Source: Bacteroidota bacterium (GTDB taxonomy: Bacteria; Bacteroidota; Bacteroidia; Chitinophagales; Chitinophagaceae). Taken from it: 64,000 nt of DNA. Of this stretch, positions 1 through 64,000 are shown piece after piece (position 1 is the first letter of the stretch; every line of letters starts with the position of its first letter). The stretch spans positions 48,419 through 112,418 of the forward strand of contig JAFDYG010000457.1 in NCBI GenBank assembly GCA_018267545.1, written 5' to 3'. Both the position numbers and the translations under genes were made by a program. Under the pieces are notes generated by a model that was not told where the DNA came from, did no database searches, and was given only the letters and a program-made list of their open reading frames with translations.

Positions 1-112
1 CGATCAAAAAATGACTACCGCGAACCGCCCGCGCGGGATAGCTTTGTGCCGAAAGCCTTAACTTGCAGGCAGATTTCCTGTCTGTTTTACACTTAAAATT
101 AAACGATTACAT

Positions 113-1621
113 ATGTCCGAAGCTATCCTCTCTCCCACCCCCGCGGGGGTCGACAAAGACCAGTCCCTTGTCAATAAAGTGATGGAGAATGCACAGTCCG
201 CCTTCCAGCTCTACAAAAGAATCCCTGCCGAAGGCCGTGCGCTGTTTTTAGAGACGATCGGTAAAGAAATCGAAAAGATACGTGAAGAGCTGGTTGCGAC
301 CGCAGGTCAGGAGACCAATCTCCCCCCAGCCCGTCTCAACGGCGAGATCAACCGGACCATCGGTCAGGCAGGACTCTTCGCCGCCCTCCTCCGGGAAGGC
401 AGCTGGGTCGAGGCCGCCATCGACACCGAAGACCCCAATCGCGTCCCCGCCAAGCCCGATACCCGCAAGATGCTGATGCCCGTCGGCCCCGTCGTCGTCT
501 TTGGCGCGAGCAATTTCCCCTTTGCCTTCTCCACCGCCGGCGGTGACACGGTGAGCGCCCTTGCTTCCGGTTCCTCCGTCGTGGTCAAAGGCCACTCCGC
601 CCACGCCAAAACGTCCGAGCTAGTCTTCGGCGCCATCGAAAAAGCAATCGAAGCAGCAGGCATGCCACCCTATACCGTCCAGCACCTGCTGGGCTCCGGC
701 CGTTCGGTCGGCACTGCACTGGTAGTGCATCCGCATACCCGCGGGGTTGGCTTTACCGGCTCCTTCGCCGGTGGCAAGGCCCTCTGGGAAGCAGCGCAAA
801 AGCGCGAAACACCCATCCCCGTCTTCGCAGAAATGAGCAGCATCAATCCCGTCGTCTTCTTCCCCGATACGCTCGAAAAGAACGGCGCAGCTCTCGCAAA
901 GAGTTATGCCGGCTCGATAACGCTGGGTATGGGTCAGTTCTGTACCAACCCTGGCGTATTGCTCGCTATCCAAAGCCCTGCCCTCGACAGCTTCCTCTCG
1001 CTCCTCTCGACCGAGATCACCGCAATCGAGCCCGCCAAAATGCTACATAAAGGTATCCACGAAGCCTACTGCAATGGCCTCAACCACATGCTCGCCCAAA
1101 AAGGGCTGCAAGTCGTCGGTCAGGCTACAAAAGCCCCGGGAGGAATGGAAGCGCAGCCGGTTGTCGCGTCAGTTTCCGCCGCAGACTTCCTGGCTAACCC
1201 TCACTTTACCGAAGAAGTCTTCGGCCCCTTCTCACTGTGTGTTGTCTGCGAAGACAAACAGCAGCTCGCAGAAGTTTTGAAAAGCTTCAAAGGCCAGTTG
1301 ACAACCACCATCATGGCCACCCCCGAGGACGTAAAGACCAATACCGATATCATCGAGCTCCAGCAAACGCTGGCCGGCCGCATCATTCTCAACAACGTCC
1401 CCACCGGTGTCGAGGTCAACGCCAGCATGGTACACGGCGGCCCCTGGCCCGCCACTACCGACGGCCGTTTTACCTCTGTCGGCTCCTCCGCCATCAAGCG
1501 CTGGGTACGCCCGATATGTTTTCAGAACTTTTTGGATGAGATGCTGCCGGTGGAATTGAAGAGGGGGAATCCAAAGGGGATTTGGAGGGTAGTTAATAAT
1601 GTGACGACGAAGGAAGGATAG
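113..1621 (+). CDS. Aldehyde dehydrogenase (NADP+), 2,5-dioxovalerate / ketoglutaric semialdehyde type
   Basis: A 502-residue cytoplasmic aldehyde dehydrogenase that probably oxidises alpha-ketoglutaric semialdehyde (2,5-dioxopentanoate) to 2-oxoglutarate, the last step of non-phosphorylating pentose, hexuronate or hydroxyproline breakdown. Visible family motifs are GASNFP with the oxyanion Asn near residue 134, VVVKGHSAH with the cofactor Lys near 159, FTGSFAGG near 214-221, the general base Glu near 240 in FAEMSS, and the nucleophile Cys near 277 in GQFCTNPG. The length suits the family. The ATG at 113 gives a normal N-terminus; no strong ribosome site precedes it. It stands alone on the plus strand and ends in a shared hairpin facing the RHS operon. 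The family is secure; the exact substrate is inferred from the GQFCTNPG-type motif and overall resemblance. Confidence 0.9.
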   Translation: MSEAILSPTPAGVDKDQSLVNKVMENAQSAFQLYKRIPAEGRALFLETIGKEIEKIREELVATAGQETNLPPARLNGEINRTIGQAGLFAALLREGSWVEAAIDTEDPNRVPAKPDTRKMLMPVGPVVVFGASNFPFAFSTAGGDTVSALASGSSVVVKGHSAHAKTSELVFGAIEKAIEAAGMPPYTVQHLLGSGRSVGTALVVHPHTRGVGFTGSFAGGKALWEAAQKRETPIPVFAEMSSINPVVFFPDTLEKNGAALAKSYAGSITLGMGQFCTNPGVLLAIQSPALDSFLSLLSTEITAIEPAKMLHKGIHEAYCNGLNHMLAQKGLQVVGQATKAPGGMEAQPVVASVSAADFLANPHFTEEVFGPFSLCVVCEDKQQLAEVLKSFKGQLTTTIMATPEDVKTNTDIIELQQTLAGRIILNNVPTGVEVNASMVHGGPWPATTDGRFTSVGSSAIKRWVRPICFQNFLDEMLPVELKRGNPKGIWRVVNNVTTKEG

Positions 1622-1638
1622 TTCAATTTTTGTTTTAA

Positions 1639-1679
1639 AATAAAAGATCGCTCGATATTAAACCGAGCGATCTTTTATT
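1639..1679. terminator. Bidirectional terminator hairpin
   Basis: Two perfect 16-base arms (1639-1654 and 1664-1679) separated by 9 bases, with A/T tracts at both ends of the stem. The hairpin lies between the convergent aldehyde dehydrogenase gene and the end of the RHS operon, so it can end transcription from both sides. Confidence 0.85.
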
Positions 1680-1722
1680 AAACGCAATATTCCATTACTT
1701 AGAATTTCACCAACATTCACAC

Positions 1723-2181
1723 TTAAATATTTTTAAATAGCTCTCTTAGTTCAATGGGCAAGCACAATGATGGTCGATCATGCATGCCCTTCCATTGTTT
1801 ATCGGGCAAATAAGTTTCGACTTCAATATCTTCAAACGAACTCACAAACAGTTTCTCATCAAAGTCTATGTAAAATCGAAGGACTATTTCCTCTGGAATA
1901 TGCTCAAGACTTGACTTAAGTTCCTTCAAAGAGGTTTTATCCTTTTCAATTGAAGAAAGAAAGTCCGACACAAAATCATCTGTGACGTTCAAAATATTAT
2001 CTCTGAATACAAATGACCACTCTTTGGGATCATAAGAAGGATCATATTTTTTATAATTCAATATCCAATAGGCAATAGGCATTAAATAAAAATTGCCTAC
2101 CGACTTGAATTTTATATACCCTAGCAATTCATTATTCTCAAACCTTTCTTTTATGTCCTTTAACTCTTCAATGTCTTTCAT
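1723..2181 (-). CDS. Presumed immunity protein for the RHS C-terminal tail
   Basis: A 152-residue acidic protein with no signal peptide or membrane segment, so probably cytoplasmic. I do not recognise its family. It begins 2 bases after the stop of the RHS gene and is the last gene of the operon, the usual place for an immunity gene that protects the producer from its own RHS tail. It is very AT-rich (some 60-base lines have only 23-35% GC by my count), like the tail and unlike the RHS core, which suggests the two were acquired together. The mix of acidic and aromatic residues is common in immunity proteins. The role is inferred from position, size and base composition only. Confidence 0.6.
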   Translation of the reverse strand: MKDIEELKDIKERFENNELLGYIKFKSVGNFYLMPIAYWILNYKKYDPSYDPKEWSFVFRDNILNVTDDFVSDFLSSIEKDKTSLKELKSSLEHIPEEIVLRFYIDFDEKLFVSSFEDIEVETYLPDKQWKGMHDRPSLCLPIELRELFKNI

Positions 2182-2183
2182 AT

Positions 2184-5100
2184 TTATGGTGTTTTGATTT
2201 TGCCACTTCCCTGAATCGCTTGCTCGCGCAATTTTTGAATATACGCTTTGGGCAATCCATACATGTTATTTCCTTTGCTAGGATCTGATATTTGAGGTTT
2301 TGTAGGATTTGCACGCCCTTGAGCATCCGGAACAGCATTTGCCTTTATATCATCCGCTAGACTTTGGGGTATTTCAAAAGATGAAATATATGCTCCCTTA
2401 CCAGCACCGCCTCTCTTATTATAAAAATATATAGCATGATGTTCTTCGTCAAGAGACACATATAACATATTATTCCCTTCTATTTGAACAGTTCCATTTT
2501 CTCCAATAATGACTCTATCTTGGCTGGCATTAGGCAACTCTCCACCTTGTGTTCTATACACTGTTACCGAAGGCTCCTCAGGAAGCGGTGGCTCCTCAAT
2601 AGGTAAACTTCTGGGTAAGGCACTAGCCGCATTAACTCTAGGCAAAGTGCTTGCGTAAGCAACTCCCAAATTCATCCAAGTCATCGGATCCGAAGCTTGT
2701 CTTTTCCACATGTGCCAATAATCTTGCGACAAACTACCCATGCCAGCCTCTGGATCTATTGTTCTAGCAAATTCAAGCAAATTAGCCCTCCAGAGATAGT
2801 TTTCAGAATTCTTTATAAAATCAAAAACACCATCTGTGCCAACAATATAATCATCCCTGTACATACCTTTATATCTCCCTTCTGTGTATGTATAACGAGC
2901 GACCCAATAACTTTTTCCTTGAGGATTAACCACTCCCAACAAATCATATTGCCCTGCATGCAAATGAGGACTAACAAACATTCCCCCCGGAATGGTTGAT
3001 TTCTCAAGGAGGGTAACTCCCGTAGGTCTTACATTTGGATCAAATCGTTCTGCTCCGTCTAAATCAATAAATTTAATAGGAGTATTTCCAGCATATTGAT
3101 ATGGAGTTAATTGTGGGAAGTTACGACTTAATGGGTCCACACTCAAAAACTTCCCTACCCTCGGGTCATAGACCCGCATCCCATAATCAATTTGATCCCC
3201 AACCCCCTTCACCTCATTATCATTTTCCTTCCCATTAAACCCATACCGATAATTCCCCGCCCCCGCAGCTGTAACATTTCTCCCCGGCATGATCATCCCG
3301 AAAGGATAGTAATCCTGAACCGTCGCTACGTCCGGCTTGTAATAATCGATCAAAGAGCTGCTGCTGCTTGAAGATACACCAATTTTCTTGTCTGTAATAG
3401 TCGCAAGCACGTTACCCAGGTGGTTAGCCAGCTCATAGGTCTTCAATCCGCGGGTGAATGTATTGACATAGGCAAACTTGCCGCCGCTCAACGCTATCTG
3501 AGACGGTGCTGCAGGCGATTTCAAAGCTCCAAGCCGGCTACTGCCAAACAAGTCGATCTCCTGTTGTACGAAACTCCCACTGGTGCCTCGCAGGTAAGTC
3601 GTCAGCACATTACCCAAGGCGTCCCGAACGTATAATGTGGTGCCAGAGCCCGTCGTTTTGGTGATGCGTTTGCTCGCTGCATCATACAGATATGACATCG
3701 GCCCGTTAATACCCGTCTGCGTAGCAATCTTACCGTATACCGTCCAGGTGAGTGCATTCGAACCATCCCCCGTCAGATTACCGATATTATCGTAGGAATA
3801 TGAGGTGGTTCCCTTGATATCCCCGGTATAGGAACCATCCAACGCATTGTCGGTCAATGAAGACAATTGGTTGCTCCCTGTCGGGTAGCTATAGACCAGC
3901 CGGTCCATCGCCTCATTGGATGCCTGGTTACCATTTCGGTCATAGGACAGGATATTTCCGTTAGGGTCATAGGTCACTTGCTCCTTGTAGTGGTCCAACT
4001 GTACCGGAGAAAATGTATTATTTGCCGTGTTGAGACCATCGAACGCATCCATCGCCACCAACCGATTCAGTTGGTCATAGTGATAATTATAGACTTTCGA
4101 GCCATTGTCGGCAAGGGGGAGGCTTACCGATGAACCGTTCGAGCTAATTGGCAGGTTAACCGTCATCGCCGCAATATTGCCGTTAAATAAAGGCGCCGCT
4201 TGCGAAGAGAGGGCGTCCAGCACTCCCGTTACAGGTGTGGTAGCGCTAATCGGCGTATAATCATTGAGATAATAATGCAAAGAGTAATTAAAGGCGTCTT
4301 TGGCTATCGGGAAAGATACCGGATCGGTCGGTATCCCCCCTCCGCCCGGAGGTGTAATGACGCAAACAGCAGCATTGGGGTCAATGACTGTAGCCATCTC
4401 GTCGCCTACACCCGTCCCAAAACCCGGTTCGAAGATGATTTCACTACGTGCCGTATAGGTCGCGGGACCTCCCGAAACCGGCCTGCTATTGATGGTGAGA
4501 ATATTGGGAAAGGTTCCGGGCGAGCAAGCGGATCCGTCATTATTCTCGGACGAAGGGACATAGTTGAACAAGCCGCCCGAGTTGACTCCTTTTATCCATC
4601 CCTGTAATGTGTATGAATTTCGGAGCTCCTGCGTCTGCATCTGGCCTAAAACCGTCCTGGCCAGCAGACCATGCTTGTAATAATTATAGGTTGCCTCCCG
4701 CTCCCACATGATGCTGTCCCGGCTGGTCTTTACCTCTACGATCCTGTTCTCTGCATCATAGAAGTAACGGTGGTAAAAAGTCTCTTTCTCTAACGCAAGT
4801 CCATGCTGATAATCCACTCCATTTACCTTATTGCTGATAAGATCATAATCATACGTGATCCGTTTATAACGATCGGTCTCTCCAATGCCGGACACAGCAT
4901 TATAATCCTGTAGTACAGTATCTACATTCCCATGTACATCATATGAATAGTACGTCGCGTTCCACTCCCCATCCGTTATGAGGTTCTGCGTAGTCGTATA
5001 GCTCACCCGGTTACGTAAATTGAGGCCGGCTATAAGATCTGTCGACATATAGATGGGCAGCGCATCGTAGAAGGTCGACGTCACCTGCTCCCTGGTACCG

Positions 5101-8100
5101 ACTGATCCTATCAGCCAGGAGTTAAGCGTCGACGGTGACTGGCTGATCGCCTGGGTCATCAGCTGCGACTGCGGTTTTTGCCCGACTTCCACTATTCGGC
5201 TTAGGTTATCATAAGTGGTATAACTGTACTTACCATCTCCATCTACCGCCTGCTTCGCATTCTGACTGACGACCAGACGCCCCAGATTATCATACCAGAA
5301 TTTAGTCATATGGGCATCTGGGGTATACTGTGCAACCACAAGATTGAGACTGTTGTAACGATAGTCAGTAGCCAGGATGTGGGCCGGGCGTATTACAGTC
5401 GTTCCTCTATACTGCTCTACATTACTGATAAAACCCGCCGAAAAATCAGGCCGGACGCCTTTGGGCGGTACCGTCCTGACTAGATTACCCGCCTGGTCAT
5501 AGTAGTATAGGGTATAATGGAACTCTTTCACGTCATACTGCACGCTAAAGTTCTCCGCTGTACCCGTATTCAGGCATTTGGAGGTGTATAAGGCATCGAA
5601 GTTCGCCCCTATTTCCGCCTTACGCTGTTCATAGATACTATGCCCCATCGCTATGGCCATCTGATCGGCCTTCTGACAAGGACTTTCTGTTTCTAGAAGC
5701 GGTGCTCCGTCACTCAGGATACGAGTATCACAGATAACTGTCTGCCTTTGAAGCAGATTCCCACGGGGGTCCGCCAAATTACATCCCGTCGCTGCAGCGG
5801 CAGCAATATAGTCTTTCCAGCTCAGCTGTAATCCTGTATGATAGTTAACAAATTGGGCCCAGGTATTATTATAGCTTATCTGGGCATCCGTCAGATCCGT
5901 TCCTGTAATGATCGGTGCATCAGCACAGGGCTGACCCGAGAAAGTCGTTTTATAACTTGTAGTTATCAAACTCAGCTGCGAACAGATAACACAATGATTG
6001 CTTCCAGAGAAACCACAATTCAAAAATGCCGGCTTTGGCTGCGGGCTTGGAAGCGGGTAGGAGTCTACGACACGACAAACATTGGTATAACAAGTACAGG
6101 TGTTCGGATCATTGAGAAGATTTGTGCTACTCTTACCGTTCTTACCTGCAAAACCATCTACTATCTGACAAGGGCATTCGCCATTAACAAACGCAGCCTG
6201 ATAGGGAACATCCTTACACTTCGGCTGGCCGTCGATAATTCCGCATTGCTGCATTGCATCAAATTCGACCTGCGTAAGGACGTCACCATAGGTGTTTTGC
6301 AGATAGGTATTCAGCTCCGTAAAGGTCGACACACCGGCCTCCTGTTTCAGCTGTGCAAACCGGTCACATGCGCATTTATCTACAACCGTCATCATTTCCT
6401 TATTCACCTGCGGATTCAACCCATAAGGCTTCGGATAGTCTATCACAAAGGGATTGCATAACTGACTAATTGGTATATTCTTTTCAGCAAATACACTGGT
6501 GATGATTTGTTCGAAGGTAACGTCACCGTAGACTGATGAATCGGTCGGTTCAGAAGATGACCCGTGCGGATTAGAGGCGTCCAGCCCGTCTTCGCATACC
6601 GCTACCATCCGGGTAGTGATCTCGTTTAGAATATCGTTCACATCCGATCTCGCAGCCAGGGTAGGACATTGCAACAAGGCATTTCTCCATCGCTCTATGT
6701 AACTGCTGCATTGTGTAACATGTGCCGCAGCCGCCTTATCTGTCAAAGAAACAGTGGGCGGGTCGCCAGCCACTGCAGGGAACCCATCGAAGTGGTACTG
6801 ACTTGTCATCTGTCCCATACTCGACGGGAATCGTAAAGTGTAACCGTCATTTACAAGCCCATCCTGATCCGGCGCCTGGCCATTGTTCTTGATATAAACA
6901 TTCACCAGCGAATCACGCACGAACGTATACAATCCTTTGTAGACATTCCATATCTGATTCTTTATGGGACCGGAGAGACTATTCCAGGTGGTCCCGGTCG
7001 GGCTCCTTGGGGCCCCATTGTAACAATTATCTACGGCCTGCGGATAAGGAATAGCTGAAGTCGGCGGATTGGGGAGCGGGTTAGGGACAATGGAGCAAAC
7101 AACACTTCCATATGCAATCTGCCAAAGACTAAGATCGTTATAATATCCCCCCACATGCGCCAAATTGTGCATATAGGTCTTCTGCGCTGGCCATAGCGAA
7201 AAGAAAGGGTCCAGGTCCTCGGTCGTATTGGATGAATTATGATAGGGACCGGTGATGTCAAACGTGGTCACATTATTCAGCCCATCGATAAAAGTATAGG
7301 CGCCGGCGGTTCTTAAATTCTGGGCCACCAATAGCTCATTGTATTCCGGATGATAGGGCAAAAGCTGCTCGGCCCAGGAAGGAACAAACGCGGCAGTGAA
7401 GTCTGCAGCCGACATGCCTGCCAGGCTGGAAGAAGAACCCGTTGGGTCCGGATTTCCGTTTGCATCCAGATAAGGCCCGCCGCTTGGAGACTTATATGCG
7501 TTCGTATGGAAAATGTTATAGAGATTGAACGAAGTCGAAGCCATCGGAGGGTTTGGATCCGATGCATATTGGCCGTTCATAGGCATCATATCCGCCAGCA
7601 TCTGCGCCTTTATGACCTCTACCTTATCCACTCCGCAAGTCTGACAGGCCGAAGGAGGTAACTCACAACCGGTCTGTGTATGTAAGACTGTAGCGATCGA
7701 ATCGATGATCCCCTGCTCGTCTTTACACATGGCGCTCGCTATATACTGATCTCTCAAAGTTTGTCTGTACAAGTCGCTTACTGTTAGCGTTTTCCTGACG
7801 GAATATGACCCTGCAGCCAGCTGCTTGGAAAAAGTAATAGTGTTATCAGACACCGTCGAGGGATATATATTCGATGCGTCTTTCGCCAAAAAATTCGGAG
7901 TACAGTTATTTGCAGCAGAAAGACTGACATTATTGAACTTCCAGATATAAGGGTCATGGTCTCCGGACTCATCGGTAATCGCAACTTCCAGGTCATACAT
8001 ACAGTCATAGCAAGTTTCACTGGCCAAATGACAATCCTTTAGTTTCAGCGCATCCGGCGTCAGTCTGTAGGTGAAATTGTATAGCTCCCCAACCGGGACC

Positions 8101-9842
8101 AACAAGGTCGTCAACCCTTCAAGACTGTTGCCCTTCACCACGTTCGTTCCTGTACCCAGCAGATTCTGCGTCAGAGTCGACTGTCCCTGCCCCGGGTATT
8201 GAGACAGATCCAGATGCGCCAGATTCGCTGTCGGGTCGCCGGCAAGTGAGGTCGCAATGGTTCGCCCATGCATATCCACATATGAGATGCTCATCTGACC
8301 ATTGGCATCCTGGGTCATATTCTTGAAATAATGAGGGCTGATTCCTACCTCAGTGCCAAATAATCCGTCCAGCTGCTCCTGCGGAGCATTACCATAGAAA
8401 TATTTTATCTCATGCCCGCTCCCCATCGTCATTGCCTGCCCTACCCCACTTTGCGACATTATCCTGCCGGTCGCATCCGGGGTATAACGCGTCACGGTAT
8501 AGGGAAAACCGGCTGCGTCGGGGATATTCCCATTTCCGTCCTGAGCGATCTCCGGGTTGGCAGAACTGTAATATTTAGCAGAACCACTATTTGTCGATAA
8601 TGGCGGGGTTGAGCTGTTCCCGTTGCTGATAGGCTGAAGATCGAACAGCATTGCCGGATCGGATGCAGGGGTCTGGCCATTGAAGCTATTTAGCTCACGC
8701 GTGTAGCTCACAATATTATCAATCCCTGGTGTCGGCAGTATCTGGATGGCCGGTCTCCCCTGTCCATCATAAAATGTCTCCGCCGTTACCGTCGTATTCG
8801 TCGAATTATCTTTTGTAACCATCTGTCGCATCCGCAGGCTTCCATCATAGTACTGCATGACGGTCTTCCTTTTTCCATCTTCGGCAAAGGAAGTATTTAC
8901 CTGCCAGTTTAATGACGGACTATGTCCGGTAAATGGAACGCTTGTTACGCTCGACCAGGGTGCATCGGTCCGGTTGCCCAGTACCAGGTTATTGACGGCC
9001 CGTACACGGTAATACAATATCCCAGTGCCATCGTAAAACAGTGGGATATTATAGGAAACGACCCCAAACGGCAGATCGACCCGCGTGCTGTTATTCCTGA
9101 AAAGAAGTGTATAGTTCGGCGACCCGTCCGGATTCAGATAATCGCTCGTCACATCCCCCGGAACGAATGTCCATTCCAGCTGGGAACCGTTATTCAACGA
9201 ACCTGAAGGCAAGGTCCAGCTCACCGGCAGCTCATCGGGCATGATATCGCATCCCGAGCAGGGCGCCGTCGGCAATAAAAGAGTAGCTATAGTGTTAGGG
9301 GCAAGATCAAAGTACAACGTTGCTTCCAGGTCGCTCTTCAGCATCAGCAGAGACAGCACGTTTACATTATTCGACAAGTTCTGCGGTGTCGTGCTGATCG
9401 TCGTTACGGTTGCCTTTATGAATCTCGCACCGGTCAAACTGACATATTTCTTTGTATCATAGCTAACGCCAGCATCCTTACTGTAATTAACCGTAAGGGT
9501 CACCGGGTCCATCGGAGTGGTCGAGGTGGAATTATCCCCGTAGACTATATTGAGTGTTACCGAAGCGGTAAAGTTATCGGGCAAATAGGCATTGTCTTCT
9601 TCCCTAATGTTGAACGAGATCACGTCCTTTATCGTCGCTGCTACTTCGCCCTGCGACGGACAGGCGGATTGGACAGAAGCATTGTTAACAATATCGGCTC
9701 CAATCAGTTTATTGGAGGATAAAAATGGAATGCCCGCGTTCTGTGCAAGCACGTGGCTTCCTCCAGTACACCATGACAGGAGCAGCACAATAATCGTTCT
9801 GCAAGCATAAGACCTCAATAATAACGATCGTGGCGTGTTCAT
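2184..9842 (-). CDS. Giant secreted RHS/YD-repeat protein with a polymorphic C-terminal tail
   Basis: A 2552-residue protein with an N-terminal signal peptide (about residues 1-34, ending LAQ). The middle carries many YD-type repeats (for example YYYDQAGNLVRTV, TKFWYDNLGRLVVS, YNYHYDQLNRLVAMD). It ends its conserved part with the RHS core signature RVYDPRVGKFLSVDPL and YAGNTPIKFIDLDG (about 2222-2264). Residues about 600-1500 are rich in Cys, with many CxxC and CxC pairs. The last 288 residues form a variable tail; the final part, from VYRTQGG (about 2428) to IQGSGKI, looks like an independent toxin domain. In known RHS proteins the core folds into a shell that encloses and releases the tail. 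Here the tail DNA is richer in AT than the core, fitting tail exchange. The tail's activity is unknown. It is preceded by four to five co-directional secreted or surface genes and followed by a presumed immunity gene. Confidence 0.88.
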   Translation of the reverse strand: MNTPRSLLLRSYACRTIIVLLLSWCTGGSHVLAQNAGIPFLSSNKLIGADIVNNASVQSACPSQGEVAATIKDVISFNIREEDNAYLPDNFTASVTLNIVYGDNSTSTTPMDPVTLTVNYSKDAGVSYDTKKYVSLTGARFIKATVTTISTTPQNLSNNVNVLSLLMLKSDLEATLYFDLAPNTIATLLLPTAPCSGCDIMPDELPVSWTLPSGSLNNGSQLEWTFVPGDVTSDYLNPDGSPNYTLLFRNNSTRVDLPFGVVSYNIPLFYDGTGILYYRVRAVNNLVLGNRTDAPWSSVTSVPFTGHSPSLNWQVNTSFAEDGKRKTVMQYYDGSLRMRQMVTKDNSTNTTVTAETFYDGQGRPAIQILPTPGIDNIVSYTRELNSFNGQTPASDPAMLFDLQPISNGNSSTPPLSTNSGSAKYYSSANPEIAQDGNGNIPDAAGFPYTVTRYTPDATGRIMSQSGVGQAMTMGSGHEIKYFYGNAPQEQLDGLFGTEVGISPHYFKNMTQDANGQMSISYVDMHGRTIATSLAGDPTANLAHLDLSQYPGQGQSTLTQNLLGTGTNVVKGNSLEGLTTLLVPVGELYNFTYRLTPDALKLKDCHLASETCYDCMYDLEVAITDESGDHDPYIWKFNNVSLSAANNCTPNFLAKDASNIYPSTVSDNTITFSKQLAAGSYSVRKTLTVSDLYRQTLRDQYIASAMCKDEQGIIDSIATVLHTQTGCELPPSACQTCGVDKVEVIKAQMLADMMPMNGQYASDPNPPMASTSFNLYNIFHTNAYKSPSGGPYLDANGNPDPTGSSSSLAGMSAADFTAAFVPSWAEQLLPYHPEYNELLVAQNLRTAGAYTFIDGLNNVTTFDITGPYHNSSNTTEDLDPFFSLWPAQKTYMHNLAHVGGYYNDLSLWQIAYGSVVCSIVPNPLPNPPTSAIPYPQAVDNCYNGAPRSPTGTTWNSLSGPIKNQIWNVYKGLYTFVRDSLVNVYIKNNGQAPDQDGLVNDGYTLRFPSSMGQMTSQYHFDGFPAVAGDPPTVSLTDKAAAAHVTQCSSYIERWRNALLQCPTLAARSDVNDILNEITTRMVAVCEDGLDASNPHGSSSEPTDSSVYGDVTFEQIITSVFAEKNIPISQLCNPFVIDYPKPYGLNPQVNKEMMTVVDKCACDRFAQLKQEAGVSTFTELNTYLQNTYGDVLTQVEFDAMQQCGIIDGQPKCKDVPYQAAFVNGECPCQIVDGFAGKNGKSSTNLLNDPNTCTCYTNVCRVVDSYPLPSPQPKPAFLNCGFSGSNHCVICSQLSLITTSYKTTFSGQPCADAPIITGTDLTDAQISYNNTWAQFVNYHTGLQLSWKDYIAAAAATGCNLADPRGNLLQRQTVICDTRILSDGAPLLETESPCQKADQMAIAMGHSIYEQRKAEIGANFDALYTSKCLNTGTAENFSVQYDVKEFHYTLYYYDQAGNLVRTVPPKGVRPDFSAGFISNVEQYRGTTVIRPAHILATDYRYNSLNLVVAQYTPDAHMTKFWYDNLGRLVVSQNAKQAVDGDGKYSYTTYDNLSRIVEVGQKPQSQLMTQAISQSPSTLNSWLIGSVGTREQVTSTFYDALPIYMSTDLIAGLNLRNRVSYTTTQNLITDGEWNATYYSYDVHGNVDTVLQDYNAVSGIGETDRYKRITYDYDLISNKVNGVDYQHGLALEKETFYHRYFYDAENRIVEVKTSRDSIMWEREATYNYYKHGLLARTVLGQMQTQELRNSYTLQGWIKGVNSGGLFNYVPSSENNDGSACSPGTFPNILTINSRPVSGGPATYTARSEIIFEPGFGTGVGDEMATVIDPNAAVCVITPPGGGGIPTDPVSFPIAKDAFNYSLHYYLNDYTPISATTPVTGVLDALSSQAAPLFNGNIAAMTVNLPISSNGSSVSLPLADNGSKVYNYHYDQLNRLVAMDAFDGLNTANNTFSPVQLDHYKEQVTYDPNGNILSYDRNGNQASNEAMDRLVYSYPTGSNQLSSLTDNALDGSYTGDIKGTTSYSYDNIGNLTGDGSNALTWTVYGKIATQTGINGPMSYLYDAASKRITKTTGSGTTLYVRDALGNVLTTYLRGTSGSFVQQEIDLFGSSRLGALKSPAAPSQIALSGGKFAYVNTFTRGLKTYELANHLGNVLATITDKKIGVSSSSSSSLIDYYKPDVATVQDYYPFGMIMPGRNVTAAGAGNYRYGFNGKENDNEVKGVGDQIDYGMRVYDPRVGKFLSVDPLSRNFPQLTPYQYAGNTPIKFIDLDGAERFDPNVRPTGVTLLEKSTIPGGMFVSPHLHAGQYDLLGVVNPQGKSYWVARYTYTEGRYKGMYRDDYIVGTDGVFDFIKNSENYLWRANLLEFARTIDPEAGMGSLSQDYWHMWKRQASDPMTWMNLGVAYASTLPRVNAASALPRSLPIEEPPLPEEPSVTVYRTQGGELPNASQDRVIIGENGTVQIEGNNMLYVSLDEEHHAIYFYNKRGGAGKGAYISSFEIPQSLADDIKANAVPDAQGRANPTKPQISDPSKGNNMYGLPKAYIQKLREQAIQGSGKIKTP

Positions 9843-9879
9843 TTTCCGCTGATATTAATTTTCTTAAATAATCGTCTTT

Positions 9880-10692
9880 TTAAAGCTCCTTTGATACCCC
9901 ATACCCTTCGTATTTACTTACCGGCCGATAGTTCCCCTCATTATCCTTTCGAATCCGGTCGGCTACAGTCACCGGCAATGCACCATTCTCCTGATGCGAA
10001 ATCCGGTCATACCGGTACACCGATACCTGCTCCCGTACGATATAATAGCTGCTATCTTTCTGCAACAACAAGCTCCCATCCGCCCGTGCAGATAATTCCC
10101 GGTAACTCTCAGCAGATATCGGTACCAAGCTCCGTTTAGTTTGTCTGATCTCATATGGCTGCAGGCTGACCGGGTCATATCTTACCCGGATCGCTTCCCT
10201 GGGCACATCTGTCTGCCGAACCATGGTTTTTCCTATAATTTCGATCTCCGCCGTATCCTTTGCTATTACCGACATCCCAACAAAATATCTTGTCGCCAGA
10301 CGTTCGAGAGACGAATCCTTCAGCTGCCAGCCGATGGAATTCTTTAGCTGCCCGGCTATAGTATTAGGATGAGAATAGACGAGTATCCTTTTCATCCTCG
10401 CACTCACCAACAACAGCATACTATCATTGGCAATCTGTTCTATTTCACCATATCCGATATAGGTCCCCTCCTTGCAAAGAACAAACCTTGCCTGGACATG
10501 ACCCGTATCTCCCTCATCCATTAAATAATTGCAGGTGTTCACGATATCCATATCTACCTGCACAGGAAGCTGCTTGTAATTGTTACAGACCTTCATGAAT
10601 AGCTTCAGCGATTCCATCTGGTCTTGTTTCTGGGCCCGGCAGAAAACTATCCCAAGCAATAATATCGGCAAAATCAGCATCTGTTTTTTCAT
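9880..10692 (-). CDS. Small secreted protein of the RHS operon
   Basis: A 270-residue protein with a short Sec signal peptide (MKKQMLILPILLLGIVFCRA) and a mature part of alternating beta-strand-like segments. It has no membrane segment after the signal. I do not recognise a named family; the size and pattern recall periplasmic LolA-like half-barrels, but that is only an impression. It sits between the two giant YD-repeat genes, 37 bases before the RHS toxin gene and 8 bases after the 2348-residue gene, so it is almost certainly co-transcribed. A role in handling or delivering the giant proteins across the periplasm would fit the position but is inference. Confidence 0.8.
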   Translation of the reverse strand: MKKQMLILPILLLGIVFCRAQKQDQMESLKLFMKVCNNYKQLPVQVDMDIVNTCNYLMDEGDTGHVQARFVLCKEGTYIGYGEIEQIANDSMLLLVSARMKRILVYSHPNTIAGQLKNSIGWQLKDSSLERLATRYFVGMSVIAKDTAEIEIIGKTMVRQTDVPREAIRVRYDPVSLQPYEIRQTKRSLVPISAESYRELSARADGSLLLQKDSSYYIVREQVSVYRYDRISHQENGALPVTVADRIRKDNEGNYRPVSKYEGYGVSKEL

Positions 10693-10700
10693 AGTTCATT

Positions 10701-13700
10701 TTATTGTACAGTGGTGATAGTCTTTTGTTTCGCACTTCTGGATTCCTTTATCGTCTTAATTCCTTTCTGCGTTTCCGCCTTGGTCCGGATCAACGTCCCC
10801 TCCTCGTCATATTCATAGAAGGCCGCATAGTTATTGTTGTCCAGTTCCGCCACTAGCCTGAGGCTCACCGGGTCATAGACATAACTCTTCATTTCGGCAT
10901 TGAACGGATGTATTCGTATATCGTCTATATATAATTTCTGAGAAGGATTGTTATTGACAAACTTAAACGTCCCTGACGTAATCCCGGGAGAAGGGGTAAA
11001 AGGTCCTTCATAACGCTGCCATCCTTCGATGACAGGACCTTCGGGCTTCAGAACGACATCACTCTGCACACCATCGCTGAACAGTATCTGATTATGGGTA
11101 TAAGGAATGCCCGTATTGGTAAAGCCGCTGGAACCGGATTGTTCCTCCCTAACCCACGTGCTAAGCAGCATTTTCTTGCCGGCCGGCAAATTAAATCCGG
11201 GATTGAACATGCTAGCATCACCAGGGATCGCAGTAGTCGTTGTGCACCCGTTTTCCGTACTCAAGTCTATATACAGAGGAAGAAGCGCATTGTCACATTC
11301 CCATGTCAAGTCAGCCTCCGCAGTCCCATTCAAGTCTTTAGCACGGGTAAAAGCATATCCGGTCGCATGGAGTTGGTAAAACCCGGGGCATAAAAAGATA
11401 TGCGGAGGATGTGCATCGGGATAGTCTACAATCCCGGGAGTCGTAATATCCAGGTCAACGGAATACTCGTTGCCGCCTACTACATAGGTGTTGTTATTTT
11501 GATCCGTTAAAGTCACGACAATGTTACCGACGAAATATTCACCATTATTTTCTCCACCCAGGTTAAACTGCACCCTTATGTTTGCACTGAAATCATAGAA
11601 TCCGGCTGAAGGTATCTGCGTCCAGCTATCCCAGGTAAACTTCCCCTCCCTCTCGCTATTTGTCGGTGGATCGCTAGAGAAAAACATAGGTACGTGAGCT
11701 TTCACAACATTATGCCCACCAATATTGCTGTAAGAAACAGTATGTTCCTGAAAAAAAGTATTAGGCAGATCGGGGTCCGCATAGACACTTCCGGTTATAC
11801 CAGGATTATTCAACACTTTTGACGTATTGCTACCGAAGGGCAAGCTAAAGCTTGTATTATCCGTCGTCACCACCGGAACATTAACAGATGCCGTCTGCCC
11901 CTTAGTCACAGCCAGCACATATTTACCCGTATGAGCGTTAAAGTCGGTCGTATCCGTATTGACCAGACCGGTATTCGCCATTCCAAGCCAATCGACCTTA
12001 TTATCTTTCGGACAATTAACAACATGGTCATTATCCAGTCCCTGGTCAAAGCCATTGTCCTCGAATCCTTCATAAACCGACTGGTAGGCAGGTGAATTGT
12101 TTGTTATCGCTAATGGCAGGGACTTTCGGTAGCCATACTGCGCCGATGTATAGATATTATTTGCATTCTTGGTTTCCAGCTCCAGCCCCCTCGAATTCAT
12201 CCTTGTAACACGATTGCTTTCTATCCAGTTGGTCAATGTGGTATTTGGCACCAGCGAATTCGGACCATCGAAGTCCCAATAGGGAGTAAATCCCAGTAAA
12301 AATCCGTTTTCCATCAAATTGGTTGACACAGTCGGATCGATCGGCTTTGACGGGTCCGTCGTCCCCATGCGGTTGTCATAAAAGGTCAAAGTCCGATATC
12401 CCCTGAAATTTCCCAATACCCCCTTTTGATAAGGATTAATATGTTTATCGAGATATCCGTTGCAGTCCGGTACCTCTGTATAAGTACAGTTAGCGGAATT
12501 GTAGTCCATTCTATAAGTCCCGATCACTCCCTTGTCGATTTGCCATTTTTCGTTGAATTCCAGAGCGGTTGCAGCCAACACCTTGCTTGTATTCACCAGC
12601 GACAACACCCTGGTCGTACCGTTATCTACGATAGGGCTAACCAGGCTCGTCGCCGAAGCGACCATAGCATCCAGCATATTCCGGTGACCGCTGCGAATAA
12701 CACGCAGTTTCCCGATCTGTGTATTCGTATACGGCTGACCAACACTGTCGATAAACATCAGGTCACGGGTCCCTGCCGGAAAAGGGGGGTTGACCTTATT
12801 CTTGTCCAACACCCAGATTCTACCCGTAGGCAATGAAGCCGGAGGACAACCCGGGCTAGATGGATTGTCTCCTGTGTAAAAAAGCTCGTCCCCACTCTCC
12901 AGCAGGTTCAGATCTACCGAGCCGCTGGTAAGTCGTCCGTCGCTGATAGAGAGAGGCACGGATGGGGTACTGGTGAAGGAAACCCCGGTATTTTTGTATG
13001 CCAGCGCCATCCCGCTATACGCCCACCAGGCGGGATAGTTAGTCTTGTAGATCGGCTTGTCGAATTCATTGTTTGTCCGGGTGACGATCACCTGGCCGGT
13101 TTCGGCATCGTACAGCAGATTCTTTGTACCTACCCTGCTGCCTTTGTCCATCACCATCACACTATCCAGGACACTGTGAAAGTTTACAACTTTCGTTGTG
13201 GTGATCGCCCTGTAGATATTGTGGCTGGTGCCACTCACCGGCCATATAAAAGGTATCCAGAATGGGAGAAATACAGGAAAAAGGTCCACCTGTGCCTGTA
13301 CCTCGATACTGCTGCTACTGACATTGAACTCACGCGTGTCGGTCATCAACTCGACGTCGATCCCGAGATTCCCCGAAGTGATAGTCCCCCCGGAAGACGA
13401 TACGAAGTCGAACTTTTCATCAAGTCCGTTTATTCCCGTATTGCGATAGTAGTTCTCTGTATAGCTCACTTTCAATGTAGGATCGTTCTCCGCATACGAG
13501 GTCTGGCTATGCATCTTGCCATGCATATCGTTCGTAGCTATAAGGAAACCTTGCGAGATGGTCCGGCTATCGAAGGCATATTTGGAAAAGAAATTCGTGG
13601 TGGAAGCATCATGAGCTACGAGATTCGTAGTTCCATCCAGAGCCGTATTGCTATAGAATACAGGATAATCCTTTGCCGTATAAAACTCCGTAACCTGTCT

Positions 13701-16700
13701 GCCGATACCCGATCTCGTCTTTTGCTGACTGTTCGGCAAATTGGACGGTAACGAAGTCACCGTCACCTTGCTATACCCAACGACCGGCGTAGGAAAAAGC
13801 GCGTCCAGCACCGGCATTTCCACAGCACCATAAGAGGTGGGCCCCAGTGGCAGCTTGTCCGCCACCTGAATGATGGTCTGGAAAGGATTCTCTTCTCCAC
13901 CTATAGACGGTTCATACGAGGCCACGCCGCTGCTGATCGTCCTGGTCGCTCCATTAAAAGTCTCTGTGGTCGTATAACAATATTCCTGGTCGTAAACTGT
14001 AGTATAGCTGCTTGAAGTACCGTCAGGCTTTTTCGTCATAACATCCCAGTTATCCTTCAATTTTATGGATTTGACCCGTTGCCCTCCGCCATATTTGTAC
14101 CCATCGGGGTCGTTTAGTCTCACAAACGAATGGTCCAGCGCAACAGACTTCGCCAATCCTTTGCTGCGAAGATGGCTGATCGGGTCCGAAAATGCGCTCG
14201 CAACAGCATCGATCATCCCCACCAGAGCATCTCCTATCGCATCCAGCGCGCCATCCTGGGATACGTCATATCCGGGAAAAGCCTGTCCGGGCAATTGCTC
14301 GCGTAGATACTCCAATGCGCTTAACGAAAGCGGGCTACGCCCATTCACCGTCTTCAGCTTGATCCAGATGATATCGTCATGACCACCATACAGGCCATAA
14401 TTGCCCGGGGCGGGGTCAAAGCTGGCATAAGAAGTTACGTACTCGGTACCTGCCGGCATATTGACTAGCATCCTGACCGCCAGCTGATCGACCCCTGCCA
14501 GATATTTCGGATAGACGTCCTGCTCGGCACAAGGTCCCGGTATATTCACAAACAGATACATGTTCTCGGAGCTGGCGCTCGTTGAGACAGGGTACAAGCT
14601 ATTGCTAAAAGCCCCCGACGTCGAACCAAAACCGGCGATGCTCATCATGTCCATAGCTCTCTTGTTCTGAACGAACGCATAGTCGTCGCTTTCATAGGTG
14701 ACTTCGATCTGTCCCCCGGAAGGCAGCAGTATCTTCTTCAGCGACCAGGCGCCGGCGTTCTGGTCCAGTGTCGTCTTTGCCGATGCCTGCTGTGGCGTGT
14801 AAGGAAACTGTCCATTCGTCATTCCGGCCGGATTCATCGACTTTGGCTTGTAAGTTCCCCAACGGTCAGAAGCATTACGCTCATAACCGGGGTTGCCCGT
14901 ACCGCTCCCATAAGAGAAGACATATTTATCCTTATTCGTACGATTGACCTGACCGTTATAGCTGAATGTAATCCCCGTAAGCGTCAGTCTTCCCGTACCC
15001 AGCGGGTCGGCACCTGCCTTATGATCCGGCGCATTGCTGCAAAGCGAATAATCATAGGAAAAATCGACCGTCTTTATCGGCTTCGCCTTCGAATAACCAT
15101 TCCGTTTCAGATCGGCCTTATTATAAAGCCTTATCTGTTTTAGTTTTCTAAGAGAAAGATTGGCAGTGGTCGGTACGTTACCATACTCATCCATTACACT
15201 TTGCCCGTCATGCCTGTCGTCATCCAGGTAAAATATAGCAATCATCGTCTTCGACTCGATGGAATGCATGAACCACGATTCCCTTTCTCCATAAGAAACC
15301 AACCCCTTATCGTCTTTTTTATTCGTCCGGTTACCGGGATTGAAATTGGCCTGCCCCGCCTCAAAAGGAGTACGCCACTTATGATTATCCGCCATCATGG
15401 AGTAGTTGAACTTGACGGCATCACCCAGATCGTCGTCCGTGATTCCATCACCGGTAACGTCGACATAATCCGGCGATAATAATCCGGACAACAAAAAAGA
15501 GTGCGCATAAGCCGGCGTCGTAACGACCTGTGCATACCCATCCCTTGTGCCACTGCTAATGGCTGGTGTCTGAGACGGACTAGCCTCATTGGCATTATAG
15601 TGTACCTGGTCATCGTCCAGCGAAATGTTATCGCTCAACATACTCGTGAACGTAAAATCTTTCTGAGTGACATTATAAACAGGGATCCCGTATATATATC
15701 TTTTCCCATCGCCTTCCGTTACATTGATTTCTGAGATATGATTCCGACGCCGGTAGCCCGTCTCAGTCCACCTGGGGATGGAAAGAGGTGTCGTCAGATT
15801 ATGCGTTACAGCATCAAAAATCGTCTGGCCGTCATAGCTTTTAATAGATTTGTCCAGTCCGTAACAAGAAGCGTCTGCAGCAGTCAGAAAATCCACCATC
15901 TGCGTGCGCTTCTTCCTGCCGATATTTACCGCTCTCGGAGCAGGGGTAGAGTTGTTTGTAAAGCTGCTTGTATGGGAAAAATTATCCAGCTGGTTCGCAA
16001 TCCCCGGGTTACGCGAATCACCGGACAAATGGAACCGGGACAAATCCAGACCGCCAATCGCATCGTACTCATGCGGGTCCAGCACGCTGCTTTCTCCAGG
16101 ATTGCGGAAATATACATTCTCCCAGCTGGTATTCGACTGGGGCGCCTGAAAAGGTACGGAAGTACGCATCAGGTTTCCGCTTATCCACTCCCCTATGGCT
16201 GAAGGCGTCCGGATCATATTGAAGTTACCGCCGTAATGACCGGGAGGACCAATATCTGCACCGATCCCGTCATCGCTATCCGTAGTACCTGTGGAATTAT
16301 CCCGTATATAACCCGGATCGTTTCTATAAGCCCGGATCGAGCCGCCGGTCCCCTCTCCCTGTATGGTAAAGACATCATAACTATACTGGGGGGCTGAGAT
16401 TACAGGTGTATTAGGAGTCACTTCCCGATCGTTCAGACGTGTAAAGTCCATTACCTTATTGGGATCGTTCATAGCGTTTTCAGCATACAGATACCCTACC
16501 ATCGGTTTGTTTTGGACAATTTTACCAGGGTCTATCACCGAAGTTTGCTTGTATACTTCTATTTCTCCTGACCCATAAGCACCCAAAATACCTCCCCCCA
16601 ACTGAAAATGTCCGGCAAAAGTTTTGTTTACCAACGGTACACGAATGGATGGAATATAACTCGGCTTTGCAAAGCTAATCGAAGTAGAGAAGAGGGTAGC

Positions 16701-17747
16701 TGAATTCTGACTATGTATTTTACTAAAATTAAAAGTACTGCCATGAAAAGAATACTTGGTCGATATTTTACTGACCGACAACTGATCCGTGATCTGCAGG
16801 GCCTTTATACCGACCCGCGAATTGTAGCTCGTCGAAAGACTTGCCCCCAGATTAAACGTTCGGTCATTCATAAACGAGCTTCCGATCAGCGATACACTTG
16901 GTGACAAAGTCAGACCGGATCTGGAGTTCAGGTCGCCGGCCAGGTTCAGTCCAAGACTAAGACTTGTACTCTTCTCCGAACCCGACTTCCCGGCAACTTT
17001 AAATTCCACGCCGCCCTTTACTCCAAGGTCAAGCGCGATACCCAGATAGTTATTAAAGGACACACCCGTGTTGATCGTAAACGAAGGCGGCAGCCATTTG
17101 ATCCCAAGCAGCTCCGCATCCGCGGCAAGTCCAACCCCTACGGTAACATTGGGTTTCATGTTCTGCTCCTGTCTCAACATTTCCTCTCCATTGAAATCAT
17201 CCGGCACACCCCGCATATTCCGGTTGATATTTCCCGGGTTGATGTTCCAGCCCAATCCCACCCAGCTCGCTTCCGTCTCCGGCCCGATCTCTCCGTTGTA
17301 AAAGATATTGACCGGATAGCCCCCTACGTCCAGCAGCGGGATATTATACGAGAAATCTCCCGTAAAGAGATTCACCATATTGTTTATCCCCACAGATTTG
17401 AAAGACGTCATCTCCGGTTGGTTCGGCCCGCCGATGGCTACTTTTTTCACTGTCGCAGGCGTTGCACTGCTATCCACCTTTGCCGGCGCAATAGCTTTCA
17501 CCGGCATAGCCGCCTTCATCGTTTTAACGTCCTTCCCCGCAGCGCCTACCGGCGCAACACCCCGCCCCGGAGCCGCCAAAGGCTTAAACCCACCTTTCCC
17601 ATAATACAACGGCGCATAGTTCCGCCTTTCACCGGCACGCCACCTGGCCGTACCCGCACGCGCCGACAAGCAAAAAGAAGCTTCGAACAACAAGAACAAG
17701 ACATAAGCAATGCTCTTCCGGTATTTTGTAGCAAGTAACTGGATCAT
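10701..17747 (-). CDS. Giant secreted RHS-like protein without toxin tail
   Basis: A 2348-residue protein with an N-terminal signal sequence (about 1-32) and an Ala/Pro/Val-rich linker. A conserved block at about 109-180 (NNMVNLFTGDFSYNIPLLDVGG, then SWVGLGWNINPGNINRNMRG) resembles the N-terminal entry module of SpvB/RHS-type shells. Long beta-rich stretches follow, with a region near 2000-2250 that looks like jelly-roll ligand-binding domains. The C-terminus carries YD-like pieces (SYVYDPVSLRLVAELDNNNY, then AFYEYDEEGTLIRTKAE), but it lacks the RVYDPRxGxFLSxDPL core end and has no variable tail. It is therefore a companion of the RHS toxin rather than a second toxin. It may form part of the shell or a cell-surface scaffold. 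It lies 21 bases after the preceding operon gene. Confidence 0.8.
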   Translation of the reverse strand: MIQLLATKYRKSIAYVLFLLFEASFCLSARAGTARWRAGERRNYAPLYYGKGGFKPLAAPGRGVAPVGAAGKDVKTMKAAMPVKAIAPAKVDSSATPATVKKVAIGGPNQPEMTSFKSVGINNMVNLFTGDFSYNIPLLDVGGYPVNIFYNGEIGPETEASWVGLGWNINPGNINRNMRGVPDDFNGEEMLRQEQNMKPNVTVGVGLAADAELLGIKWLPPSFTINTGVSFNNYLGIALDLGVKGGVEFKVAGKSGSEKSTSLSLGLNLAGDLNSRSGLTLSPSVSLIGSSFMNDRTFNLGASLSTSYNSRVGIKALQITDQLSVSKISTKYSFHGSTFNFSKIHSQNSATLFSTSISFAKPSYIPSIRVPLVNKTFAGHFQLGGGILGAYGSGEIEVYKQTSVIDPGKIVQNKPMVGYLYAENAMNDPNKVMDFTRLNDREVTPNTPVISAPQYSYDVFTIQGEGTGGSIRAYRNDPGYIRDNSTGTTDSDDGIGADIGPPGHYGGNFNMIRTPSAIGEWISGNLMRTSVPFQAPQSNTSWENVYFRNPGESSVLDPHEYDAIGGLDLSRFHLSGDSRNPGIANQLDNFSHTSSFTNNSTPAPRAVNIGRKKRTQMVDFLTAADASCYGLDKSIKSYDGQTIFDAVTHNLTTPLSIPRWTETGYRRRNHISEINVTEGDGKRYIYGIPVYNVTQKDFTFTSMLSDNISLDDDQVHYNANEASPSQTPAISSGTRDGYAQVVTTPAYAHSFLLSGLLSPDYVDVTGDGITDDDLGDAVKFNYSMMADNHKWRTPFEAGQANFNPGNRTNKKDDKGLVSYGERESWFMHSIESKTMIAIFYLDDDRHDGQSVMDEYGNVPTTANLSLRKLKQIRLYNKADLKRNGYSKAKPIKTVDFSYDYSLCSNAPDHKAGADPLGTGRLTLTGITFSYNGQVNRTNKDKYVFSYGSGTGNPGYERNASDRWGTYKPKSMNPAGMTNGQFPYTPQQASAKTTLDQNAGAWSLKKILLPSGGQIEVTYESDDYAFVQNKRAMDMMSIAGFGSTSGAFSNSLYPVSTSASSENMYLFVNIPGPCAEQDVYPKYLAGVDQLAVRMLVNMPAGTEYVTSYASFDPAPGNYGLYGGHDDIIWIKLKTVNGRSPLSLSALEYLREQLPGQAFPGYDVSQDGALDAIGDALVGMIDAVASAFSDPISHLRSKGLAKSVALDHSFVRLNDPDGYKYGGGQRVKSIKLKDNWDVMTKKPDGTSSSYTTVYDQEYCYTTTETFNGATRTISSGVASYEPSIGGEENPFQTIIQVADKLPLGPTSYGAVEMPVLDALFPTPVVGYSKVTVTSLPSNLPNSQQKTRSGIGRQVTEFYTAKDYPVFYSNTALDGTTNLVAHDASTTNFFSKYAFDSRTISQGFLIATNDMHGKMHSQTSYAENDPTLKVSYTENYYRNTGINGLDEKFDFVSSSGGTITSGNLGIDVELMTDTREFNVSSSSIEVQAQVDLFPVFLPFWIPFIWPVSGTSHNIYRAITTTKVVNFHSVLDSVMVMDKGSRVGTKNLLYDAETGQVIVTRTNNEFDKPIYKTNYPAWWAYSGMALAYKNTGVSFTSTPSVPLSISDGRLTSGSVDLNLLESGDELFYTGDNPSSPGCPPASLPTGRIWVLDKNKVNPPFPAGTRDLMFIDSVGQPYTNTQIGKLRVIRSGHRNMLDAMVASATSLVSPIVDNGTTRVLSLVNTSKVLAATALEFNEKWQIDKGVIGTYRMDYNSANCTYTEVPDCNGYLDKHINPYQKGVLGNFRGYRTLTFYDNRMGTTDPSKPIDPTVSTNLMENGFLLGFTPYWDFDGPNSLVPNTTLTNWIESNRVTRMNSRGLELETKNANNIYTSAQYGYRKSLPLAITNNSPAYQSVYEGFEDNGFDQGLDNDHVVNCPKDNKVDWLGMANTGLVNTDTTDFNAHTGKYVLAVTKGQTASVNVPVVTTDNTSFSLPFGSNTSKVLNNPGITGSVYADPDLPNTFFQEHTVSYSNIGGHNVVKAHVPMFFSSDPPTNSEREGKFTWDSWTQIPSAGFYDFSANIRVQFNLGGENNGEYFVGNIVVTLTDQNNNTYVVGGNEYSVDLDITTPGIVDYPDAHPPHIFLCPGFYQLHATGYAFTRAKDLNGTAEADLTWECDNALLPLYIDLSTENGCTTTTAIPGDASMFNPGFNLPAGKKMLLSTWVREEQSGSSGFTNTGIPYTHNQILFSDGVQSDVVLKPEGPVIEGWQRYEGPFTPSPGITSGTFKFVNNNPSQKLYIDDIRIHPFNAEMKSYVYDPVSLRLVAELDNNNYAAFYEYDEEGTLIRTKAETQKGIKTIKESRSAKQKTITTVQ

Positions 17748-17768
17748 AATACTATTCTTCGTCTGGGG

Positions 17769-18857
17769 TTATTGTATGGTAAAGCTGGCAGTGTTTTTAT
17801 AGGACCGTTCATCGATAACTTCAACACGATAAACCTTCTTCTTCTCGAACGCACCATCTATCTTGAAGGTCCAGAAGTTCTCGCCATACAGGACCTTCCT
17901 CGTCACCGACCGTATAACCTGTCCATCCTGCCCGTAGAAACTCACGGTCGTATCATGATCCTTTGCATAGGAATAATACCGCACCGCCAGCAAACCATTG
18001 GTGATGGTCCGAACTCCGATGGCCTGCTCGTTGCTCCGGCGCAGCGGGATATAGCTGTCATAGGGAATCACAACGCTGTCTTTCTTTGGCGTAGCCAATC
18101 TGAACGTCCAGACGTCGGATTCATCGATAAACTCGCCTTCGTTCTTCGCGATAATCCGCCAGGCGTAGACACGGCCCGTATCCAACCGGCGGCCGGAAGC
18201 AGGATACAGGTGCACCATATCCTTGTAGCGGCTCATCGTATATACAGGGATGTTTTGCTGGATTGCCTCGTTTGTCGCCTGCCCGGGCAGGACCTCCACC
18301 ATGATCAGGTCGAAGTTTAGGTTGCTGAAAATATTCAGCGGCGCCGGCGGAATCCAGCTGAACTGCGGATAAGGTGTTTGAATGGTGTCCTTATCGGCGG
18401 GCGTCACCAGCTGCGGAGGACTCAACGGCTGTACTTCGATAGGAATACATTCCTCTGCCAGCGCCGCGGCGCCCTTGTCCGAAGTGATGACCGTATAGCA
18501 GGCTTTATAGTTCCCCGCCGGCAGAAAGCCGTTGGGATCCCTGTCGGTGAAAGCGGGAGAAAGATAATCGTACCTTACCGGCGCCACTTCCCTCGGTGTC
18601 ACGACCGTCGTCCCTTTCGTCAGGAAGACGGCCCTCGTCCTCGCCGTCATCACCGGCTGGTTGTCCTTTGCGCTTACCAGCGTCAGCTGTATGGACACGG
18701 TGGCTGAATTGCCGGTATATACCAGGGCCATGTTCCACAGCTGCGCTTTTTGCATCACCCCCAACGGAGGCACCTGCAGGACCAGGTTCAGCTGTCCAAA
18801 AGAAACCAGGACCATCAGGAGCCCGGGAATCATCAGCAATAAGATCTTCTTCCGCAT
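17769..18857 (-). CDS. Secreted fibronectin-III-like protein of the RHS operon
   Basis: A 362-residue protein with a Sec signal peptide (about 1-21, ending SFGQ). The mature part appears to have an N-terminal beta domain (about 25-150), a central Fn3-like segment with the typical pattern TPADKDTIQTPYPQFSWIPP followed by VYAWRIIAKNEG (about 155-260), and a C-terminal beta domain (about 275-362). No catalytic motif is visible. It fits an extracellular or periplasmic binding or structural protein. It is tightly spaced with its neighbours (21 and 9 bases). Proteins of this look are often found beside YD-repeat giants in Chitinophagaceae; this is from memory and not checked. Confidence 0.75.
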   Translation of the reverse strand: MRKKILLLMIPGLLMVLVSFGQLNLVLQVPPLGVMQKAQLWNMALVYTGNSATVSIQLTLVSAKDNQPVMTARTRAVFLTKGTTVVTPREVAPVRYDYLSPAFTDRDPNGFLPAGNYKACYTVITSDKGAAALAEECIPIEVQPLSPPQLVTPADKDTIQTPYPQFSWIPPAPLNIFSNLNFDLIMVEVLPGQATNEAIQQNIPVYTMSRYKDMVHLYPASGRRLDTGRVYAWRIIAKNEGEFIDESDVWTFRLATPKKDSVVIPYDSYIPLRRSNEQAIGVRTITNGLLAVRYYSYAKDHDTTVSFYGQDGQVIRSVTRKVLYGENFWTFKIDGAFEKKKVYRVEVIDERSYKNTASFTIQ

Positions 18858-18866
18858 ATATGAATT

Positions 18867-21230
18867 TTAAAAGACTTTCGAATAGGTCAACCTGCCGGTC
18901 TTGTTTTCGACCAGCTGTTTATTGTTTCCGGGAATAAATGCTTTGTCGGCCGTCAGCCGGAACTCTCCGATCTTCGGGACGATAATGCCCGCGTTGCCCG
19001 AGTATCCCCACTGCTGGATATCATAACCCGTCTGATCGTTGTACTTGACACCCGCCCCCACCGTAAGCCAGCTGAGCAATCTGAAGTCGGCCTTTCCATC
19101 CGCCACGTATAGGTTGTACGCGTCGCTCATCGCCGCGGATAGATTGACCTGCACGGTAAGCCGCCCCAGGAAGGCGCTCTGGCTAAAGAGCAGGTTTTTC
19201 GTATTGTAGTATACGAAGCCCGTATCCCTGAGCTTGTTGTAGAACTGCGTATACATGAGCATGCTAAGCAGCGAGATCTTGTCCACCTTGTAGGTCTGGC
19301 TCAGATTCGCCGTCAGCGTATAAAAAAGATTTTCCTGGAATTGTCCGTCTCCCAGCTTGATCACCTGGGAGCTTGGGAAATAACCCACCGAGATCACCGG
19401 CAGGTGCTTGGCCCGCAGGGTAGCCTGGAAGGTCTCGAACAAGGCCGTGGTCTTGTAGGCAGAGGAGAGCAGGGGATTGGTAAAATCGTTGGTCCGGATG
19501 CCCGCCACCACCTGGAGACGACGATTAAAGAAGGGCTGGCTGACTTTGAAGGACCAGGCGGTCTGCTTGGCGCCCGTCGTAAACAGGCTAAAGGACTGGA
19601 AGTTTGCGCCATATTGGCTAAAAGAAGCATCTACCTGTGTCCTGGTCTTGGGAATGAACGAATTGACCTTGACCGACCAGGCCTCGTTGGTATGGTCGCC
19701 GAATTTCAGCGCGGTGCCGAGCGTATTGTGGCCATGCAGGCTATCCAGGCTGTAGTATGGAGACGAGGACTTGGCCGCCTCGGCGATCAGGGTTGTCGTA
19801 CGTCCTACTTTATACCGCGCCTCCAGGGTGAAGCCCATGAGGTTGTAGTTCGGTATATCCGTACCCTGCGGAGTGGTATAGGCATTGTACAATTGACGCC
19901 GCCCGTTATAGTAGGTAAAGATCAGGCTGTTTCCATCCTTCTTTCCCCAGCCATACCGGGCCAGTCCGATATATTGTCCCTTGACAGCGTTCTGTACCGT
20001 ATAATCGCGGAAACGATAGTCGACCGTGCCGATGGCAAACGCCGCATAGTAGGAAGGATTGTATTCCACCTGCATGCCATTGATGCTGACATTTTTCGCC
20101 GAGAGCTCCGAATAGTTCAGCAGGGTCCGGCCAATACCGAACGAGCGTACCGAATAAAGAGTGGAATATCCTTTCGGTAGAGAGCTGTCCGAAATGTTCC
20201 ACTGCCTCATTTTTTCTTTAAGATCGTCTCCCGTGGTGATATGGTCGACGTCCTTCAAGGCGCTGTCCATGTTCTTGTCGTGACTGGCCTTCAGCAACGA
20301 ATATTTCTTTTCGAAGGCGGCCAGGTCGGCGGACAAACTATCCAGGGTACGCCTCGCGCTATCATAGCGCTGAGCAAAGGACGAATCCAGCTGGTATGTT
20401 TTCGACGAATCGCCTCCCTTCCCCGAAGGCTTCGAGAATTTGTTCTTCCCGATCGAAGACAGGTCGGGCAAAGAGCTCCAGTCCACCTTCTGCCCGGAAT
20501 CCTTCCCCACCCCCATTTGCTTAAGTATCTCCTGCCGGCGGCGCAATAAAAACAATCTCTCCTGCTCGGCCACCAGGCGCTGCAGCTGGGAAGGCTCGCT
20601 CAGCCAGTTCTGCAGGCTGTCATAGCTTTTTCGTTTGCCAAGCAGCTGCCTTTCCACGGAAGGCAGGGAATCCATCAGCATCCGTTGCTGGAGGAGGTCT
20701 TTTACCTGGCGTTTGACGCGGTTGTTGAAATCCGTTGCGTTATAAAGGAAGTTCAGGTCGGTAAAACTCTTGAACAGCGACGAATTGCTCCACCTCGTCG
20801 TAAAAAAGACCCGGAAGGGATAGTTGTCTTTATACGTTACGTCCAGGTAGGTCTGGACGGTGTGCTGGTATACGTTCTGCTCGGCAAACGGCGTATCGAT
20901 CCTCGACCAGTAGTTGAGGTCATACGTAACGTTGCCGTGCACCTTGACCAGCGAATGGTCTTCCCCACCCGACTTCTTCGACCTGCGCCCGGCGTCGGCA
21001 CGCTGTACCTCGCCGAGCCTGTAGTAGACGGCTTCCATCCCTTTGCAGGAGTTCCTGAGGGGTAGGAGTATGTAATCCCTGCGGCTGCCCGTGTCGGCAT
21101 TTCGCGTTTCCGGCTCTGCACGGCTGAGCGATAGCTTATTCCCGGTTCCCGGCATCCGCTTTTGCGCGGCCGCCCAGGTCGGAAACATCGCTATCGTCAG
21201 CATCAAAAATATGTATGCGATTAACCGCAA
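18867..21230 (-). CDS. Predicted outer-membrane beta-barrel with periplasmic coiled coil
   Basis: A 787-residue protein with a Sec signal peptide (about 1-22, ending AAAQ). Residues about 30-150 are beta-rich, about 155-345 are strongly helical and charged (coiled-coil-like), and about 350-787 consist of alternating amphipathic strands with aromatic ends, as in a large outer-membrane barrel. The last strand ends in Phe (TYSKVF), a usual barrel-insertion signal. No TonB box, plug domain or POTRA repeat was seen, so it is not an ordinary TonB receptor. It is the second gene of the operon, so a role as export or display channel for the downstream giants is attractive but unproven. Confidence 0.7.
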   Translation of the reverse strand: MRLIAYIFLMLTIAMFPTWAAAQKRMPGTGNKLSLSRAEPETRNADTGSRRDYILLPLRNSCKGMEAVYYRLGEVQRADAGRRSKKSGGEDHSLVKVHGNVTYDLNYWSRIDTPFAEQNVYQHTVQTYLDVTYKDNYPFRVFFTTRWSNSSLFKSFTDLNFLYNATDFNNRVKRQVKDLLQQRMLMDSLPSVERQLLGKRKSYDSLQNWLSEPSQLQRLVAEQERLFLLRRRQEILKQMGVGKDSGQKVDWSSLPDLSSIGKNKFSKPSGKGGDSSKTYQLDSSFAQRYDSARRTLDSLSADLAAFEKKYSLLKASHDKNMDSALKDVDHITTGDDLKEKMRQWNISDSSLPKGYSTLYSVRSFGIGRTLLNYSELSAKNVSINGMQVEYNPSYYAAFAIGTVDYRFRDYTVQNAVKGQYIGLARYGWGKKDGNSLIFTYYNGRRQLYNAYTTPQGTDIPNYNLMGFTLEARYKVGRTTTLIAEAAKSSSPYYSLDSLHGHNTLGTALKFGDHTNEAWSVKVNSFIPKTRTQVDASFSQYGANFQSFSLFTTGAKQTAWSFKVSQPFFNRRLQVVAGIRTNDFTNPLLSSAYKTTALFETFQATLRAKHLPVISVGYFPSSQVIKLGDGQFQENLFYTLTANLSQTYKVDKISLLSMLMYTQFYNKLRDTGFVYYNTKNLLFSQSAFLGRLTVQVNLSAAMSDAYNLYVADGKADFRLLSWLTVGAGVKYNDQTGYDIQQWGYSGNAGIIVPKIGEFRLTADKAFIPGNNKQLVENKTGRLTYSKVF

Positions 21231-21256
21231 TTGATATGGATTAAAGATTTATCGAT

Positions 21257-23815
21257 TTACTTCTTCTTCAACAAAGCCTTTAGCTCGTCTATCTCCCGCT
21301 GCTGCTTTTCGAATAAGGCCTTCTGCTCGGCAATCTGCCTGCTTTGGTCGGACAGCCGGTCGTTCTGAGCCTTCAGCTGCTTGTTTTCCTCGATCAGGTA
21401 CAGTGTCAGCTCCTCTACCTTCTTCAGGATCGATGACTGGGCAGCCGCCATGTTGATCCCTTCCTTATCCACCTTAGCCGCGGAGGCGATCTCCGGCAGG
21501 TGCTTGTACTTCCGGATGTAGCTCTCCAGGTCTTCCAGGCTTCTCAGCCGGTATCCTTTGGCGAAGACATAGTCCGGCCAGCTGCCGGCTGCCATCACCT
21601 GAACCCTCGTAAATAAGGCCGAGCCTTTGACCGCGAGCTTATAGCCCGACGGCGTGCTGCTCGTTCCGATGGCGACGGTGTTGAGCGAATCGTACTGAAC
21701 GCCATTATTGAAGAGCCATCTGCCTGACCCCGAACCCGTGCCGCCCGCCAGGGAATTCCATGCCGTGCCGTTGTAGTATTGGAAGGCGCTGGAATCGGTG
21801 TTGTAAAGCAATAGGCCGTTTTGGAGGTCGCCGGCGGCGATTGCGCCCCGCTGAGTATTGGTTAGGCGGGGGAGCAATACGCCCGTATTCGTGCTCACCA
21901 CGTCGAGCGCGGCCTTGGGTGTCGCATCGGTCGCATTCAGGTTATTGGTTACGCCCGTCGTGTTGATCTGTGTACGCCCGTTGTTTAATATGGTCAGCGC
22001 ATTTGAATGGATCGACAGATTACCGGAGGTGCTGTTTCCCAACGAGAACAAAGGATATTTTTCGATATTGGGGACCGCAACTCCCCGCAAACCTGTATAC
22101 GGCATTCCAAAATCCACATTGCTTCTGCCCAGTGCGGTACCAAATGGAGTGCTGTTAGTCAGGTGAGAACCCATAACAAATTGAACCAGACCGCCAAATT
22201 GGTTATTCTCGCCGGCGATCAGGCAGGTATAAGCAGTATCCGCCCCGTAATTCTGGTAGCCCGTCATTATGCCATACCCGAGGGGCTTGGGAATATAATG
22301 ACCTGCTCCATTGGTGATTTCACAATCCATCGTACCGCTGTAATGACTGTCGTATCCGCCAACAAAGCTTCTGATCAAAGAAAGATCAGGTCCCGGACCA
22401 TTGTCGAAATGCAGCGACTCGCCGGCTATAACTGCTCCCTCCGAACGCCATGCGGAATCGAAATTGGTCAGTGTAGCCAACATCAGGGTGTTCATCAATC
22501 TTCCCTTGATTATATTGGGCCAGTCCGTGTTGACAATCACTGCCGAAGTTGGGTAAATCGCGTAAGCGGTATCATTCAGATTAGCGCTTATCCTGTCCGA
22601 AGTTCCTATCTGCAAAATATTCGCCCTGGAGTTGAATCGCACACCCTTATTCAAATCGGTGTTGACCGAAGTATCCATGGTCGAGCTCGCCGTAAAGTCT
22701 CCATTCTCATAAACCTTGAAGGACGGCTTGCGGATGGAATCGGGCTTCGCACCAATAACGGTAAAAGCTCCATTTTTCGAAAGATTCATCCGCTCTTTGT
22801 TATTGGTCCGGAAGGCCAGCCGGTTCGTGTCCAGCGTTCCCACGAAATTGCTGTCGCCTTTGGCATTGCTGTTTCCCTTCAGGGACCAGAAGGAGCTTAA
22901 CGATACAATGGTGATATTGGCCGTGTCCGAAGCGGTGGTTCCCGCAGGATCGGTTGCCTTTGCGACAATCACGTGGGCGCCTTCGGCAGGGTTTTGCCAG
23001 GTATAGGCATAGGGCGACGTGGTAGACTCTCCCAGCTTGGTTCCATCGGCAAAGAATTCCACCTTGCTGATGGTTGAGCCTGTTTCGGTGGCAGTCGCAT
23101 TGATTGCTATATTGCTCCCTTTGATAACCGCTTCATTTTTAGCCGGACTCGTTATCGATACGACAGGAATGCCTACGGTAGAGCTGCCGGAGATGATCTG
23201 GATACCGGAGATATACGCTACATTTTTACCGGTGGTCGTGTTTACATACACGTTGATCCGCCCGTTAGCGTCCGGGTAAATATGCTGGAACGTTACACCC
23301 GTAGCGGTGTTGTTATTGGAGTACTGGAACTGGCTCGGCGCCGTCGTCAATCCCGCCACCGTATACTGGGTAGGATCGCCGAACGCGCCAAAGGCATAGC
23401 TGCTCGACATCCGGAGGATATAGAAGCTGTCCTTGTTCAGGCCGCTGATCCTGAACTGAGGGACGGAAGCGTTATAAGCCGCACCGCCGCTGCTGCTTGC
23501 CTGGTACCAGTGACATCGTAGGATGTGGTCGGGGAAGAAGGTGCCGCCGGTGGCGCCTACCGCGTCTTCCGCACAGGCTCCATTATTGGTCACCCAATTG
23601 CTGGTGCTGATGCTGCTGATGGTAATCCCGTTTGCCGTTGCCGTCCGGACTCCGGTGAAGGGGTCGCCAAAAACGTTGGTCCAGCCAGCGTCGGACCAGC
23701 CGTAGCCGGCTGTCGAGTTCTGGGAAAAGCTAAAGCTGGCCAGCACTTGTGCATCCAAACGGCCATCAAGTACGATCAGCAGTAGCATTACAGTAAAGAT
23801 TCGTTTCAGTTTCAT
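21257..23815 (-). CDS. Ig-like, tail-fibre-like surface protein with C-terminal coiled coil
   Basis: First gene of the RHS operon. The ATG at 23815 (MKLKRIFTVMLLLIVLDGRL) starts a clear signal peptide; the frame extends to 23881, but those 22 charged residues would spoil it. After a beta-rich, carbohydrate-binding-like N-terminal domain comes one bacterial Ig-like domain (about residues 212-300, with ITSPAKNEAVIKGSNIAI and VEFFADGTKLGES). A long fibre-like region follows. The C-terminal region is typical of Bacteroidota tail-fibre-like proteins: DYVFAKGYRLRSLEDLESYI, HLPEIASA, then a heptad coiled coil up to the Lys-rich end. The coiled coil suggests a trimer or other bundle on the cell surface. 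The function may be adhesion or recognition of the target cell; this is inference. Confidence 0.75.
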   Translation of the reverse strand: MKLKRIFTVMLLLIVLDGRLDAQVLASFSFSQNSTAGYGWSDAGWTNVFGDPFTGVRTATANGITISSISTSNWVTNNGACAEDAVGATGGTFFPDHILRCHWYQASSSGGAAYNASVPQFRISGLNKDSFYILRMSSSYAFGAFGDPTQYTVAGLTTAPSQFQYSNNNTATGVTFQHIYPDANGRINVYVNTTTGKNVAYISGIQIISGSSTVGIPVVSITSPAKNEAVIKGSNIAINATATETGSTISKVEFFADGTKLGESTTSPYAYTWQNPAEGAHVIVAKATDPAGTTASDTANITIVSLSSFWSLKGNSNAKGDSNFVGTLDTNRLAFRTNNKERMNLSKNGAFTVIGAKPDSIRKPSFKVYENGDFTASSTMDTSVNTDLNKGVRFNSRANILQIGTSDRISANLNDTAYAIYPTSAVIVNTDWPNIIKGRLMNTLMLATLTNFDSAWRSEGAVIAGESLHFDNGPGPDLSLIRSFVGGYDSHYSGTMDCEITNGAGHYIPKPLGYGIMTGYQNYGADTAYTCLIAGENNQFGGLVQFVMGSHLTNSTPFGTALGRSNVDFGMPYTGLRGVAVPNIEKYPLFSLGNSTSGNLSIHSNALTILNNGRTQINTTGVTNNLNATDATPKAALDVVSTNTGVLLPRLTNTQRGAIAAGDLQNGLLLYNTDSSAFQYYNGTAWNSLAGGTGSGSGRWLFNNGVQYDSLNTVAIGTSSTPSGYKLAVKGSALFTRVQVMAAGSWPDYVFAKGYRLRSLEDLESYIRKYKHLPEIASAAKVDKEGINMAAAQSSILKKVEELTLYLIEENKQLKAQNDRLSDQSRQIAEQKALFEKQQREIDELKALLKKK

Positions 23816-24378
23816 GTCGGCTTCTAGTTTTTCTTTATTAGTTTTTTCAGCTCTTGACCTCATCCTCATCGTGTAAGCCAAATAGATAGCCTTACCATTT
23901 CCGGTTTGTTCGCCAAACGGAATAGTTCAGGCACGGCAATGCCACCCAGGCATAAAGCCTGCTTTTCAGCACGCGAATGAAAGCGAGCAGCAGCGCGCTG
24001 TTACGAAATCAGAAGCCGGTAAAAGTGATTGGGAAAGTAACGTGGTCGTAGCAAGCAAGCTACAGCCATGCGTATGGGAGCACGCACACGTAATTTGTGT
24101 TGTCTCATGGAAGCTAGGTTAAGAGTTTGGAATGGTTATATTAGTGCGGGCAGGATTCTGTAACGAAATAAGGGAATGTATTCGAAATTTCCTAAAAGAA
24201 TAGTTAAAGGTTTTATTAAGAATTACAACAAGTATTTTAAATCAGATGGTTAGGTGAAAAAAAATTACCTTGATGCATAACCGAAGCAAAAAGGACCACA
24301 TCCAGCACGGCAAGGGGCTTATAGAACACAGCAAACTATTTAGCATACACGGAAACTTGCTTATTCTACACGGGCTCC
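23816..24378. other. 563-base region without a recognised gene
   Basis: No convincing open reading frame, RNA gene or strong terminator was found here. It separates the RHS operon from the upstream efflux genes on the same strand, so it should contain the promoter of the RHS operon. I found no clear TTG/TAnnTTTG pair on the minus strand. A small hairpin (GTAGC at 24048-24052 and GCTAC at 24059-24063) is present. Base composition drops toward AT-rich at 24120-24260. It could hold remnants of a lost gene. Confidence 0.4.
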
Positions 24379-25878
24379 CTACCCAAGCACGGGCTCCCTC
24401 CGATTTAGCGCCCTGAAGACATGCCCCGCGACAATCGCCGCCATCATGAACAAACCCACTAGTATAATCGCCCCGCAAAGTTCCTTTGACGCGGCCAGAG
24501 CGGCCTGCTCCTGCAGGGTCCGGTAGTAGTCAGCCGGCCGCTGGAAGTCTCCCGCATCTACAAGACCAGCCAGGCGGTCCAGGTGCCGAACACGTCCAGC
24601 GTATAACAGGTAGGAGTAGATGCCCGCAAACACCCCGCTCCCGAGAAAAGACCGGGTGGCGATCATCGCACCAGCGCCGGAAAGGATAAAGTCGAGCTGA
24701 AATTCCGAAAGGGCAAAAAGCCCAACGACAATATAAAGCACCACCGTAGCAAATCCTTTGACGACCGAAAGCATCCAGAAATCGTCCAGCCCCAGCCCCG
24801 TAGCGAGCTTATAATACAGCATCCCGTAATAGGCCACGAATGCCCCCACGCCGATAAAGAACAGGAGGTCGGGGCTCTGCTTGTAGTAATACCAGGCGAA
24901 ACAAACGATGGAGCCAAAGGCAACACCGGGGAGCAGGTACAGATTCAGCTCCGCATTACGAATATTTTCGAAGTGTAAAACGCCGGAAGTAAACTGAGTC
25001 TGGATGGTCGAAGGTAAAAAAAGCCCAAGCAGCACAAAATAACCCAGCCCCTTCCGGAAATGCCCACGCCGGAACAGCATCAGCGGAAACAAAGGACGCT
25101 TCAGCCCCAGCTCCCGTCGGATCCATGCAAGGAATAGCACCGGCAGCAGCACCAGCGCCCCTTTGATCCGGTTCGATTCCAGCCAGTTTTCGACCCGTCC
25201 GTATACGACCACATAGTTAAGGAGCATAAAAAAAGCGGCCAGGAGCAGAATCCCCGGTATATCCATCTGGTACAAGGGATATCGGTGCTTGAGCGGATGA
25301 TTCTCTACAAAGATCAGCGCCATCAACAGACACGAAAGCACCAGGATCAAAACCACCACATACGCATATCTCCAGTCATACCAGTACGCAAACTTTGTCG
25401 TCAGCCAGGTAAGGAAATAAGTACCACCCAGCGCCAATAGGTAGACAAACGGGTAGAACCGCGTCCGGTCCGCTTTCTTGCTCCACACAGGAATCCACAT
25501 GAGATAAGTCTCCACCAGCGCGGATACTTTGAGGAAGCCCAGGAGCAGACAGGCGGCAACCACGATCACCGGGTCGTTCGAGATCATGCACACTCCATTC
25601 AAAACCAGCATCCAGCTCAGCCCCCACAGCAGCAGGGTCTTGCTGGTAAACCGTCTCTTTAGCCGCACTTCGATAAAAAAGCCCAGTCCCATTCCGATAA
25701 AAATAGCGTTGGAAGCCATCGTATAATATTCGGGATAGACGCCCAGTCCGCTGGATACGTCGGTGACGTTGCCCAGGTAGACACCATTGGCAGAGAGCAG
25801 AGTGAAGAAGAGGACAAAGAGGATTAACAACCTCAACCAGATGGGCACCCATTTGTAAAAGAGATCGTATAGCTCCAT
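24379..25878 (-). CDS. MFS drug efflux transporter, DHA2/EmrB-like
   Basis: A 499-residue inner-membrane protein with about 14 hydrophobic segments, the layout of the DHA2 branch of the major facilitator superfamily. It probably exports a toxic or signalling compound by proton antiport. The N-terminus is a short cytoplasmic helix followed at once by the first membrane segment (LLILFVLFFTLLSANGVYLG). It begins 3 bases after the HlyD-type gene and follows a TolC gene, so the three form an EmrAB-TolC-like tripartite pump spanning both membranes. The substrate cannot be read from the sequence. It is the last gene of the run headed by the ECF41 sigma factor. Confidence 0.85.
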   Translation of the reverse strand: MELYDLFYKWVPIWLRLLILFVLFFTLLSANGVYLGNVTDVSSGLGVYPEYYTMASNAIFIGMGLGFFIEVRLKRRFTSKTLLLWGLSWMLVLNGVCMISNDPVIVVAACLLLGFLKVSALVETYLMWIPVWSKKADRTRFYPFVYLLALGGTYFLTWLTTKFAYWYDWRYAYVVVLILVLSCLLMALIFVENHPLKHRYPLYQMDIPGILLLAAFFMLLNYVVVYGRVENWLESNRIKGALVLLPVLFLAWIRRELGLKRPLFPLMLFRRGHFRKGLGYFVLLGLFLPSTIQTQFTSGVLHFENIRNAELNLYLLPGVAFGSIVCFAWYYYKQSPDLLFFIGVGAFVAYYGMLYYKLATGLGLDDFWMLSVVKGFATVVLYIVVGLFALSEFQLDFILSGAGAMIATRSFLGSGVFAGIYSYLLYAGRVRHLDRLAGLVDAGDFQRPADYYRTLQEQAALAASKELCGAIILVGLFMMAAIVAGHVFRALNRREPVLG

Positions 25879-25881
25879 GGC

Positions 25882-26970
25882 TTATTTTTTGTCGTTGGCC
25901 GCCGCGGAAGAGGCGGGCGCGGCAATCCTCACTTCTACATTCATGCCGGCAAGAAGCCGGTCGAGATCGTCCGTTTTGTTGCCGCTGGTAAATTCGATCC
26001 GAACCGGAACACGCTGCCGCACCTTTACGAAGTTACCGGTCGAGTTATCCACGGGGATGGCGGAATAGCGCGAGCCCGTAGCTTCGGAGATAGCCTCCAC
26101 CCTACCCTCGAACTCTTTACCCTCGATACCGTCGACAGTAAGCCGCATCAGCTCTCCGATATGCAGGTGGGTGACTTCCGTTTCCCTGTAATTGGCGACG
26201 ACCCACTTCGAATCTTTGCGGACGTAGGACAGCAGCGTCTGTCCGGCCTGCACCGCCTGTCCCTCCTGGATATTGCGGCGGCCCGCCACCCCATCATAGG
26301 GAGCCGTGATGATAGTATAGGAAAGGTTCAGCGCGGCCAGGTCCATCAGGGCGTGCGCCCTTTTGATTTCGGCGTCGCCTACTGTCACGCGGCGTGAGGT
26401 CTCCTGTGTCGACAGGTCGGTCGTCTTTAGCTGACGGACCAGCGCCTCCTTCTGCTCCAGCAGCGAGGTATATTCGGTCTTGACCGCATCGAACTGCTGC
26501 TGGGTCGCGGCATCCTCTTTCAACAGCTGCTCGTAACGATGATAGTTCTGCTCGGCGTTCCAGAGCCGGGCGTTGAAGCTCCGGATATTGGCGTCGGTGA
26601 CATCCCTGTTGCTGTGAACGGTCGAAACGGCTAGTGCCGTCACCGCCCGCGACGCCTGCGCCGACAGCCAGGCCGCCTCTGCCTGCTCTGCGGCGATCTT
26701 ATATTCGCGATCGTCGATGATGACGAGCGTGTCGCCTTTCCTGACTCGCTGGTGGTCGGTAAAGCGCACTTCCCTGATATATCCCGGGATCCTTGTATTG
26801 ATCGGGTTGATGTATTCTTCCACCTGCGCGTCGTTGGTATAGAGCTCGCGGTCCAGCCGCAGGTAGGTGCTGACGCCCCAGCCAATGGCGATGACGATGC
26901 TTACGGCCAGCAGGATGGTAACGACAAGCCGCAGGACTTTTTTTGAAGAGGCTGGTTTTTGATCGGTCAT
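25882..26970 (-). CDS. HlyD/EmrA-family membrane fusion protein
   Basis: A 362-residue periplasmic adaptor with one N-terminal membrane anchor (about residues 11-32). It has a biotinyl-lipoyl half (IPGYIREVRFTDHQRVRKGD, about 55-74), a long alpha hairpin (about 90-190), and the second lipoyl half with the conserved APYDGVAGRRNIQEGQAVQAG (about 205-226). This is followed by the beta-barrel region with VANYRETEVTHLHIGE. It links the MFS transporter (3 bases downstream) to the TolC channel (upstream, 32 bases) in a tripartite efflux pump. The order TolC-HlyD-MFS on one strand is common in Bacteroidota. Confidence 0.9.
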   Translation of the reverse strand: MTDQKPASSKKVLRLVVTILLAVSIVIAIGWGVSTYLRLDRELYTNDAQVEEYINPINTRIPGYIREVRFTDHQRVRKGDTLVIIDDREYKIAAEQAEAAWLSAQASRAVTALAVSTVHSNRDVTDANIRSFNARLWNAEQNYHRYEQLLKEDAATQQQFDAVKTEYTSLLEQKEALVRQLKTTDLSTQETSRRVTVGDAEIKRAHALMDLAALNLSYTIITAPYDGVAGRRNIQEGQAVQAGQTLLSYVRKDSKWVVANYRETEVTHLHIGELMRLTVDGIEGKEFEGRVEAISEATGSRYSAIPVDNSTGNFVKVRQRVPVRIEFTSGNKTDDLDRLLAGMNVEVRIAAPASSAAANDKK

Positions 26971-27002
26971 AACGAATGTTTTTTGTCAGAGGCCGCGAAC
27001 GA

Positions 27003-28316
27003 TTACAAGCTTCCAATGGCTTTCAACAGCTGATAATAGGTGTAAATGGTATTGATCTCGGCGTTGGTGACTCTTATCTCGGCTTCGGTCTTGGTATTGG
27101 TCGCGTCGATCAGATCGGTCAGCAGCGCCAGCTGATTGAAATACCTCTTTTCGACATTGCGATAGTTTTCTTCGGCGCTCTTCAGGTCGCTTCGATACGT
27201 TTGAAGCTCGTCCTGGCTTTCGTTGTATTTTATAAACGCGTTCCGTACGCCGACCTCGATTACCTGGCGCTGGAGGGAGTCGCGCTGGTGCGAGAGGTCG
27301 AGGCCGATGGTCCCGGCTTTTATTTTCCGCGGACTCTGGTAGATCGAGGAGAGATTGTACCGGATGCTGATCCCTGCGCGATAGATATTATAATACACGT
27401 CGGTCGGCGGAAGAGAGGTCAGGAAGGGCCGCTGCAGGTTCGAAGCGGCGACAAGGGCCACGGCGGGCATCCGCTCGCCCCTGAGGAGCTTGATGTTGGT
27501 CTCGGCGATTTCGTTTTCTTTTGCCGAAATCTTTAGCTCGTGATTCTCGCGATAGGCTTCGTCGAGGAAAGCGTCGAGAGAGCGAACCGGCACTGCCTGC
27601 CGGAGCAGCGTCGTATCGGGTTTCAGCCGGCTCGTATCCGGCAGACCCAAAATAATGTTCAGTTGGTTGTTTAGCTGGGCGACACTGTTACCTATCTTCC
27701 GCACGGTCAGCTCATAGTCCGACACGATCAGCTCGGTGCGCAGCACGTCGTTTTGTGTAACGATTCCCTGGCGGCGCAGGGATTGAATATTTTTCAACCG
27801 TTCACGAGCCAGCCTGGTATTGTTGATATAGACGTTGCGCTGATTGAGCAAACGGTAGATGTCGAGATAGCCGGCCGCCACCAGGAATTTGACGTCCACG
27901 TCGTCCTTTTCCACCCGAAGAAAGGCGACCTGTTCTTCAAGAGTGGACTTGTGAATATTGTTGTTGACCTGGTTGCCCTTGAAGACGAGCTCGGAGGCTT
28001 CTACCGACAAGAGCGTCAGCGGATGCGGTATACCGCCCTTGGTGTGGTTGGAAAAGTCGGGCTTCCAGACGTCGGCATTGCTGAGATAGCCGTAGTCGAA
28101 CCCGGTAGATAGATTGGGAAGCCGGGCCAGCTTTTCGATCTCGGTTTGCTGCTTGGCAAGCAGGGTACGCGTACGGCCGACCCGGAGCTGCTCGCTATTG
28201 TTCAAAGCCAGCTGAAAAGCGGCGGATAAAGTCAGGGGTGTATTCTGCAGGCTGTCCTGCCCATGGGCGAACGGCAAAAAAAGAAAATAGGCCAGGATCA
28301 GGCAGACGGCTTTCAT
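27003..28316 (-). CDS. TolC-family outer-membrane efflux protein
   Basis: A 437-residue outer-membrane channel with a signal peptide (about 1-20, ending AHGQ) and two repeated outer-membrane-efflux domains. Each repeat has long amphipathic helices with the usual Asn/Leu/Ala-rich patterns (LTLSAAFQLALNNSEQLRVG near the start; NTKTEAEIRVTNAEINTIYT near the end). It forms the exit duct of the pump made with the two downstream genes. It is preceded by the ECF41 sigma factor gene with a 43-base gap that contains no obvious separate promoter. Confidence 0.88.
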   Translation of the reverse strand: MKAVCLILAYFLFLPFAHGQDSLQNTPLTLSAAFQLALNNSEQLRVGRTRTLLAKQQTEIEKLARLPNLSTGFDYGYLSNADVWKPDFSNHTKGGIPHPLTLLSVEASELVFKGNQVNNNIHKSTLEEQVAFLRVEKDDVDVKFLVAAGYLDIYRLLNQRNVYINNTRLARERLKNIQSLRRQGIVTQNDVLRTELIVSDYELTVRKIGNSVAQLNNQLNIILGLPDTSRLKPDTTLLRQAVPVRSLDAFLDEAYRENHELKISAKENEIAETNIKLLRGERMPAVALVAASNLQRPFLTSLPPTDVYYNIYRAGISIRYNLSSIYQSPRKIKAGTIGLDLSHQRDSLQRQVIEVGVRNAFIKYNESQDELQTYRSDLKSAEENYRNVEKRYFNQLALLTDLIDATNTKTEAEIRVTNAEINTIYTYYQLLKAIGSL

Positions 28317-28359
28317 CTGGTAAAACTACACGATGCTCCTGCGCGCGTCAATGGACGGA

Positions 28360-29205
28360 TTATAGTCCTTGTTGTATATTTTTGAGTTTGTCCGGATCGA
28401 CTACCGTGCTGATCTGCAAGATCTTTCCTTCGGACGAGATATCGAAGACCGTACAGGTTACCAGCAGGTCTTTGTTGTAGACCAGGAATGCCGGCTGGTG
28501 ATTGACTTCCACCAGCTGGAACCTCGACTTGCTCTGATAGGTATGATAGACCAGCTCCAGCAAGCCAGCGACTTCGGCCGCTCCGGTGCAGACCTGGCGA
28601 ACGACGCGGAGCTTGCCGCCACCGTCGGCGTAGAAGACAACGTCTTCCGCCAGCAGGGTTTCCAGCTTGCCCATGTCCCGCTCACGGATGGCGCCGATAT
28701 AATTCTGCAAGAGGGCGCTCGTACGTTCGTCCAGCACTTTATGTTCGATATTCTCCGCAGGTTTGAAGAGTTTGGTCTTTGCCCTGCTGAGCAGCTTACG
28801 GGAATGCTCCTCCGTAATGGAAAGGATCTGGGCGATCTCGTCGTGCCCGTAGTCGAAGCTTTCTTTTAAGATAAAGACGGCACGCTCCCGGGCGTTGAGC
28901 TTCTCCAGCAAGACCAGCAAGGAATAGGACAGGATGTCCTTGAGGTGGATATTGGAATCCGCCGACTCGGTGGCCACGGGCTCCGGCAGCCAGACTTCCT
29001 GATTTACGGTCCGTTTGCGGCGGGTCTTCATATTGATGGCGTGATTGATCACGCTCTTGATCAGATATGCCTTCTCGTTTTCGATGCCTTCGCGGGCGTC
29101 GGAATAGTATTTTGCCAACACGTCCTGTATAGCGTCGCGAGCATCCTCGGCAGAGCCGAGGATGTTGTACGCGTAAGGAAAAAGAATGGGCTGGTAATCC
29201 TTCAT
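28360..29205 (-). CDS. ECF41-type RNA polymerase sigma factor with C-terminal SnoaL-like domain
   Basis: A 281-residue sigma-70 family factor with region 2 at about 1-65 and region 4 at about 95-150 (helix-turn-helix GHDEIAQILSITEEHSRKLL). A SnoaL/NTF2-like domain follows at about 160-275. Two signatures identify ECF41: WLPEP in the linker (about 72-76) and DGGGK in the extension (about 194-198). In this group the C-terminal domain is known to replace an anti-sigma factor, holding or releasing activity. ECF41 factors are regularly linked to a carboxymuconolactone-decarboxylase, oxidoreductase or epimerase gene and control that gene; here such a gene lies directly upstream. The efflux genes downstream may also be under its control. 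Confidence 0.92.
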   Translation of the reverse strand: MKDYQPILFPYAYNILGSAEDARDAIQDVLAKYYSDAREGIENEKAYLIKSVINHAINMKTRRKRTVNQEVWLPEPVATESADSNIHLKDILSYSLLVLLEKLNARERAVFILKESFDYGHDEIAQILSITEEHSRKLLSRAKTKLFKPAENIEHKVLDERTSALLQNYIGAIRERDMGKLETLLAEDVVFYADGGGKLRVVRQVCTGAAEVAGLLELVYHTYQSKSRFQLVEVNHQPAFLVYNKDLLVTCTVFDISSEGKILQISTVVDPDKLKNIQQGL

Positions 29206-29214
29206 AGTAGTTAT

Positions 29215-29673
29215 TTAAGCGGCAAAGGCTCCGACCTGATAGGTGCCGGGTACGGTCAGAAAAGCCTTGTTGAGCCGGTTCCAGGAATTGATCGATGCGA
29301 CCGTCAGGGCCAGGATGGCGATCTGTTCCTTTGTAAAGTGTTTGGTCAGCTCTTCATAAATTTCGTCGCTGGTCTCGCACTTGGTCGTAAGCTCTTCCGC
29401 AAAGGCCAGGGCGGCGCGCTCTGCATCCGAATACCAGGGACTTTCACGCCAGGCGGGCAGGCCGTGAAGCCGTTGCTCGGTTTCGCCGATATGGATCGCG
29501 TCTTTATGATGCATGTCCAGGCAAAATGCACAGCCATTGATCTGGGACACACGATATTCGAGCATATGGAGGAGCTTGTGATCGATGTCGGACTTTAGGA
29601 TGACACCACTGACTTTTAACATACTGTCCAACATGCCCTTGGGCGTTTCCTGAAAGGAGATTCTCTGTTTCAT
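29215..29673 (-). CDS. Carboxymuconolactone decarboxylase / AhpD-like protein
   Basis: A 152-residue all-helical cytoplasmic protein of the CMD/AhpD family with the redox-type motif CAFCLDMHHKDA (Cys about 48 and 51, His about 55). Members with CxxC and the following His usually act as peroxidase-type or thiol-redox enzymes. The ATG at 29673 (MKQRISFQETPKGMLDSM) is preferred over 29703 because a candidate promoter ends at 29704, leaving no room for a longer reading frame. The gene is 9 bases upstream of the ECF41 sigma gene, the classical arrangement of an ECF41 factor with its target. Substrate unknown. Confidence 0.88.
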   Translation of the reverse strand: MKQRISFQETPKGMLDSMLKVSGVILKSDIDHKLLHMLEYRVSQINGCAFCLDMHHKDAIHIGETEQRLHGLPAWRESPWYSDAERAALAFAEELTTKCETSDEIYEELTKHFTKEQIAILALTVASINSWNRLNKAFLTVPGTYQVGAFAA

Positions 29674-29703
29674 ACCATTAATTTTTAAAGATTTCCCAAA
29701 CAA

Positions 29704-29730
29704 GACACACGTGCGTCCAAAAGCGTGACC
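29704..29730 (-). promoter_or_regulatory. Candidate ECF41 promoter
   Basis: On the minus strand the sequence reads GGTCACG (29730-29724), exactly 16 bases, then TGTC (29707-29704). The published ECF41 promoter is TGTCACA-N16-CGTC, so five of seven and three of four bases match with the exact spacing. It sits about 30 bases before the ATG of the CMD gene, the expected target. Confidence 0.6.
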
Positions 29731-29762
29731 GAATCGGAAAAAATTTTAAAAAAATCATGGAA

Positions 29763-30101
29763 CTAAGGTTTCCGCTCCGCCAGAATATGCTTTTTACTCC
29801 ATTCGGACAGCAGCACCAAAACCTCTCTTAACGATTCCCCTTTTTCGCTGAGGGAATATTCTACCCGGGGCGGGATTTCGGGATATGCCTTGCGGATGAT
29901 GATCCCATCCGCTTCCAGCTCTTTAAGCTGCTTGGACAATACTTTCAGGGCAATATCGGGCATTGTTTTGCTAAGCTCGCCGAAACGATGAGACCCCTTC
30001 ATCAGGAGCCATAAGATGGGCGGCTTCCACTTACCGCCGATGACGTCGATCGTTGCGGTAATCGGGCATTCTTCGACACCATGAATTTTTTTTATCTCCA
30101 T
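29763..30101 (-). CDS. HxlR-family transcriptional regulator (first copy)
   Basis: A 112-residue winged helix-turn-helix protein with the family's conserved N-terminal Cys in ECPITATIDVIGGKWKPPIL. It continues with RFGELSKTMPDIALKVLSKQ (recognition helix) and the wing region IPPRVEYSLSEKGESL. HxlR/YodB-type regulators often sense electrophiles or oxidants through the N-terminal Cys and repress a neighbouring oxidoreductase gene. The ATG at 30101 (MEIKKIHG) is chosen; a frame extension to 30119 exists. It is divergent from the short-chain dehydrogenase at 30213, and the space between holds direct repeats suited to its binding. Confidence 0.92.
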   Translation of the reverse strand: MEIKKIHGVEECPITATIDVIGGKWKPPILWLLMKGSHRFGELSKTMPDIALKVLSKQLKELEADGIIIRKAYPEIPPRVEYSLSEKGESLREVLVLLSEWSKKHILAERKP

Positions 30102-30133
30102 AATGCAATACTGACGCAAATTATAACTTTTTT

Positions 30134-30167
30134 GTTACTACTGGACAAAATGGTAACTACTTGACAA
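30134..30167. promoter_or_regulatory. Direct-repeat operator candidate for HxlR
   Basis: GTTACTACTGGACAA (30134-30148) and GTAACTACTTGACAA (30153-30167) match at 13 of 15 bases with a 19-base period. The starts of the two copies also form the inverted pair GTTAC/GTAAC. The second copy overlaps the TTG of the promoter for the SDR gene, so binding would block that promoter. Confidence 0.6.
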
Positions 30168-30191
30168 TCGGCAAGTATTGGGATAACTTTG
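30161..30191 (+). promoter_or_regulatory. Bacteroidota-type promoter for the SDR gene
   Basis: TTG (30162-30163 region, ending 30163) is followed by 20 bases and TAACTTTG (30184-30191), a full match to TAnnTTTG. Transcription would begin near 30197, leaving a leader of about 15 bases before the ATG at 30213. Confidence 0.7.
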
Positions 30192-30212
30192 CGGTCAATA
30201 AAAATAAGAATA

Positions 30213-30812
30213 ATGAAAATCATTGTAGTAGGCGCTACGGGAACCATCGGAAAACATGTAGTCGAAGCTCTTAAAAAAGATCATGAAATTATCAGTGTCG
30301 GCTCAAAGACCGGGGACTTCCAGGTGGATATGAGCGACGTCGAATCGATCAGGAAGCTATATGAAAAAGTGGGTCCTTTCGACGCGCTGGTAAGCACGGC
30401 CGGGAATGCCCATTTTGGCCCTGTGCCTAAAATGACGGATGCCGATTTCCGGGTGAGCATCGACGGCAAATTGATGGGACAGGTGAACCTGGTATTGATC
30501 GGTCAGCATTATATCAACCCCAGGGGCTCTTTTACCCTGACATCCGGAACACTCGGGGATGACCCCGTTGCTTACGGCGCTTCGGTGAGCTCTATCAATG
30601 CAGCTATCGATGGATTCGTCCGGGGAGCCGCCATCGAGCTGGAAAATGGCGTTCGCATCAATTCGGTCGCTCCCGGTGTCGTCGAAGATTCTCCCGGCTA
30701 TTTCCCCTTTTTCCCCGGTCATATCCCGGCAGCTATGTCCAATGTCGCACAGGCCTATGTGAGAAGCGTGCTGGGAGCGCAGACGGGAAAAACGTATAAG
30801 GTGCAGAGCTAA
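30213..30812 (+). CDS. Short-chain dehydrogenase-like protein lacking the catalytic Lys
   Basis: A 199-residue Rossmann protein with the nucleotide motif GATGTIG (about residues 7-13), the NAG-type segment STAGNAHFG and a Ser-containing TLTSGTLGD. The usual YxxxK is replaced by YGASV, so the catalytic Lys is missing. The N-terminus also lacks the usual basic residues after the first strand. It may bind NAD(P) and act as a sensor, or use altered chemistry. A known subfamily of short SDR proteins of about 200 residues has this look. The gene starts at the ATG at 30213; the TTG-start extension to 30189 would overlap the promoter. It is divergent from an HxlR regulator, which probably controls it. 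Confidence 0.85.
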   Translation: MKIIVVGATGTIGKHVVEALKKDHEIISVGSKTGDFQVDMSDVESIRKLYEKVGPFDALVSTAGNAHFGPVPKMTDADFRVSIDGKLMGQVNLVLIGQHYINPRGSFTLTSGTLGDDPVAYGASVSSINAAIDGFVRGAAIELENGVRINSVAPGVVEDSPGYFPFFPGHIPAAMSNVAQAYVRSVLGAQTGKTYKVQS

Positions 30813-30840
30813 AAGCACCGGCCGTAAGTCTTTCCTGCCG

Positions 30841-33012
30841 TTAGGCCAGATCCAGCGCAATGATTTCGTGGTCGGCAATCTCCGCAATTTCGAGGTGCAC
30901 TACCATCCCTTCCTTCTTATAGGCAGGGGTGGTATTGCTCATCAGCAGCCGTACCGCCTTGACTTCACCAGGACTTGTGATCTGCACGCTTGCCTTGACC
31001 GGCAGGAGATTACGGAACGGTCCCTTCATCATCATCGGGTTGGTCAGGTTGACAAGGTGAACGGTCATGGAGCGCTCCTGTCGCCATACGGCTACGTCGA
31101 TCAGGCCGGGTGTCTGAACCTTGACCTGGGGCTCTTCGCCGAGCGTCCAACGAATTGTATTGCGCAGCAGCAGCGAATGGTCCGTGCTGAGCATCTGCCA
31201 GAAGCTGCGGTCGAGGTCGCCAGGGATATATGCGATTCGACCGCGACCTGTTTCGCGCAGGTACACGAGCCGCTCGGATGTTTCCTCAGTGCGCGGATAG
31301 ACGTCTTCCATCGGCAAATCGGGATACGTAGGTATCAGCGTTACGGGACTGGGGAAATGATCGTCCGCGGGGCGGACCTTCACACGATACACCGTGTTGA
31401 CGATCTTATAGGAATCTTCCAGCCCTTCGATGATGGGATGATGCGTTTCGCTTTTGATTCGAATATAGCTGTTGCGCATCGGTCCTTCGACGCCCGCATC
31501 AGCCGAGACGCCGAACATATCGGTCAAGCCAAAGTCAGCGCGCGCCTTTCCTTCCTCGTCGTACAAGGAAGTCTCGAAGGTCGCGAGGATGCTGCCGCCA
31601 CTGGAGACAAAATCCTTGAGCTGCTGACACTGCGCGGTCGAAAGCGCAGCGATATTAGGCAGGATGAGCAGCTTGAAGGGACGAAGATGCTCCGCATCCA
31701 GCAATTTGTCGTTGACCATCTCGAAAGGCAAACTGTCCTCCACCAGCGCGTGATACATGCCCAGCGCATGCTCGTTGCTCTTCTCCTGCCAGGGCTTGCC
31801 GCCGTATTTTTGATTGGTCTGTTCGGAATAGACCATTCCGATACGGGCCATCGGCGCAACGTTTCTCAAATACGCTTCGCTGCGGGCATATCGCTGGTAC
31901 AGCTCTTCGATCGTCTTCATCCATCGCTTGTCATAGATATAGGCGCCGAATTTTACGAAGCAGGGACGCATACCGTTAGCGACACCTTCGGCGACCCAGA
32001 TGCGAATCTCGGCGTTGCTCTGCACCGAATCCTTCCAGCGGAACTCTTCTTCGACGCCAACGCTAAAGATATTGATGATGGGCTTCATGCCCAGACCGGC
32101 ACGGAGCTCCTTTGCCCCCATAGCGTTGGACCAGGGCGGGATAACGCCGCGCCTCGCCTGCTGGTCGGCGAAAAAAAAGTCCGCGTACTTCCCGGTTTCC
32201 ATCCGATCGGGGTAGCCATTGGGGATGAACCGGGCGGCGGGGTTGTGCTTTCTGATTTCTTCGTCCCACTTGAACCAGACTTCGCGCAGACGGTCCTTGC
32301 GCCAGGCCTCCCATTTTTGATAGACCGGGTCGAGACGCTGCTCGCTCTTAGGCAGGTCCAGACCCGTCGTATTTTTAAAGCTGCTTTTACAGTGTTCGCA
32401 GTAACAAATCCCATGTCCGGCCCATCGATTGGAGAATATGCCATCGGGCTGGTAGCGTTCCATGATCTCGCGGTGCACCTGCGTCATGAACTCCATGTTA
32501 TAAGGGCCATAGCCGCAGGTTACCCACAGCTCGGGGTTGGCCCAGTGACGGCGGGGCTTCCCATCGACGGTAACGGCGATATAGTCGGGGTGCGCGTCGA
32601 ACATATCCTGACGGGTGGCGTGCGGGTCGGTGCGAAGGACGACGGACATGTTCATCTTCCGGCAGCCCTTTATCATTTGGTCCAGGGGATCGGTATTGCC
32701 GAGCCAGTCGCTGCGATGGTGCAACGGGACGTTGGTGGGGTAAAAGGCTACTACGCCCCCCGCGCTGAGCAGGGCTCCGTCGGCCTTGACGCTTTTGAAA
32801 TAGCCAAGCCAAAAGTCGGGGTCGAAGCGTTTGGGGTCGTTTTCGACAAAGGCCAGCTGCGCCCAGCGCATGGCGCGGGTAAAGCGGGGCGCGTCAACCA
32901 GCGGAGAAAGCGAAGCAGCGCCTGACGCCATTTCTGCCAGAGCCCCCGGGCCCGAAAAAATTGCCCCTGCACCCAATAATGAAGTCTGTTGGAGGAAAAG
33001 TCTTCTATTCAT
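30841..33012 (-). CDS. Tat-exported glycoside-hydrolase-like protein (TIM barrel plus GATase-like domain)
   Basis: A 723-residue protein starting at the ATG at 33012. A twin-arginine signal (NRRLFLQQTSLLGAGA) suggests folded export. Residues about 45-380 look like a TIM barrel of the hypothetical glycosyl hydrolase 6 type. A CYCEHCKSSF metal-like Cys cluster lies near 205-215, and the segment YQPDGIFSNRW may mark the active-site region. Residues about 400-590 resemble the GH42 trimerisation/glutamine-amidotransferase-like fold (MARIGMVYSEQTNQKYGG, then FKLLILPNIAALS and FVSSGGSILATFE). A beta domain ends the protein. The catalytic residues and substrate cannot be assigned by eye. It follows the DUF5009 gene by 40 bases, suggesting a shared role in sugar or glycan handling. 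Confidence 0.75.
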   Translation of the reverse strand: MNRRLFLQQTSLLGAGAIFSGPGALAEMASGAASLSPLVDAPRFTRAMRWAQLAFVENDPKRFDPDFWLGYFKSVKADGALLSAGGVVAFYPTNVPLHHRSDWLGNTDPLDQMIKGCRKMNMSVVLRTDPHATRQDMFDAHPDYIAVTVDGKPRRHWANPELWVTCGYGPYNMEFMTQVHREIMERYQPDGIFSNRWAGHGICYCEHCKSSFKNTTGLDLPKSEQRLDPVYQKWEAWRKDRLREVWFKWDEEIRKHNPAARFIPNGYPDRMETGKYADFFFADQQARRGVIPPWSNAMGAKELRAGLGMKPIINIFSVGVEEEFRWKDSVQSNAEIRIWVAEGVANGMRPCFVKFGAYIYDKRWMKTIEELYQRYARSEAYLRNVAPMARIGMVYSEQTNQKYGGKPWQEKSNEHALGMYHALVEDSLPFEMVNDKLLDAEHLRPFKLLILPNIAALSTAQCQQLKDFVSSGGSILATFETSLYDEEGKARADFGLTDMFGVSADAGVEGPMRNSYIRIKSETHHPIIEGLEDSYKIVNTVYRVKVRPADDHFPSPVTLIPTYPDLPMEDVYPRTEETSERLVYLRETGRGRIAYIPGDLDRSFWQMLSTDHSLLLRNTIRWTLGEEPQVKVQTPGLIDVAVWRQERSMTVHLVNLTNPMMMKGPFRNLLPVKASVQITSPGEVKAVRLLMSNTTPAYKKEGMVVHLEIAEIADHEIIALDLA

Positions 33013-33052
33013 CGTAAACAAGCAATGTGCGCTTAATTTACGAAAAAGGAAG

Positions 33053-34225
33053 CTACACCCGGATATAAACCTTTCGTTTATCGAGAATATAACCTACCAG
33101 CCAGTAAAGAAATACGAGCACGATGGCATAAAGCAGGGAAGCATTTTTGGGATCGCCCGTAATCGGTTTGCAGATATGCTGATAGAACCAGGGAAGCGGC
33201 GCCTGGTATTTCGGCAGACCATCCGTTCCCGGACCAACGGGAATCCTTATCAGGGCGATGAGACGGGGGAAGGCCCCGCTCAGCACGAAGATAAACAACG
33301 GGTTCTTACCGAAGACGTCGAAGAAACGGGTCCCCCACCCCTTCCACTGCCGGAATTCGATGAGATAGATGAGCAAGATGAGTAACAGGATGGCATAGCC
33401 GGTGGTAGCCAGGACAAAGGAACTGGTCCAGATTTTCTTGTTGATCGGGAAAGCAAGGTTCCATACGTAACCGACGACCAATAGCCCCACGGCAGCCAGA
33501 AACAAGTCCCGAAGCATGGACGGCGTCTTTCCTTTCTTTTGAATATACCAGCCCGTATAATAGCCGAAGATGACCTGTACGATAGCAGCCATGGTGCTGG
33601 GCACGCCCTCGGGGTCAAAGGCAACGCCCTCGCCGTGATAGAGGTGCTCGGCGCCGAAGAGCCATTTGTCGACCGCCGTTCCGAAATAGCCTTGAAGACT
33701 ATACGGGTCGCCCGGTGCGCCCAGCGTATAGCAAAGCCCCCACCAGCCAAGCAGCAATAGAATGCTGATGACCAGCGAGCCCCTGAAACCGCCAAGATAG
33801 ACAGCCAGCGCGCCAAAGAGATAGCAAAGCGCGATGCGGCCGAGCACGCTCATGACCCGCACGCCCACCACGACACCCTGGTCGTTGGTGAAGGTCCAGC
33901 CCCTGAGGACCAGGTGATCGTGGTCCCAGCGCAGAAAGGGAAACCAGTTCAGGATAAAGCCGATCAGGAAGATGAGCGCGGTGCGTTTGAAAATCTTTCC
34001 CCAGACCAGCGGCGCCTCCATCTGCTGCAGGCGGGGCATCACGAAAGAAAGCGCGTTCCCTACGGCAAAAAGGAAAAACGGAAACACCATATCCGTCGGC
34101 GTCAACCCATGCCAGGGGGCATGCTCCAGCGGATCATAAGAAGGTCCTGCCTGGTTGTTCACCAGGATCATGAATGCTACGGTGGCGCCCCGGAAGACGT
34201 CCAGGGAATAGTATCTTTCTTTCAC
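33053..34225 (-). CDS. DUF5009/HGSNAT-like membrane acyltransferase
   Basis: A 390-residue inner-membrane protein with about 10-11 hydrophobic segments and the family motifs SLDVFRGATVAFMILVNN at the start and HGLTPTDMVFPFFLFAVGNA (about residues 38-57). This family includes heparan-alpha-glucosaminide N-acetyltransferase, which moves an acetyl group across the membrane onto a terminal glucosamine, and bacterial NagX. It may acylate a sugar in the periplasm before its use. It begins immediately after the stop codon of the HxlR gene and is followed by the glycoside-hydrolase-like gene, so the three may be one transcript. Confidence 0.85.
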   Translation of the reverse strand: MKERYYSLDVFRGATVAFMILVNNQAGPSYDPLEHAPWHGLTPTDMVFPFFLFAVGNALSFVMPRLQQMEAPLVWGKIFKRTALIFLIGFILNWFPFLRWDHDHLVLRGWTFTNDQGVVVGVRVMSVLGRIALCYLFGALAVYLGGFRGSLVISILLLLGWWGLCYTLGAPGDPYSLQGYFGTAVDKWLFGAEHLYHGEGVAFDPEGVPSTMAAIVQVIFGYYTGWYIQKKGKTPSMLRDLFLAAVGLLVVGYVWNLAFPINKKIWTSSFVLATTGYAILLLILLIYLIEFRQWKGWGTRFFDVFGKNPLFIFVLSGAFPRLIALIRIPVGPGTDGLPKYQAPLPWFYQHICKPITGDPKNASLLYAIVLVFLYWLVGYILDKRKVYIRV

Positions 34226-34579
34226 TTATTGGGGATTGTTTTTTAGGCCCCATTCGGCCATTTCATTTAGTAATGGAGAAAGGCTATCCCCTAGCGGGGT
34301 AAGACTGTATTCTACGTGTGGAGGAACGACGGGCTTGATTTCGCGCGTTACCAGCCCATCGGCTTCGAGCTCGCGCAGCTGCTGGATCAGCATCTTCTCT
34401 GTAATATTGGGAATGGCCTTGCGGAGCTGGCCATAGCGCAGCGTAACGCCGCGGAGATTGTAGAGGATCAGGGGCTTCCAGCGGCCGCCGATCTTCTGCA
34501 GGGTGAAGGTCACGGGACATACTTCTTTTATGAGAAGCTTGTTTTCGCGATTGGTCGAAGATTCTTTTACAGCTGTCAT
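34226..34579 (-). CDS. HxlR-family transcriptional regulator (second copy)
   Basis: A 117-residue winged helix protein with the conserved Cys in KEVCPVTFTLQKIGGRWKPL (about residues 18-37), recognition region YGQLRKAIPNITEKMLIQQL and wing VPPHVEYSLTPLGDSL. It is clearly a paralogue of the regulator at 29763. It is divergent from the NmrA-like gene at 34655, its most likely target. Its stop abuts the DUF5009 start, so it may also lead the downstream sugar genes. Confidence 0.92.
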   Translation of the reverse strand: MTAVKESSTNRENKLLIKEVCPVTFTLQKIGGRWKPLILYNLRGVTLRYGQLRKAIPNITEKMLIQQLRELEADGLVTREIKPVVPPHVEYSLTPLGDSLSPLLNEMAEWGLKNNPQ

Positions 34580-34599
34580 TGATACTTACTTTCGGGTTA

Positions 34600-34616
34600 G
34601 TACTCCCATAAAGTAC
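34600..34616. promoter_or_regulatory. Short inverted repeat between HxlR and NmrA-like genes
   Basis: GTACT (34600-34604) and AGTAC (34612-34616) form a 5-bp-arm inverted repeat with a 7-base centre in the 75-base divergent region. It is a possible HxlR site, but short. Confidence 0.35.
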
Positions 34617-34654
34617 AGTAAAGATATATTTTTACATTCAAAATAGCAATTATC

Positions 34655-35545
34655 ATGAACTATGTATTAATGGGGTCACTGGGAAATATCAACACCCCTC
34701 TTCTCGAAAAGCTCGTCAAAGCAGGTAATACGGTCACTGTCATCAGCAGCAATCCTGAAAGAAGCGCGGCCATCACCGCAGCGGGAGCAAAGCCGGCCAT
34801 CGCGCATATTGAAGATTCCAATTCCCTCGCCGCCGCGTTCAAGGGCGCCGACGCCGTTTATACCATGATCCCGCCGAAGTGGGACGCAGCCGACTGGAAG
34901 GGGCATATCCATCAAATGGGAAAGAATATTGCTTCTGCCATTGCCGCCTCCGGCGTCAAAAAGGTCGTCAATCTGAGCAGCGTCGGCGCGCACATGCCCA
35001 CCGGCTGTGGTCCGGTCTCGGGTCTTCACTTTGCGGAGGAAGAGCTGAACAAGCTCTCCGGCGTGGATGTCAAGCATCTCCGCCCGGGCTTTTTCTATAT
35101 TAATTTCTTCGCATCGGCAATCGGGCTGATCAAGCACATGGGTATTTATGGGAACAACTATGGCGCCGACAAACCCGTGGTCATGACTCATCCCATCGAT
35201 ATCGCCGCGGTTGCTGCAGAAGAGCTGCTGGGTCTTTCCTTCACCGGTAAGAGCGTACGTTATATCGCAAGCGACATAAAGACATCCAAAGAAATCACCG
35301 CCATCCTGGGTGCAGCCGTCGGCAAGCCCGACCTCCCCTATGTCGAATTCGGCGACGAGGACGCGTACAAGGGCATGCTGCAGGCCGGTCTTTCGGACCA
35401 GGTCGCCAGCAATTATGCCGAGATGGGCCGCGCCATCCGCACCGGAGCGATGTTCGAGCAGCAGCAAAAAGACAATACGCCGCTGCAAAAGACAAAGCTG
35501 ACGGACTTTGCCAAAGAGTTTGCCGCAGCCTACGCAAACGCATAA
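34655..35545 (+). CDS. NmrA-like NAD(P)-binding oxidoreductase
   Basis: A 296-residue atypical SDR of the NmrA/HSCARG type. The N-terminal strand-turn-helix is MGSLGNINTPLLEKL, a weakened GxxGxxG form, followed by the segments VTVISSNPERS, ADAVYTMIPP and VKKVVNLSSVGAHMP. The C-terminal half binds the substrate or is regulatory. Such proteins act as quinone or NADPH-redox sensors or as reductases. It is divergent from an HxlR regulator, parallel to the 30213 arrangement. The next gene downstream is a MarR regulator with a large palindrome in between. Confidence 0.88.
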   Translation: MNYVLMGSLGNINTPLLEKLVKAGNTVTVISSNPERSAAITAAGAKPAIAHIEDSNSLAAAFKGADAVYTMIPPKWDAADWKGHIHQMGKNIASAIAASGVKKVVNLSSVGAHMPTGCGPVSGLHFAEEELNKLSGVDVKHLRPGFFYINFFASAIGLIKHMGIYGNNYGADKPVVMTHPIDIAAVAAEELLGLSFTGKSVRYIASDIKTSKEITAILGAAVGKPDLPYVEFGDEDAYKGMLQAGLSDQVASNYAEMGRAIRTGAMFEQQQKDNTPLQKTKLTDFAKEFAAAYANA

Positions 35546-35564
35546 AAACTGCTTCATCAATTTC

Positions 35565-35605
35565 AGGTAAATAAATAGTTGACAAAATCAACTATTTATT
35601 TACCT
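35565..35605. promoter_or_regulatory. Palindromic operator (18-bp arms) upstream of the MarR gene
   Basis: Arms at 35565-35582 (AGGTAAATAAATAGTTGA) and 35588-35605 are perfectly complementary with a 5-base centre CAAAA. The inner TAGTTGA...TCAACTA is the size of a MarR-dimer site. It covers the whole predicted promoter of the MarR gene, giving autorepression. It could also act as a terminator for the preceding NmrA-like gene. Confidence 0.8.
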
Positions 35606-35608
35606 TTG
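35579..35608 (+). promoter_or_regulatory. Bacteroidota-type promoter for the MarR gene
   Basis: TTG (35579-35581), 19 bases, then TACCTTTG (35601-35608), an exact TAnnTTTG. Transcription should begin near 35613-35615, i.e. at the ATG at 35614, so the mRNA would be leaderless or nearly so. The GTG at 35608 lies inside the promoter and is unlikely to be used. Confidence 0.7.
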
Positions 35609-35613
35609 TGCGT

Positions 35614-36060
35614 ATGCAAGCAAAAGCACTCGCAGATATACGCGCTTTCAACCGCTATTATACCAGCATCCTCGGGCTGCTGGATCAACACCTCCTCAAC
35701 AGCCCCTTCAGTCTCCCCGAAGCTCGTGTCCTGTACGAGCTGAGTCAGCGGGAAGGTATACCCGCATCGGGCATCATCGAGAGCCTGCGCATGGACAAGG
35801 GCTATCTCAGCCGGATGCTGGAACAGTTCAGCGGCCAAAAGCTCATCGTCCGCAAAAAGTCCGAAGCCGACGGGCGGCAGATGCATATCTACCTCACCGA
35901 TAAAGGCCGCAAGGAATTCGAGAAGCTGAACCGTGCTTCCGACCAACAGCTCAGGGAGCTCTTCGATCTCTTGCCGGCTGCCGACCTGGACCGGCTGGTT
36001 CAGCATATGGCTGGCATTACTATGATTATCCAAAAGGCGCAAGCCGCAAAAGAAAAATAG
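35614..36060 (+). CDS. MarR-family transcriptional regulator
   Basis: A 148-residue winged helix regulator. Recognition region: PEARVLYELSQREG, SLRMDKGYLSRMLEQF (helix 4, about residues 65-80), wing KKSEADGRQMHIYLTDKGR. MarR proteins act as dimers and usually repress their own gene and a neighbour until a ligand binds. The start is set at ATG 35614 because the promoter element ends at 35608. It is 1 base from the GNAT gene downstream; in many bacteria the two domains are fused into a single MarR-GNAT protein, so the pair probably works together. Confidence 0.93.
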   Translation: MQAKALADIRAFNRYYTSILGLLDQHLLNSPFSLPEARVLYELSQREGIPASGIIESLRMDKGYLSRMLEQFSGQKLIVRKKSEADGRQMHIYLTDKGRKEFEKLNRASDQQLRELFDLLPAADLDRLVQHMAGITMIIQKAQAAKEK

Positions 36061-36061
36061 C

Positions 36062-36568
36062 ATGTCCGGCACCGCTACACCCAACAAAATCCTGATCAGA
36101 ACAGAGCTGGAGCCGGGGGACCTCGGCTATATCATTCACCTCCATGGCCTGCTGTACAGGACCGAACAGAACTTCGGTATCGGCTTCGAAGTCTATGTCG
36201 CCAAGGGGCTTGCAGAATTTTATCTCCAATATGACCCGAAAAAAGATCGTGTATGGATTGCAGAAATGGAAGGCCGGATCATCGGCTTCCTCGCACTGGT
36301 ACACCGGCCGGAGGAGACGGCGCAGCTGCGTTACTTCCTGCTCCTCCCGGAATACAGGGGCCAGGGATTGGGAAAACGGCTGATGGATTTATTTATGAGC
36401 TGGGCGGATTCGGCCGGCTATAAGCACCTTTATCTCTGGACGACGAACGAGCAGCAAACGGCCATCGCTCTTTATCAACGTTATGGTTTTCAGCTTACTG
36501 AAGAGAAGGTTTCGGAGACGTTCGGGAAACGGCTTTCCGAACAGAAATACGAGAAAAGATTGGTCTGA
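36062..36568 (+). CDS. GNAT-family N-acetyltransferase
   Basis: A 168-residue acetyltransferase with the acetyl-CoA binding motif A visible as LLLPEYRGQGLGKRLMDLFM (RGQGLGKRL, about residues 99-107). Motif B near the C-terminus is LYLWTTNEQQTAIALYQRYG. The N-terminal part PGDLGYIIHLHGLLYRTEQN resembles the GNAT half of MarR-GNAT fusions. It follows the MarR gene by 1 base, so it is co-transcribed and probably under the palindrome. The substrate is unknown, possibly an amine or antibiotic. Confidence 0.92.
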   Translation: MSGTATPNKILIRTELEPGDLGYIIHLHGLLYRTEQNFGIGFEVYVAKGLAEFYLQYDPKKDRVWIAEMEGRIIGFLALVHRPEETAQLRYFLLLPEYRGQGLGKRLMDLFMSWADSAGYKHLYLWTTNEQQTAIALYQRYGFQLTEEKVSETFGKRLSEQKYEKRLV

Positions 36569-36585
36569 TTGTCTATCTTTAATGC

Positions 36586-37479
36586 ATGGCCTCTCCCCTT
36601 ACCATTACCGCTAGACGAGCTTTGACAGGGTTGGTGTTTTTATTCGTTTCCCTGGCTGCCCTTGCGCAGATACCCGCTCCACAGCCGCATACCTATGTCA
36701 ACGACTATACCGGCTCGCTCACGTCCGGAGAAATCGCGTCGTTGAACGATCAGATTAACGGACTCGAAAAGAGATATTCCGTTCAGCTGGCCGTTGTCCT
36801 GGTAAGGAAGCTTCCCGACAATATGGAGATCGAAGACTTTGCCCGGGGCATCGGGAGGGAATGGCATGCGGGAATCGACCGCAAAGGGCTCGTGTACGTA
36901 GCCGCGCTCGAACAAAATAAACAACGGCTCGAAGTCGCCGCGGGTCTGGAAGGCGTCATCCCCGATATCATCGCCCATGACATCACCACACGGCTCAAAC
37001 CCTATCTTCGGAACAAGGATTATGCCGGCGCTATCGGTGAGATGGTCACGGACATCAATGAGCAGCTTCAAAAGGAAGACTCCTCTTCTGCCAAGTACAA
37101 CTCCTCTTCCACCGCTGCAGTTACACCAGGCGCCGCGCCCAGCCAGGGCGCTGAAACACCCGCTCAGTCCAAATTCTCCTGGACCGCCAAAGCCTTTACG
37201 ATCGGCTTCTTTAGCATCCTGGGTCTCATCTTCGTTTTCCTTGGGATTCCCAACCTCATCAGAGTATTCAGGGGTGTCAGACAGTCGGGGGGCTTCTTTA
37301 CGTATTATCGCACCTCCGGCTGGCTGTCTCCCGATAGCAGCTCGGGGTCATCGGATTCCGGCAGCGACAGCAGCAGCTCATCCAGCAGCGATTTTGGGAA
37401 CTGGGGAGGCGATAGCAGCAGCGACAGCAGCTCCTCCGATTCCGGCTTCGACGGGGGCGGCTCGTCGGACAACTGGTAA
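36586..37479 (+). CDS. TPM-domain membrane protein (YgcG-like)
   Basis: A 297-residue protein with a signal peptide (about 1-28, ending ALAQ), a TPM domain (about 34-165: YVNDYTGSLTSGEIASLNDQ, then VEVAAGLEGV-like segment LEVAAGLEGVIPD), a linker and one membrane segment (about 203-227). The tail from about 245 is almost only Ser, Asp and Gly, ending GGGSSDNW. TPM proteins of this type sit in the membrane with the domain outside the cytoplasm; some act in photosystem repair or as acid phosphatases, while in most bacteria the function is open. It follows the GNAT gene by 17 bases. Confidence 0.88.
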   Translation: MASPLTITARRALTGLVFLFVSLAALAQIPAPQPHTYVNDYTGSLTSGEIASLNDQINGLEKRYSVQLAVVLVRKLPDNMEIEDFARGIGREWHAGIDRKGLVYVAALEQNKQRLEVAAGLEGVIPDIIAHDITTRLKPYLRNKDYAGAIGEMVTDINEQLQKEDSSSAKYNSSSTAAVTPGAAPSQGAETPAQSKFSWTAKAFTIGFFSILGLIFVFLGIPNLIRVFRGVRQSGGFFTYYRTSGWLSPDSSSGSSDSGSDSSSSSSSDFGNWGGDSSSDSSSSDSGFDGGGSSDNW

Positions 37480-37565
37480 GTGTCCCTTTATTTCCCCAAA
37501 CCAGGATCGGGCGGACGGTTTTGACGCTGGCAAGGCTTTTGTCCCGTTACCCGTAAAACACCACA

Positions 37566-37718
37566 ATGGGAAATCTTCTCTATCTAATCGCAGTTATACT
37601 GGTCATCGCGTGGGCCGTCGGTTATTTTGGGTATGCCGCAGGCGGTATCATCCATCTCCTGCTCGTCATCGCCGTTATCGCCATCCTTCTTAAAGTCATT
37701 CGCAGGAGCGATATTTAA
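37566..37718 (+). CDS. Lmo0937-type small membrane protein
   Basis: A 50-residue protein, MGNLLYLIAVILVIAWAVGY at the start and KVIRRSDI at the end, with two hydrophobic helices separated by a GYAAGG turn. This is the Lmo0937/DUF5670 pattern of small inner-membrane proteins found widely in bacteria, often stress-related, without a known biochemical role. It lies between the TPM gene and the tRNA-Cys gene. Confidence 0.85.
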   Translation: MGNLLYLIAVILVIAWAVGYFGYAAGGIIHLLLVIAVIAILLKVIRRSDI

Positions 37719-37733
37719 CGGGCTCGAAAAAAT

Positions 37734-37760
37734 ATTAGTCTACAAAATTTGTAGACTAAT
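37734..37760. promoter_or_regulatory. 27-bp perfect palindrome upstream of tRNA-Cys
   Basis: Thirteen-base arms (ATTAGTCTACAAA at 37734-37746 and its complement at 37748-37760) around one central A. The inner TACAAAATTTGTA resembles BlaI/MecI/CopY-type operators. It overlaps the TTG element of the predicted promoter. No T-tract follows on the plus strand, so it is not a terminator for the gene before. Confidence 0.7.
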
Positions 37761-37778
37761 AAAAAAGACCTAATATTG
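37749..37778 (+). promoter_or_regulatory. Predicted promoter of tRNA-Cys
   Basis: TTG (37749-37751), 19 bases, then TAATATTG (37771-37778), one mismatch from TAnnTTTG. The tRNA begins 15 bases further on. The left part of the promoter is inside the palindrome. Confidence 0.55.
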
Positions 37779-37792
37779 TGCTGTCACTCGAT

Positions 37793-37863
37793 GGTCGCGT
37801 GGCCGAGGGGCTAGGCACGGGTCTGCAAAACCTTTTACGGCGGTTCGAATCCGCCCACGACCT
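37793..37863 (+). tRNA. tRNA-Cys (GCA)
   Basis: A 71-base cloverleaf: acceptor 37793-37799 with 37856-37862, D arm with GCC/GGC stem, anticodon loop CTGCAAA (GCA), T arm GGCGG-TTCGAAT-CCGCC, and discriminator T as usual for Cys. CCA is not encoded. Two mismatches are visible: C6-A67 in the acceptor stem and C27-T43, with a G-T beside it, at the base of the anticodon stem. It is the only tRNA gene in the window. Confidence 0.88.
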
Positions 37864-37910
37864 CAATAGTTTTTGGTGAAAGATTTCATATGGCAAGCAA
37901 TCGTTAAACG

Positions 37911-37932
37911 GGGGCGTATTTCTATACGCCCC
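37911..37932 (+). terminator. Terminator hairpin after tRNA-Cys
   Basis: GGGGCGTAT (37911-37919), loop TTCT, ATACGCCCC (37924-37932), followed by TATTTCTT. It ends the tRNA transcript and overlaps the last base of the convergent acyltransferase stop codon. Confidence 0.75.
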
Positions 37933-39026
37933 TATTTCTTAAACCGGAGCAGCAGGTGAGGCCGCTGCAGGAAAATGCCTTTGGACCCCGTATACTCGAA
38001 GTATCTTTTAAAAGTATTGATGGGCAGTTCAAAAAGGTGCCATGACAAGACCGAAATCAAAATGGTAGCAGGAAAATAGTACCAGGTTTCGTTCGGCACA
38101 CTCCAATGGGAAAAAATCCATGGCATGAAGAAATGATAGACGTAAAGTCCGTATGAAATCTTCCCCAGATAAACCAACACGGGCGACTCGATAATTCTTG
38201 CCCAGACTCCTTTATACATATCGAGTCCGCCAGCCCCGACAATCCAGAAAGAGGTGACCGCGAGTAAAAACCGGCCGAAAACAATATACAGAGAGAGGTT
38301 GGCTTCTGACCCCAGGGACAAAACCAGGTAGGCCCCCCCTGATAAAACAGGGATATACCACTTCTTCAGCAGGGTCCTAAGCCAGTCGATATGATTTACT
38401 TTCAAATAGGCCAGAATGGCGCCCGCCGCAAAGGAATCCATACAGCCCGGCATGAGCGCATGGCTCATCCAGATGGTATTCAGCGTATTCATATGCCAGA
38501 GTAAAAACGAAGCCCTGAATAAAAGCGCTATACCCATTAAAATTCCGAACAGCTTCAGAAAATGCTTTTTACCGGTCCAAAAAATAATGAAAGGAAAGAG
38601 GATATAGAATTGCTCTTCGACCGCCAGGGACCACAAGTGTGATAGGTAGCTGAGGGAGCCGACGTTGAACGCGGCTGCAAAATTGGTGGTATAGGATACC
38701 AGCCAATAAAAATAGGCCCTGGCATTGGGAATCTTCAAGAGCACCGAAACAAATATCACCGCATAGTACAACGGGAAGATTCTCAGAAACCGGCGGCTGT
38801 AAAAGATATACAGGTATCTCGAAAAACTGCTGTCCTGCTTGCTTTTCATCAGGATCTGCGTGATCAGGAATCCGGAAAGGACGAAGAACAAATCTACCCC
38901 GGCAGCCGAGCCGATTTTGGTAAAACGGTACAAAAAGGGAACGTCCATTGTCCAGTGTGCCAACATTACCGCCGCCGCCGCGAAAAATCTAAATGCGTCG
39001 AGCTGACGCATGTATTGTCTTTCCAT
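37932..39026 (-). CDS. Acyltransferase family 3 (OafA/YrhL-like) membrane protein
   Basis: A 364-residue inner-membrane protein with about ten hydrophobic segments. Family landmarks are QLDAFRFFAAAAVMLAHWTM at the start (with the catalytic-type His), the FFVLSGFLITQIL segment (about residues 46-58), RRFLRIFPLYYAVI (about 73-86) and LSHLWSLAVEEQFYILFPFI (about 125-144). Such enzymes transfer acetyl or other acyl groups onto surface polysaccharide, peptidoglycan or antibiotics. No polysaccharide gene cluster is nearby. The gene stands alone on the minus strand, with a palindromic site at 39101 upstream. Confidence 0.93.
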   Translation of the reverse strand: MERQYMRQLDAFRFFAAAAVMLAHWTMDVPFLYRFTKIGSAAGVDLFFVLSGFLITQILMKSKQDSSFSRYLYIFYSRRFLRIFPLYYAVIFVSVLLKIPNARAYFYWLVSYTTNFAAAFNVGSLSYLSHLWSLAVEEQFYILFPFIIFWTGKKHFLKLFGILMGIALLFRASFLLWHMNTLNTIWMSHALMPGCMDSFAAGAILAYLKVNHIDWLRTLLKKWYIPVLSGGAYLVLSLGSEANLSLYIVFGRFLLAVTSFWIVGAGGLDMYKGVWARIIESPVLVYLGKISYGLYVYHFFMPWIFSHWSVPNETWYYFPATILISVLSWHLFELPINTFKRYFEYTGSKGIFLQRPHLLLRFKK

Positions 39027-39100
39027 GAAATGGTTTTATAGGGCGGCAGGCAGTAAAATGGGTCTGAAAGGGAAGAAAATAAGCCAAAATCCTACTCTAA

Positions 39101-39118
39101 TGTAGTAAATATACTACA
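39101..39118. promoter_or_regulatory. Inverted repeat upstream of the acyltransferase gene
   Basis: TGTAGT (39101-39106), six AT bases, ACTACA (39113-39118). It lies 75 bases before the acyltransferase start in an AT-rich stretch and may be a regulator binding site. The same TGTAG/CTACA halves occur, in the opposite order, in the palindrome at 37734. Confidence 0.4.
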
Positions 39119-39206
39119 ATATATAGATGTAAATATGTACACAAATAAAAAGGGTTCATCCTGTCGATAAGGCAGCTTATCCCGGGCAGGAACCAGGCAG
39201 AAGAAG

Positions 39207-39575
39207 CTACCTGGCGCCCTTGAGCCGGGCAGCCAGGTAGTGTTGTAATACGATCGCCTGGTTGTATTCTTCGCTCTTGCTGGCGTATAGAAGCGTGATA
39301 TGCTTCCTGGTCTGATGCGTCTTCAAAAAGGCTTTTACGGCCTCGTTCTCCCTGAGCTCTTCTTTATAGCGCTGCTGAAATTCGGGCCACTGGGCGGGGT
39401 CATGACAATACCATTTCCGCAATTCGGCCGATGGTGCGATTTCCTTGGCCCATTCATCGACGGCAGCGGCTTCTTTGGTCAATCCCCGAGGCCAGAGCCT
39501 GTCTACCAGCACCCTGTAGCCGTCTTCTTTGGAAGGCGCCTCATAGACGCGCTTGATAGCAATCGTTGCAGACAT
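39207..39575 (-). CDS. DUF488 family protein (YeaO-like)
   Basis: A 122-residue cytoplasmic protein with the conserved IAIKRVYEAPSKEDGYRVLV, then DRLWPRG (about residues 25-31), a segment with DEWAKEIAPSAELRKWY and the end LLYASKSEEYNQAIVLQHYL. The family is widespread; no biochemical role is established that I can name. It begins 3 bases from the MBL-fold gene end, on the same strand. Confidence 0.92.
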   Translation of the reverse strand: MSATIAIKRVYEAPSKEDGYRVLVDRLWPRGLTKEAAAVDEWAKEIAPSAELRKWYCHDPAQWPEFQQRYKEELRENEAVKAFLKTHQTRKHITLLYASKSEEYNQAIVLQHYLAARLKGAR

Positions 39576-39578
39576 AGC

Positions 39579-40328
39579 TTAACCTTTTTTGGGATACCAA
39601 TCGCGGAGCCTGACGTCGATATTTTTGTCTTTTGCTTCGACCAGCTTCTTAAAGCCCTCGACGTCGCTGAAGCCACCCTGGCCGCGGTAATGATAGGGAT
39701 AAACGATTTTCGGCTTAAAGGCCAGCACCGCATCGGCAGCTTCGTTGATGTCCATCGTATAGGGCAGGTTCATACAGATGAAGGCCACGTCGATATTCTT
39801 CAGCGCGCGCATTTCGGGAATACCCTGCGTATCGCCGGAGATATAGAAGTTCTTCCCGCCGATGGTGACGACATAGCCATTCCCCCTACCCTTCGTGTGC
39901 ATCGCCTGAGGACTTTCAGGGAGATTATACATGGGCAGCGCTGTCAACGAAAAGCCCTTCATGTCTTTTTTATCTCCATTGGCCATGACGATGGCGTTAG
40001 CCTTGAGCGAATCGGGTAATTTATCGGATACCGCCTTGGGGACTATCAGCACTGTGGCAGCAGCTTTTACGGCCGCGATGGTTTTGGGGTCGAAATGGTC
40101 GCCGTGAATATCGGTGACGAGAATGACGTCGGGCAGCTTGACACCCGTGTATGCGGCCATGCCGCCGGTGGGGTCTATGTAAATGGTCGTCTTCGACGTC
40201 AGCAGGACGAGGCTGGCGTGCGTGACCGGCTTTATAGTCACCGAACCTTCGGAGGTATTGATGACGTCCTGTGCTTTTACATTGGACAGAAAAAGAAGGG
40301 ATAAAAAAGAAAAAACAATGGTTCGCAT
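39579..40328 (-). CDS. Secreted MBL-fold metallo-hydrolase
   Basis: A 249-residue protein with a signal peptide (MRTIVFSFLSLLFLSNVKAQ) starting at the ATG at 40328; the earlier TTG at 40337 adds nothing. The metallo-beta-lactamase fold is shown by TDIHGDHFDP (about residues 72-81) with its His/Asp metal ligands, FYISGDTQGIPEM (about 156-168) and PYHYRGQGG near the C-terminus. Relatives include UPF0173/UlaG-like hydrolases. It acts in the periplasm; the substrate is unknown. Co-directional with the DUF488 gene 3 bases downstream. Confidence 0.88.
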   Translation of the reverse strand: MRTIVFSFLSLLFLSNVKAQDVINTSEGSVTIKPVTHASLVLLTSKTTIYIDPTGGMAAYTGVKLPDVILVTDIHGDHFDPKTIAAVKAAATVLIVPKAVSDKLPDSLKANAIVMANGDKKDMKGFSLTALPMYNLPESPQAMHTKGRGNGYVVTIGGKNFYISGDTQGIPEMRALKNIDVAFICMNLPYTMDINEAADAVLAFKPKIVYPYHYRGQGGFSDVEGFKKLVEAKDKNIDVRLRDWYPKKG

Positions 40329-40502
40329 GGTTGACAATTTGAATTGAAATTACTGCAATTCAGCCATATAGAAAGCAACAAGCAAAGGCAACCGCCGGTT
40401 CGAAAGCTGCGTTTTAAACTCACTGCAAAGTCCTATCTCCCGCTAGAAGCTCGTTATGCTGGATCCTCCATCCAATTCCCTCAATATAAAATTCTAACGA
40501 GT

Positions 40503-41855
40503 ATGAAACTGAGCTTGAAAAACTTACTACCGTTGTCGATGGTACTCATTATTGCTGCCTGTAAGAAAGACCATAACAACAATCCTCCCAACAACAATAC
40601 GACACCCGATCTGCAGCAGGTTACCGATGGATTGATTTCTCCGGTGGCGCTGGTCGAGCCTCCCGATGGAAGCAAAAGGCTATTTATCGTAGATCAGGCA
40701 GGAAAGATCTGGATCGTTCAATCGGATGGAACCAGGAGCGCAACACCATTTATAGATCTGTCGTCCAAAATCGTCGCCCTGAATCCCGGCTATGACGAAC
40801 GCGGTCTCCTGGGCCTGGCCTTTCACCCCGACTTCAAGACCAATGGGAAGTTCTACCTGTTTTATACCGCGCCTCCCCGCGCAGGAGGACCTCAGCCGGG
40901 GGCCAGCTGGAGCAGTCTGACACGGATCTCGCAATTTACCGCAGCGGGCGGCGCAAACACCGCCGACCCTGCAACGGAAAAAGTAATCCTCGAAGCTGAC
41001 CACCCCCAGTCGAACCATAACGGTGGCACCATCGCCTTTGGTCCGGACGGATTCCTCTATATCTCTATCGGCGACGGCGGGAATGCCGATGACATCGGCC
41101 CCGGTCACGTGACCGATTGGTACGGGACCAACGCAGGGGGCAACGGACAAGATCTCTACGCCAACCTGCTGGGTAACATTCTTCGGATCGACGTCAACAG
41201 CGGTTCTCCTTACAGTATCCCCGCGGACAATCCATTCGTCGCCTCCTCTACTGCCCAAAAAGAAATCTACGCCTACGGCTTCCGTAACCCCTACCGTTTC
41301 TCCTTCGATATGGGCGGTTCCCACCAGCTTTTCGCCGGAGACGCGGGCCAATCTCTTTACGAAGAGATCGACCTCGTCACCAAAGGAGGCAACTATGGAT
41401 GGAATGTCAGGGAAGGCGCGCACTGCTTCAGCACCGACAACGACAAGCAGGAACGCACCAGCTGTCCCACGACCGACTCCGCGGGTAAGCCCCTCATCGA
41501 CCCCATCATCGAGCTCGTGAATGCCGCCAATCCAAAAGGAGGAGGCGTGGCCGTGACGATCGTCGGCGGGAATGTCTATCGTGGCACCCAGCTACCCTCC
41601 TATCAGGGACGCTATATCTTCGGCATCTTCTCACAGGACGGCAAGACGAACGCAAAGCTATATGTCGCAGATGCCGCCAACTCGGGGATGTGGCCCTATA
41701 CCGAGCTGAAGCCAAAAAGCTTCCCGACGGACCTGGGGATGTATGTAAAGAGCATCGGCCAGGACCAATCCGGAGAGATCTATGTCATGACGTCTATGCA
41801 GCAGGGCCCTTCCGGCGCGACCGGGAAGGTCTATAAGCTGATCGGGACGAAATAA
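40503..41855 (+). CDS. PQQ-dependent sugar dehydrogenase-like lipoprotein
   Basis: A 450-residue lipoprotein. The ATG at 40503 gives MKLSLKNLLPLSMVLIIAAC with a lipobox Cys at residue 20; an open frame runs back to 40344, but that would hide the signal. The mature part is the six-bladed propeller of the glucose/sorbosone dehydrogenase family: DERGLLGLAFHPDF, the metal/PQQ segment SNHNGGTIAFGPDGFLYISI followed by GDGG, and YGFRNPYRFSFD. It probably oxidises an aldose in the periplasm or at the cell surface and feeds electrons to the respiratory chain. The gene stands alone, divergent from the MBL-fold gene. Confidence 0.92.
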   Translation: MKLSLKNLLPLSMVLIIAACKKDHNNNPPNNNTTPDLQQVTDGLISPVALVEPPDGSKRLFIVDQAGKIWIVQSDGTRSATPFIDLSSKIVALNPGYDERGLLGLAFHPDFKTNGKFYLFYTAPPRAGGPQPGASWSSLTRISQFTAAGGANTADPATEKVILEADHPQSNHNGGTIAFGPDGFLYISIGDGGNADDIGPGHVTDWYGTNAGGNGQDLYANLLGNILRIDVNSGSPYSIPADNPFVASSTAQKEIYAYGFRNPYRFSFDMGGSHQLFAGDAGQSLYEEIDLVTKGGNYGWNVREGAHCFSTDNDKQERTSCPTTDSAGKPLIDPIIELVNAANPKGGGVAVTIVGGNVYRGTQLPSYQGRYIFGIFSQDGKTNAKLYVADAANSGMWPYTELKPKSFPTDLGMYVKSIGQDQSGEIYVMTSMQQGPSGATGKVYKLIGTK

Positions 41856-41948
41856 TGATGGCTGTTTGAATTTTGCAATTATTGATTTGACCCGCGTATC
41901 GATCGGGGCGTCCGTCGTACAGAACTTTGTGTCTTAAATCTAGCAATC

Positions 41949-42794
41949 ATGGACAACACAAAAGTATGGTACGTTACGGGCGCCTCGAAAGGTCTGGGGC
42001 TGGCCCTGGTCAAAAAGCTGCTGGCAGCCGGCTACAAGGTTGCCGCCACGTCGAGGAATAGCAAGGCATTGACGAGTGCGGTCGGTGAAATGACCGCCGA
42101 TTTTCTCCCGCTGCAGGTGGACCTGCTGAACGAACGCAGCGTAGAGGAAAGCATCCAAAAAACAGTCGGTCACTTCGGCGCCATCCACGTCGTAGTAAAC
42201 AACGCGGGCTATGGCCAGCTGGGTGCGCTGGAAGAACTGTCCGACAAAGAATCCCGTTTGAATTTCGACGTCAACGTCTTCGGACTGCTGAACGTCATCC
42301 GGAAAGTATTGCCGCAGCTACGTGAGCAAAAGACCGGTCATATCTTCAACATCGGTTCGATCGGGGGATACAACGGTAATTTCGCCGGATGGGGTATCTA
42401 CTGCGCTACTAAATTTGCCGTGGCGGGACTGACGGAAGGCCTGGCGGCCGAGCTGCAGCCGCTTGGCATCTTCGCCACTGTCGTCTACCCCGGTTACTTC
42501 CGGACCAATTTCCTGGAACAGGATTCACTCAATGTTCCTGCCCGTCCCATCGACGCCTATCAGGCTGCGCGTGACTCACAGCGAATGCACCAGCAGGAGA
42601 TCAATGGCCATCAGCCGGGTGACCCGGACAAGGCTGCGGATGTGCTGATTCGCGTCGCCGAATCCAGTCAGCCTCCCGTGCACCTGTTCTTAGGGCCCGA
42701 CGCCAATGCGCTCGCGGTGAGCAAAGATGTGGCTGTGGAAAAAGAGAGAAAAGCATGGGAAGCCGAGACAACGGCAACGAATATCCTAAACTAG
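41949..42794 (+). CDS. Classical short-chain dehydrogenase/reductase
   Basis: A 281-residue SDR with all classical motifs: TGASKGLG (about residues 10-17), NNAGYG (about 84-89), the catalytic Ser in IGSIGGY (about 137) and YCATK (about 150-154). It resembles oxidoreductases of the YjgI/retinol-type subgroup, about 280 residues, acting on an unknown carbonyl or alcohol. Its TAG stop overlaps the TAG stop of the convergent DUF692 gene. Confidence 0.93.
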   Translation: MDNTKVWYVTGASKGLGLALVKKLLAAGYKVAATSRNSKALTSAVGEMTADFLPLQVDLLNERSVEESIQKTVGHFGAIHVVVNNAGYGQLGALEELSDKESRLNFDVNVFGLLNVIRKVLPQLREQKTGHIFNIGSIGGYNGNFAGWGIYCATKFAVAGLTEGLAAELQPLGIFATVVYPGYFRTNFLEQDSLNVPARPIDAYQAARDSQRMHQQEINGHQPGDPDKAADVLIRVAESSQPPVHLFLGPDANALAVSKDVAVEKERKAWEAETTATNILN

Positions 42795-43939
42795 GAGCCC
42801 TGACGCGCCCATCCGCGGGCCCATTTTCGTGCAATATTGACCGCCGTCTCGAGCATATGAGGCTGCCAGCGTTCGACCCGCCATTCGCTATTTGCCAACG
42901 AAGAGCGGGACAGACGCTGCGCGGCCTCTGTATATGAGGCGGCTGTCTCGAGGATTTCGGAAAGCTCCAGCTGCTGCCGGTATAGCTGCTCGTCTTCGAC
43001 CGGCGGATGACTGATGTCATGAAGAGGCGGAAGAAAGGACATGTCGACCAGCTCGGGGATCCGATCGTCGTTGAAGCGGTGTACGACGGCTTCCATGCGG
43101 GAGAAGTCACTGCGGAAGCCAGCCCTGCTATCGTCCGTGCGAAGTGCGCTGCCCATTTGTTCCAGGACGACGTACTTCAAATGCGGACACCGGTCGATGG
43201 TATTCTCCAGGAGCTGGAAGACGTCGCCGGGTACGCTGTCGTCGTGCGTATCCCGCCGCACCCGCTTGCCCGGCGCAATATCGGAATCCTCCCAGCTGCC
43301 GCCGGAGATATGAATCTCGCGTACTTTGTCGAGCGGATAAAGGGAAATCAGCTCCTCGAAGTCCAGATCGAAGTTCTGAAGCTGACAGTAGAGGTTATGA
43401 AGGTCCAGGATGATAAATCCATTGACCGGCTCCAGCAGCCGGTCCAAAAATTCTCCGTGCTTCTTGACCTCCTCCAGGGAATAGGAAAAAGCCAGGTTCT
43501 CCAGGCCTACAGGGCAATGACAGGCTTCTTGTATACGCTGGAGCCGATCCCGGCCGATGGCCAGCGTCGAAGCCGTATAGGGAATATTCAATGGCGCGCC
43601 GCGGTGAAAGTCTTTGCCCGTCATAAAGCCAAAGTGCTCGGTGATATGGTCGAAACGGAACAGGGAGGAGGTCTCCTGCAGCTGCCGCAGCCAGGCTTCC
43701 TGCTGGGAATGCCAGCGGGCGGAAAACAACGAAAAAAAGACGCCATGACCAATCAGGCGTCCTTCTTTACTAAATGCCGACAATAATTCCAGGAACCAGT
43801 CCGGGACTTGCTTGATATTGAACAAGGCGTCAAAGGACCATTCAATTGATTCGACGCGGGACTCTTCTAACAGAGGCAGACAGGCCGCCAGGATATCGGC
43901 ATCGAGGTTGCAGGCTACTGCGGGTAACAATCTAGGCAC
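42791..43939 (-). CDS. DUF692/MNIO iron enzyme, RiPP-modifying candidate
   Basis: A 382-residue protein taken from GTG 43939 (MPRLLPAVACNL, V coded as start); the frame runs back to GTG 43978, overlapping the precursor gene. Residues 1-290 form the DUF692 TIM barrel of multinuclear non-haem iron oxidases. Likely metal and active-site residues are His65 (LIGHGVFF), Glu101-His102 (ITEHFGF), Glu147-Asn148 (GLENLAF), Asp179 and Asn182 (LDLHNLY), His210 (IHISGG), His232-Asp233 and Glu260. Known relatives (MbnB, TglH, ChrH) modify Cys residues of ribosomal peptides. Residues about 295-382 are an extra helical domain that may replace the separate partner protein these enzymes usually need. It lies directly downstream of a small gene ending in a CPAC motif. 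Confidence 0.85.
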   Translation of the reverse strand: MPRLLPAVACNLDADILAACLPLLEESRVESIEWSFDALFNIKQVPDWFLELLSAFSKEGRLIGHGVFFSLFSARWHSQQEAWLRQLQETSSLFRFDHITEHFGFMTGKDFHRGAPLNIPYTASTLAIGRDRLQRIQEACHCPVGLENLAFSYSLEEVKKHGEFLDRLLEPVNGFIILDLHNLYCQLQNFDLDFEELISLYPLDKVREIHISGGSWEDSDIAPGKRVRRDTHDDSVPGDVFQLLENTIDRCPHLKYVVLEQMGSALRTDDSRAGFRSDFSRMEAVVHRFNDDRIPELVDMSFLPPLHDISHPPVEDEQLYRQQLELSEILETAASYTEAAQRLSRSSLANSEWRVERWQPHMLETAVNIARKWARGWARQGS

Positions 43940-43962
43940 GATAGAGCAATTAAAAAGAGATA

Positions 43963-44148
43963 CTAACCCATGCCGCACGCAGGGCAGCTATCCGGATAAG
44001 TTGTTTGAGGTGTGGTCTGTTCGGTCTTTTTCTTTTCGGCTTCGGCCTTTTTCTGCTCGGCCGTCAGGTGCTCCTTGTGACAGGAAGAAACTGCCTGGAC
44101 GGTCATGCCTAAGACGATGGCGCTCAGCAAGGTTTTCGATAGTTTCAT
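43963..44148 (-). CDS. Candidate MNIO-class RiPP precursor (lipoprotein-like, CPAC end)
   Basis: A 61-residue protein from the ATG at 44148. Residues 1-22 form a signal sequence with a lipobox-like AVSSC (Cys23). A Lys/Glu/Ala-rich spacer (about 24-45) and a Thr/Pro/Gln stretch follow. The peptide ends SCPACGMG with Cys55 and Cys58. The gene is 23 bases upstream of the DUF692 enzyme gene (from its GTG start at 43939). Two Cys close to the end of a short secreted peptide beside a DUF692 enzyme is the layout of chryseobasin- and bufferin-type systems. It resembles the ChrA precursor as I remember it, which I cannot check. The modification and role are unproven. Confidence 0.75.
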   Translation of the reverse strand: MKLSKTLLSAIVLGMTVQAVSSCHKEHLTAEQKKAEAEKKKTEQTTPQTTYPDSCPACGMG

Positions 44149-44312
44149 GTCAGTGTTTTTTATGGGAGGTTTCTTACGCTGACAAGAGAGCGGGGACAAA
44201 CGTGGCATCGGCGGTCAAAATTTTCCGGCCCGCGGCCTGCCGCCGCAAAATCCACCGCATTCGGGGATTGTCCGGCCTTGTCTTTTCCAGGAATTTTGTC
44301 AAAAAGATCGAT

Positions 44313-44515
44313 ATGATGCTCAGGCTGATGGATGGATATGAAACGATGTTTTGGCTGCTCGACCAGACCAGGGCCGTGCACTTCGTGATGGCGGCGGAAA
44401 TCGATGGCCGGGCCCCTGAAACCCGCTTTCTTTCGAGTGGAGGGCTGCCGGATTCCGCTGCGGATACGTCCCAATGACCTGCCAGGCAGGCTTTCCGGGT
44501 TCAGCTGGTCGTCAA
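44313..44515 (+). pseudogene. Remnant of a condensation-domain/acyltransferase-like gene
   Basis: From ATG 44313 the frame reads MDGYETMFWLLDQTRAVHFV then MAAEIDGRAP, the typical start of condensation-domain acyltransferases (PapA-like). The frame ends at TGA 44475. In another frame the next similar part appears: PAFFRVEGCRIPLRIRP (about 44420-44480). The block between (the part containing the usual ALxxLxxRHPLL) is missing. This looks like an internally deleted, frameshifted relic. A strong terminator at 44549 still follows in the plus direction. Evidence is by motif recall only. Confidence 0.5.
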
Positions 44516-44548
44516 ATAGTTTCTCATTTCAGCCGTCGCATGATCGCC

Positions 44549-44574
44549 GGGCCCCCGTTTGGGGGCCCTTTTTT
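44549..44574 (+). terminator. Strong rho-independent terminator
   Basis: GGGCCCCC (44549-44556), loop GTTT, GGGGGCCC (44561-44568), then TTTTTT and further T-rich bases. It follows the condensation-domain relic and insulates the sigma factor operon downstream. Confidence 0.9.
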
Positions 44575-44597
44575 ATTTATTTTTAAAAAAACTTTCG

Positions 44598-44634
44598 GGA
44601 ACCTTGTAACCATTTTGCCCTTTGGCAGTAATCC
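44598..44634 (+). promoter_or_regulatory. Candidate ECF-type promoter of the sigma/anti-sigma operon
   Basis: GGGAACCTTGTAACC (about 44597-44611) as a -35 region with the ECF-typical GAAC/GTAAC, a 16-17-base spacer and GTAATCC (44628-44634). About 27 bases remain before the GTG of the sigma gene. ECF operons in Bacteroidota often control themselves through such a site. Confidence 0.4.
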
Positions 44635-44661
44635 TAATAGAAACCAATTAACTTTTCCCTG

Positions 44662-45204
44662 GTGCCGGAACTATCTGACGAAAAAATAATGCTGCTGGTA
44701 AAAGAAGGTCATCTCTCGGAGCTAACCGAGCTGTTCGACCGTTATCACGTGCCGCTGTATAATTTTTTCCTTCGGCTCACGATGGACCGCGCCACGAGCG
44801 AGGATTTGACCCAAAGCTTGTTTTACCGCATAATCCGGTACCGGCAGAGCTACCAGCCGGGGCAGGGAACGTTCCGCTCATGGGTGTATCGTATGGCTCG
44901 CAACATCCACGCCGATTTCTGCAAGCAGCAGAAGCAGGCGCCGCAGCGGCCCATCGACCCCGATGAAGCGGACCTAAGCCTGGCGGATCATTCCGCGGGA
45001 TATGCGGAGGCCGACTACCAGCGGCTGGATGAAGCCCTGGCCCTGCTGCCTTCCGAACAGCGGGAGATCCTGGTCCTGAGCCGCTACCAGGGATTGAAAT
45101 ACGAAGAGATCTCGAAAATCAAGGATATATCGGTTTCGGCGATCAAGGTCCAGGTCTACCGGGCCATCCGACAGCTGAGAAGCCTTTATTTTAAACAATC
45201 ATAG
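44662..45204 (+). CDS. ECF RNA polymerase sigma factor
   Basis: A 180-residue sigma-70 factor starting at GTG 44662. Region 2 is at about 18-85 (LFDRYHVPLYNFFLRLT, SEDLTQSLFYRIIRYR, FRSWVYRMARNIHADF). Region 4 is at about 120-175 (LLPSEQREILVLSRYQGLKY, then EEISKIKDISVSAIKVQVYR). It lacks any extra C-terminal domain, so it relies on a separate anti-sigma factor, the next gene. The stop TAG (45202-45204) overlaps a GTG (45204), showing translational coupling. Likely targets are its own operon, including the two secreted DUF4097-like proteins downstream. Confidence 0.95.
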   Translation: MPELSDEKIMLLVKEGHLSELTELFDRYHVPLYNFFLRLTMDRATSEDLTQSLFYRIIRYRQSYQPGQGTFRSWVYRMARNIHADFCKQQKQAPQRPIDPDEADLSLADHSAGYAEADYQRLDEALALLPSEQREILVLSRYQGLKYEEISKIKDISVSAIKVQVYRAIRQLRSLYFKQS

Positions 45205-45212
45205 TGAAGCGT

Positions 45213-46106
45213 ATGCATTGCAAAGAAGTACAAGCCGTTTTGATTGAATACCTCGACCAGTCGCTGGATGCAGGCGTAGCCGCTGTGGTAGCCAGGCATC
45301 TGGAAGACTGTACCGCCTGCCAGCGGGAAGCAGCCGAGATGCGGGAGCTGCTGGTGGCGATGAAGAATACCCCTCTCGAAATGCCTACGAATGCCCTGCG
45401 GGAGAATTTCAATACGCTCTTGCAATCGGAGCTGAATATGGTCACCATGACCAATCTACTCGAAGACGAAGACCCCGAAAATGCGCAATCGAAGAGCCGC
45501 CAGCGCGGGGGTCAGGATTCCCAGGAACAGGGCAAGCTGCGGAGCCTGTCCGCCGGCGGCCTCGGAAGCATCTCCGCCGGAAACCTCGGGGGCATCCTTT
45601 GGAAAGCTGCAGCAGCCGTCATCCTGCTCGTCGGAGGGGCCTGGCTCGGCGCGGCCTACCAGGCCAATAAGGACAAGGGCCCCAATGAGATCGTCAACTT
45701 ACAAAAGGAAGTCAAGGAGATGAAGCAGGTCCTGCTCTTTTCTCTCATCGACGACGAATCGGCCAGCCAGCGGATCAAGGCCGTGAGCTATGCCGAAGAG
45801 ATGACCAATCCTGACCAGGCTGTCATCGACGCCCTGATGAATACGCTCAACAACGACAAGAACGCCAACGTACGGCTGGCATCCTTATATTCCCTGGCCA
45901 GGTGGGCCGACAACAGGACGGTGCGTGACTCGCTGGTCGTATCACTGGGCAGGCAGACCGAACCGATCGTACAGATCGTGCTGATCAATCTGCTGGCGGA
46001 GAAGCGTGAACGCCGGGCCATCGACCCAATGAAGGCCATCCTTTCAAACGGCAAAGCGCTGAAAGAAGTAAAGGAAGCCGCACAAAGAGGTCTCAAAGTA
46101 CTGTAA
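45213..46106 (+). CDS. Anti-sigma factor with zinc-finger start and HEAT repeats
   Basis: A 297-residue membrane protein from ATG 45213 (a GTG at 45204 would add three residues). The cytoplasmic N-terminus has the zf-HC2 anti-sigma pattern MHCKEVQAVLIEYLDQSLD with HLEDCTACQREAAEM (His and two Cys). A Gly/Ser-rich linker leads to one membrane helix (about 132-150, AAAAVILLVGGAWLGAAYQA). The outside part ends in HEAT-like helical repeats (about 185-297, with VIDALMNTLNNDKNANVRLA). It probably holds the upstream sigma factor at the membrane; the HEAT part would sense or bind a signal in the periplasm. Confidence 0.9.
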   Translation: MHCKEVQAVLIEYLDQSLDAGVAAVVARHLEDCTACQREAAEMRELLVAMKNTPLEMPTNALRENFNTLLQSELNMVTMTNLLEDEDPENAQSKSRQRGGQDSQEQGKLRSLSAGGLGSISAGNLGGILWKAAAAVILLVGGAWLGAAYQANKDKGPNEIVNLQKEVKEMKQVLLFSLIDDESASQRIKAVSYAEEMTNPDQAVIDALMNTLNNDKNANVRLASLYSLARWADNRTVRDSLVVSLGRQTEPIVQIVLINLLAEKRERRAIDPMKAILSNGKALKEVKEAAQRGLKVL

Positions 46107-46189
46107 CAAACACAAATTTATAAACAGATGTTTCCAGCAGGTAGAACCGGTCTACCAGCCCGACATCCCCTTGCTTAAACTTTAAAAAC

Positions 46190-46969
46190 ATGAACAAAAT
46201 GAAGTATATCTTTTCTCTGCTCGCATTACTGGCTATCGTGAATTGGGCCTCCGCGCAGGAATTCAAGGTGGCGGCCTCCAACACGAAGGAAGCCAAGCTG
46301 ACCCTCCAGGACTTCAATGGCGACCTGCCCATCGAAGGCTATAACGGCAATGAGATCATCGTCACGTCTACCCACGGCAAATTCGAAGCTCCCGAAAGGG
46401 CCAAGGGTCTCAAGCCTCTCTACGGCGGCGGCACCGACAATACGGGTATCGGTCTTTTCATGGAAAAAAATGGAAATGCGGTCACCCTTCGCTGCCTCGT
46501 TCCCTTCACTCAATCGTCGGGCTACAAGATCAAGGTTCCCGAGAACATGGCGCTGATGATAGCAAGAGATTGTCCGCGCGGAGGCGAAACCACCGTTCAG
46601 AACATGAAAAACGAGATCGAATTCAACGGCTGTCATGAAATCAACCTGAAGAACGTATCCGGCCCCCTCGTCATCTCGACAATCAGCGGCGGTGTCGGCG
46701 TCGTCTTCAGCGAGATCAATAAAGATAAGCCCACCTCGATCTCGGCCGTCAGCGGTGAGGTAGACGTCACGTTGCCCGCCAAGGCTGCGGTCGACCTCGA
46801 AATGAGCACGGTATCCGGGAATATGTATTCCGACTTCGACATCCCGAGCCCTGCCAGCAAGGACATGCGGCGCGTTGGTGGAAGCGGTATCAAGACCCAG
46901 CTCAACGGCGGAGGCACGACTCTCAAGCTGCGTAATATCAGCGGGAACATCTACCTGCGGAAAGGATAA
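46190..46969 (+). CDS. Secreted DUF4097-like beta protein (first of pair)
   Basis: A 259-residue protein with a signal peptide (about 1-22, ending SAQ) and a mature beta-helix-like domain of the DUF4097/putative adhesin type. Typical rung phrases are FNGDLPIEGYNGNEIIVTST, ISTISGGVGVVF, SAVSGEVDVTLP, STVSGNMYSDF and LRNISGNIYLRK. Its surface location and function are unknown; these proteins are often regulated by ECF factors. It is the third gene of the sigma/anti-sigma operon, followed by a paralogue. Confidence 0.85.
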   Translation: MNKMKYIFSLLALLAIVNWASAQEFKVAASNTKEAKLTLQDFNGDLPIEGYNGNEIIVTSTHGKFEAPERAKGLKPLYGGGTDNTGIGLFMEKNGNAVTLRCLVPFTQSSGYKIKVPENMALMIARDCPRGGETTVQNMKNEIEFNGCHEINLKNVSGPLVISTISGGVGVVFSEINKDKPTSISAVSGEVDVTLPAKAAVDLEMSTVSGNMYSDFDIPSPASKDMRRVGGSGIKTQLNGGGTTLKLRNISGNIYLRKG

Positions 46970-46999
46970 AAAATAGCCCAACTATAAAAACTCTCCATC

Positions 47000-47665
47000 A
47001 TGAAAAATAGATTACTTCTCATACTGCTGCTCGGCATCGGCCTGCTGCCAGCCAGCGCCCAGAAGACCGTCGAGAAACACTTCGAGTTCTCCCCCAGCGG
47101 TCTCGTACACATGAACTTCCAGATCTCCGACTCCATCCGTATCCTGACCTGGAAGAAAAACGAGGTGTACATAAAAAGCAGCATCAATGTAAACGACAAC
47201 CAGAACAACGACGACTATAAGATGGTCTTCGATCAGTCCGGCAACACCATCAACGTTTCGGCCAAGCTGGATTTCAAGTGCAAGGACAGCACCCACAAGA
47301 AAAATTGCAATTGCTGCTGCTGCACCGAAAGCGAGATATTCCACACGGTCTATATACCCGAAAATGCAGACTTCTCCGTAGAAACGATCAACGGCAATAT
47401 CGTGATCACCGGCAACACGGCCGAGATCAGGGCTAAGAGCATCAGCGGTTTTATCGACCTGGCCATCGAGCCGCAGCGTAAGGCCGACGTCAAGCTGCGG
47501 ACGATCACCGGCACCATGTATTCGAATATCGAGCTGAGCTCTACGTCCCGGCGGATCAAGCAGGTCGGCGGTGGTTCGGTCAGCGCGGAACTAAATGGAG
47601 GCGGTGGAAAAGTAATAGACCTGCAGACGATCAGCGGAAACATCTTCTTTCGCAAAGAGGGGTAA
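47000..47665 (+). CDS. Secreted DUF4097-like beta protein with a Cys-rich insert
   Basis: A 221-residue paralogue of the preceding protein, with a signal peptide (about 1-20) and the same rungs (VETINGNIVITG, KSISGFIDLAI, RTITGTMYSNIE, QTISGNIFFRKEG). It differs by a compact Cys cluster near residues 94-108 (CKDSTHKKNCNCCCCTES): six Cys and one His within 17 residues, which could bind a metal or form a disulfide knot. It ends the operon; a bidirectional terminator follows. Confidence 0.85.
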   Translation: MKNRLLLILLLGIGLLPASAQKTVEKHFEFSPSGLVHMNFQISDSIRILTWKKNEVYIKSSINVNDNQNNDDYKMVFDQSGNTINVSAKLDFKCKDSTHKKNCNCCCCTESEIFHTVYIPENADFSVETINGNIVITGNTAEIRAKSISGFIDLAIEPQRKADVKLRTITGTMYSNIELSSTSRRIKQVGGGSVSAELNGGGGKVIDLQTISGNIFFRKEG

Positions 47666-47723
47666 TATGTGGGCTCCGCCCAATTAAACCCTGGTGAAAG
47701 TTTACGTTTACTATTTGGTTTCT

Positions 47724-47749
47724 AATAACCCGCTTTCCAGCGGGTTATT
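47724..47749. terminator. Bidirectional terminator
   Basis: AATAACCCGC (47724-47733), loop of 6, GCGGGTTATT (47740-47749), followed by GTTTT on the plus strand and A/T-rich on the minus side. It serves the convergent sigma operon and DUF3857 genes; the stop codon of the latter is inside the stem. Confidence 0.85.
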
Positions 47750-49640
47750 GTTTTACAAGGGCTAACTGCCGGATGCCTTCGCGGTGGACGAGGTTGAAGA
47801 ATCGGACCAATCGCGGCCAATCCGCTGCCGGATAGAGGCCTTTGTGCTCGGTAAACCAGCATACGATTCTAAACGTCCTGTCCTTCTCATCGAAGGTGCT
47901 TCTGATCCGGTAGCTGCCACAAGGACAGGAATAGGTGGCGGTAAATGCATTGCCTTCGGGAGTATAGCCTTCCGGAATGGTCAGCTCCAGCGAGTCGAAT
48001 TCTTCATAGGAGGCAGATAGCTGAATATCGTGCGCACGGGACGGCATTTCGGTAAGACCGTTGATGCGTTTGAAGAAATAGCCAGGAGATATCAGGAGTC
48101 TCGAGCCGGCAGTAACGGCAAAATGTTCCGCGGATAAGCTGATCGTCTCCCGGATGCTGGGGATAGCTGCTGAATCCGCGATATAGCTCAGGTCTTTGAT
48201 CAACCCGTTGGGAATGCCAAGCGACTGCTGCCGGAGGCTCATTTGTTCCCGTTTGGCGGTTTGTCCGATGTACGACCGAAGCGCGTCCTGTTCCAGGCCC
48301 GAATAATCGTAGATCAATTGCGCTTCTAAATTCCCGTCTGCGCTGAGCGTCCCTTTTACGTGCCGCAAGAAACGATTCTCATGAACACCATAAACCGGCG
48401 TGTGGACGACCTGGCCGCCGGAAGGACTCAGCAGCAGCGCGTCTTTGTCGGAGGTGGCCGAACTGAGATAGCCCGCGGGCAGTATCGGGCTGGTGCATTC
48501 CAGCCAGATGGAATCCTGGCCGGTAAAAGCCACGGCGATGGCGTGGTTGAACTGCGGACAAACAAAAGACGTATCCATCGGCGGCGCAACACCCGCCCGT
48601 ATCAGGACGGTAGCGCCACGGATGCCCGCTTCTTTTAACAGCGCGACCATATAATTCGCCAGCGCCTTACAGTCACCATATCGCTTTGTATACACATAGC
48701 TGGCGTCGAAGGGCTGCCAGCCGCCGATCCCCAGCTCGACGCCGACATAATGCGTATTCTGCTGCAGCCAGCGGTAGAGAACGGCGATCTTCCGCCGCTC
48801 GTCGCCAAGGCCATCCACCAGCTGGTGGACTTGTTTTCGCGCCTCATCGGGCAGCCGGTCCCGTCCCACGTAAAGCGAGCCGGCAAACTTGCCGAGGTCT
48901 TCCCAGGAATTAAGATGTCCCTTATAGCCTTCCAGCTCGAAGTCGGCGGGTGTCAGCCGGATGCGGGCGGCCTGATCGAACCAGGCGGGCTCGTAGAGTT
49001 CTTCAGGGAGCACACAGCGTCCCCGGATTGACCAGTAAATCGTTCTCGTGCTTTTCTCTTCGGAGATGTCGGGTTTATCGGGACACCGGTAGGCCTTGTA
49101 CCGGAGGGGGTAATTCACCGGAGCTCCGACGGTCAGGCTCGCCGATTCTACCGAGACGTTACGAGCCGGCTGGGGCTGCCATTCGGGGAGCATGAAGAGT
49201 CCATTGGTTTCGACCACTTCCTCGTATTCGATCGAGTAAGGATAGCTGCGGCAGCTGAAAGGATAGTATTTAATACGGGTATCGCTCATCAGGATACCGG
49301 CGCCTTCGGCATTCCAGTCCTGCATGTCGCCCTTCTTTATCTTCCTCAGCACTCGTCCGTCTGCGTCGTAGAGCGTCGCGGTCGCGCTTACGAGATCGTG
49401 GAATTTATCATAGAAGGTATGGACGGAGCCGTATATATCCCCCCGGCTATTCAGGATCGTATACACATAGTGCCGGTAGAGCCTGGCCTTGCGGGGGGAG
49501 ACGATCTCGATCTGCTCCTGGTCCTGACGGACGACCATCACTGCGTCCCTCTTTAGCGAATCGGGGATCGGGACCGCGGGCTGTGAGACCGCATGCAGGG
49601 ACAGCAAAAGGGCCAGGCAAATCAATCGTGCAGTCCTCAT
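47745..49640 (-). CDS. DUF3857 and transglutaminase-like protein (intact triad)
   Basis: A 631-residue secreted protein with a signal peptide (about 1-20). An N-terminal DUF3857 beta domain (about 30-250) carries YRHYVYTILNSRGDIYG and YSIEYEEVVETNGL. A transglutaminase-like core (about 260-400) follows with KRYGDCKALANYMVALLKEA (Cys about 330) and FNHAIAVAF (His about 370). A C-terminal beta domain of the DUF3858 type ends the protein. The Asp of the triad is probably the following acidic residue near WLECTS. It may process or crosslink periplasmic proteins. Its start overlaps the stop of the upstream paralogue by four bases (ATGA), so the two are translationally coupled. Confidence 0.9.
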   Translation of the reverse strand: MRTARLICLALLLSLHAVSQPAVPIPDSLKRDAVMVVRQDQEQIEIVSPRKARLYRHYVYTILNSRGDIYGSVHTFYDKFHDLVSATATLYDADGRVLRKIKKGDMQDWNAEGAGILMSDTRIKYYPFSCRSYPYSIEYEEVVETNGLFMLPEWQPQPARNVSVESASLTVGAPVNYPLRYKAYRCPDKPDISEEKSTRTIYWSIRGRCVLPEELYEPAWFDQAARIRLTPADFELEGYKGHLNSWEDLGKFAGSLYVGRDRLPDEARKQVHQLVDGLGDERRKIAVLYRWLQQNTHYVGVELGIGGWQPFDASYVYTKRYGDCKALANYMVALLKEAGIRGATVLIRAGVAPPMDTSFVCPQFNHAIAVAFTGQDSIWLECTSPILPAGYLSSATSDKDALLLSPSGGQVVHTPVYGVHENRFLRHVKGTLSADGNLEAQLIYDYSGLEQDALRSYIGQTAKREQMSLRQQSLGIPNGLIKDLSYIADSAAIPSIRETISLSAEHFAVTAGSRLLISPGYFFKRINGLTEMPSRAHDIQLSASYEEFDSLELTIPEGYTPEGNAFTATYSCPCGSYRIRSTFDEKDRTFRIVCWFTEHKGLYPAADWPRLVRFFNLVHREGIRQLALVKQ

Positions 49641-51577
49641 TGGTCGAGCTTTTTAAAGATGATGGGTTCCTTTTCTTTGTTGGCAATAGTCGTAAAAAAG
49701 CTCCTCAGACCCGAATACTCTTCCGGCTGGAACACCGCCCTGTTCAGCTGCAGGTGAACCTGAAAATGAATGACCGGGCCGTCCTGGCTGATCAGGTATT
49801 CGAAGAAGCCGCTGCTATCGTCGATCAGTATCCGCTGTGATTTCGGGAGCTGTTCGACCGCATATCCTTTCGGCACTTCCATCGAAAGCACGTACGAATT
49901 GTCAATGCAAAAAGGCATCTCTACAGGATAGTGCCGCTCCGTCGCGACAAAAGGGCTGCTGTTGAACCGCTCGTGCATGATGGGATTGAGATAAAACCGC
50001 TTTTGCGTAAATCGATACTTCATGTCGTAGTGCCAGGTGACCGCCGCTTCGGGTACGTCGAGGGAATCGAAACCCGCGCCGTCCATCTGCTTGAAGTCGG
50101 CCATCTGTCTGCGGAGGTTTTCGAGAAAGGATGCGGGGCCACTCTTCTTCAATTGATTCCGAAGATTCATCGATTCGAAGACGCCTGCTCTCCGCGTATA
50201 GGTACCTGTATAGCCGCTATCCGAATTGACCAGCACGACCACCGTGTGACGGCTTTCTTTGATCGAATCGGGCAGCAGGGTAATGCGGTCGTGGGTGGAA
50301 TCGATGGCCCTGCCCCAGCCATTGTAGCAAAGCTCGGGCAGCTGGCCGAAACCCAGATAGGGTTTGGAAGCATCCAGCAGGTATTGCTTTCCGTCCAGCA
50401 TCACGCGGGTGACGACATAATTGTATTCGCTGATCAGCGGATATCCGTCGTGCGCATAGCCATTGGCCCTCGAGCTAAGGATGACGGGCGCTGCATCCAG
50501 CCCCTGATGACGGCAAAGGGCCGTGAGCAGGAGATTGATATCTGCGATCGAATTTCCTTTTCGGTCGTCCCAGGTTTTTTTGATCGGCTGCGAGAGATAA
50601 ATGCGTTCGTTCTGTATACAGGTGAATCGGTCGCGGACATAGGCATAGAGCCGGTGAAGGGCGTCGGCAGGTCCGGCCGCGCCGGCGGTGATGCGTTTCA
50701 CCTCGTCGTCCATCCATCGATTGTGGTCGTCCAGCGCGGCGCCGAAGTAGTCGTTTTTCAGCAGCTCGTGCGTCAACTGGGGCCAGGTCGTCGAATATGT
50801 TTTTCTATAGCCGTTTTGCTGCACCGAGGCCAGCTGGAACTCGATCAGGCTGAGGTGATTTTTGAGCGTCGTCGTATAGGGTTCCGCCTTTTCCAGGGGC
50901 GGCACGTCCTGTATGGCCCAGATCCGGCGTATGACCTGGTTACCGTCATAGACAATGGTCGAGTCCACGACGAATTTTTGGTGTCCCTGGGAGCGAACGG
51001 CAAAATCATACAGGCGGGGAACGGAGATATCGTATTCGCTCCAGCGCTCCGGGTAGTTCCCCTGGAAATGCCAGCTGGGTATAAAGTTGATGCCGGGATA
51101 GAGTATGCGGTAGCTGTATTCGATGATCGACCCCTCTTTTGCATTGGGGAAGGCTACCTTCTCGATCTCATATTCAGCATTCTTCTCCGTGAAGATATTG
51201 GTCTTGTCGAGCCTGGTGACCGAGACGCTGCCATTCTCCAGATTATAGGTCGCGCCTTTGAACTCGTCGATCATGGCATCGCCCTTCCGGGAATTGGAAA
51301 GGGTCAGCGAAGCAAGGCGGAGGGCATCGTGGCGCAGAATGAGGATACGGGCGTGTTTTTCATAAACGACGCCGAGCCTGCCCGAGTGATAGGTATCGTC
51401 GAATCTAACCTGGCCGTGGTCGAATAGGACGACGGCCGCAGCGCTATCCTGTGTGGTAAAGCTTTCCGCGGGCACCGATCCGAATGTCATGTCGGGACGC
51501 CCCGTCTGCGCATCGAGCGGCGAAGAAGATAGGAAGATGAGGCCGGCTATCAAAAGGAGAGCAGCAGTACGCTTCAT
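49637..51577 (-). CDS. DUF3857 and transglutaminase-like protein without catalytic Cys
   Basis: A 646-residue paralogue of the following gene, with a signal peptide (about 1-23), a DUF3857 domain (about 60-280) and a transglutaminase-like fold (about 290-420). Where an active enzyme has GxC, it reads KGNSIADINLLLTALCRHQG, so the Cys is Ser, and the catalytic His position reads YNYVVTRV. The Asp position LLDAS is kept. It is therefore probably inactive as an enzyme and may regulate or support the active paralogue encoded downstream. It is divergent from the helicase gene at 51671. Confidence 0.87.
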   Translation of the reverse strand: MKRTAALLLIAGLIFLSSSPLDAQTGRPDMTFGSVPAESFTTQDSAAAVVLFDHGQVRFDDTYHSGRLGVVYEKHARILILRHDALRLASLTLSNSRKGDAMIDEFKGATYNLENGSVSVTRLDKTNIFTEKNAEYEIEKVAFPNAKEGSIIEYSYRILYPGINFIPSWHFQGNYPERWSEYDISVPRLYDFAVRSQGHQKFVVDSTIVYDGNQVIRRIWAIQDVPPLEKAEPYTTTLKNHLSLIEFQLASVQQNGYRKTYSTTWPQLTHELLKNDYFGAALDDHNRWMDDEVKRITAGAAGPADALHRLYAYVRDRFTCIQNERIYLSQPIKKTWDDRKGNSIADINLLLTALCRHQGLDAAPVILSSRANGYAHDGYPLISEYNYVVTRVMLDGKQYLLDASKPYLGFGQLPELCYNGWGRAIDSTHDRITLLPDSIKESRHTVVVLVNSDSGYTGTYTRRAGVFESMNLRNQLKKSGPASFLENLRRQMADFKQMDGAGFDSLDVPEAAVTWHYDMKYRFTQKRFYLNPIMHERFNSSPFVATERHYPVEMPFCIDNSYVLSMEVPKGYAVEQLPKSQRILIDDSSGFFEYLISQDGPVIHFQVHLQLNRAVFQPEEYSGLRSFFTTIANKEKEPIIFKKLDQ

Positions 51578-51658
51578 CGGTTTATGGTTAATTTGCTACC
51601 GAAAAGTAACGCAATTCCACGGGGGCTGTTCGTTAATGATCGTTAACAAACGGGGCCG

Positions 51659-51666
51659 TATCTTTG
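51659..51666 (+). promoter_or_regulatory. TAnnTTTG element before the helicase gene
   Basis: TATCTTTG matches TAnnTTTG exactly and ends 4 bases before the ATG at 51671. The expected TTG partner is weak (TTAATG region near 51633-51638). If used, the mRNA would be leaderless. Confidence 0.5.
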
Positions 51667-51670
51667 CCGG

Positions 51671-53626
51671 ATGGATTATTTCAAGGCGCTCACCAGTCTG
51701 TTGAAAACCGAACAGGCAGAAGACCGTAGATTATATAAGGAACTAGCCGAAACTTCATCGATCAATGACCGCCGGGCGGCAGGGCTGGCCTGGTATCCAA
51801 TAGCGATCCGCGATACAGAAATGAGCCGTGGGGACTACCTGACGGTGGAAGTAGAGCGGACCACCCACCAGGATATCAACCATCAATTACGCTTTGGCGC
51901 ATCTGCCGCGCTCTTCTCCAATCACGACGCACAAAACGACCGGGTGGAGGGAACCATTTCCTTCCAGGGTGGCAATCGCCTCAAAATCACTTTAAATACG
52001 GATGAGCTGCCCGACTGGGCGCGGGACGGGAAGCTGGGGATCGACCTGCTCTTCGACGACAACAGCTATACCGAAATGTTTGGCGCCCTGCGTCAGGCCG
52101 GCACATGGATGGAAAAAGCACAGGACGGCCGCCTTATCCGTGTATTGACCGGCCAGCAGGAGGCGCGGTTTGAAGAAACACCCGCCGCGGCGCTGCCCAC
52201 CTCCCCCCGCTCGTCCTCCGCGAGCGCAGCCCCCACGGGTGCAGCCCCGACAGGCCTCAATCCATCCCAGCAGGCCGCCGTCGACAAAATCCTCTCGGCC
52301 AGCGACCTCGCCATCGTACACGGCCCTCCCGGCACCGGCAAGACGACGACCCTTGTCCAGGCAATCAAAGCGCTGGTCCAAAGAGACGGAGAACGGGTCC
52401 TCGTCGTGGCCCCCAGCAATACTGCCGTAGACCTCCTCAGCGAACGGCTCGCCGACCAGGGTCTCAGGGTCCTTCGCATCGGTAACCCGGCGCGGGTATC
52501 GGACCGTCTGCAATCTCTTACCCTGGACAGCCGGATGGCCGACCACTCCTCGATAAAAGAGATCAAGAAGCTAAAGAAGAAGGCCAGCGAATACAAGGAT
52601 ATGGCGCATAAGTATAAGCGCAACTTCGGCAAGGCGGAACGTGACCAGCGCAAAGCCCTGTTCGATGAAGCCCGCAATGTCCTGAAGGAAGTAGAGCGGA
52701 TGGAGCAATACATTCTCGACGACGTCCTGGCCAAGGCGCAGGTAGTCACAGCCACCCTGGTCGGGGCCAACCACTATACCGTCCGTGACCTGCGCTATCC
52801 AACCGTGGTCATCGACGAGGCCGGACAGGCCCTGGAGCCCGCCTGCTGGATCCCCATCCTGAAGGCACAGCGGGTCGTGCTGGCAGGAGACCACTGCCAG
52901 CTGCCGCCGACGGTAAAATCCGATGAAGCAGCACGCGGCGGCCTCGGCACTACCCTGCTGGAAAAAAACGTCACCCTTCACCCGGAAGCCGTCGTATTGC
53001 TGGAAGAGCAATACCGTATGCACGATACCATCATGGGTTATTCCTCGAATGTCTTCTACAAGGGACGACTAAAGGCGCATCCTACCGTTGCGATGCACCG
53101 CCTTTTCGAGGGCGACGGTCCACTGGCCTTTATCGACACCGCCGGCTGCGGCTATGACGAGAAGCAGGAAGGTTCCGGTCTCTCCAATCCCGAAGAAGCG
53201 GCCTTCCTGATCAAGCACGCTACGCAGCTGGTGACAGAGCTGGCTAACCGATATAGCGCTGCGGATTTTCCGAGCATCGCCATCATCTCTCCCTATCGCA
53301 ACCAGGTTCATTTATTAAAGGAGCTGCTGGAGCATTCGTCCATTCTCAAATCTTACCCCGACAAGATCTCCGTCAATACGATCGACAGCTTTCAGGGACA
53401 AGAGCGGGACATCGTCTATATCGGGATGACCCGGAGCAATGCCGAAAGCAAGATCGGCTTCCTGTCGGACATCCGCCGGATGAACGTGGCCATGACCAGG
53501 GCCCGTAAGAAGCTGATAGTCATCGGAGACAGCGCGACACTGTCCCAGCAGCCTTTTTACGCGGATTTTATCGCCTACGCAGAGGGGAAAGAAGCCTATG
53601 TCAGCGCATGGGAATTTGTAGAATAG
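51671..53626 (+). CDS. Superfamily 1 helicase, IGHMBP2/UPF1-like
   Basis: A 651-residue DNA/RNA helicase. An N-terminal beta domain (about 1-165) precedes a Ser/Ala/Pro linker. Motif Q/I is GLNPSQQAAV and GPPGTGKTTTLVQ (about 218-230), motif Ia VVAPSNTAVDLL, motif II VVIDEAGQALEP, motif III LAGDHCQLPP, motif IV EEQYRMHDTIMGY, motif V VNTIDSFQGQERDIV and motif VI RRMNVAMTRARKKL. An internal coiled coil lies at about 297-355. These enzymes unwind RNA/DNA with 5'-3' polarity. The gene is alone on the plus strand and may be expressed as a leaderless mRNA. Confidence 0.95.
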   Translation: MDYFKALTSLLKTEQAEDRRLYKELAETSSINDRRAAGLAWYPIAIRDTEMSRGDYLTVEVERTTHQDINHQLRFGASAALFSNHDAQNDRVEGTISFQGGNRLKITLNTDELPDWARDGKLGIDLLFDDNSYTEMFGALRQAGTWMEKAQDGRLIRVLTGQQEARFEETPAAALPTSPRSSSASAAPTGAAPTGLNPSQQAAVDKILSASDLAIVHGPPGTGKTTTLVQAIKALVQRDGERVLVVAPSNTAVDLLSERLADQGLRVLRIGNPARVSDRLQSLTLDSRMADHSSIKEIKKLKKKASEYKDMAHKYKRNFGKAERDQRKALFDEARNVLKEVERMEQYILDDVLAKAQVVTATLVGANHYTVRDLRYPTVVIDEAGQALEPACWIPILKAQRVVLAGDHCQLPPTVKSDEAARGGLGTTLLEKNVTLHPEAVVLLEEQYRMHDTIMGYSSNVFYKGRLKAHPTVAMHRLFEGDGPLAFIDTAGCGYDEKQEGSGLSNPEEAAFLIKHATQLVTELANRYSAADFPSIAIISPYRNQVHLLKELLEHSSILKSYPDKISVNTIDSFQGQERDIVYIGMTRSNAESKIGFLSDIRRMNVAMTRARKKLIVIGDSATLSQQPFYADFIAYAEGKEAYVSAWEFVE

Positions 53627-53676
53627 TAAGTGCAACGTTTGGTGCACCCCCCTTGTCAAAAGGGAAAACACCGGAA

Positions 53677-54120
53677 ATGCGCCCTCTCCTTATTCTGACG
53701 ATTATTTGTTTATTGGCGGCAGCCTGCCACAAAAAGAACACGGCCCCTACCGCGGCCTATCAAGCCGTCTGGCAGCTAAGCATGTATAAAGTGGACAATC
53801 CCTTATGGCAGACCATCGCCATCCCCTATGATTCCCGTATCCAGCTGAATCTTCAACCTTCCGGCCGTGTGCTGACCTATAATCAAAGCAAGCAGCTCAG
53901 CGAGACCAGCTACACGCTGACAGTGGAAGCCGCCCCATATGATTCCATCCTGAATTTTACAAAAATGCCGGTGCTGATGCCCGACAGCGCTCTGCGGCTT
54001 GGGCTTCACATGCAGCTCAATATCTATCATAGCGATTCCATGGTCCTCTCCTCCTACCCTATCACACCGGCGGGCAGGGAGTACTTCATCTTCAGGAAAA
54101 CACCCAACCTGCCCGATTAA
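53677..54120 (+). CDS. Small lipoprotein
   Basis: A 147-residue lipoprotein from ATG 53677: MRPLLILTIICLLAAACHKK with lipobox Cys at residue 17. The mature part is a compact beta domain (AVWQLSMYKVDNPLWQTIA, GRVLTYNQSKQLSETSYTL, AGREYFIFRKTP), similar in pattern to lipocalin-like or META-type Bacteroidota proteins. It follows the helicase by 50 bases and precedes another lipoprotein by 19 bases. Function unknown. Confidence 0.78.
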   Translation: MRPLLILTIICLLAAACHKKNTAPTAAYQAVWQLSMYKVDNPLWQTIAIPYDSRIQLNLQPSGRVLTYNQSKQLSETSYTLTVEAAPYDSILNFTKMPVLMPDSALRLGLHMQLNIYHSDSMVLSSYPITPAGREYFIFRKTPNLPD

Positions 54121-54139
54121 TTTATAAAACCGACCAATA

Positions 54140-54607
54140 ATGAGATCGCTCCTTCTGACTTTGCTTTTTGTATCGATGATTGCCGCCGCCTTCTCCTGTC
54201 AAAAGACCAACAATGAAGACCTGCGTATCACCGATCCGCTGCCTGGAATCCCGCTGATATGGAGAGGCGAACAGTCGTATGCCTATGCCGGAGCTAGCGG
54301 TTCGGGGTTTATAACACCCGATTCGACGACCATCCTCGTTTTAAATCCGGACCAGAGCTATTGGATTCAGGGAGATAGAAGCATAGGGCAACGCGGCACC
54401 TATAAGTTCGATACAACCCGGGCTGCCGCCACAGGAAATCCCACGTCGATCGATACCTTCCTCGTTCTTACGCCTGGCCCTACCCTGAAAAAGGACGTCA
54501 AGCTGGCCGAAAGGCTCTTATTACATTTCAGCAACGACAGCGTATACTTACGTTCTCCTGTATCGCCGGGTGGATACACGATCAATTACTTCAGAACGCG
54601 GCCCTAA
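54140..54607 (+). CDS. Small lipoprotein (second)
   Basis: A 155-residue lipoprotein (MRSLLLTLLFVSMIAAAFSC, lipobox Cys 20). The mature beta-rich domain has ILVLNPDQSYWIQGDRSIGQ and GTYKFDT, a pattern like the lipocalin-type domains that begin with a decorated hairpin and end in a hydrophobic strand. Probably co-transcribed with the preceding lipoprotein gene. Function unknown. Confidence 0.78.
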   Translation: MRSLLLTLLFVSMIAAAFSCQKTNNEDLRITDPLPGIPLIWRGEQSYAYAGASGSGFITPDSTTILVLNPDQSYWIQGDRSIGQRGTYKFDTTRAAATGNPTSIDTFLVLTPGPTLKKDVKLAERLLLHFSNDSVYLRSPVSPGGYTINYFRTRP

Positions 54608-54627
54608 AGGAAGACGCGGCCCTAGCC

Positions 54628-56436
54628 TTATTTTTTCACCGGCGCCGCCGCAGCCAGCTTGAACGCACCGATCCGGGTCGTATAGTTCTTCGAACCTTTC
54701 TTCATATAGTCTCCCACATACCAGAAAGTCTCGTCATCGGACGGGTCGACCACCGTATAGGTATAGTCTTCCCAACGCAGCGTGGTAGTCTGTGCATCCT
54801 CTCCTTCTACCAGCACGCCTTCGCGGAAGCTCATCACCCCCAGGCTGTCGGTGGCGAGACGACCGGTAAATCGCTGACCGGTATATTGCTTTCCACTACC
54901 GTACGAATATCCGATGCCGATGTTTCCGGCTTTGTCCACGGCCGCGCCAGCGAGCCAGCGATAGTCGCCGCCGGGGGCGTATGTCCCTTGCTGATAAAGC
55001 GATGGCTTGCTGCGTTTGCCGAGACGGAATTCATACCAGCGTACCCCCCCGCCGCCCGCCGCGGTGTTGACGGAATGAACGACGACCAGTGATTCCTTTT
55101 TGCCGAGGCGGCGGTAGATGAGGCGGCCAAGCAATTTATCGCCCTGTGAGTCCAGGCGCTGGTCCGTACCCGGCTGCGGAACCGCCTTTGTCAGCTGTCC
55201 ATCGCCCATATAATGATACGGCGCAACTTGTATCTTGAAGGGACCTTCCAATTTGCTCTTGCTGGTATCCTTCCAGTTTATGCGAAATTTCCAGTAGTAG
55301 ATGCCATCGTCCTCGAACTGCTTGTTGAGCTGTGTTCCACCGTTGGTGACCATGATATTGGGAGCGCCCTTCGCGGGGAGCTCCTGGCCTTCTACGTCGG
55401 AATTGAGCAGGAAATTGACTCCGTCGAGAAGAAAGCCCTGCTCGGTCGCCGGCTCACCCCTGAGCATTCTATCGCGGTCGACGACGAAGGCCTGACGCTG
55501 AATCAGGTTGTCGCTCGTGCTGCTGGTCGTATAGTAACCGTCCGGCCAGATGGTGGGCCTGGGATAATCGGGGAAGAGCGGGCGGTCAAACTCATATCGG
55601 TAATACGAACCCATCGGATCAGGCCCCGTGCTGATCGCATAGCACATGCAATAGGTGCCGGTGGTGTCTGCTCTTGTTCTCGTGCGGGGACCGCCTCCAC
55701 CCGGACGAACTTCTTCCGCATAGGTAGGCCCGGGCTGGTATAACGGAACGGCAGGCCCCGGCTGTGGGAAATAAGGGATACCGCCGTGTGCGCTGTCCTT
55801 TTCTTCCGTCCTGGGAATTCCCCGTCTGAAGGTCGGCATGACGATCAGCCAGCGGTTGGCAAGCTGGTCATAGCGCACGACAGCGTCCCCGTTATTCATC
55901 TTCTCGCAGGGGCCGCCGAACCCCCTAAACACATTGCGCGTTTCACCGGGTCCATAAAGGACCCTGCCGGTAGAATCGAAGAGCTTTCCTTTTTTGGTAT
56001 AGATTGCCATCCGCGAGTTGACGATCTGCACGATATGGTCCGGTCCTACGGCAAGCGCATTGTCCGAGGGGCTCCGCATGATAGCAGTTCCCTGCGGGCC
56101 CTTAAAGCCCTCTCCCAGCCCGTCGAAGCTTGCGAGAAGGGCGGGCGCAGGCCGCGTCCCCATCCAGGTCTGCTCGACGGCAGCGGATTGCTTCGCCGAC
56201 TCCTCAGCGGACAAATGAAAAGTCGATACAATTTTGGGAGGCTTCCGCACCCGGCTGTGCTCCTGCGCCTCGTTTTCTTCTTCCTCCTCCTCTTCTTCAT
56301 CTTCTTCGGGACTGAGCTTGTGGCCGGTATCGCTGACCAGCCTGAGGCCGGAAGCAGGCCCCCGAAAAGGATTGCGGCCATAGGAGAATAAATGCGCAAG
56401 GGCAAAAAAAGCAAGGGGGAGCAAAAGCTTTTTCAT
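54628..56436 (-). CDS. Secreted protein of unknown function, probably beta-propeller
   Basis: A 602-residue protein with an N-terminal signal sequence (about 1-20), a very acidic Glu-rich stretch (about 42-58) and repeated beta units. Recognisable phrases are NALAVGPDHIVQIVNSRMAI, VVRYDQLANRWLIVMP, CMCYAISTGPDPMGSYYRYE and WLAGAAVDKAGNIGIGYSYG, spaced as in six- to eight-bladed propellers. No catalytic signature was seen. It stands alone between the lipoproteins and the haemin operon. Confidence 0.7.
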   Translation of the reverse strand: MKKLLLPLAFFALAHLFSYGRNPFRGPASGLRLVSDTGHKLSPEEDEEEEEEEENEAQEHSRVRKPPKIVSTFHLSAEESAKQSAAVEQTWMGTRPAPALLASFDGLGEGFKGPQGTAIMRSPSDNALAVGPDHIVQIVNSRMAIYTKKGKLFDSTGRVLYGPGETRNVFRGFGGPCEKMNNGDAVVRYDQLANRWLIVMPTFRRGIPRTEEKDSAHGGIPYFPQPGPAVPLYQPGPTYAEEVRPGGGGPRTRTRADTTGTYCMCYAISTGPDPMGSYYRYEFDRPLFPDYPRPTIWPDGYYTTSSTSDNLIQRQAFVVDRDRMLRGEPATEQGFLLDGVNFLLNSDVEGQELPAKGAPNIMVTNGGTQLNKQFEDDGIYYWKFRINWKDTSKSKLEGPFKIQVAPYHYMGDGQLTKAVPQPGTDQRLDSQGDKLLGRLIYRRLGKKESLVVVHSVNTAAGGGGVRWYEFRLGKRSKPSLYQQGTYAPGGDYRWLAGAAVDKAGNIGIGYSYGSGKQYTGQRFTGRLATDSLGVMSFREGVLVEGEDAQTTTLRWEDYTYTVVDPSDDETFWYVGDYMKKGSKNYTTRIGAFKLAAAAPVKK

Positions 56437-56536
56437 ACTAAAGACATTGAGGTGAGTAATCTTATGCGACCTATCCTAAAATTCCTCTATCGGGAGGGGA
56501 ACGGGTGAACTAAAATTAGCTTTTTCCGTTCGGAAA

Positions 56537-57328
56537 TTAACTCATTGATGGGCGGGCGAAGACAATCACGGGCCGGTCTCCGGCCGGGTCATCGACGAGT
56601 CTTGCCTCGACGTCGAATACCTCTTTGATCACCGATGGCGTCACGATGTCCGCGCCGCCCTGTGCGACGACGCGCCCCTGTTTCATAAAGACCAATAGGT
56701 CCGCGTACTGCAGGGCCAGGTTCAAATCGTGCAGCACGGCTACGATAACGACGCCTTCTTTTACCATCGACCGGACCAATTGGAGGAACTGATGCTGGTA
56801 GTGAACATCGAGACTCGAAACCGGCTCATCCAGGAACAGGTAGCGCGAACCCGAGGGCGGCGCATCCCAGATCTGCGCGAGTGCGCGGCCAAATTGCACG
56901 CGCTGCCTTTCGCCTCCCGACAGCGTCAGATAGTCTCTGTCGCCCAGCGCTTCAATCGAGAGCAATCGCTTGACCTCCTCTACGATCGAGACGTCCCTGG
57001 CGGAAGGACGAAAGGAGAAATGCGGATAGCGCCCCATCATAACGATCTCGTTCACACTAAGCGGAAAAGACAGTTCCGGCAGCTGGGTCATAACGGCCCG
57101 ATAACGGGCGAGGTCTTCTTCCGGAAGACCGGCCAGCGGCCGTCCGTCGTAAGTGACGTCACCCGAGGAAAGCGCCAAGTCTCCGCTAAAGGTTTTGAGA
57201 AACGTCGACTTTCCCGAACCATTGGGACCGACGATAACGTGCAGCCGGCCCGGCTCGAAGGAGAGCGAAATATCCTCGACGATAGTCCTGCCGCCAATCC
57301 GGCAAGTAAGTCCGCGGACCTCAAGCAT
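56537..57328 (-). CDS. hmuV: Haemin-type ABC transporter ATP-binding protein
   Basis: A 263-residue ATPase with Walker A GPNGSGKST (about residues 34-42), the ABC signature LTLSGGERQRVQFGRAL, Walker B YLFLDEPVSSLD and a switch His in VAVLHDLNLAL. The gene order (receptor, binding lipoprotein, permease, ATPase) fits HmuTUV; siderophore ABC systems look alike. It overlaps the permease stop by 8 bases. Confidence 0.88.
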   Translation of the reverse strand: MLEVRGLTCRIGGRTIVEDISLSFEPGRLHVIVGPNGSGKSTFLKTFSGDLALSSGDVTYDGRPLAGLPEEDLARYRAVMTQLPELSFPLSVNEIVMMGRYPHFSFRPSARDVSIVEEVKRLLSIEALGDRDYLTLSGGERQRVQFGRALAQIWDAPPSGSRYLFLDEPVSSLDVHYQHQFLQLVRSMVKEGVVIVAVLHDLNLALQYADLLVFMKQGRVVAQGGADIVTPSVIKEVFDVEARLVDDPAGDRPVIVFARPSMS

Positions 57329-58376
57329 AAAAACCTCCTTTCTGTTGCTTTCGGCCGGCGCGAATCAGTAAAAACAAAAATACCGGCGCTCCGGCAAAAG
57401 CCGTGATTACTCCAATCGGAAATTCGGAAGGAGCGACGATGATGCGGGCCAGCATGTCCGCGATATTGAGCAGGACGGCGCCGAGCAACGCCGAACCGGC
57501 AATGAGGAAACGGTTATCCGAAGTCTTCGAGAGACGAAGCATATGCGGGACTATCAGTCCGACAAACCCGATAACGCCCACCACCGAAGTCGCCACCGCC
57601 ACCATCCCCGTATTGAGCAGCAGAATCCTCGTCTTTAAGCGGGAGGTCCGAACACCCAGGAAGCCGGCCTCCGTCTCCCCCAGCAGCAACGCATTCAACG
57701 ACCGGCCATAGCGCAGGGCAATCGAAGTCCCCAGCACCGTGACCACGCCAACCATTGCCGTATTGGTCCAGTCCGCTCCTGAAAGCGTACCCAGATTCCA
57801 GAACACGATGCTACGCGCCTGCGGGTCGCGCGCGATATAGGAAAAGAAGCCGGTACCTCCGGCGGCCAGCGCGTTTACTGCGATACCCGCCAGCAATAAG
57901 GTATTGACATTGACCTTGCCGAAGACATTGGACAACCGGTATACGATCAGGGTAGCCAGGCCGCCTCCCAGGAACGCAAATACGGGCAGCAGGAAGGGGC
58001 CCAGCGCATCGACCCAGCTGCCGGTAAAGCTATGGCCCATCACAAACACAAAGGCGGCTCCCAGGGCCGCGCCCGAAGACGTACCGACCAGGCCCGGCTC
58101 GACGATCGGGTTTCGGAAAAGGGCCTGCATGAGAACCCCCGATACCGAGAGAGCCGCTCCCGTAAAAGCGCAAAGCAGAACGCGCGGAAGACGAATCTGA
58201 AGAAAAAGCCGCTCTTCGAGAGACTCGCCCGGCCTGCCTTTCAAAAGATTGCCCAAAAATCGAAAGATATGCTCATAGGAAATGGAAACCGCCCCTACCC
58301 TTATCGAGACGATCAGGGATAGAAATAAGAGAATCGACAAAGCGATGAACCAGATACGATACGATAGCTTATGCAT
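57321..58376 (-). CDS. hmuU: FecCD/HmuU-type permease
   Basis: A 351-residue inner-membrane permease with about 9-10 hydrophobic segments and the BtuC/FecCD hallmarks RLPRVLLCAFTGAALSVSGV, LMQALFRNPIVEPGLVGTSS and GFVGLIVPHMLRL (about residues 265-277). It moves haem or an iron chelate through the inner membrane with the ATPase downstream and receives cargo from the binding lipoprotein upstream (1-base gap). Confidence 0.92.
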   Translation of the reverse strand: MHKLSYRIWFIALSILLFLSLIVSIRVGAVSISYEHIFRFLGNLLKGRPGESLEERLFLQIRLPRVLLCAFTGAALSVSGVLMQALFRNPIVEPGLVGTSSGAALGAAFVFVMGHSFTGSWVDALGPFLLPVFAFLGGGLATLIVYRLSNVFGKVNVNTLLLAGIAVNALAAGGTGFFSYIARDPQARSIVFWNLGTLSGADWTNTAMVGVVTVLGTSIALRYGRSLNALLLGETEAGFLGVRTSRLKTRILLLNTGMVAVATSVVGVIGFVGLIVPHMLRLSKTSDNRFLIAGSALLGAVLLNIADMLARIIVAPSEFPIGVITAFAGAPVFLFLLIRAGRKQQKGGFYA

Positions 58377-58377
58377 A

Positions 58378-59247
58378 TCAGTGTTGATGGATGAGCCGGA
58401 TCAGCTCGTATACATTCACTCCCGTACGAGGCCCAAGGTATACAAGGTCGTGCTCTTCCACCCTATAGATACGATTGTTTTTGGCCGCAGGTGACAGGGA
58501 AACTCCCGGCAGCTGCTTGAACTTTTCGACGCTCCCCTGCAGATCATAGCCATAGTCCGTCGCCAGGATAACGTCGGGCTGTGCCTTTGCGATGACCTCG
58601 GGGCTCAGGTTCTTCCACTTCTGCGCAGTATCCGCAACATTGATCGCTCCGGCCCAGTCCAGCATCTGCTGCTGTGTGCCGCGATGGCTCAGCACAAAGT
58701 ATTGATTGGCCGCCTGACCGAAGTGGATGACGAGCACCTTGACCGGCGCCTCCCCGGCGTACGTCTTTCGCAGAGAATCGGCGCGGGCCATGTCCTTGTC
58801 CAGCCGGTCGCAGATCGAGTCGCCGGCCTGCGTATTATGAAACTCGCCCGCCAGCTGACGGATCAGCAGCTTGGTTGAATCGAGCGTGCTGCCGCCATTG
58901 AACTGTCGAAGAGGAATGCCTACCTTCTTCAGCTGGTCGATTGTAGGCTGGGGTCCCCAGTTGCCATCGTTCCAGACGGCGGTCGGGTTTAAAGAAATGA
59001 TGCCTTCGGGAGCCAGCGCGCGGTGGTAGCCGACGGTGGTGATCTTTTTTGCAGCCGGCGGATATGTACTGGAGATATCCACTCCTACCAGGGCTGTATC
59101 GCCCCTTACGGCAAAAATGATCTCGGTAAGCTGCTTGCTCACGCTGACGATACGAAGCCCCTGCTTGCCGTTTTCTTTGTCGCCAAAGCGGCCGCCGCAG
59201 GCCGCCAGAAGAAGTACCGGGATGTATAAGAATCGATTGTACGACAT
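58378..59247 (-). CDS. hmuT: Haemin-type substrate-binding lipoprotein
   Basis: A 289-residue lipoprotein (YNRFLYIPVLLLAACGG, Cys about 17) with the periplasmic-binding fold of class III/HmuT proteins: RIVSVSKQLTEIIFAVRGDT, ALVGVDISSTYPP, VLVIHFGQAA, PDVILATDYGYD and VYLGPRTGVNVYELIRLIH. In Bacteroidota the lipid anchor keeps it in the periplasm. A Tyr/His pair for haem binding is not certain from the text alone. Confidence 0.88.
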   Translation of the reverse strand: MSYNRFLYIPVLLLAACGGRFGDKENGKQGLRIVSVSKQLTEIIFAVRGDTALVGVDISSTYPPAAKKITTVGYHRALAPEGIISLNPTAVWNDGNWGPQPTIDQLKKVGIPLRQFNGGSTLDSTKLLIRQLAGEFHNTQAGDSICDRLDKDMARADSLRKTYAGEAPVKVLVIHFGQAANQYFVLSHRGTQQQMLDWAGAINVADTAQKWKNLSPEVIAKAQPDVILATDYGYDLQGSVEKFKQLPGVSLSPAAKNNRIYRVEEHDLVYLGPRTGVNVYELIRLIHQH

Positions 59248-59259
59248 ATGGGTATAAAG

Positions 59260-61380
59260 TTAAAAGATATAAGCCAGCTTTGCGCCGCCATAGCCCGTCG
59301 CCTTATAGGGCATGGGGATAAAGTGCGGGTCGGTCGTGCCGGCCAGATTACCGGAATAGAACAGGAAGGTATAATAGGTGCTGCTCGTCATGTTATCCGC
59401 GCCGGCATAGACGTCCAGGGAGAAATGCGCGCCCAGCTGGTTCCGATAGCCGATCTTCCCGTTGAGCAGGCTATACGCCTTCGCATAGTGCAGATTGTCG
59501 AATGTATAGGGAACTGCGCCATTGTAACGATACGACAGATAGGCATAAAAGCCGGGCTTTGTCTGCAGGTCGATACCGAGGTTCACTACATTCTTTGCAA
59601 CACCCGCCACCCAGTTGTTGGAATAATTGACCGTATTAGCGTTATGGTTGTTGTCGCTCATAAAGTCCTTATACTTGAAGTTCGACCAGGTATAGGTTGC
59701 AAATGGACGCAGCAGGGTGACGGCATTGTCCTTATTGTCTATGAGCAGGTAGCTCAGGGACAGCTCGGCGCCTATGTCCTGTTGTCTTCCCGCATTGACA
59801 TAAAAAGTATAGGTAGGCGTGCCTGTGACCGTCTGGGTGACGAACTTGTTGCGGATATCCAGGTCGAAGAGCGCCAATTGATAAGACAGCTTACGATTGA
59901 AAAGGTCGCCCTTGGTGCCGATCTCATACTGAAAGCCCGACTCGGGCTTCAAACCGGTATTGACCTTGCCGGTGGCGGCGATAACTACGTTCCCGATTGC
60001 AGGAGGAGTATATCCCCGGCTCACGTCGGCATAGACCGAGACATGGTCGCTCAGCATCTTCAGCAAAGAAAGCCTGGGCATGAACACAGCCGGGAAGCTG
60101 CGGGTGCCGCCGGCATTGGCGTGTGTCGGATTGGCGCTGTTCGTCAGCATGTCGGTAATTCCGAATTCGGTAAAGTTCAGGCTGCCTCCCGCCGTCAGCA
60201 CCCATTGCTGCGGCAGGGTAAACTTCCATTCGGTAAAGACATTGTAGCTCATGGAGGCATTCTGCAGGTCTCCGCGAATGCCGCCGAGAACACCGCCGGT
60301 GAGATTGTACGACTTATTAAACGACAGCGTCTTTTCGAATTGAGCGCCGATGATGCCGTGGATCTTGTCGGCAGGACCGGAAGTGTATACGAAGCCGGAT
60401 CGTCCGCCAAAAGTAAACGCCTGAGTCGACGTAAGCCCGCGGGCAAACGGCGAATTCAGCGTATAGGCGCTGAAGAAAGCCGTGCTCAGATTGCTGAAAT
60501 GGTCGTTGATCTTATAGTCGCTGGTCACGCCTCCCCTGAAGCTTTCGATGTCCACCTTTGAATTATTTACGAGATAGTCCGGGTCGCTCCAGTTTTGCTT
60601 GCTGTAAAGACGTGCGCTGTCCATTTCACCGGCCAGCTCTTCGTGAGAATTGGCATAGGCGAAATAGGTCGAGATCGTGCTCTTCTCGTTGACATAAAAG
60701 TCTCCGCTCATCTGCGCATAGTCTTTTCGGGAAGCGCTGTGTTTCCTGAAGCCATTCGACTCCTGGTGACCATAGTTGAAGATGAGCGCAGAATGCTCGC
60801 CCGCGGTCTCGATCCGGGTATTGTTCCGCCAGAGGCCGTAGCTTCCCAGGGTGTTCTCGTGCACGAAGCGTGTCTGGCCCGGCTGCGGTTTCATCGTATA
60901 GAGATTGACCACTCCCGCAACACCGGCGCCATAAAGACTCGACGCAGGGCCTTTGATTACTTCTACCTTACCCAGCGTAGAGAAGTCGATATCGTCGAGA
61001 ATCGTCGTGCCGGTGGCATCCGTGATGGGAATATTGTTGAGCAGTACCTGCACACCCTGACCATTGAAGTTGGTATTGTTGCCATAGCCGCGGATGCTGA
61101 TGCGTTGTCCGCCAAACGCGGAGCGGGACTGCATGAGCACACCGGGGAGCTGGTTGAGAGAGTTTTCGAGCGACAGTCCCGTATTGCGATGAAAGTCAGC
61201 CGTCGTAAGGGTCCCCACCGACCGGGCGATATTCAGCTGGTTGCCTTTCTGGCCGTTGGACCAGCCGGTCACCTGCACCGTATTGAGGGTCTGACTTTTC
61301 GAGGTATCCGTCGCCGGGGTCTGCGCCGCGGCCGACAAGGCCAGCGCAGATAATAGAGATAGAGCCGTTACTTTCAACAT
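59260..61380 (-). CDS. TonB-dependent outer-membrane receptor
   Basis: A 706-residue receptor with a signal peptide (about 1-19, ending SAAAQ). A TonB box-like segment (LNTVQVTGWS) comes next, then the plug domain (about 50-170) with LENSLNQLPGVLMQSRSAFG, QRISIRGYGNN and VEVIKGPASSLYGAGVAGVV. A 22-strand barrel follows, ending in LAYIF. Its operon with the HmuTUV-like genes suggests haem or iron-chelate uptake. It lies 12 bases from the binding-lipoprotein gene and 19 bases after the BNR-repeat gene. Confidence 0.93.
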   Translation of the reverse strand: MLKVTALSLLSALALSAAAQTPATDTSKSQTLNTVQVTGWSNGQKGNQLNIARSVGTLTTADFHRNTGLSLENSLNQLPGVLMQSRSAFGGQRISIRGYGNNTNFNGQGVQVLLNNIPITDATGTTILDDIDFSTLGKVEVIKGPASSLYGAGVAGVVNLYTMKPQPGQTRFVHENTLGSYGLWRNNTRIETAGEHSALIFNYGHQESNGFRKHSASRKDYAQMSGDFYVNEKSTISTYFAYANSHEELAGEMDSARLYSKQNWSDPDYLVNNSKVDIESFRGGVTSDYKINDHFSNLSTAFFSAYTLNSPFARGLTSTQAFTFGGRSGFVYTSGPADKIHGIIGAQFEKTLSFNKSYNLTGGVLGGIRGDLQNASMSYNVFTEWKFTLPQQWVLTAGGSLNFTEFGITDMLTNSANPTHANAGGTRSFPAVFMPRLSLLKMLSDHVSVYADVSRGYTPPAIGNVVIAATGKVNTGLKPESGFQYEIGTKGDLFNRKLSYQLALFDLDIRNKFVTQTVTGTPTYTFYVNAGRQQDIGAELSLSYLLIDNKDNAVTLLRPFATYTWSNFKYKDFMSDNNHNANTVNYSNNWVAGVAKNVVNLGIDLQTKPGFYAYLSYRYNGAVPYTFDNLHYAKAYSLLNGKIGYRNQLGAHFSLDVYAGADNMTSSTYYTFLFYSGNLAGTTDPHFIPMPYKATGYGGAKLAYIF

Positions 61381-61399
61381 GATTGATAGTTTTGGTAGA

Positions 61400-64000
61400 T
61401 TAGTTCTTATTATTCTTGTTATCCAGTTTTTCCTTCGGCATCATTCCACCGGGCCGGGGCAGCGGAAAGCTCGCCAGCACGGCAGCATATTTCTTTTTCG
61501 TATTCTCCAGGCGGCCGCTGAGGAGGTTATAGACTTCCCGGTGCTGATCGGTCGGACGCCAGTCCGATCCGCCGGAGATGCTTTCTTTGGATATGGTCAG
61601 AAAGCGTTCCAGCAATTGCGCGGGACTGCGGAAGATATCCTGCCGGGCGCCCGTAGCGTGTACATCGTGCAACAGCGCTTCTACTTCAAGGAGCTGCTTT
61701 TGCCAGGCTTCCAGCCTGTCCTTTTGCTTCTTGTTCGCAATCGCCGGCTCGGCGGCAAGCGCCCGGGCGCGAAGTATCTCCAGCGTATCGATCATATGAA
61801 GGACAGATTGAATCGATTGATAGATCTCTGTGCCGAACTGGTATTGTAAACGGATGTCTTCGTCGGAACCCGCGGTATGCGGATCACGTAATACTTCAAC
61901 CGGCTGCCGGTATTCCTTGTTTCCAACCTTCAGGACGATAGTATAGCTGCCGGGCATGACCTTCGTCGTCGGCAAGCCAGGACCGATATCCAGGTCATAA
62001 ATGACCATTGCCCTTTCTCCATTTGAGTCCAGCTTCACCCAGTCCGCGTCTTCGGGCCGCGTGCGCAGCGGCGGCAGCACATAGGGCTGAAGTCCCAAAT
62101 CCCACCACACGCGGTTGACGCCGGCCTTGTTGGAGCCCTTGATCTGCTGCACCGTATTGCCGGCCTGATCGAGCACCACCACTTTCACCGTATCCGTCAC
62201 ATTGTCCTTCAGATAATAATTGATATCGGCACCGTACGGCGGATTCTGCCCGGAGGAAGAAGATCTCTCGCCGTGAATGCTGATGTGCGGCCGGAAACGA
62301 TAGGCCTTTCGCATCGGGAACAGATATGCTTCGGACTGCTGCACCTGGGTCGTAAACTCCCGTATCGGCGTAATGTCGTCAAGAATATAAAAGCCGCGGC
62401 CATAAGTGCCTATGACAAGATCCCGGAAGTCTTTCTGAATGGCGATGCCGTAGATGGGTACGGGAGGAAGGTCGTTCTTGAGATGGATCCAATGCGCGCC
62501 ATCGTCGGGCGAAAAATAGAGCCCGTTGTCCGTTCCCGCCCACAACAGGCCTTTCCTGGCCGGATCTTCCCTGACCTGGTGGATAAAGGAAGAATAACCC
62601 CGCGGGAAGCTGCCGGTAATCAGGGCCCAGCTCTTCCCAAAATCCGTAGTCTTGTAGATATACGGCTTGAAGTCTCCGATAAACTGGCAGTCGACCGCGA
62701 TATAGGCCGTTGCTGCATCGAAAGGGGAAGGACAAATATCGCGGATAGTAGACCACTTGGGCAGACCCGGCATATTTCCCGAGACGTTATCCCAGTGTTT
62801 GCCGTCGTCCCGGGTCACGTTCACCAGGCCGTCGTTGGAACCGGTCCAGAGAACGCCTTCCTTTACGGGGGATTCCGCGATGGCGTAGAGGGTACAGCCG
62901 TCGAACGTGAACAGATTGTCCGTGGAGACACCACCCGAGCTCTGCTGGTGCGACTTGTCATTCGTCGTAAGGTCGGGGCTGATGACATTCCATGACTGAC
63001 CTTCGTTGGTCGTCACGTGCACGTACTGGCTTCCGATATAAACTTTATTATGATTGTGACGGGAGATGATCATCGGATAGTTCCAGTGCCAGCGATACTT
63101 CATCTCCGCGGGAGGATAGCCATACCCTGCTTCCGGCCAGGCGCGGACGTCGCGAACATGACCGGTACGAAGATCGGTACGGTCCAGACCGCCGTCATAG
63201 CAGCCGGACCAGATGATGGCATTATCTTCCGGGTCGGGCTGGGCGAATCCGCTCTCGCATCCTCCGACCGTCGTCCACAGGCTGGTCGGGATGCCGCCCT
63301 GGAGGCTGTTGCTAGGACCACGATAGGAGCTGCCATCCTGTTTGTTGCCGTATACGTAATAAGGAACCTGGTTGTCGACCGCCACATGATACATCTGGGC
63401 GATGGGCAGGTTGACGTTCTGCCAGGTTTTGCCCGCATTATAAGTCATGTTCATGCAGCCATCGTGGGCCACCATGGCGCGGGCCGGATTTTTGGGATCG
63501 AACCACAGGTCGTGCGTATCGCCACCCGGACGATAGTCGCCGTTCTGACCGTTGCCGTTAAAGGATTTACCGCCATTCTTCGACTCCATGACTGTCACGC
63601 AGATGGTAAACACATTGTCCGGATCGCCTGTAGAAACGCGGACACGGGTATAATACGAAGCCCGCTGCGCCATCGAGTGGCTGGTAAACATCAGCTTCCA
63701 GGAACCTCCGCCGTCGTCGGAACGATACAGGCCGGGATCCTTGTCCTCCATGAGCGCATAGACGATATTGGGATTGGAAAAGGACACGTCCACGGAAGTC
63801 TTGCCCACGGGATGCTTTGCGCCGCCGGGAAGTCCGTTGCCCAACCGGTTCCAGGTCTTCCCCCCATCGGTCGATTTGAAGATTCCGCTGCCCGGGCCGC
63901 CGCTGTTGAGCTGCCATGTATTGAAGGTGATCTGCCACATCGCGGCGAAGAGAGTGCCGGGATGCTGCGGGTCCATGGACAGGTCGGAGCAGCCCGTCAG
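61400..64000 (-). CDS. VPS10/BNR-repeat protein, 5' end cut by window
   Basis: The last 867 residues or so of a large protein; the frame continues beyond 64000. It consists of repeated sortilin/BNR-type beta-propeller units with the signatures GIFKSTDGGKTWNRLG, GLYRSDDGGGSWKLMF and GLYFSPDDGAHWIH. A C-terminal region (about 555-700 of the visible part) has a beta sandwich and a helical end. Such proteins are commonly secreted or exposed; they may bind or cleave glycans or proteins, but many are called hydrolases on weak grounds. It ends 19 bases before the TonB receptor and may be co-transcribed. Confidence 0.85.
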   Translation of the reverse strand: MTGCSDLSMDPQHPGTLFAAMWQITFNTWQLNSGGPGSGIFKSTDGGKTWNRLGNGLPGGAKHPVGKTSVDVSFSNPNIVYALMEDKDPGLYRSDDGGGSWKLMFTSHSMAQRASYYTRVRVSTGDPDNVFTICVTVMESKNGGKSFNGNGQNGDYRPGGDTHDLWFDPKNPARAMVAHDGCMNMTYNAGKTWQNVNLPIAQMYHVAVDNQVPYYVYGNKQDGSSYRGPSNSLQGGIPTSLWTTVGGCESGFAQPDPEDNAIIWSGCYDGGLDRTDLRTGHVRDVRAWPEAGYGYPPAEMKYRWHWNYPMIISRHNHNKVYIGSQYVHVTTNEGQSWNVISPDLTTNDKSHQQSSGGVSTDNLFTFDGCTLYAIAESPVKEGVLWTGSNDGLVNVTRDDGKHWDNVSGNMPGLPKWSTIRDICPSPFDAATAYIAVDCQFIGDFKPYIYKTTDFGKSWALITGSFPRGYSSFIHQVREDPARKGLLWAGTDNGLYFSPDDGAHWIHLKNDLPPVPIYGIAIQKDFRDLVIGTYGRGFYILDDITPIREFTTQVQQSEAYLFPMRKAYRFRPHISIHGERSSSSGQNPPYGADINYYLKDNVTDTVKVVVLDQAGNTVQQIKGSNKAGVNRVWWDLGLQPYVLPPLRTRPEDADWVKLDSNGERAMVIYDLDIGPGLPTTKVMPGSYTIVLKVGNKEYRQPVEVLRDPHTAGSDEDIRLQYQFGTEIYQSIQSVLHMIDTLEILRARALAAEPAIANKKQKDRLEAWQKQLLEVEALLHDVHATGARQDIFRSPAQLLERFLTISKESISGGSDWRPTDQHREVYNLLSGRLENTKKKYAAVLASFPLPRPGGMMPKEKLDNKNNKN

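Follow-up and report, generated by a model that had tools for sequence, protein, structure and literature searches.

A precursor peptide and a ChrH-like MNIO (DUF692) enzyme, encoded side by side in the 64,000-nucleotide stretch of DNA analysed here (hereafter the window), very probably form a minimal two-gene DAG-RiPP unit of the Dyb/Chs/Hym type, and this reading includes the full chemistry and the lipidation described for that type. The gene pair, its motif, its family membership, the predicted fold of the enzyme and the conservation of the pair are established here.

The name DAG-RiPP comes from Chen et al. (bioRxiv, November 2025; PMC12636315). Their report describes precursors from Bacteroidota outside Chryseobacterium that carry a third cysteine at a lipobox and end in CPxCGxG, and whose enzyme is ChrH-like, with a C-terminal helical bundle that marks the ChrH subfamily, and acts with no partner protein; precursor and enzyme constitute the minimal cluster. 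DybH, ChsH and HymH each remove four hydrogens (−4 Da) from DybA, ChsA and HymA, respectively, and NMR of modified DybA showed a macrocycle and a hydantoin. DybA was triacylated via the lipoprotein pathway in E. coli, and recognition needs just a seven-residue motif. The same source gives an identity of 40% between DybH and ChrH, a product of +10 Da for ChrH and a mixture for ArlAH. Among the matches listed in a literature search, no further paper dealing with the lipidated type appeared.

The window pair resembles DybA/DybH (Dyadobacter crusticola), ChsA/ChsH (Chitinophaga sancti) and HymA/HymH (Hymenobacter gelipurpurascens), as described in PMC12636315, in the lipoprotein signal, the third cysteine at the lipobox and the CPACGMG or closely variant end of the peptide, as well as in the ChrH-like enzyme with a C-terminal helical bundle, the lack of a partner and the two-gene minimal cluster. 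This is a likeness of described features rather than a result of sequence comparison, and the window pair is known from its genes alone. The features of a DAG-RiPP that can be checked in the sequence, namely a CPxCGxG end, a lipobox cysteine and the absence of a partner gene among the 17 window proteins scanned, were all found. An earlier note on this DNA had presented the combination of a lipoprotein leader with a close cysteine pair as still to be tested; pairs of the same build had already been tested in PMC12636315, and as a discovery of a kind the window pair adds little beyond that work.

A conserved peptide gene next to the enzyme gene

The two genes lie on the minus strand, the MNIO gene 3' of the peptide gene with 23 bases between the two (Table 1). 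The peptide, MKLSKTLLSAIVLGMTVQAVSSCHKEHLTAEQKKAEAEKKKTEQTTPQTTYPDSCPACGMG, runs from MKLSKTLLSAIVLGMTVQAVSSCHKEH to YPDSCPACGMG, with cysteines at positions 23, 55 and 58, and CPACGMG followed by the stop codon is its extreme C-terminus. An alternative, earlier in-frame GTG would give an enzyme of 395 residues. A recheck of both ORFs confirmed the lengths, coordinates and cysteine positions (Cys23 and Cys55/Cys58) given in the earlier note. The window belongs to a draft assembly of 7.3 Mb in 553 contigs, 94.7% complete, throughout which the CPxCGxG-stop pattern occurs once.

Table 1. The gene pair and its parts, in positions of the window
Feature	Position	Strand	Basis
Precursor peptide, DybA/ChsA-like, 61 aa (lipoprotein signal, variable linker, CPACGMG end)	43963..44148	-	ORF translation, NF050125 match, locus comparison
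Signal peptide and lipobox ending in Cys23 (VSS-C)	44080..44148	-	Sequence, lipobox pattern test
Core CPACGMG, residues 55-61, expected site of MNIO modification	43966..43986	-	Sequence, locus comparison, precedent in PMC12636315
ChrH-like MNIO (DUF692) maturase, 382 aa, GTG start	42791..43939	-	Pfam, NCBIfam, AlphaFold2, PDB fold matches, tree, alignment

Over its whole length the peptide matched NF050125 (NCBIfam 'chryseobasin-related MNIO class RiPP peptide') with 73.3 bits against a cut-off of 40, a family that presumably covers the DybA/ChsA type. It scored 12.9 bits with the ChrA model NF050124, under the cut-off of 50, had no match to the bufferin families (DUF2282, Buf2) and contained no EGKCG.

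Conservation of the pair was assessed in 27 loci whose window-type enzyme is intact (L055-L074, L077-L079, L009-L011 and the window), of which L078 was entered through the peptide model, L079 through the peptide and enzyme models and the rest through the enzyme. In all 27, an ORF ending in C..CG.G lay directly upstream on the same strand, and the C..CG.G-stop pattern was absent elsewhere in the 547,793 bases of these loci. The window, being the query locus, and L078, found through the peptide model, are not independent tests within this count. Kept out of it were G600, with a decayed enzyme and no CPxCGxG match beside it; G119, a partial gene that contains a stop and sits close to the edge of its contig; and L112 and L113, whose enzymes exceed the ChrH cut-off and have just upstream a CPACGMG ORF that lacks a lipobox cysteine. 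The lack of the motif beside the decayed G600 enzyme was counted in favour of the DAG-RiPP reading. Loss of the small gene from beside DUF692 homologues, the observation that the earlier note had named as contrary to its proposal, was therefore not seen among the intact-enzyme loci.

The motif nearest the enzyme was CPACGMG in 18 of the 27 loci, CPGCGMG in five, and CLACGMG, CPACGQG, CPGCGLG and CPACGLG in one each. The 18 CPACGMG copies use 17 different DNA spellings, indicating that the protein sequence, not the DNA, is conserved. In an alignment of 24 of the 27 nearest peptides (without L066, identical to L062, and without L067 and L071), Met1, Ser22, Cys55, Cys58, Gly59 and Gly61 were invariant and Lys2, Lys5, Ala10, Cys23 and Pro56 nearly so, with one row offset at Cys23 and one carrying Leu for Pro56; the linker was variable. 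Together with the precedents of PMC12636315, this conservation upholds the C-terminal cysteine pair as the likely substrate, as the earlier note had suggested.

Short ORFs are common, and the peptide might in principle lie by chance beside an unrelated DUF692 gene. The probability of this is practically negligible: the match to a curated family (NF050125), the adjacency in 27 of 27 loci, the diversity of DNA spellings and the lack of the motif in the background sequence refute a chance pairing. The match of the enzyme to PF05114, that of the peptide to NF050125, the constant adjacency and the published Dyb, Chs and Hym pairs all bear out the proposal of an MNIO-type RiPP pair.

Among genomes drawn from the host family, the ChrH model matched (E ≤ 0.001) in 41 of 294, with 20 places at E < 1e-100 including that of the window. 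In a phylum-wide draw of 395 genomes, six matched the ChrH model at E ≤ 1e-30, and two of the six passed the ChrH cut-off. Among 395 genomes of the class, 13 matched the peptide model at E ≤ 0.001; four of these exceeded its cut-off and the other nine are probably chance matches. These tallies, each of which counts the window's own genome, indicate that the pair is patchy in distribution.

Family, fold and phylogeny of the enzyme

The enzyme matched PF05114 (MNIO superfamily) with 106.2 bits (cut-off 25). Its top NCBIfam model was MNIO_ChrH (NF050165), with 398.4 bits, under the equivalog cut-off of 600; scores with other models were 87 for BufB (cut-off 310), 71 for HvfB (cut-off 360), 33 for ApyH and 23 for MbnB. 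The two relatives that pass the ChrH cut-off scored 707 and 686 bits. Twelve residues of the His/Glu/Asp/Asn set expected by the earlier note (His65, Glu101, His102, Glu147, Asn148, Asp179, His181, Asn182, His210, Asp230, His232 and Glu260) were invariant in all 29 rows of an alignment that takes in these two proteins, and the conserved residues between 119 and 272 fall inside the stretch aligned to TglH (8hci).

An AlphaFold2 model built from four sequences (pLDDT 77, pTM 0.82), with unreliable loops at 104-115 and 297-312, predicted a TIM barrel followed by a C-terminal helical bundle at about residues 317-375, with helices at 317-332, 336-344, 347-350 and 360-375. A PDB fold search with this model returned TglH (8hi7) and MbnB (7fc0, 7tcr, 7dz9) as best matches, then other TIM barrels. 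MbnB and TglH have the fold and the conserved residues in common with the window enzyme; they differ in lacking the C-terminal helical bundle, in working with MbnC or TglI and in their chemistry.

In a tree of the 27 loci and the two proteins over the ChrH cut-off, from which L003_otherMNIO (wrong frame) and L002_otherMNIO (very distant) had been dropped, the window and the 26 other loci split from these two proteins with support of 100/100. The exact position of the window enzyme among the 27 was not settled by the tree, and since DybH, ChsH and HymH are missing from it, placement with them rests on shared features. The highest identity of the window enzyme was 66% (to L058); that to the two proteins over the ChrH cut-off was 42%, which is comparable to the 40% between DybH and ChrH and was counted in favour of the Dyb-type placing. 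The chryseobasin system (ChrA/ChrH/ChrI of Chryseobacterium, PMC10214503) shares with the window the CPACGMG end and a ChrH-like enzyme, and differs from it in that the window proteins fail both the ChrA and the ChrH cut-offs, the enzyme stands on a separate branch, and ChrA, whose product is S-methylated, is described without the lipobox cysteine that the window peptide has at position 23. Named relatives of the enzyme come from one Ferruginibacter and two Saprospiraceae assemblies, pointing to a Bacteroidota host that is probably a member of the Chitinophagaceae, and a search of a plasmid collection gave one Hymenobacter record, covering 31% of the query at 68.5%.

Expected product and its possible role

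For the chemistry and lipidation of the window peptide, we infer the following from the published relatives. The ChrH-like MNIO would read the C-terminal CPACGMG of the precursor in the cytoplasm, with no partner protein, and its multi-iron centre would use O2 for a four-electron oxidation that removes four hydrogens (−4.03 Da). The sulfur of Cys55 would become tied to the former beta-carbon of Cys58, the sulfur of Cys58 would be left as a free thiol at the alpha-carbon, and a hydantoin would close over the residues after Cys58. The Sec/Lgt/LspA/Lnt pathway would then acylate Cys23 and remove residues 1-22, leaving a 39-residue envelope-anchored product; its most likely location is the outer membrane, perhaps with exposure on the outer side. 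For the LysC fragment TEQTTPQTTYPDSCPACGMG, the computed [M+H]+ is 2087.84 unmodified and 2083.80 modified.

The same motif and enzyme subfamily would also be compatible with a ChrH-like methylated product, having the same ring system but S-methylated and +10 Da overall, given the masses reported for ChrH and the mixture obtained with ArlAH (PMC12636315). Against this, the Dyb, Chs and Hym pairs from outside Chryseobacterium give −4 Da in that report, and the window enzyme sits on the 100/100 branch apart from the two proteins over the ChrH cut-off, so that a methylated product appears quite improbable. The two-gene unit behind the ring system recurs in Bacteroidota but is patchily distributed, and the window locus is about its simplest form, with one precursor, one enzyme and a single CPxCGxG-stop in the assembly; it would offer a clean case for deletion or display work, in a genome at draft stage only.

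The surroundings of the pair were searched for hints of function. A Pfam scan of 17 window proteins (33,053-53,626) found no transporter, no SusC/SusD, no MNIO partner (MbnC/TglI-type) and no recognisable metal gene. The absence of a transporter gene, remarked on in the earlier note, holds for these 17 proteins, and is to be expected if export uses the general lipoprotein route. The neighbours are ordinary genes: an MBL-fold protein, a glucose/sorbosone dehydrogenase, a short-chain dehydrogenase, an ECF sigma factor, a zf-HC2 protein, DUF4097 and DUF3857/transglutaminase. In two congeners (L074 and L077) the sigma factor is not adjacent to the pair and the MBL-fold gene lies directly upstream, with the zf-HC2/DUF4097 block of L074 seven to nine genes upstream. 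Protein-similarity clustering of 30 loci put the enzyme in a cluster that covered 28 of them; the next cluster, taken as the peptide, covered 22, and every other cluster was confined to 6 of 30 or fewer; the underlying gene calls miss the L065 and L074 enzymes owing to an overlap rule, and a later ORF check has both. A third gene thus recurs in 6 of the 30 loci at most, and the neighbourhood was set aside as a clue to function. One cluster present in 6 loci, ABC exporter-like by eye, lies three or more genes off in varying orientation and is presumably there by chance.

A metal- or oxidant-related chelator, a product suggested by the earlier note, finds no support here. Copper binding is known or proposed for other MNIO lipopeptides (NedA, PMC12636315; bufferins, PMC12452194), and a membrane-held metal (copper) chelator like the lipidated oxazolins or bufferins would fit that precedent. 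Bufferins (BufA/BufBC) and oxazolins (HvfA, NedA) are likewise MNIO-modified cysteine peptides, some of them lipoproteins; unlike the window pair, they are described with other precursor families and motifs and with partner proteins. The window peptide has neither an EGKCG repeat nor a bufferin match, the scanned neighbours include no recognisable metal-handling gene, and the DybH product, whose function PMC12636315 calls unclear, is reported there to have no methanobactin- or bufferin-like UV-vis feature; a chelator is accordingly unlikely. A role directed at the envelope or at adjacent cells, as a binder of a lipid II-like target, a signal or a ligand of a SusCD-type importer, is compatible with the DAG-RiPP assignment and constitutes a real though minority possibility. 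It draws on the resemblance to the lantibiotic B ring and the frequent SusC/SusD neighbours noted in PMC12636315, and on the lipoprotein-type product with its surface-type lysine (see below). Weighing against it, SusC/SusD is absent from the 17 proteins scanned here, and apart from enzyme and peptide the 30 loci have no widely kept gene cluster.

Probable lipidation, possible sorting and multiple precursors

The lipoprotein nature of the precursor, claimed in the earlier note, is supported by the VSS-C23 sequence, which passes the lipobox pattern, by the NF050125 match and by the DybA-type precedents of PMC12636315. Two LspA-like genes and an Lnt-like gene are present in the window assembly. 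Neither of two Lgt models found the gene in this draft; both matched only 9 of 14 control genomes, Bacillus subtilis being among those missed. Lgt-like matches were obtained in seven of eight genomes compared, six of them weak and split over two parts of a single 430-510-residue ORF. We attribute the missing Lgt to incompleteness of the draft or to a search miss.

Residues +2 to +5 after Cys23 are H-K-E-H, with Lys at +3; in Capnocytophaga canimorsus, according to Lauber et al. (PMC5080379), the signal for surface export is C-X-K-(D/E)2-X. Within 1.5 kb upstream of the enzymes, the 27 loci hold 36 precursor copies in all. A first lipobox count took in 24 of the 36, the others failing the pattern or the gene call: Lys at +3 was found in 18 of 24 peptides as compared with 10 of 25 other predicted lipoproteins (Fisher p = 0.02, with related rows and crude patterns), and Lys at +3 plus an acid at +4 or +5 in 13 of 24 versus 8 of 25 (p = 0.15, again with related rows). 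In a recount of all 36, the precursor nearest the enzyme had Lys at +3 after its first cysteine in 22 of the 27 loci, together with an acid in 16, or in 24 of 27 if the second cysteine is used in L063 and L009; among the further precursors with a cysteine there, only one of six did. For these related rows, p was 0.004 against the 10 of 25 lipoproteins and 0.005 against the further precursors. On the basis of this lysine, the main precursor may be displayed at the surface.

It may be, on a tentative and rather doubtful reading, that the outer membrane presents the ring on its outer face and that in some relatives one enzyme serves differently sorted precursors. If so, surface-anchored, differently anchored and freely secreted variant rings would be made together, and they would serve as a receptor-ligand set or in graded signalling, not in chelation. 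The extra, partly non-lipidated precursors and the surface-export-like lysine after the main lipobox are possibly new with respect to the parts of PMC12636315 consulted. Two or three precursors upstream of one MNIO were found in 6 of the 27 loci. Their nine further copies end in CPACGMG (four), CITCGRG (three) or CPPCGRG (two), and three of the five ending in CITCGRG or CPPCGRG are devoid of a lipobox cysteine.

Precursor number and motif variants

At six loci of relatives (L064, L065, L070, L071, L072 and L073), one MNIO enzyme was found to be common to two or three precursors lying upstream. Five further precursors of these multi-precursor loci have CITCGRG or CPPCGRG as their C-terminal end, and three of the five, those of L065, L070 and L071, lack a Cys at the place of the lipobox; judged by eye from their sequences, these three look like ordinary secreted peptides. 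Leu was also observed to replace Pro of the otherwise nearly invariant CP pair in the L056 precursor.

Divergent and decayed enzymes

Directly upstream of the MNIO of L075 lies an 81-residue ORF containing GCLGCHSG, which matched no NCBIfam family and for which no counterpart was found in L076. At both loci the MNIO is preceded by two genes whose products, judged by eye, resemble a TPR histidine kinase and a response regulator of the LytTR type. Beside the decayed gene of L080, no CPxCGxG motif was found, and the flanking genes are retained as in relatives.

Features of the window and of related loci
Feature	Locus	Position	Score, ChrH model
Different MNIO, same genus	L075	8915-10634	56 bits
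Different MNIO, same genus	L076	4228-5337	52 bits
Decayed ChrH-like gene	L080 (genome G600)	9350-9950	
Precursor ending CLACGMG	L056	9100-9282	
ECF sigma factor, zf-HC2/HEAT protein, DUF4097 protein, further small protein	window	44689-47665	

Genomic surroundings and lipoprotein-pathway genes

The draft assembly to which the window belongs contains two LspA-like genes (C149 and C450), and no Lgt was detected in it with PF01790 or TIGR00544, searches that were both positive in only 9 of 14 control genomes. Lgt-like matches in six relatives were weak, each falling into two segments within a single ORF of roughly 430–510 residues. In the window, the ECF sigma factor gene and its listed companions appear to make up a single operon that is oriented divergently to the RiPP pair.
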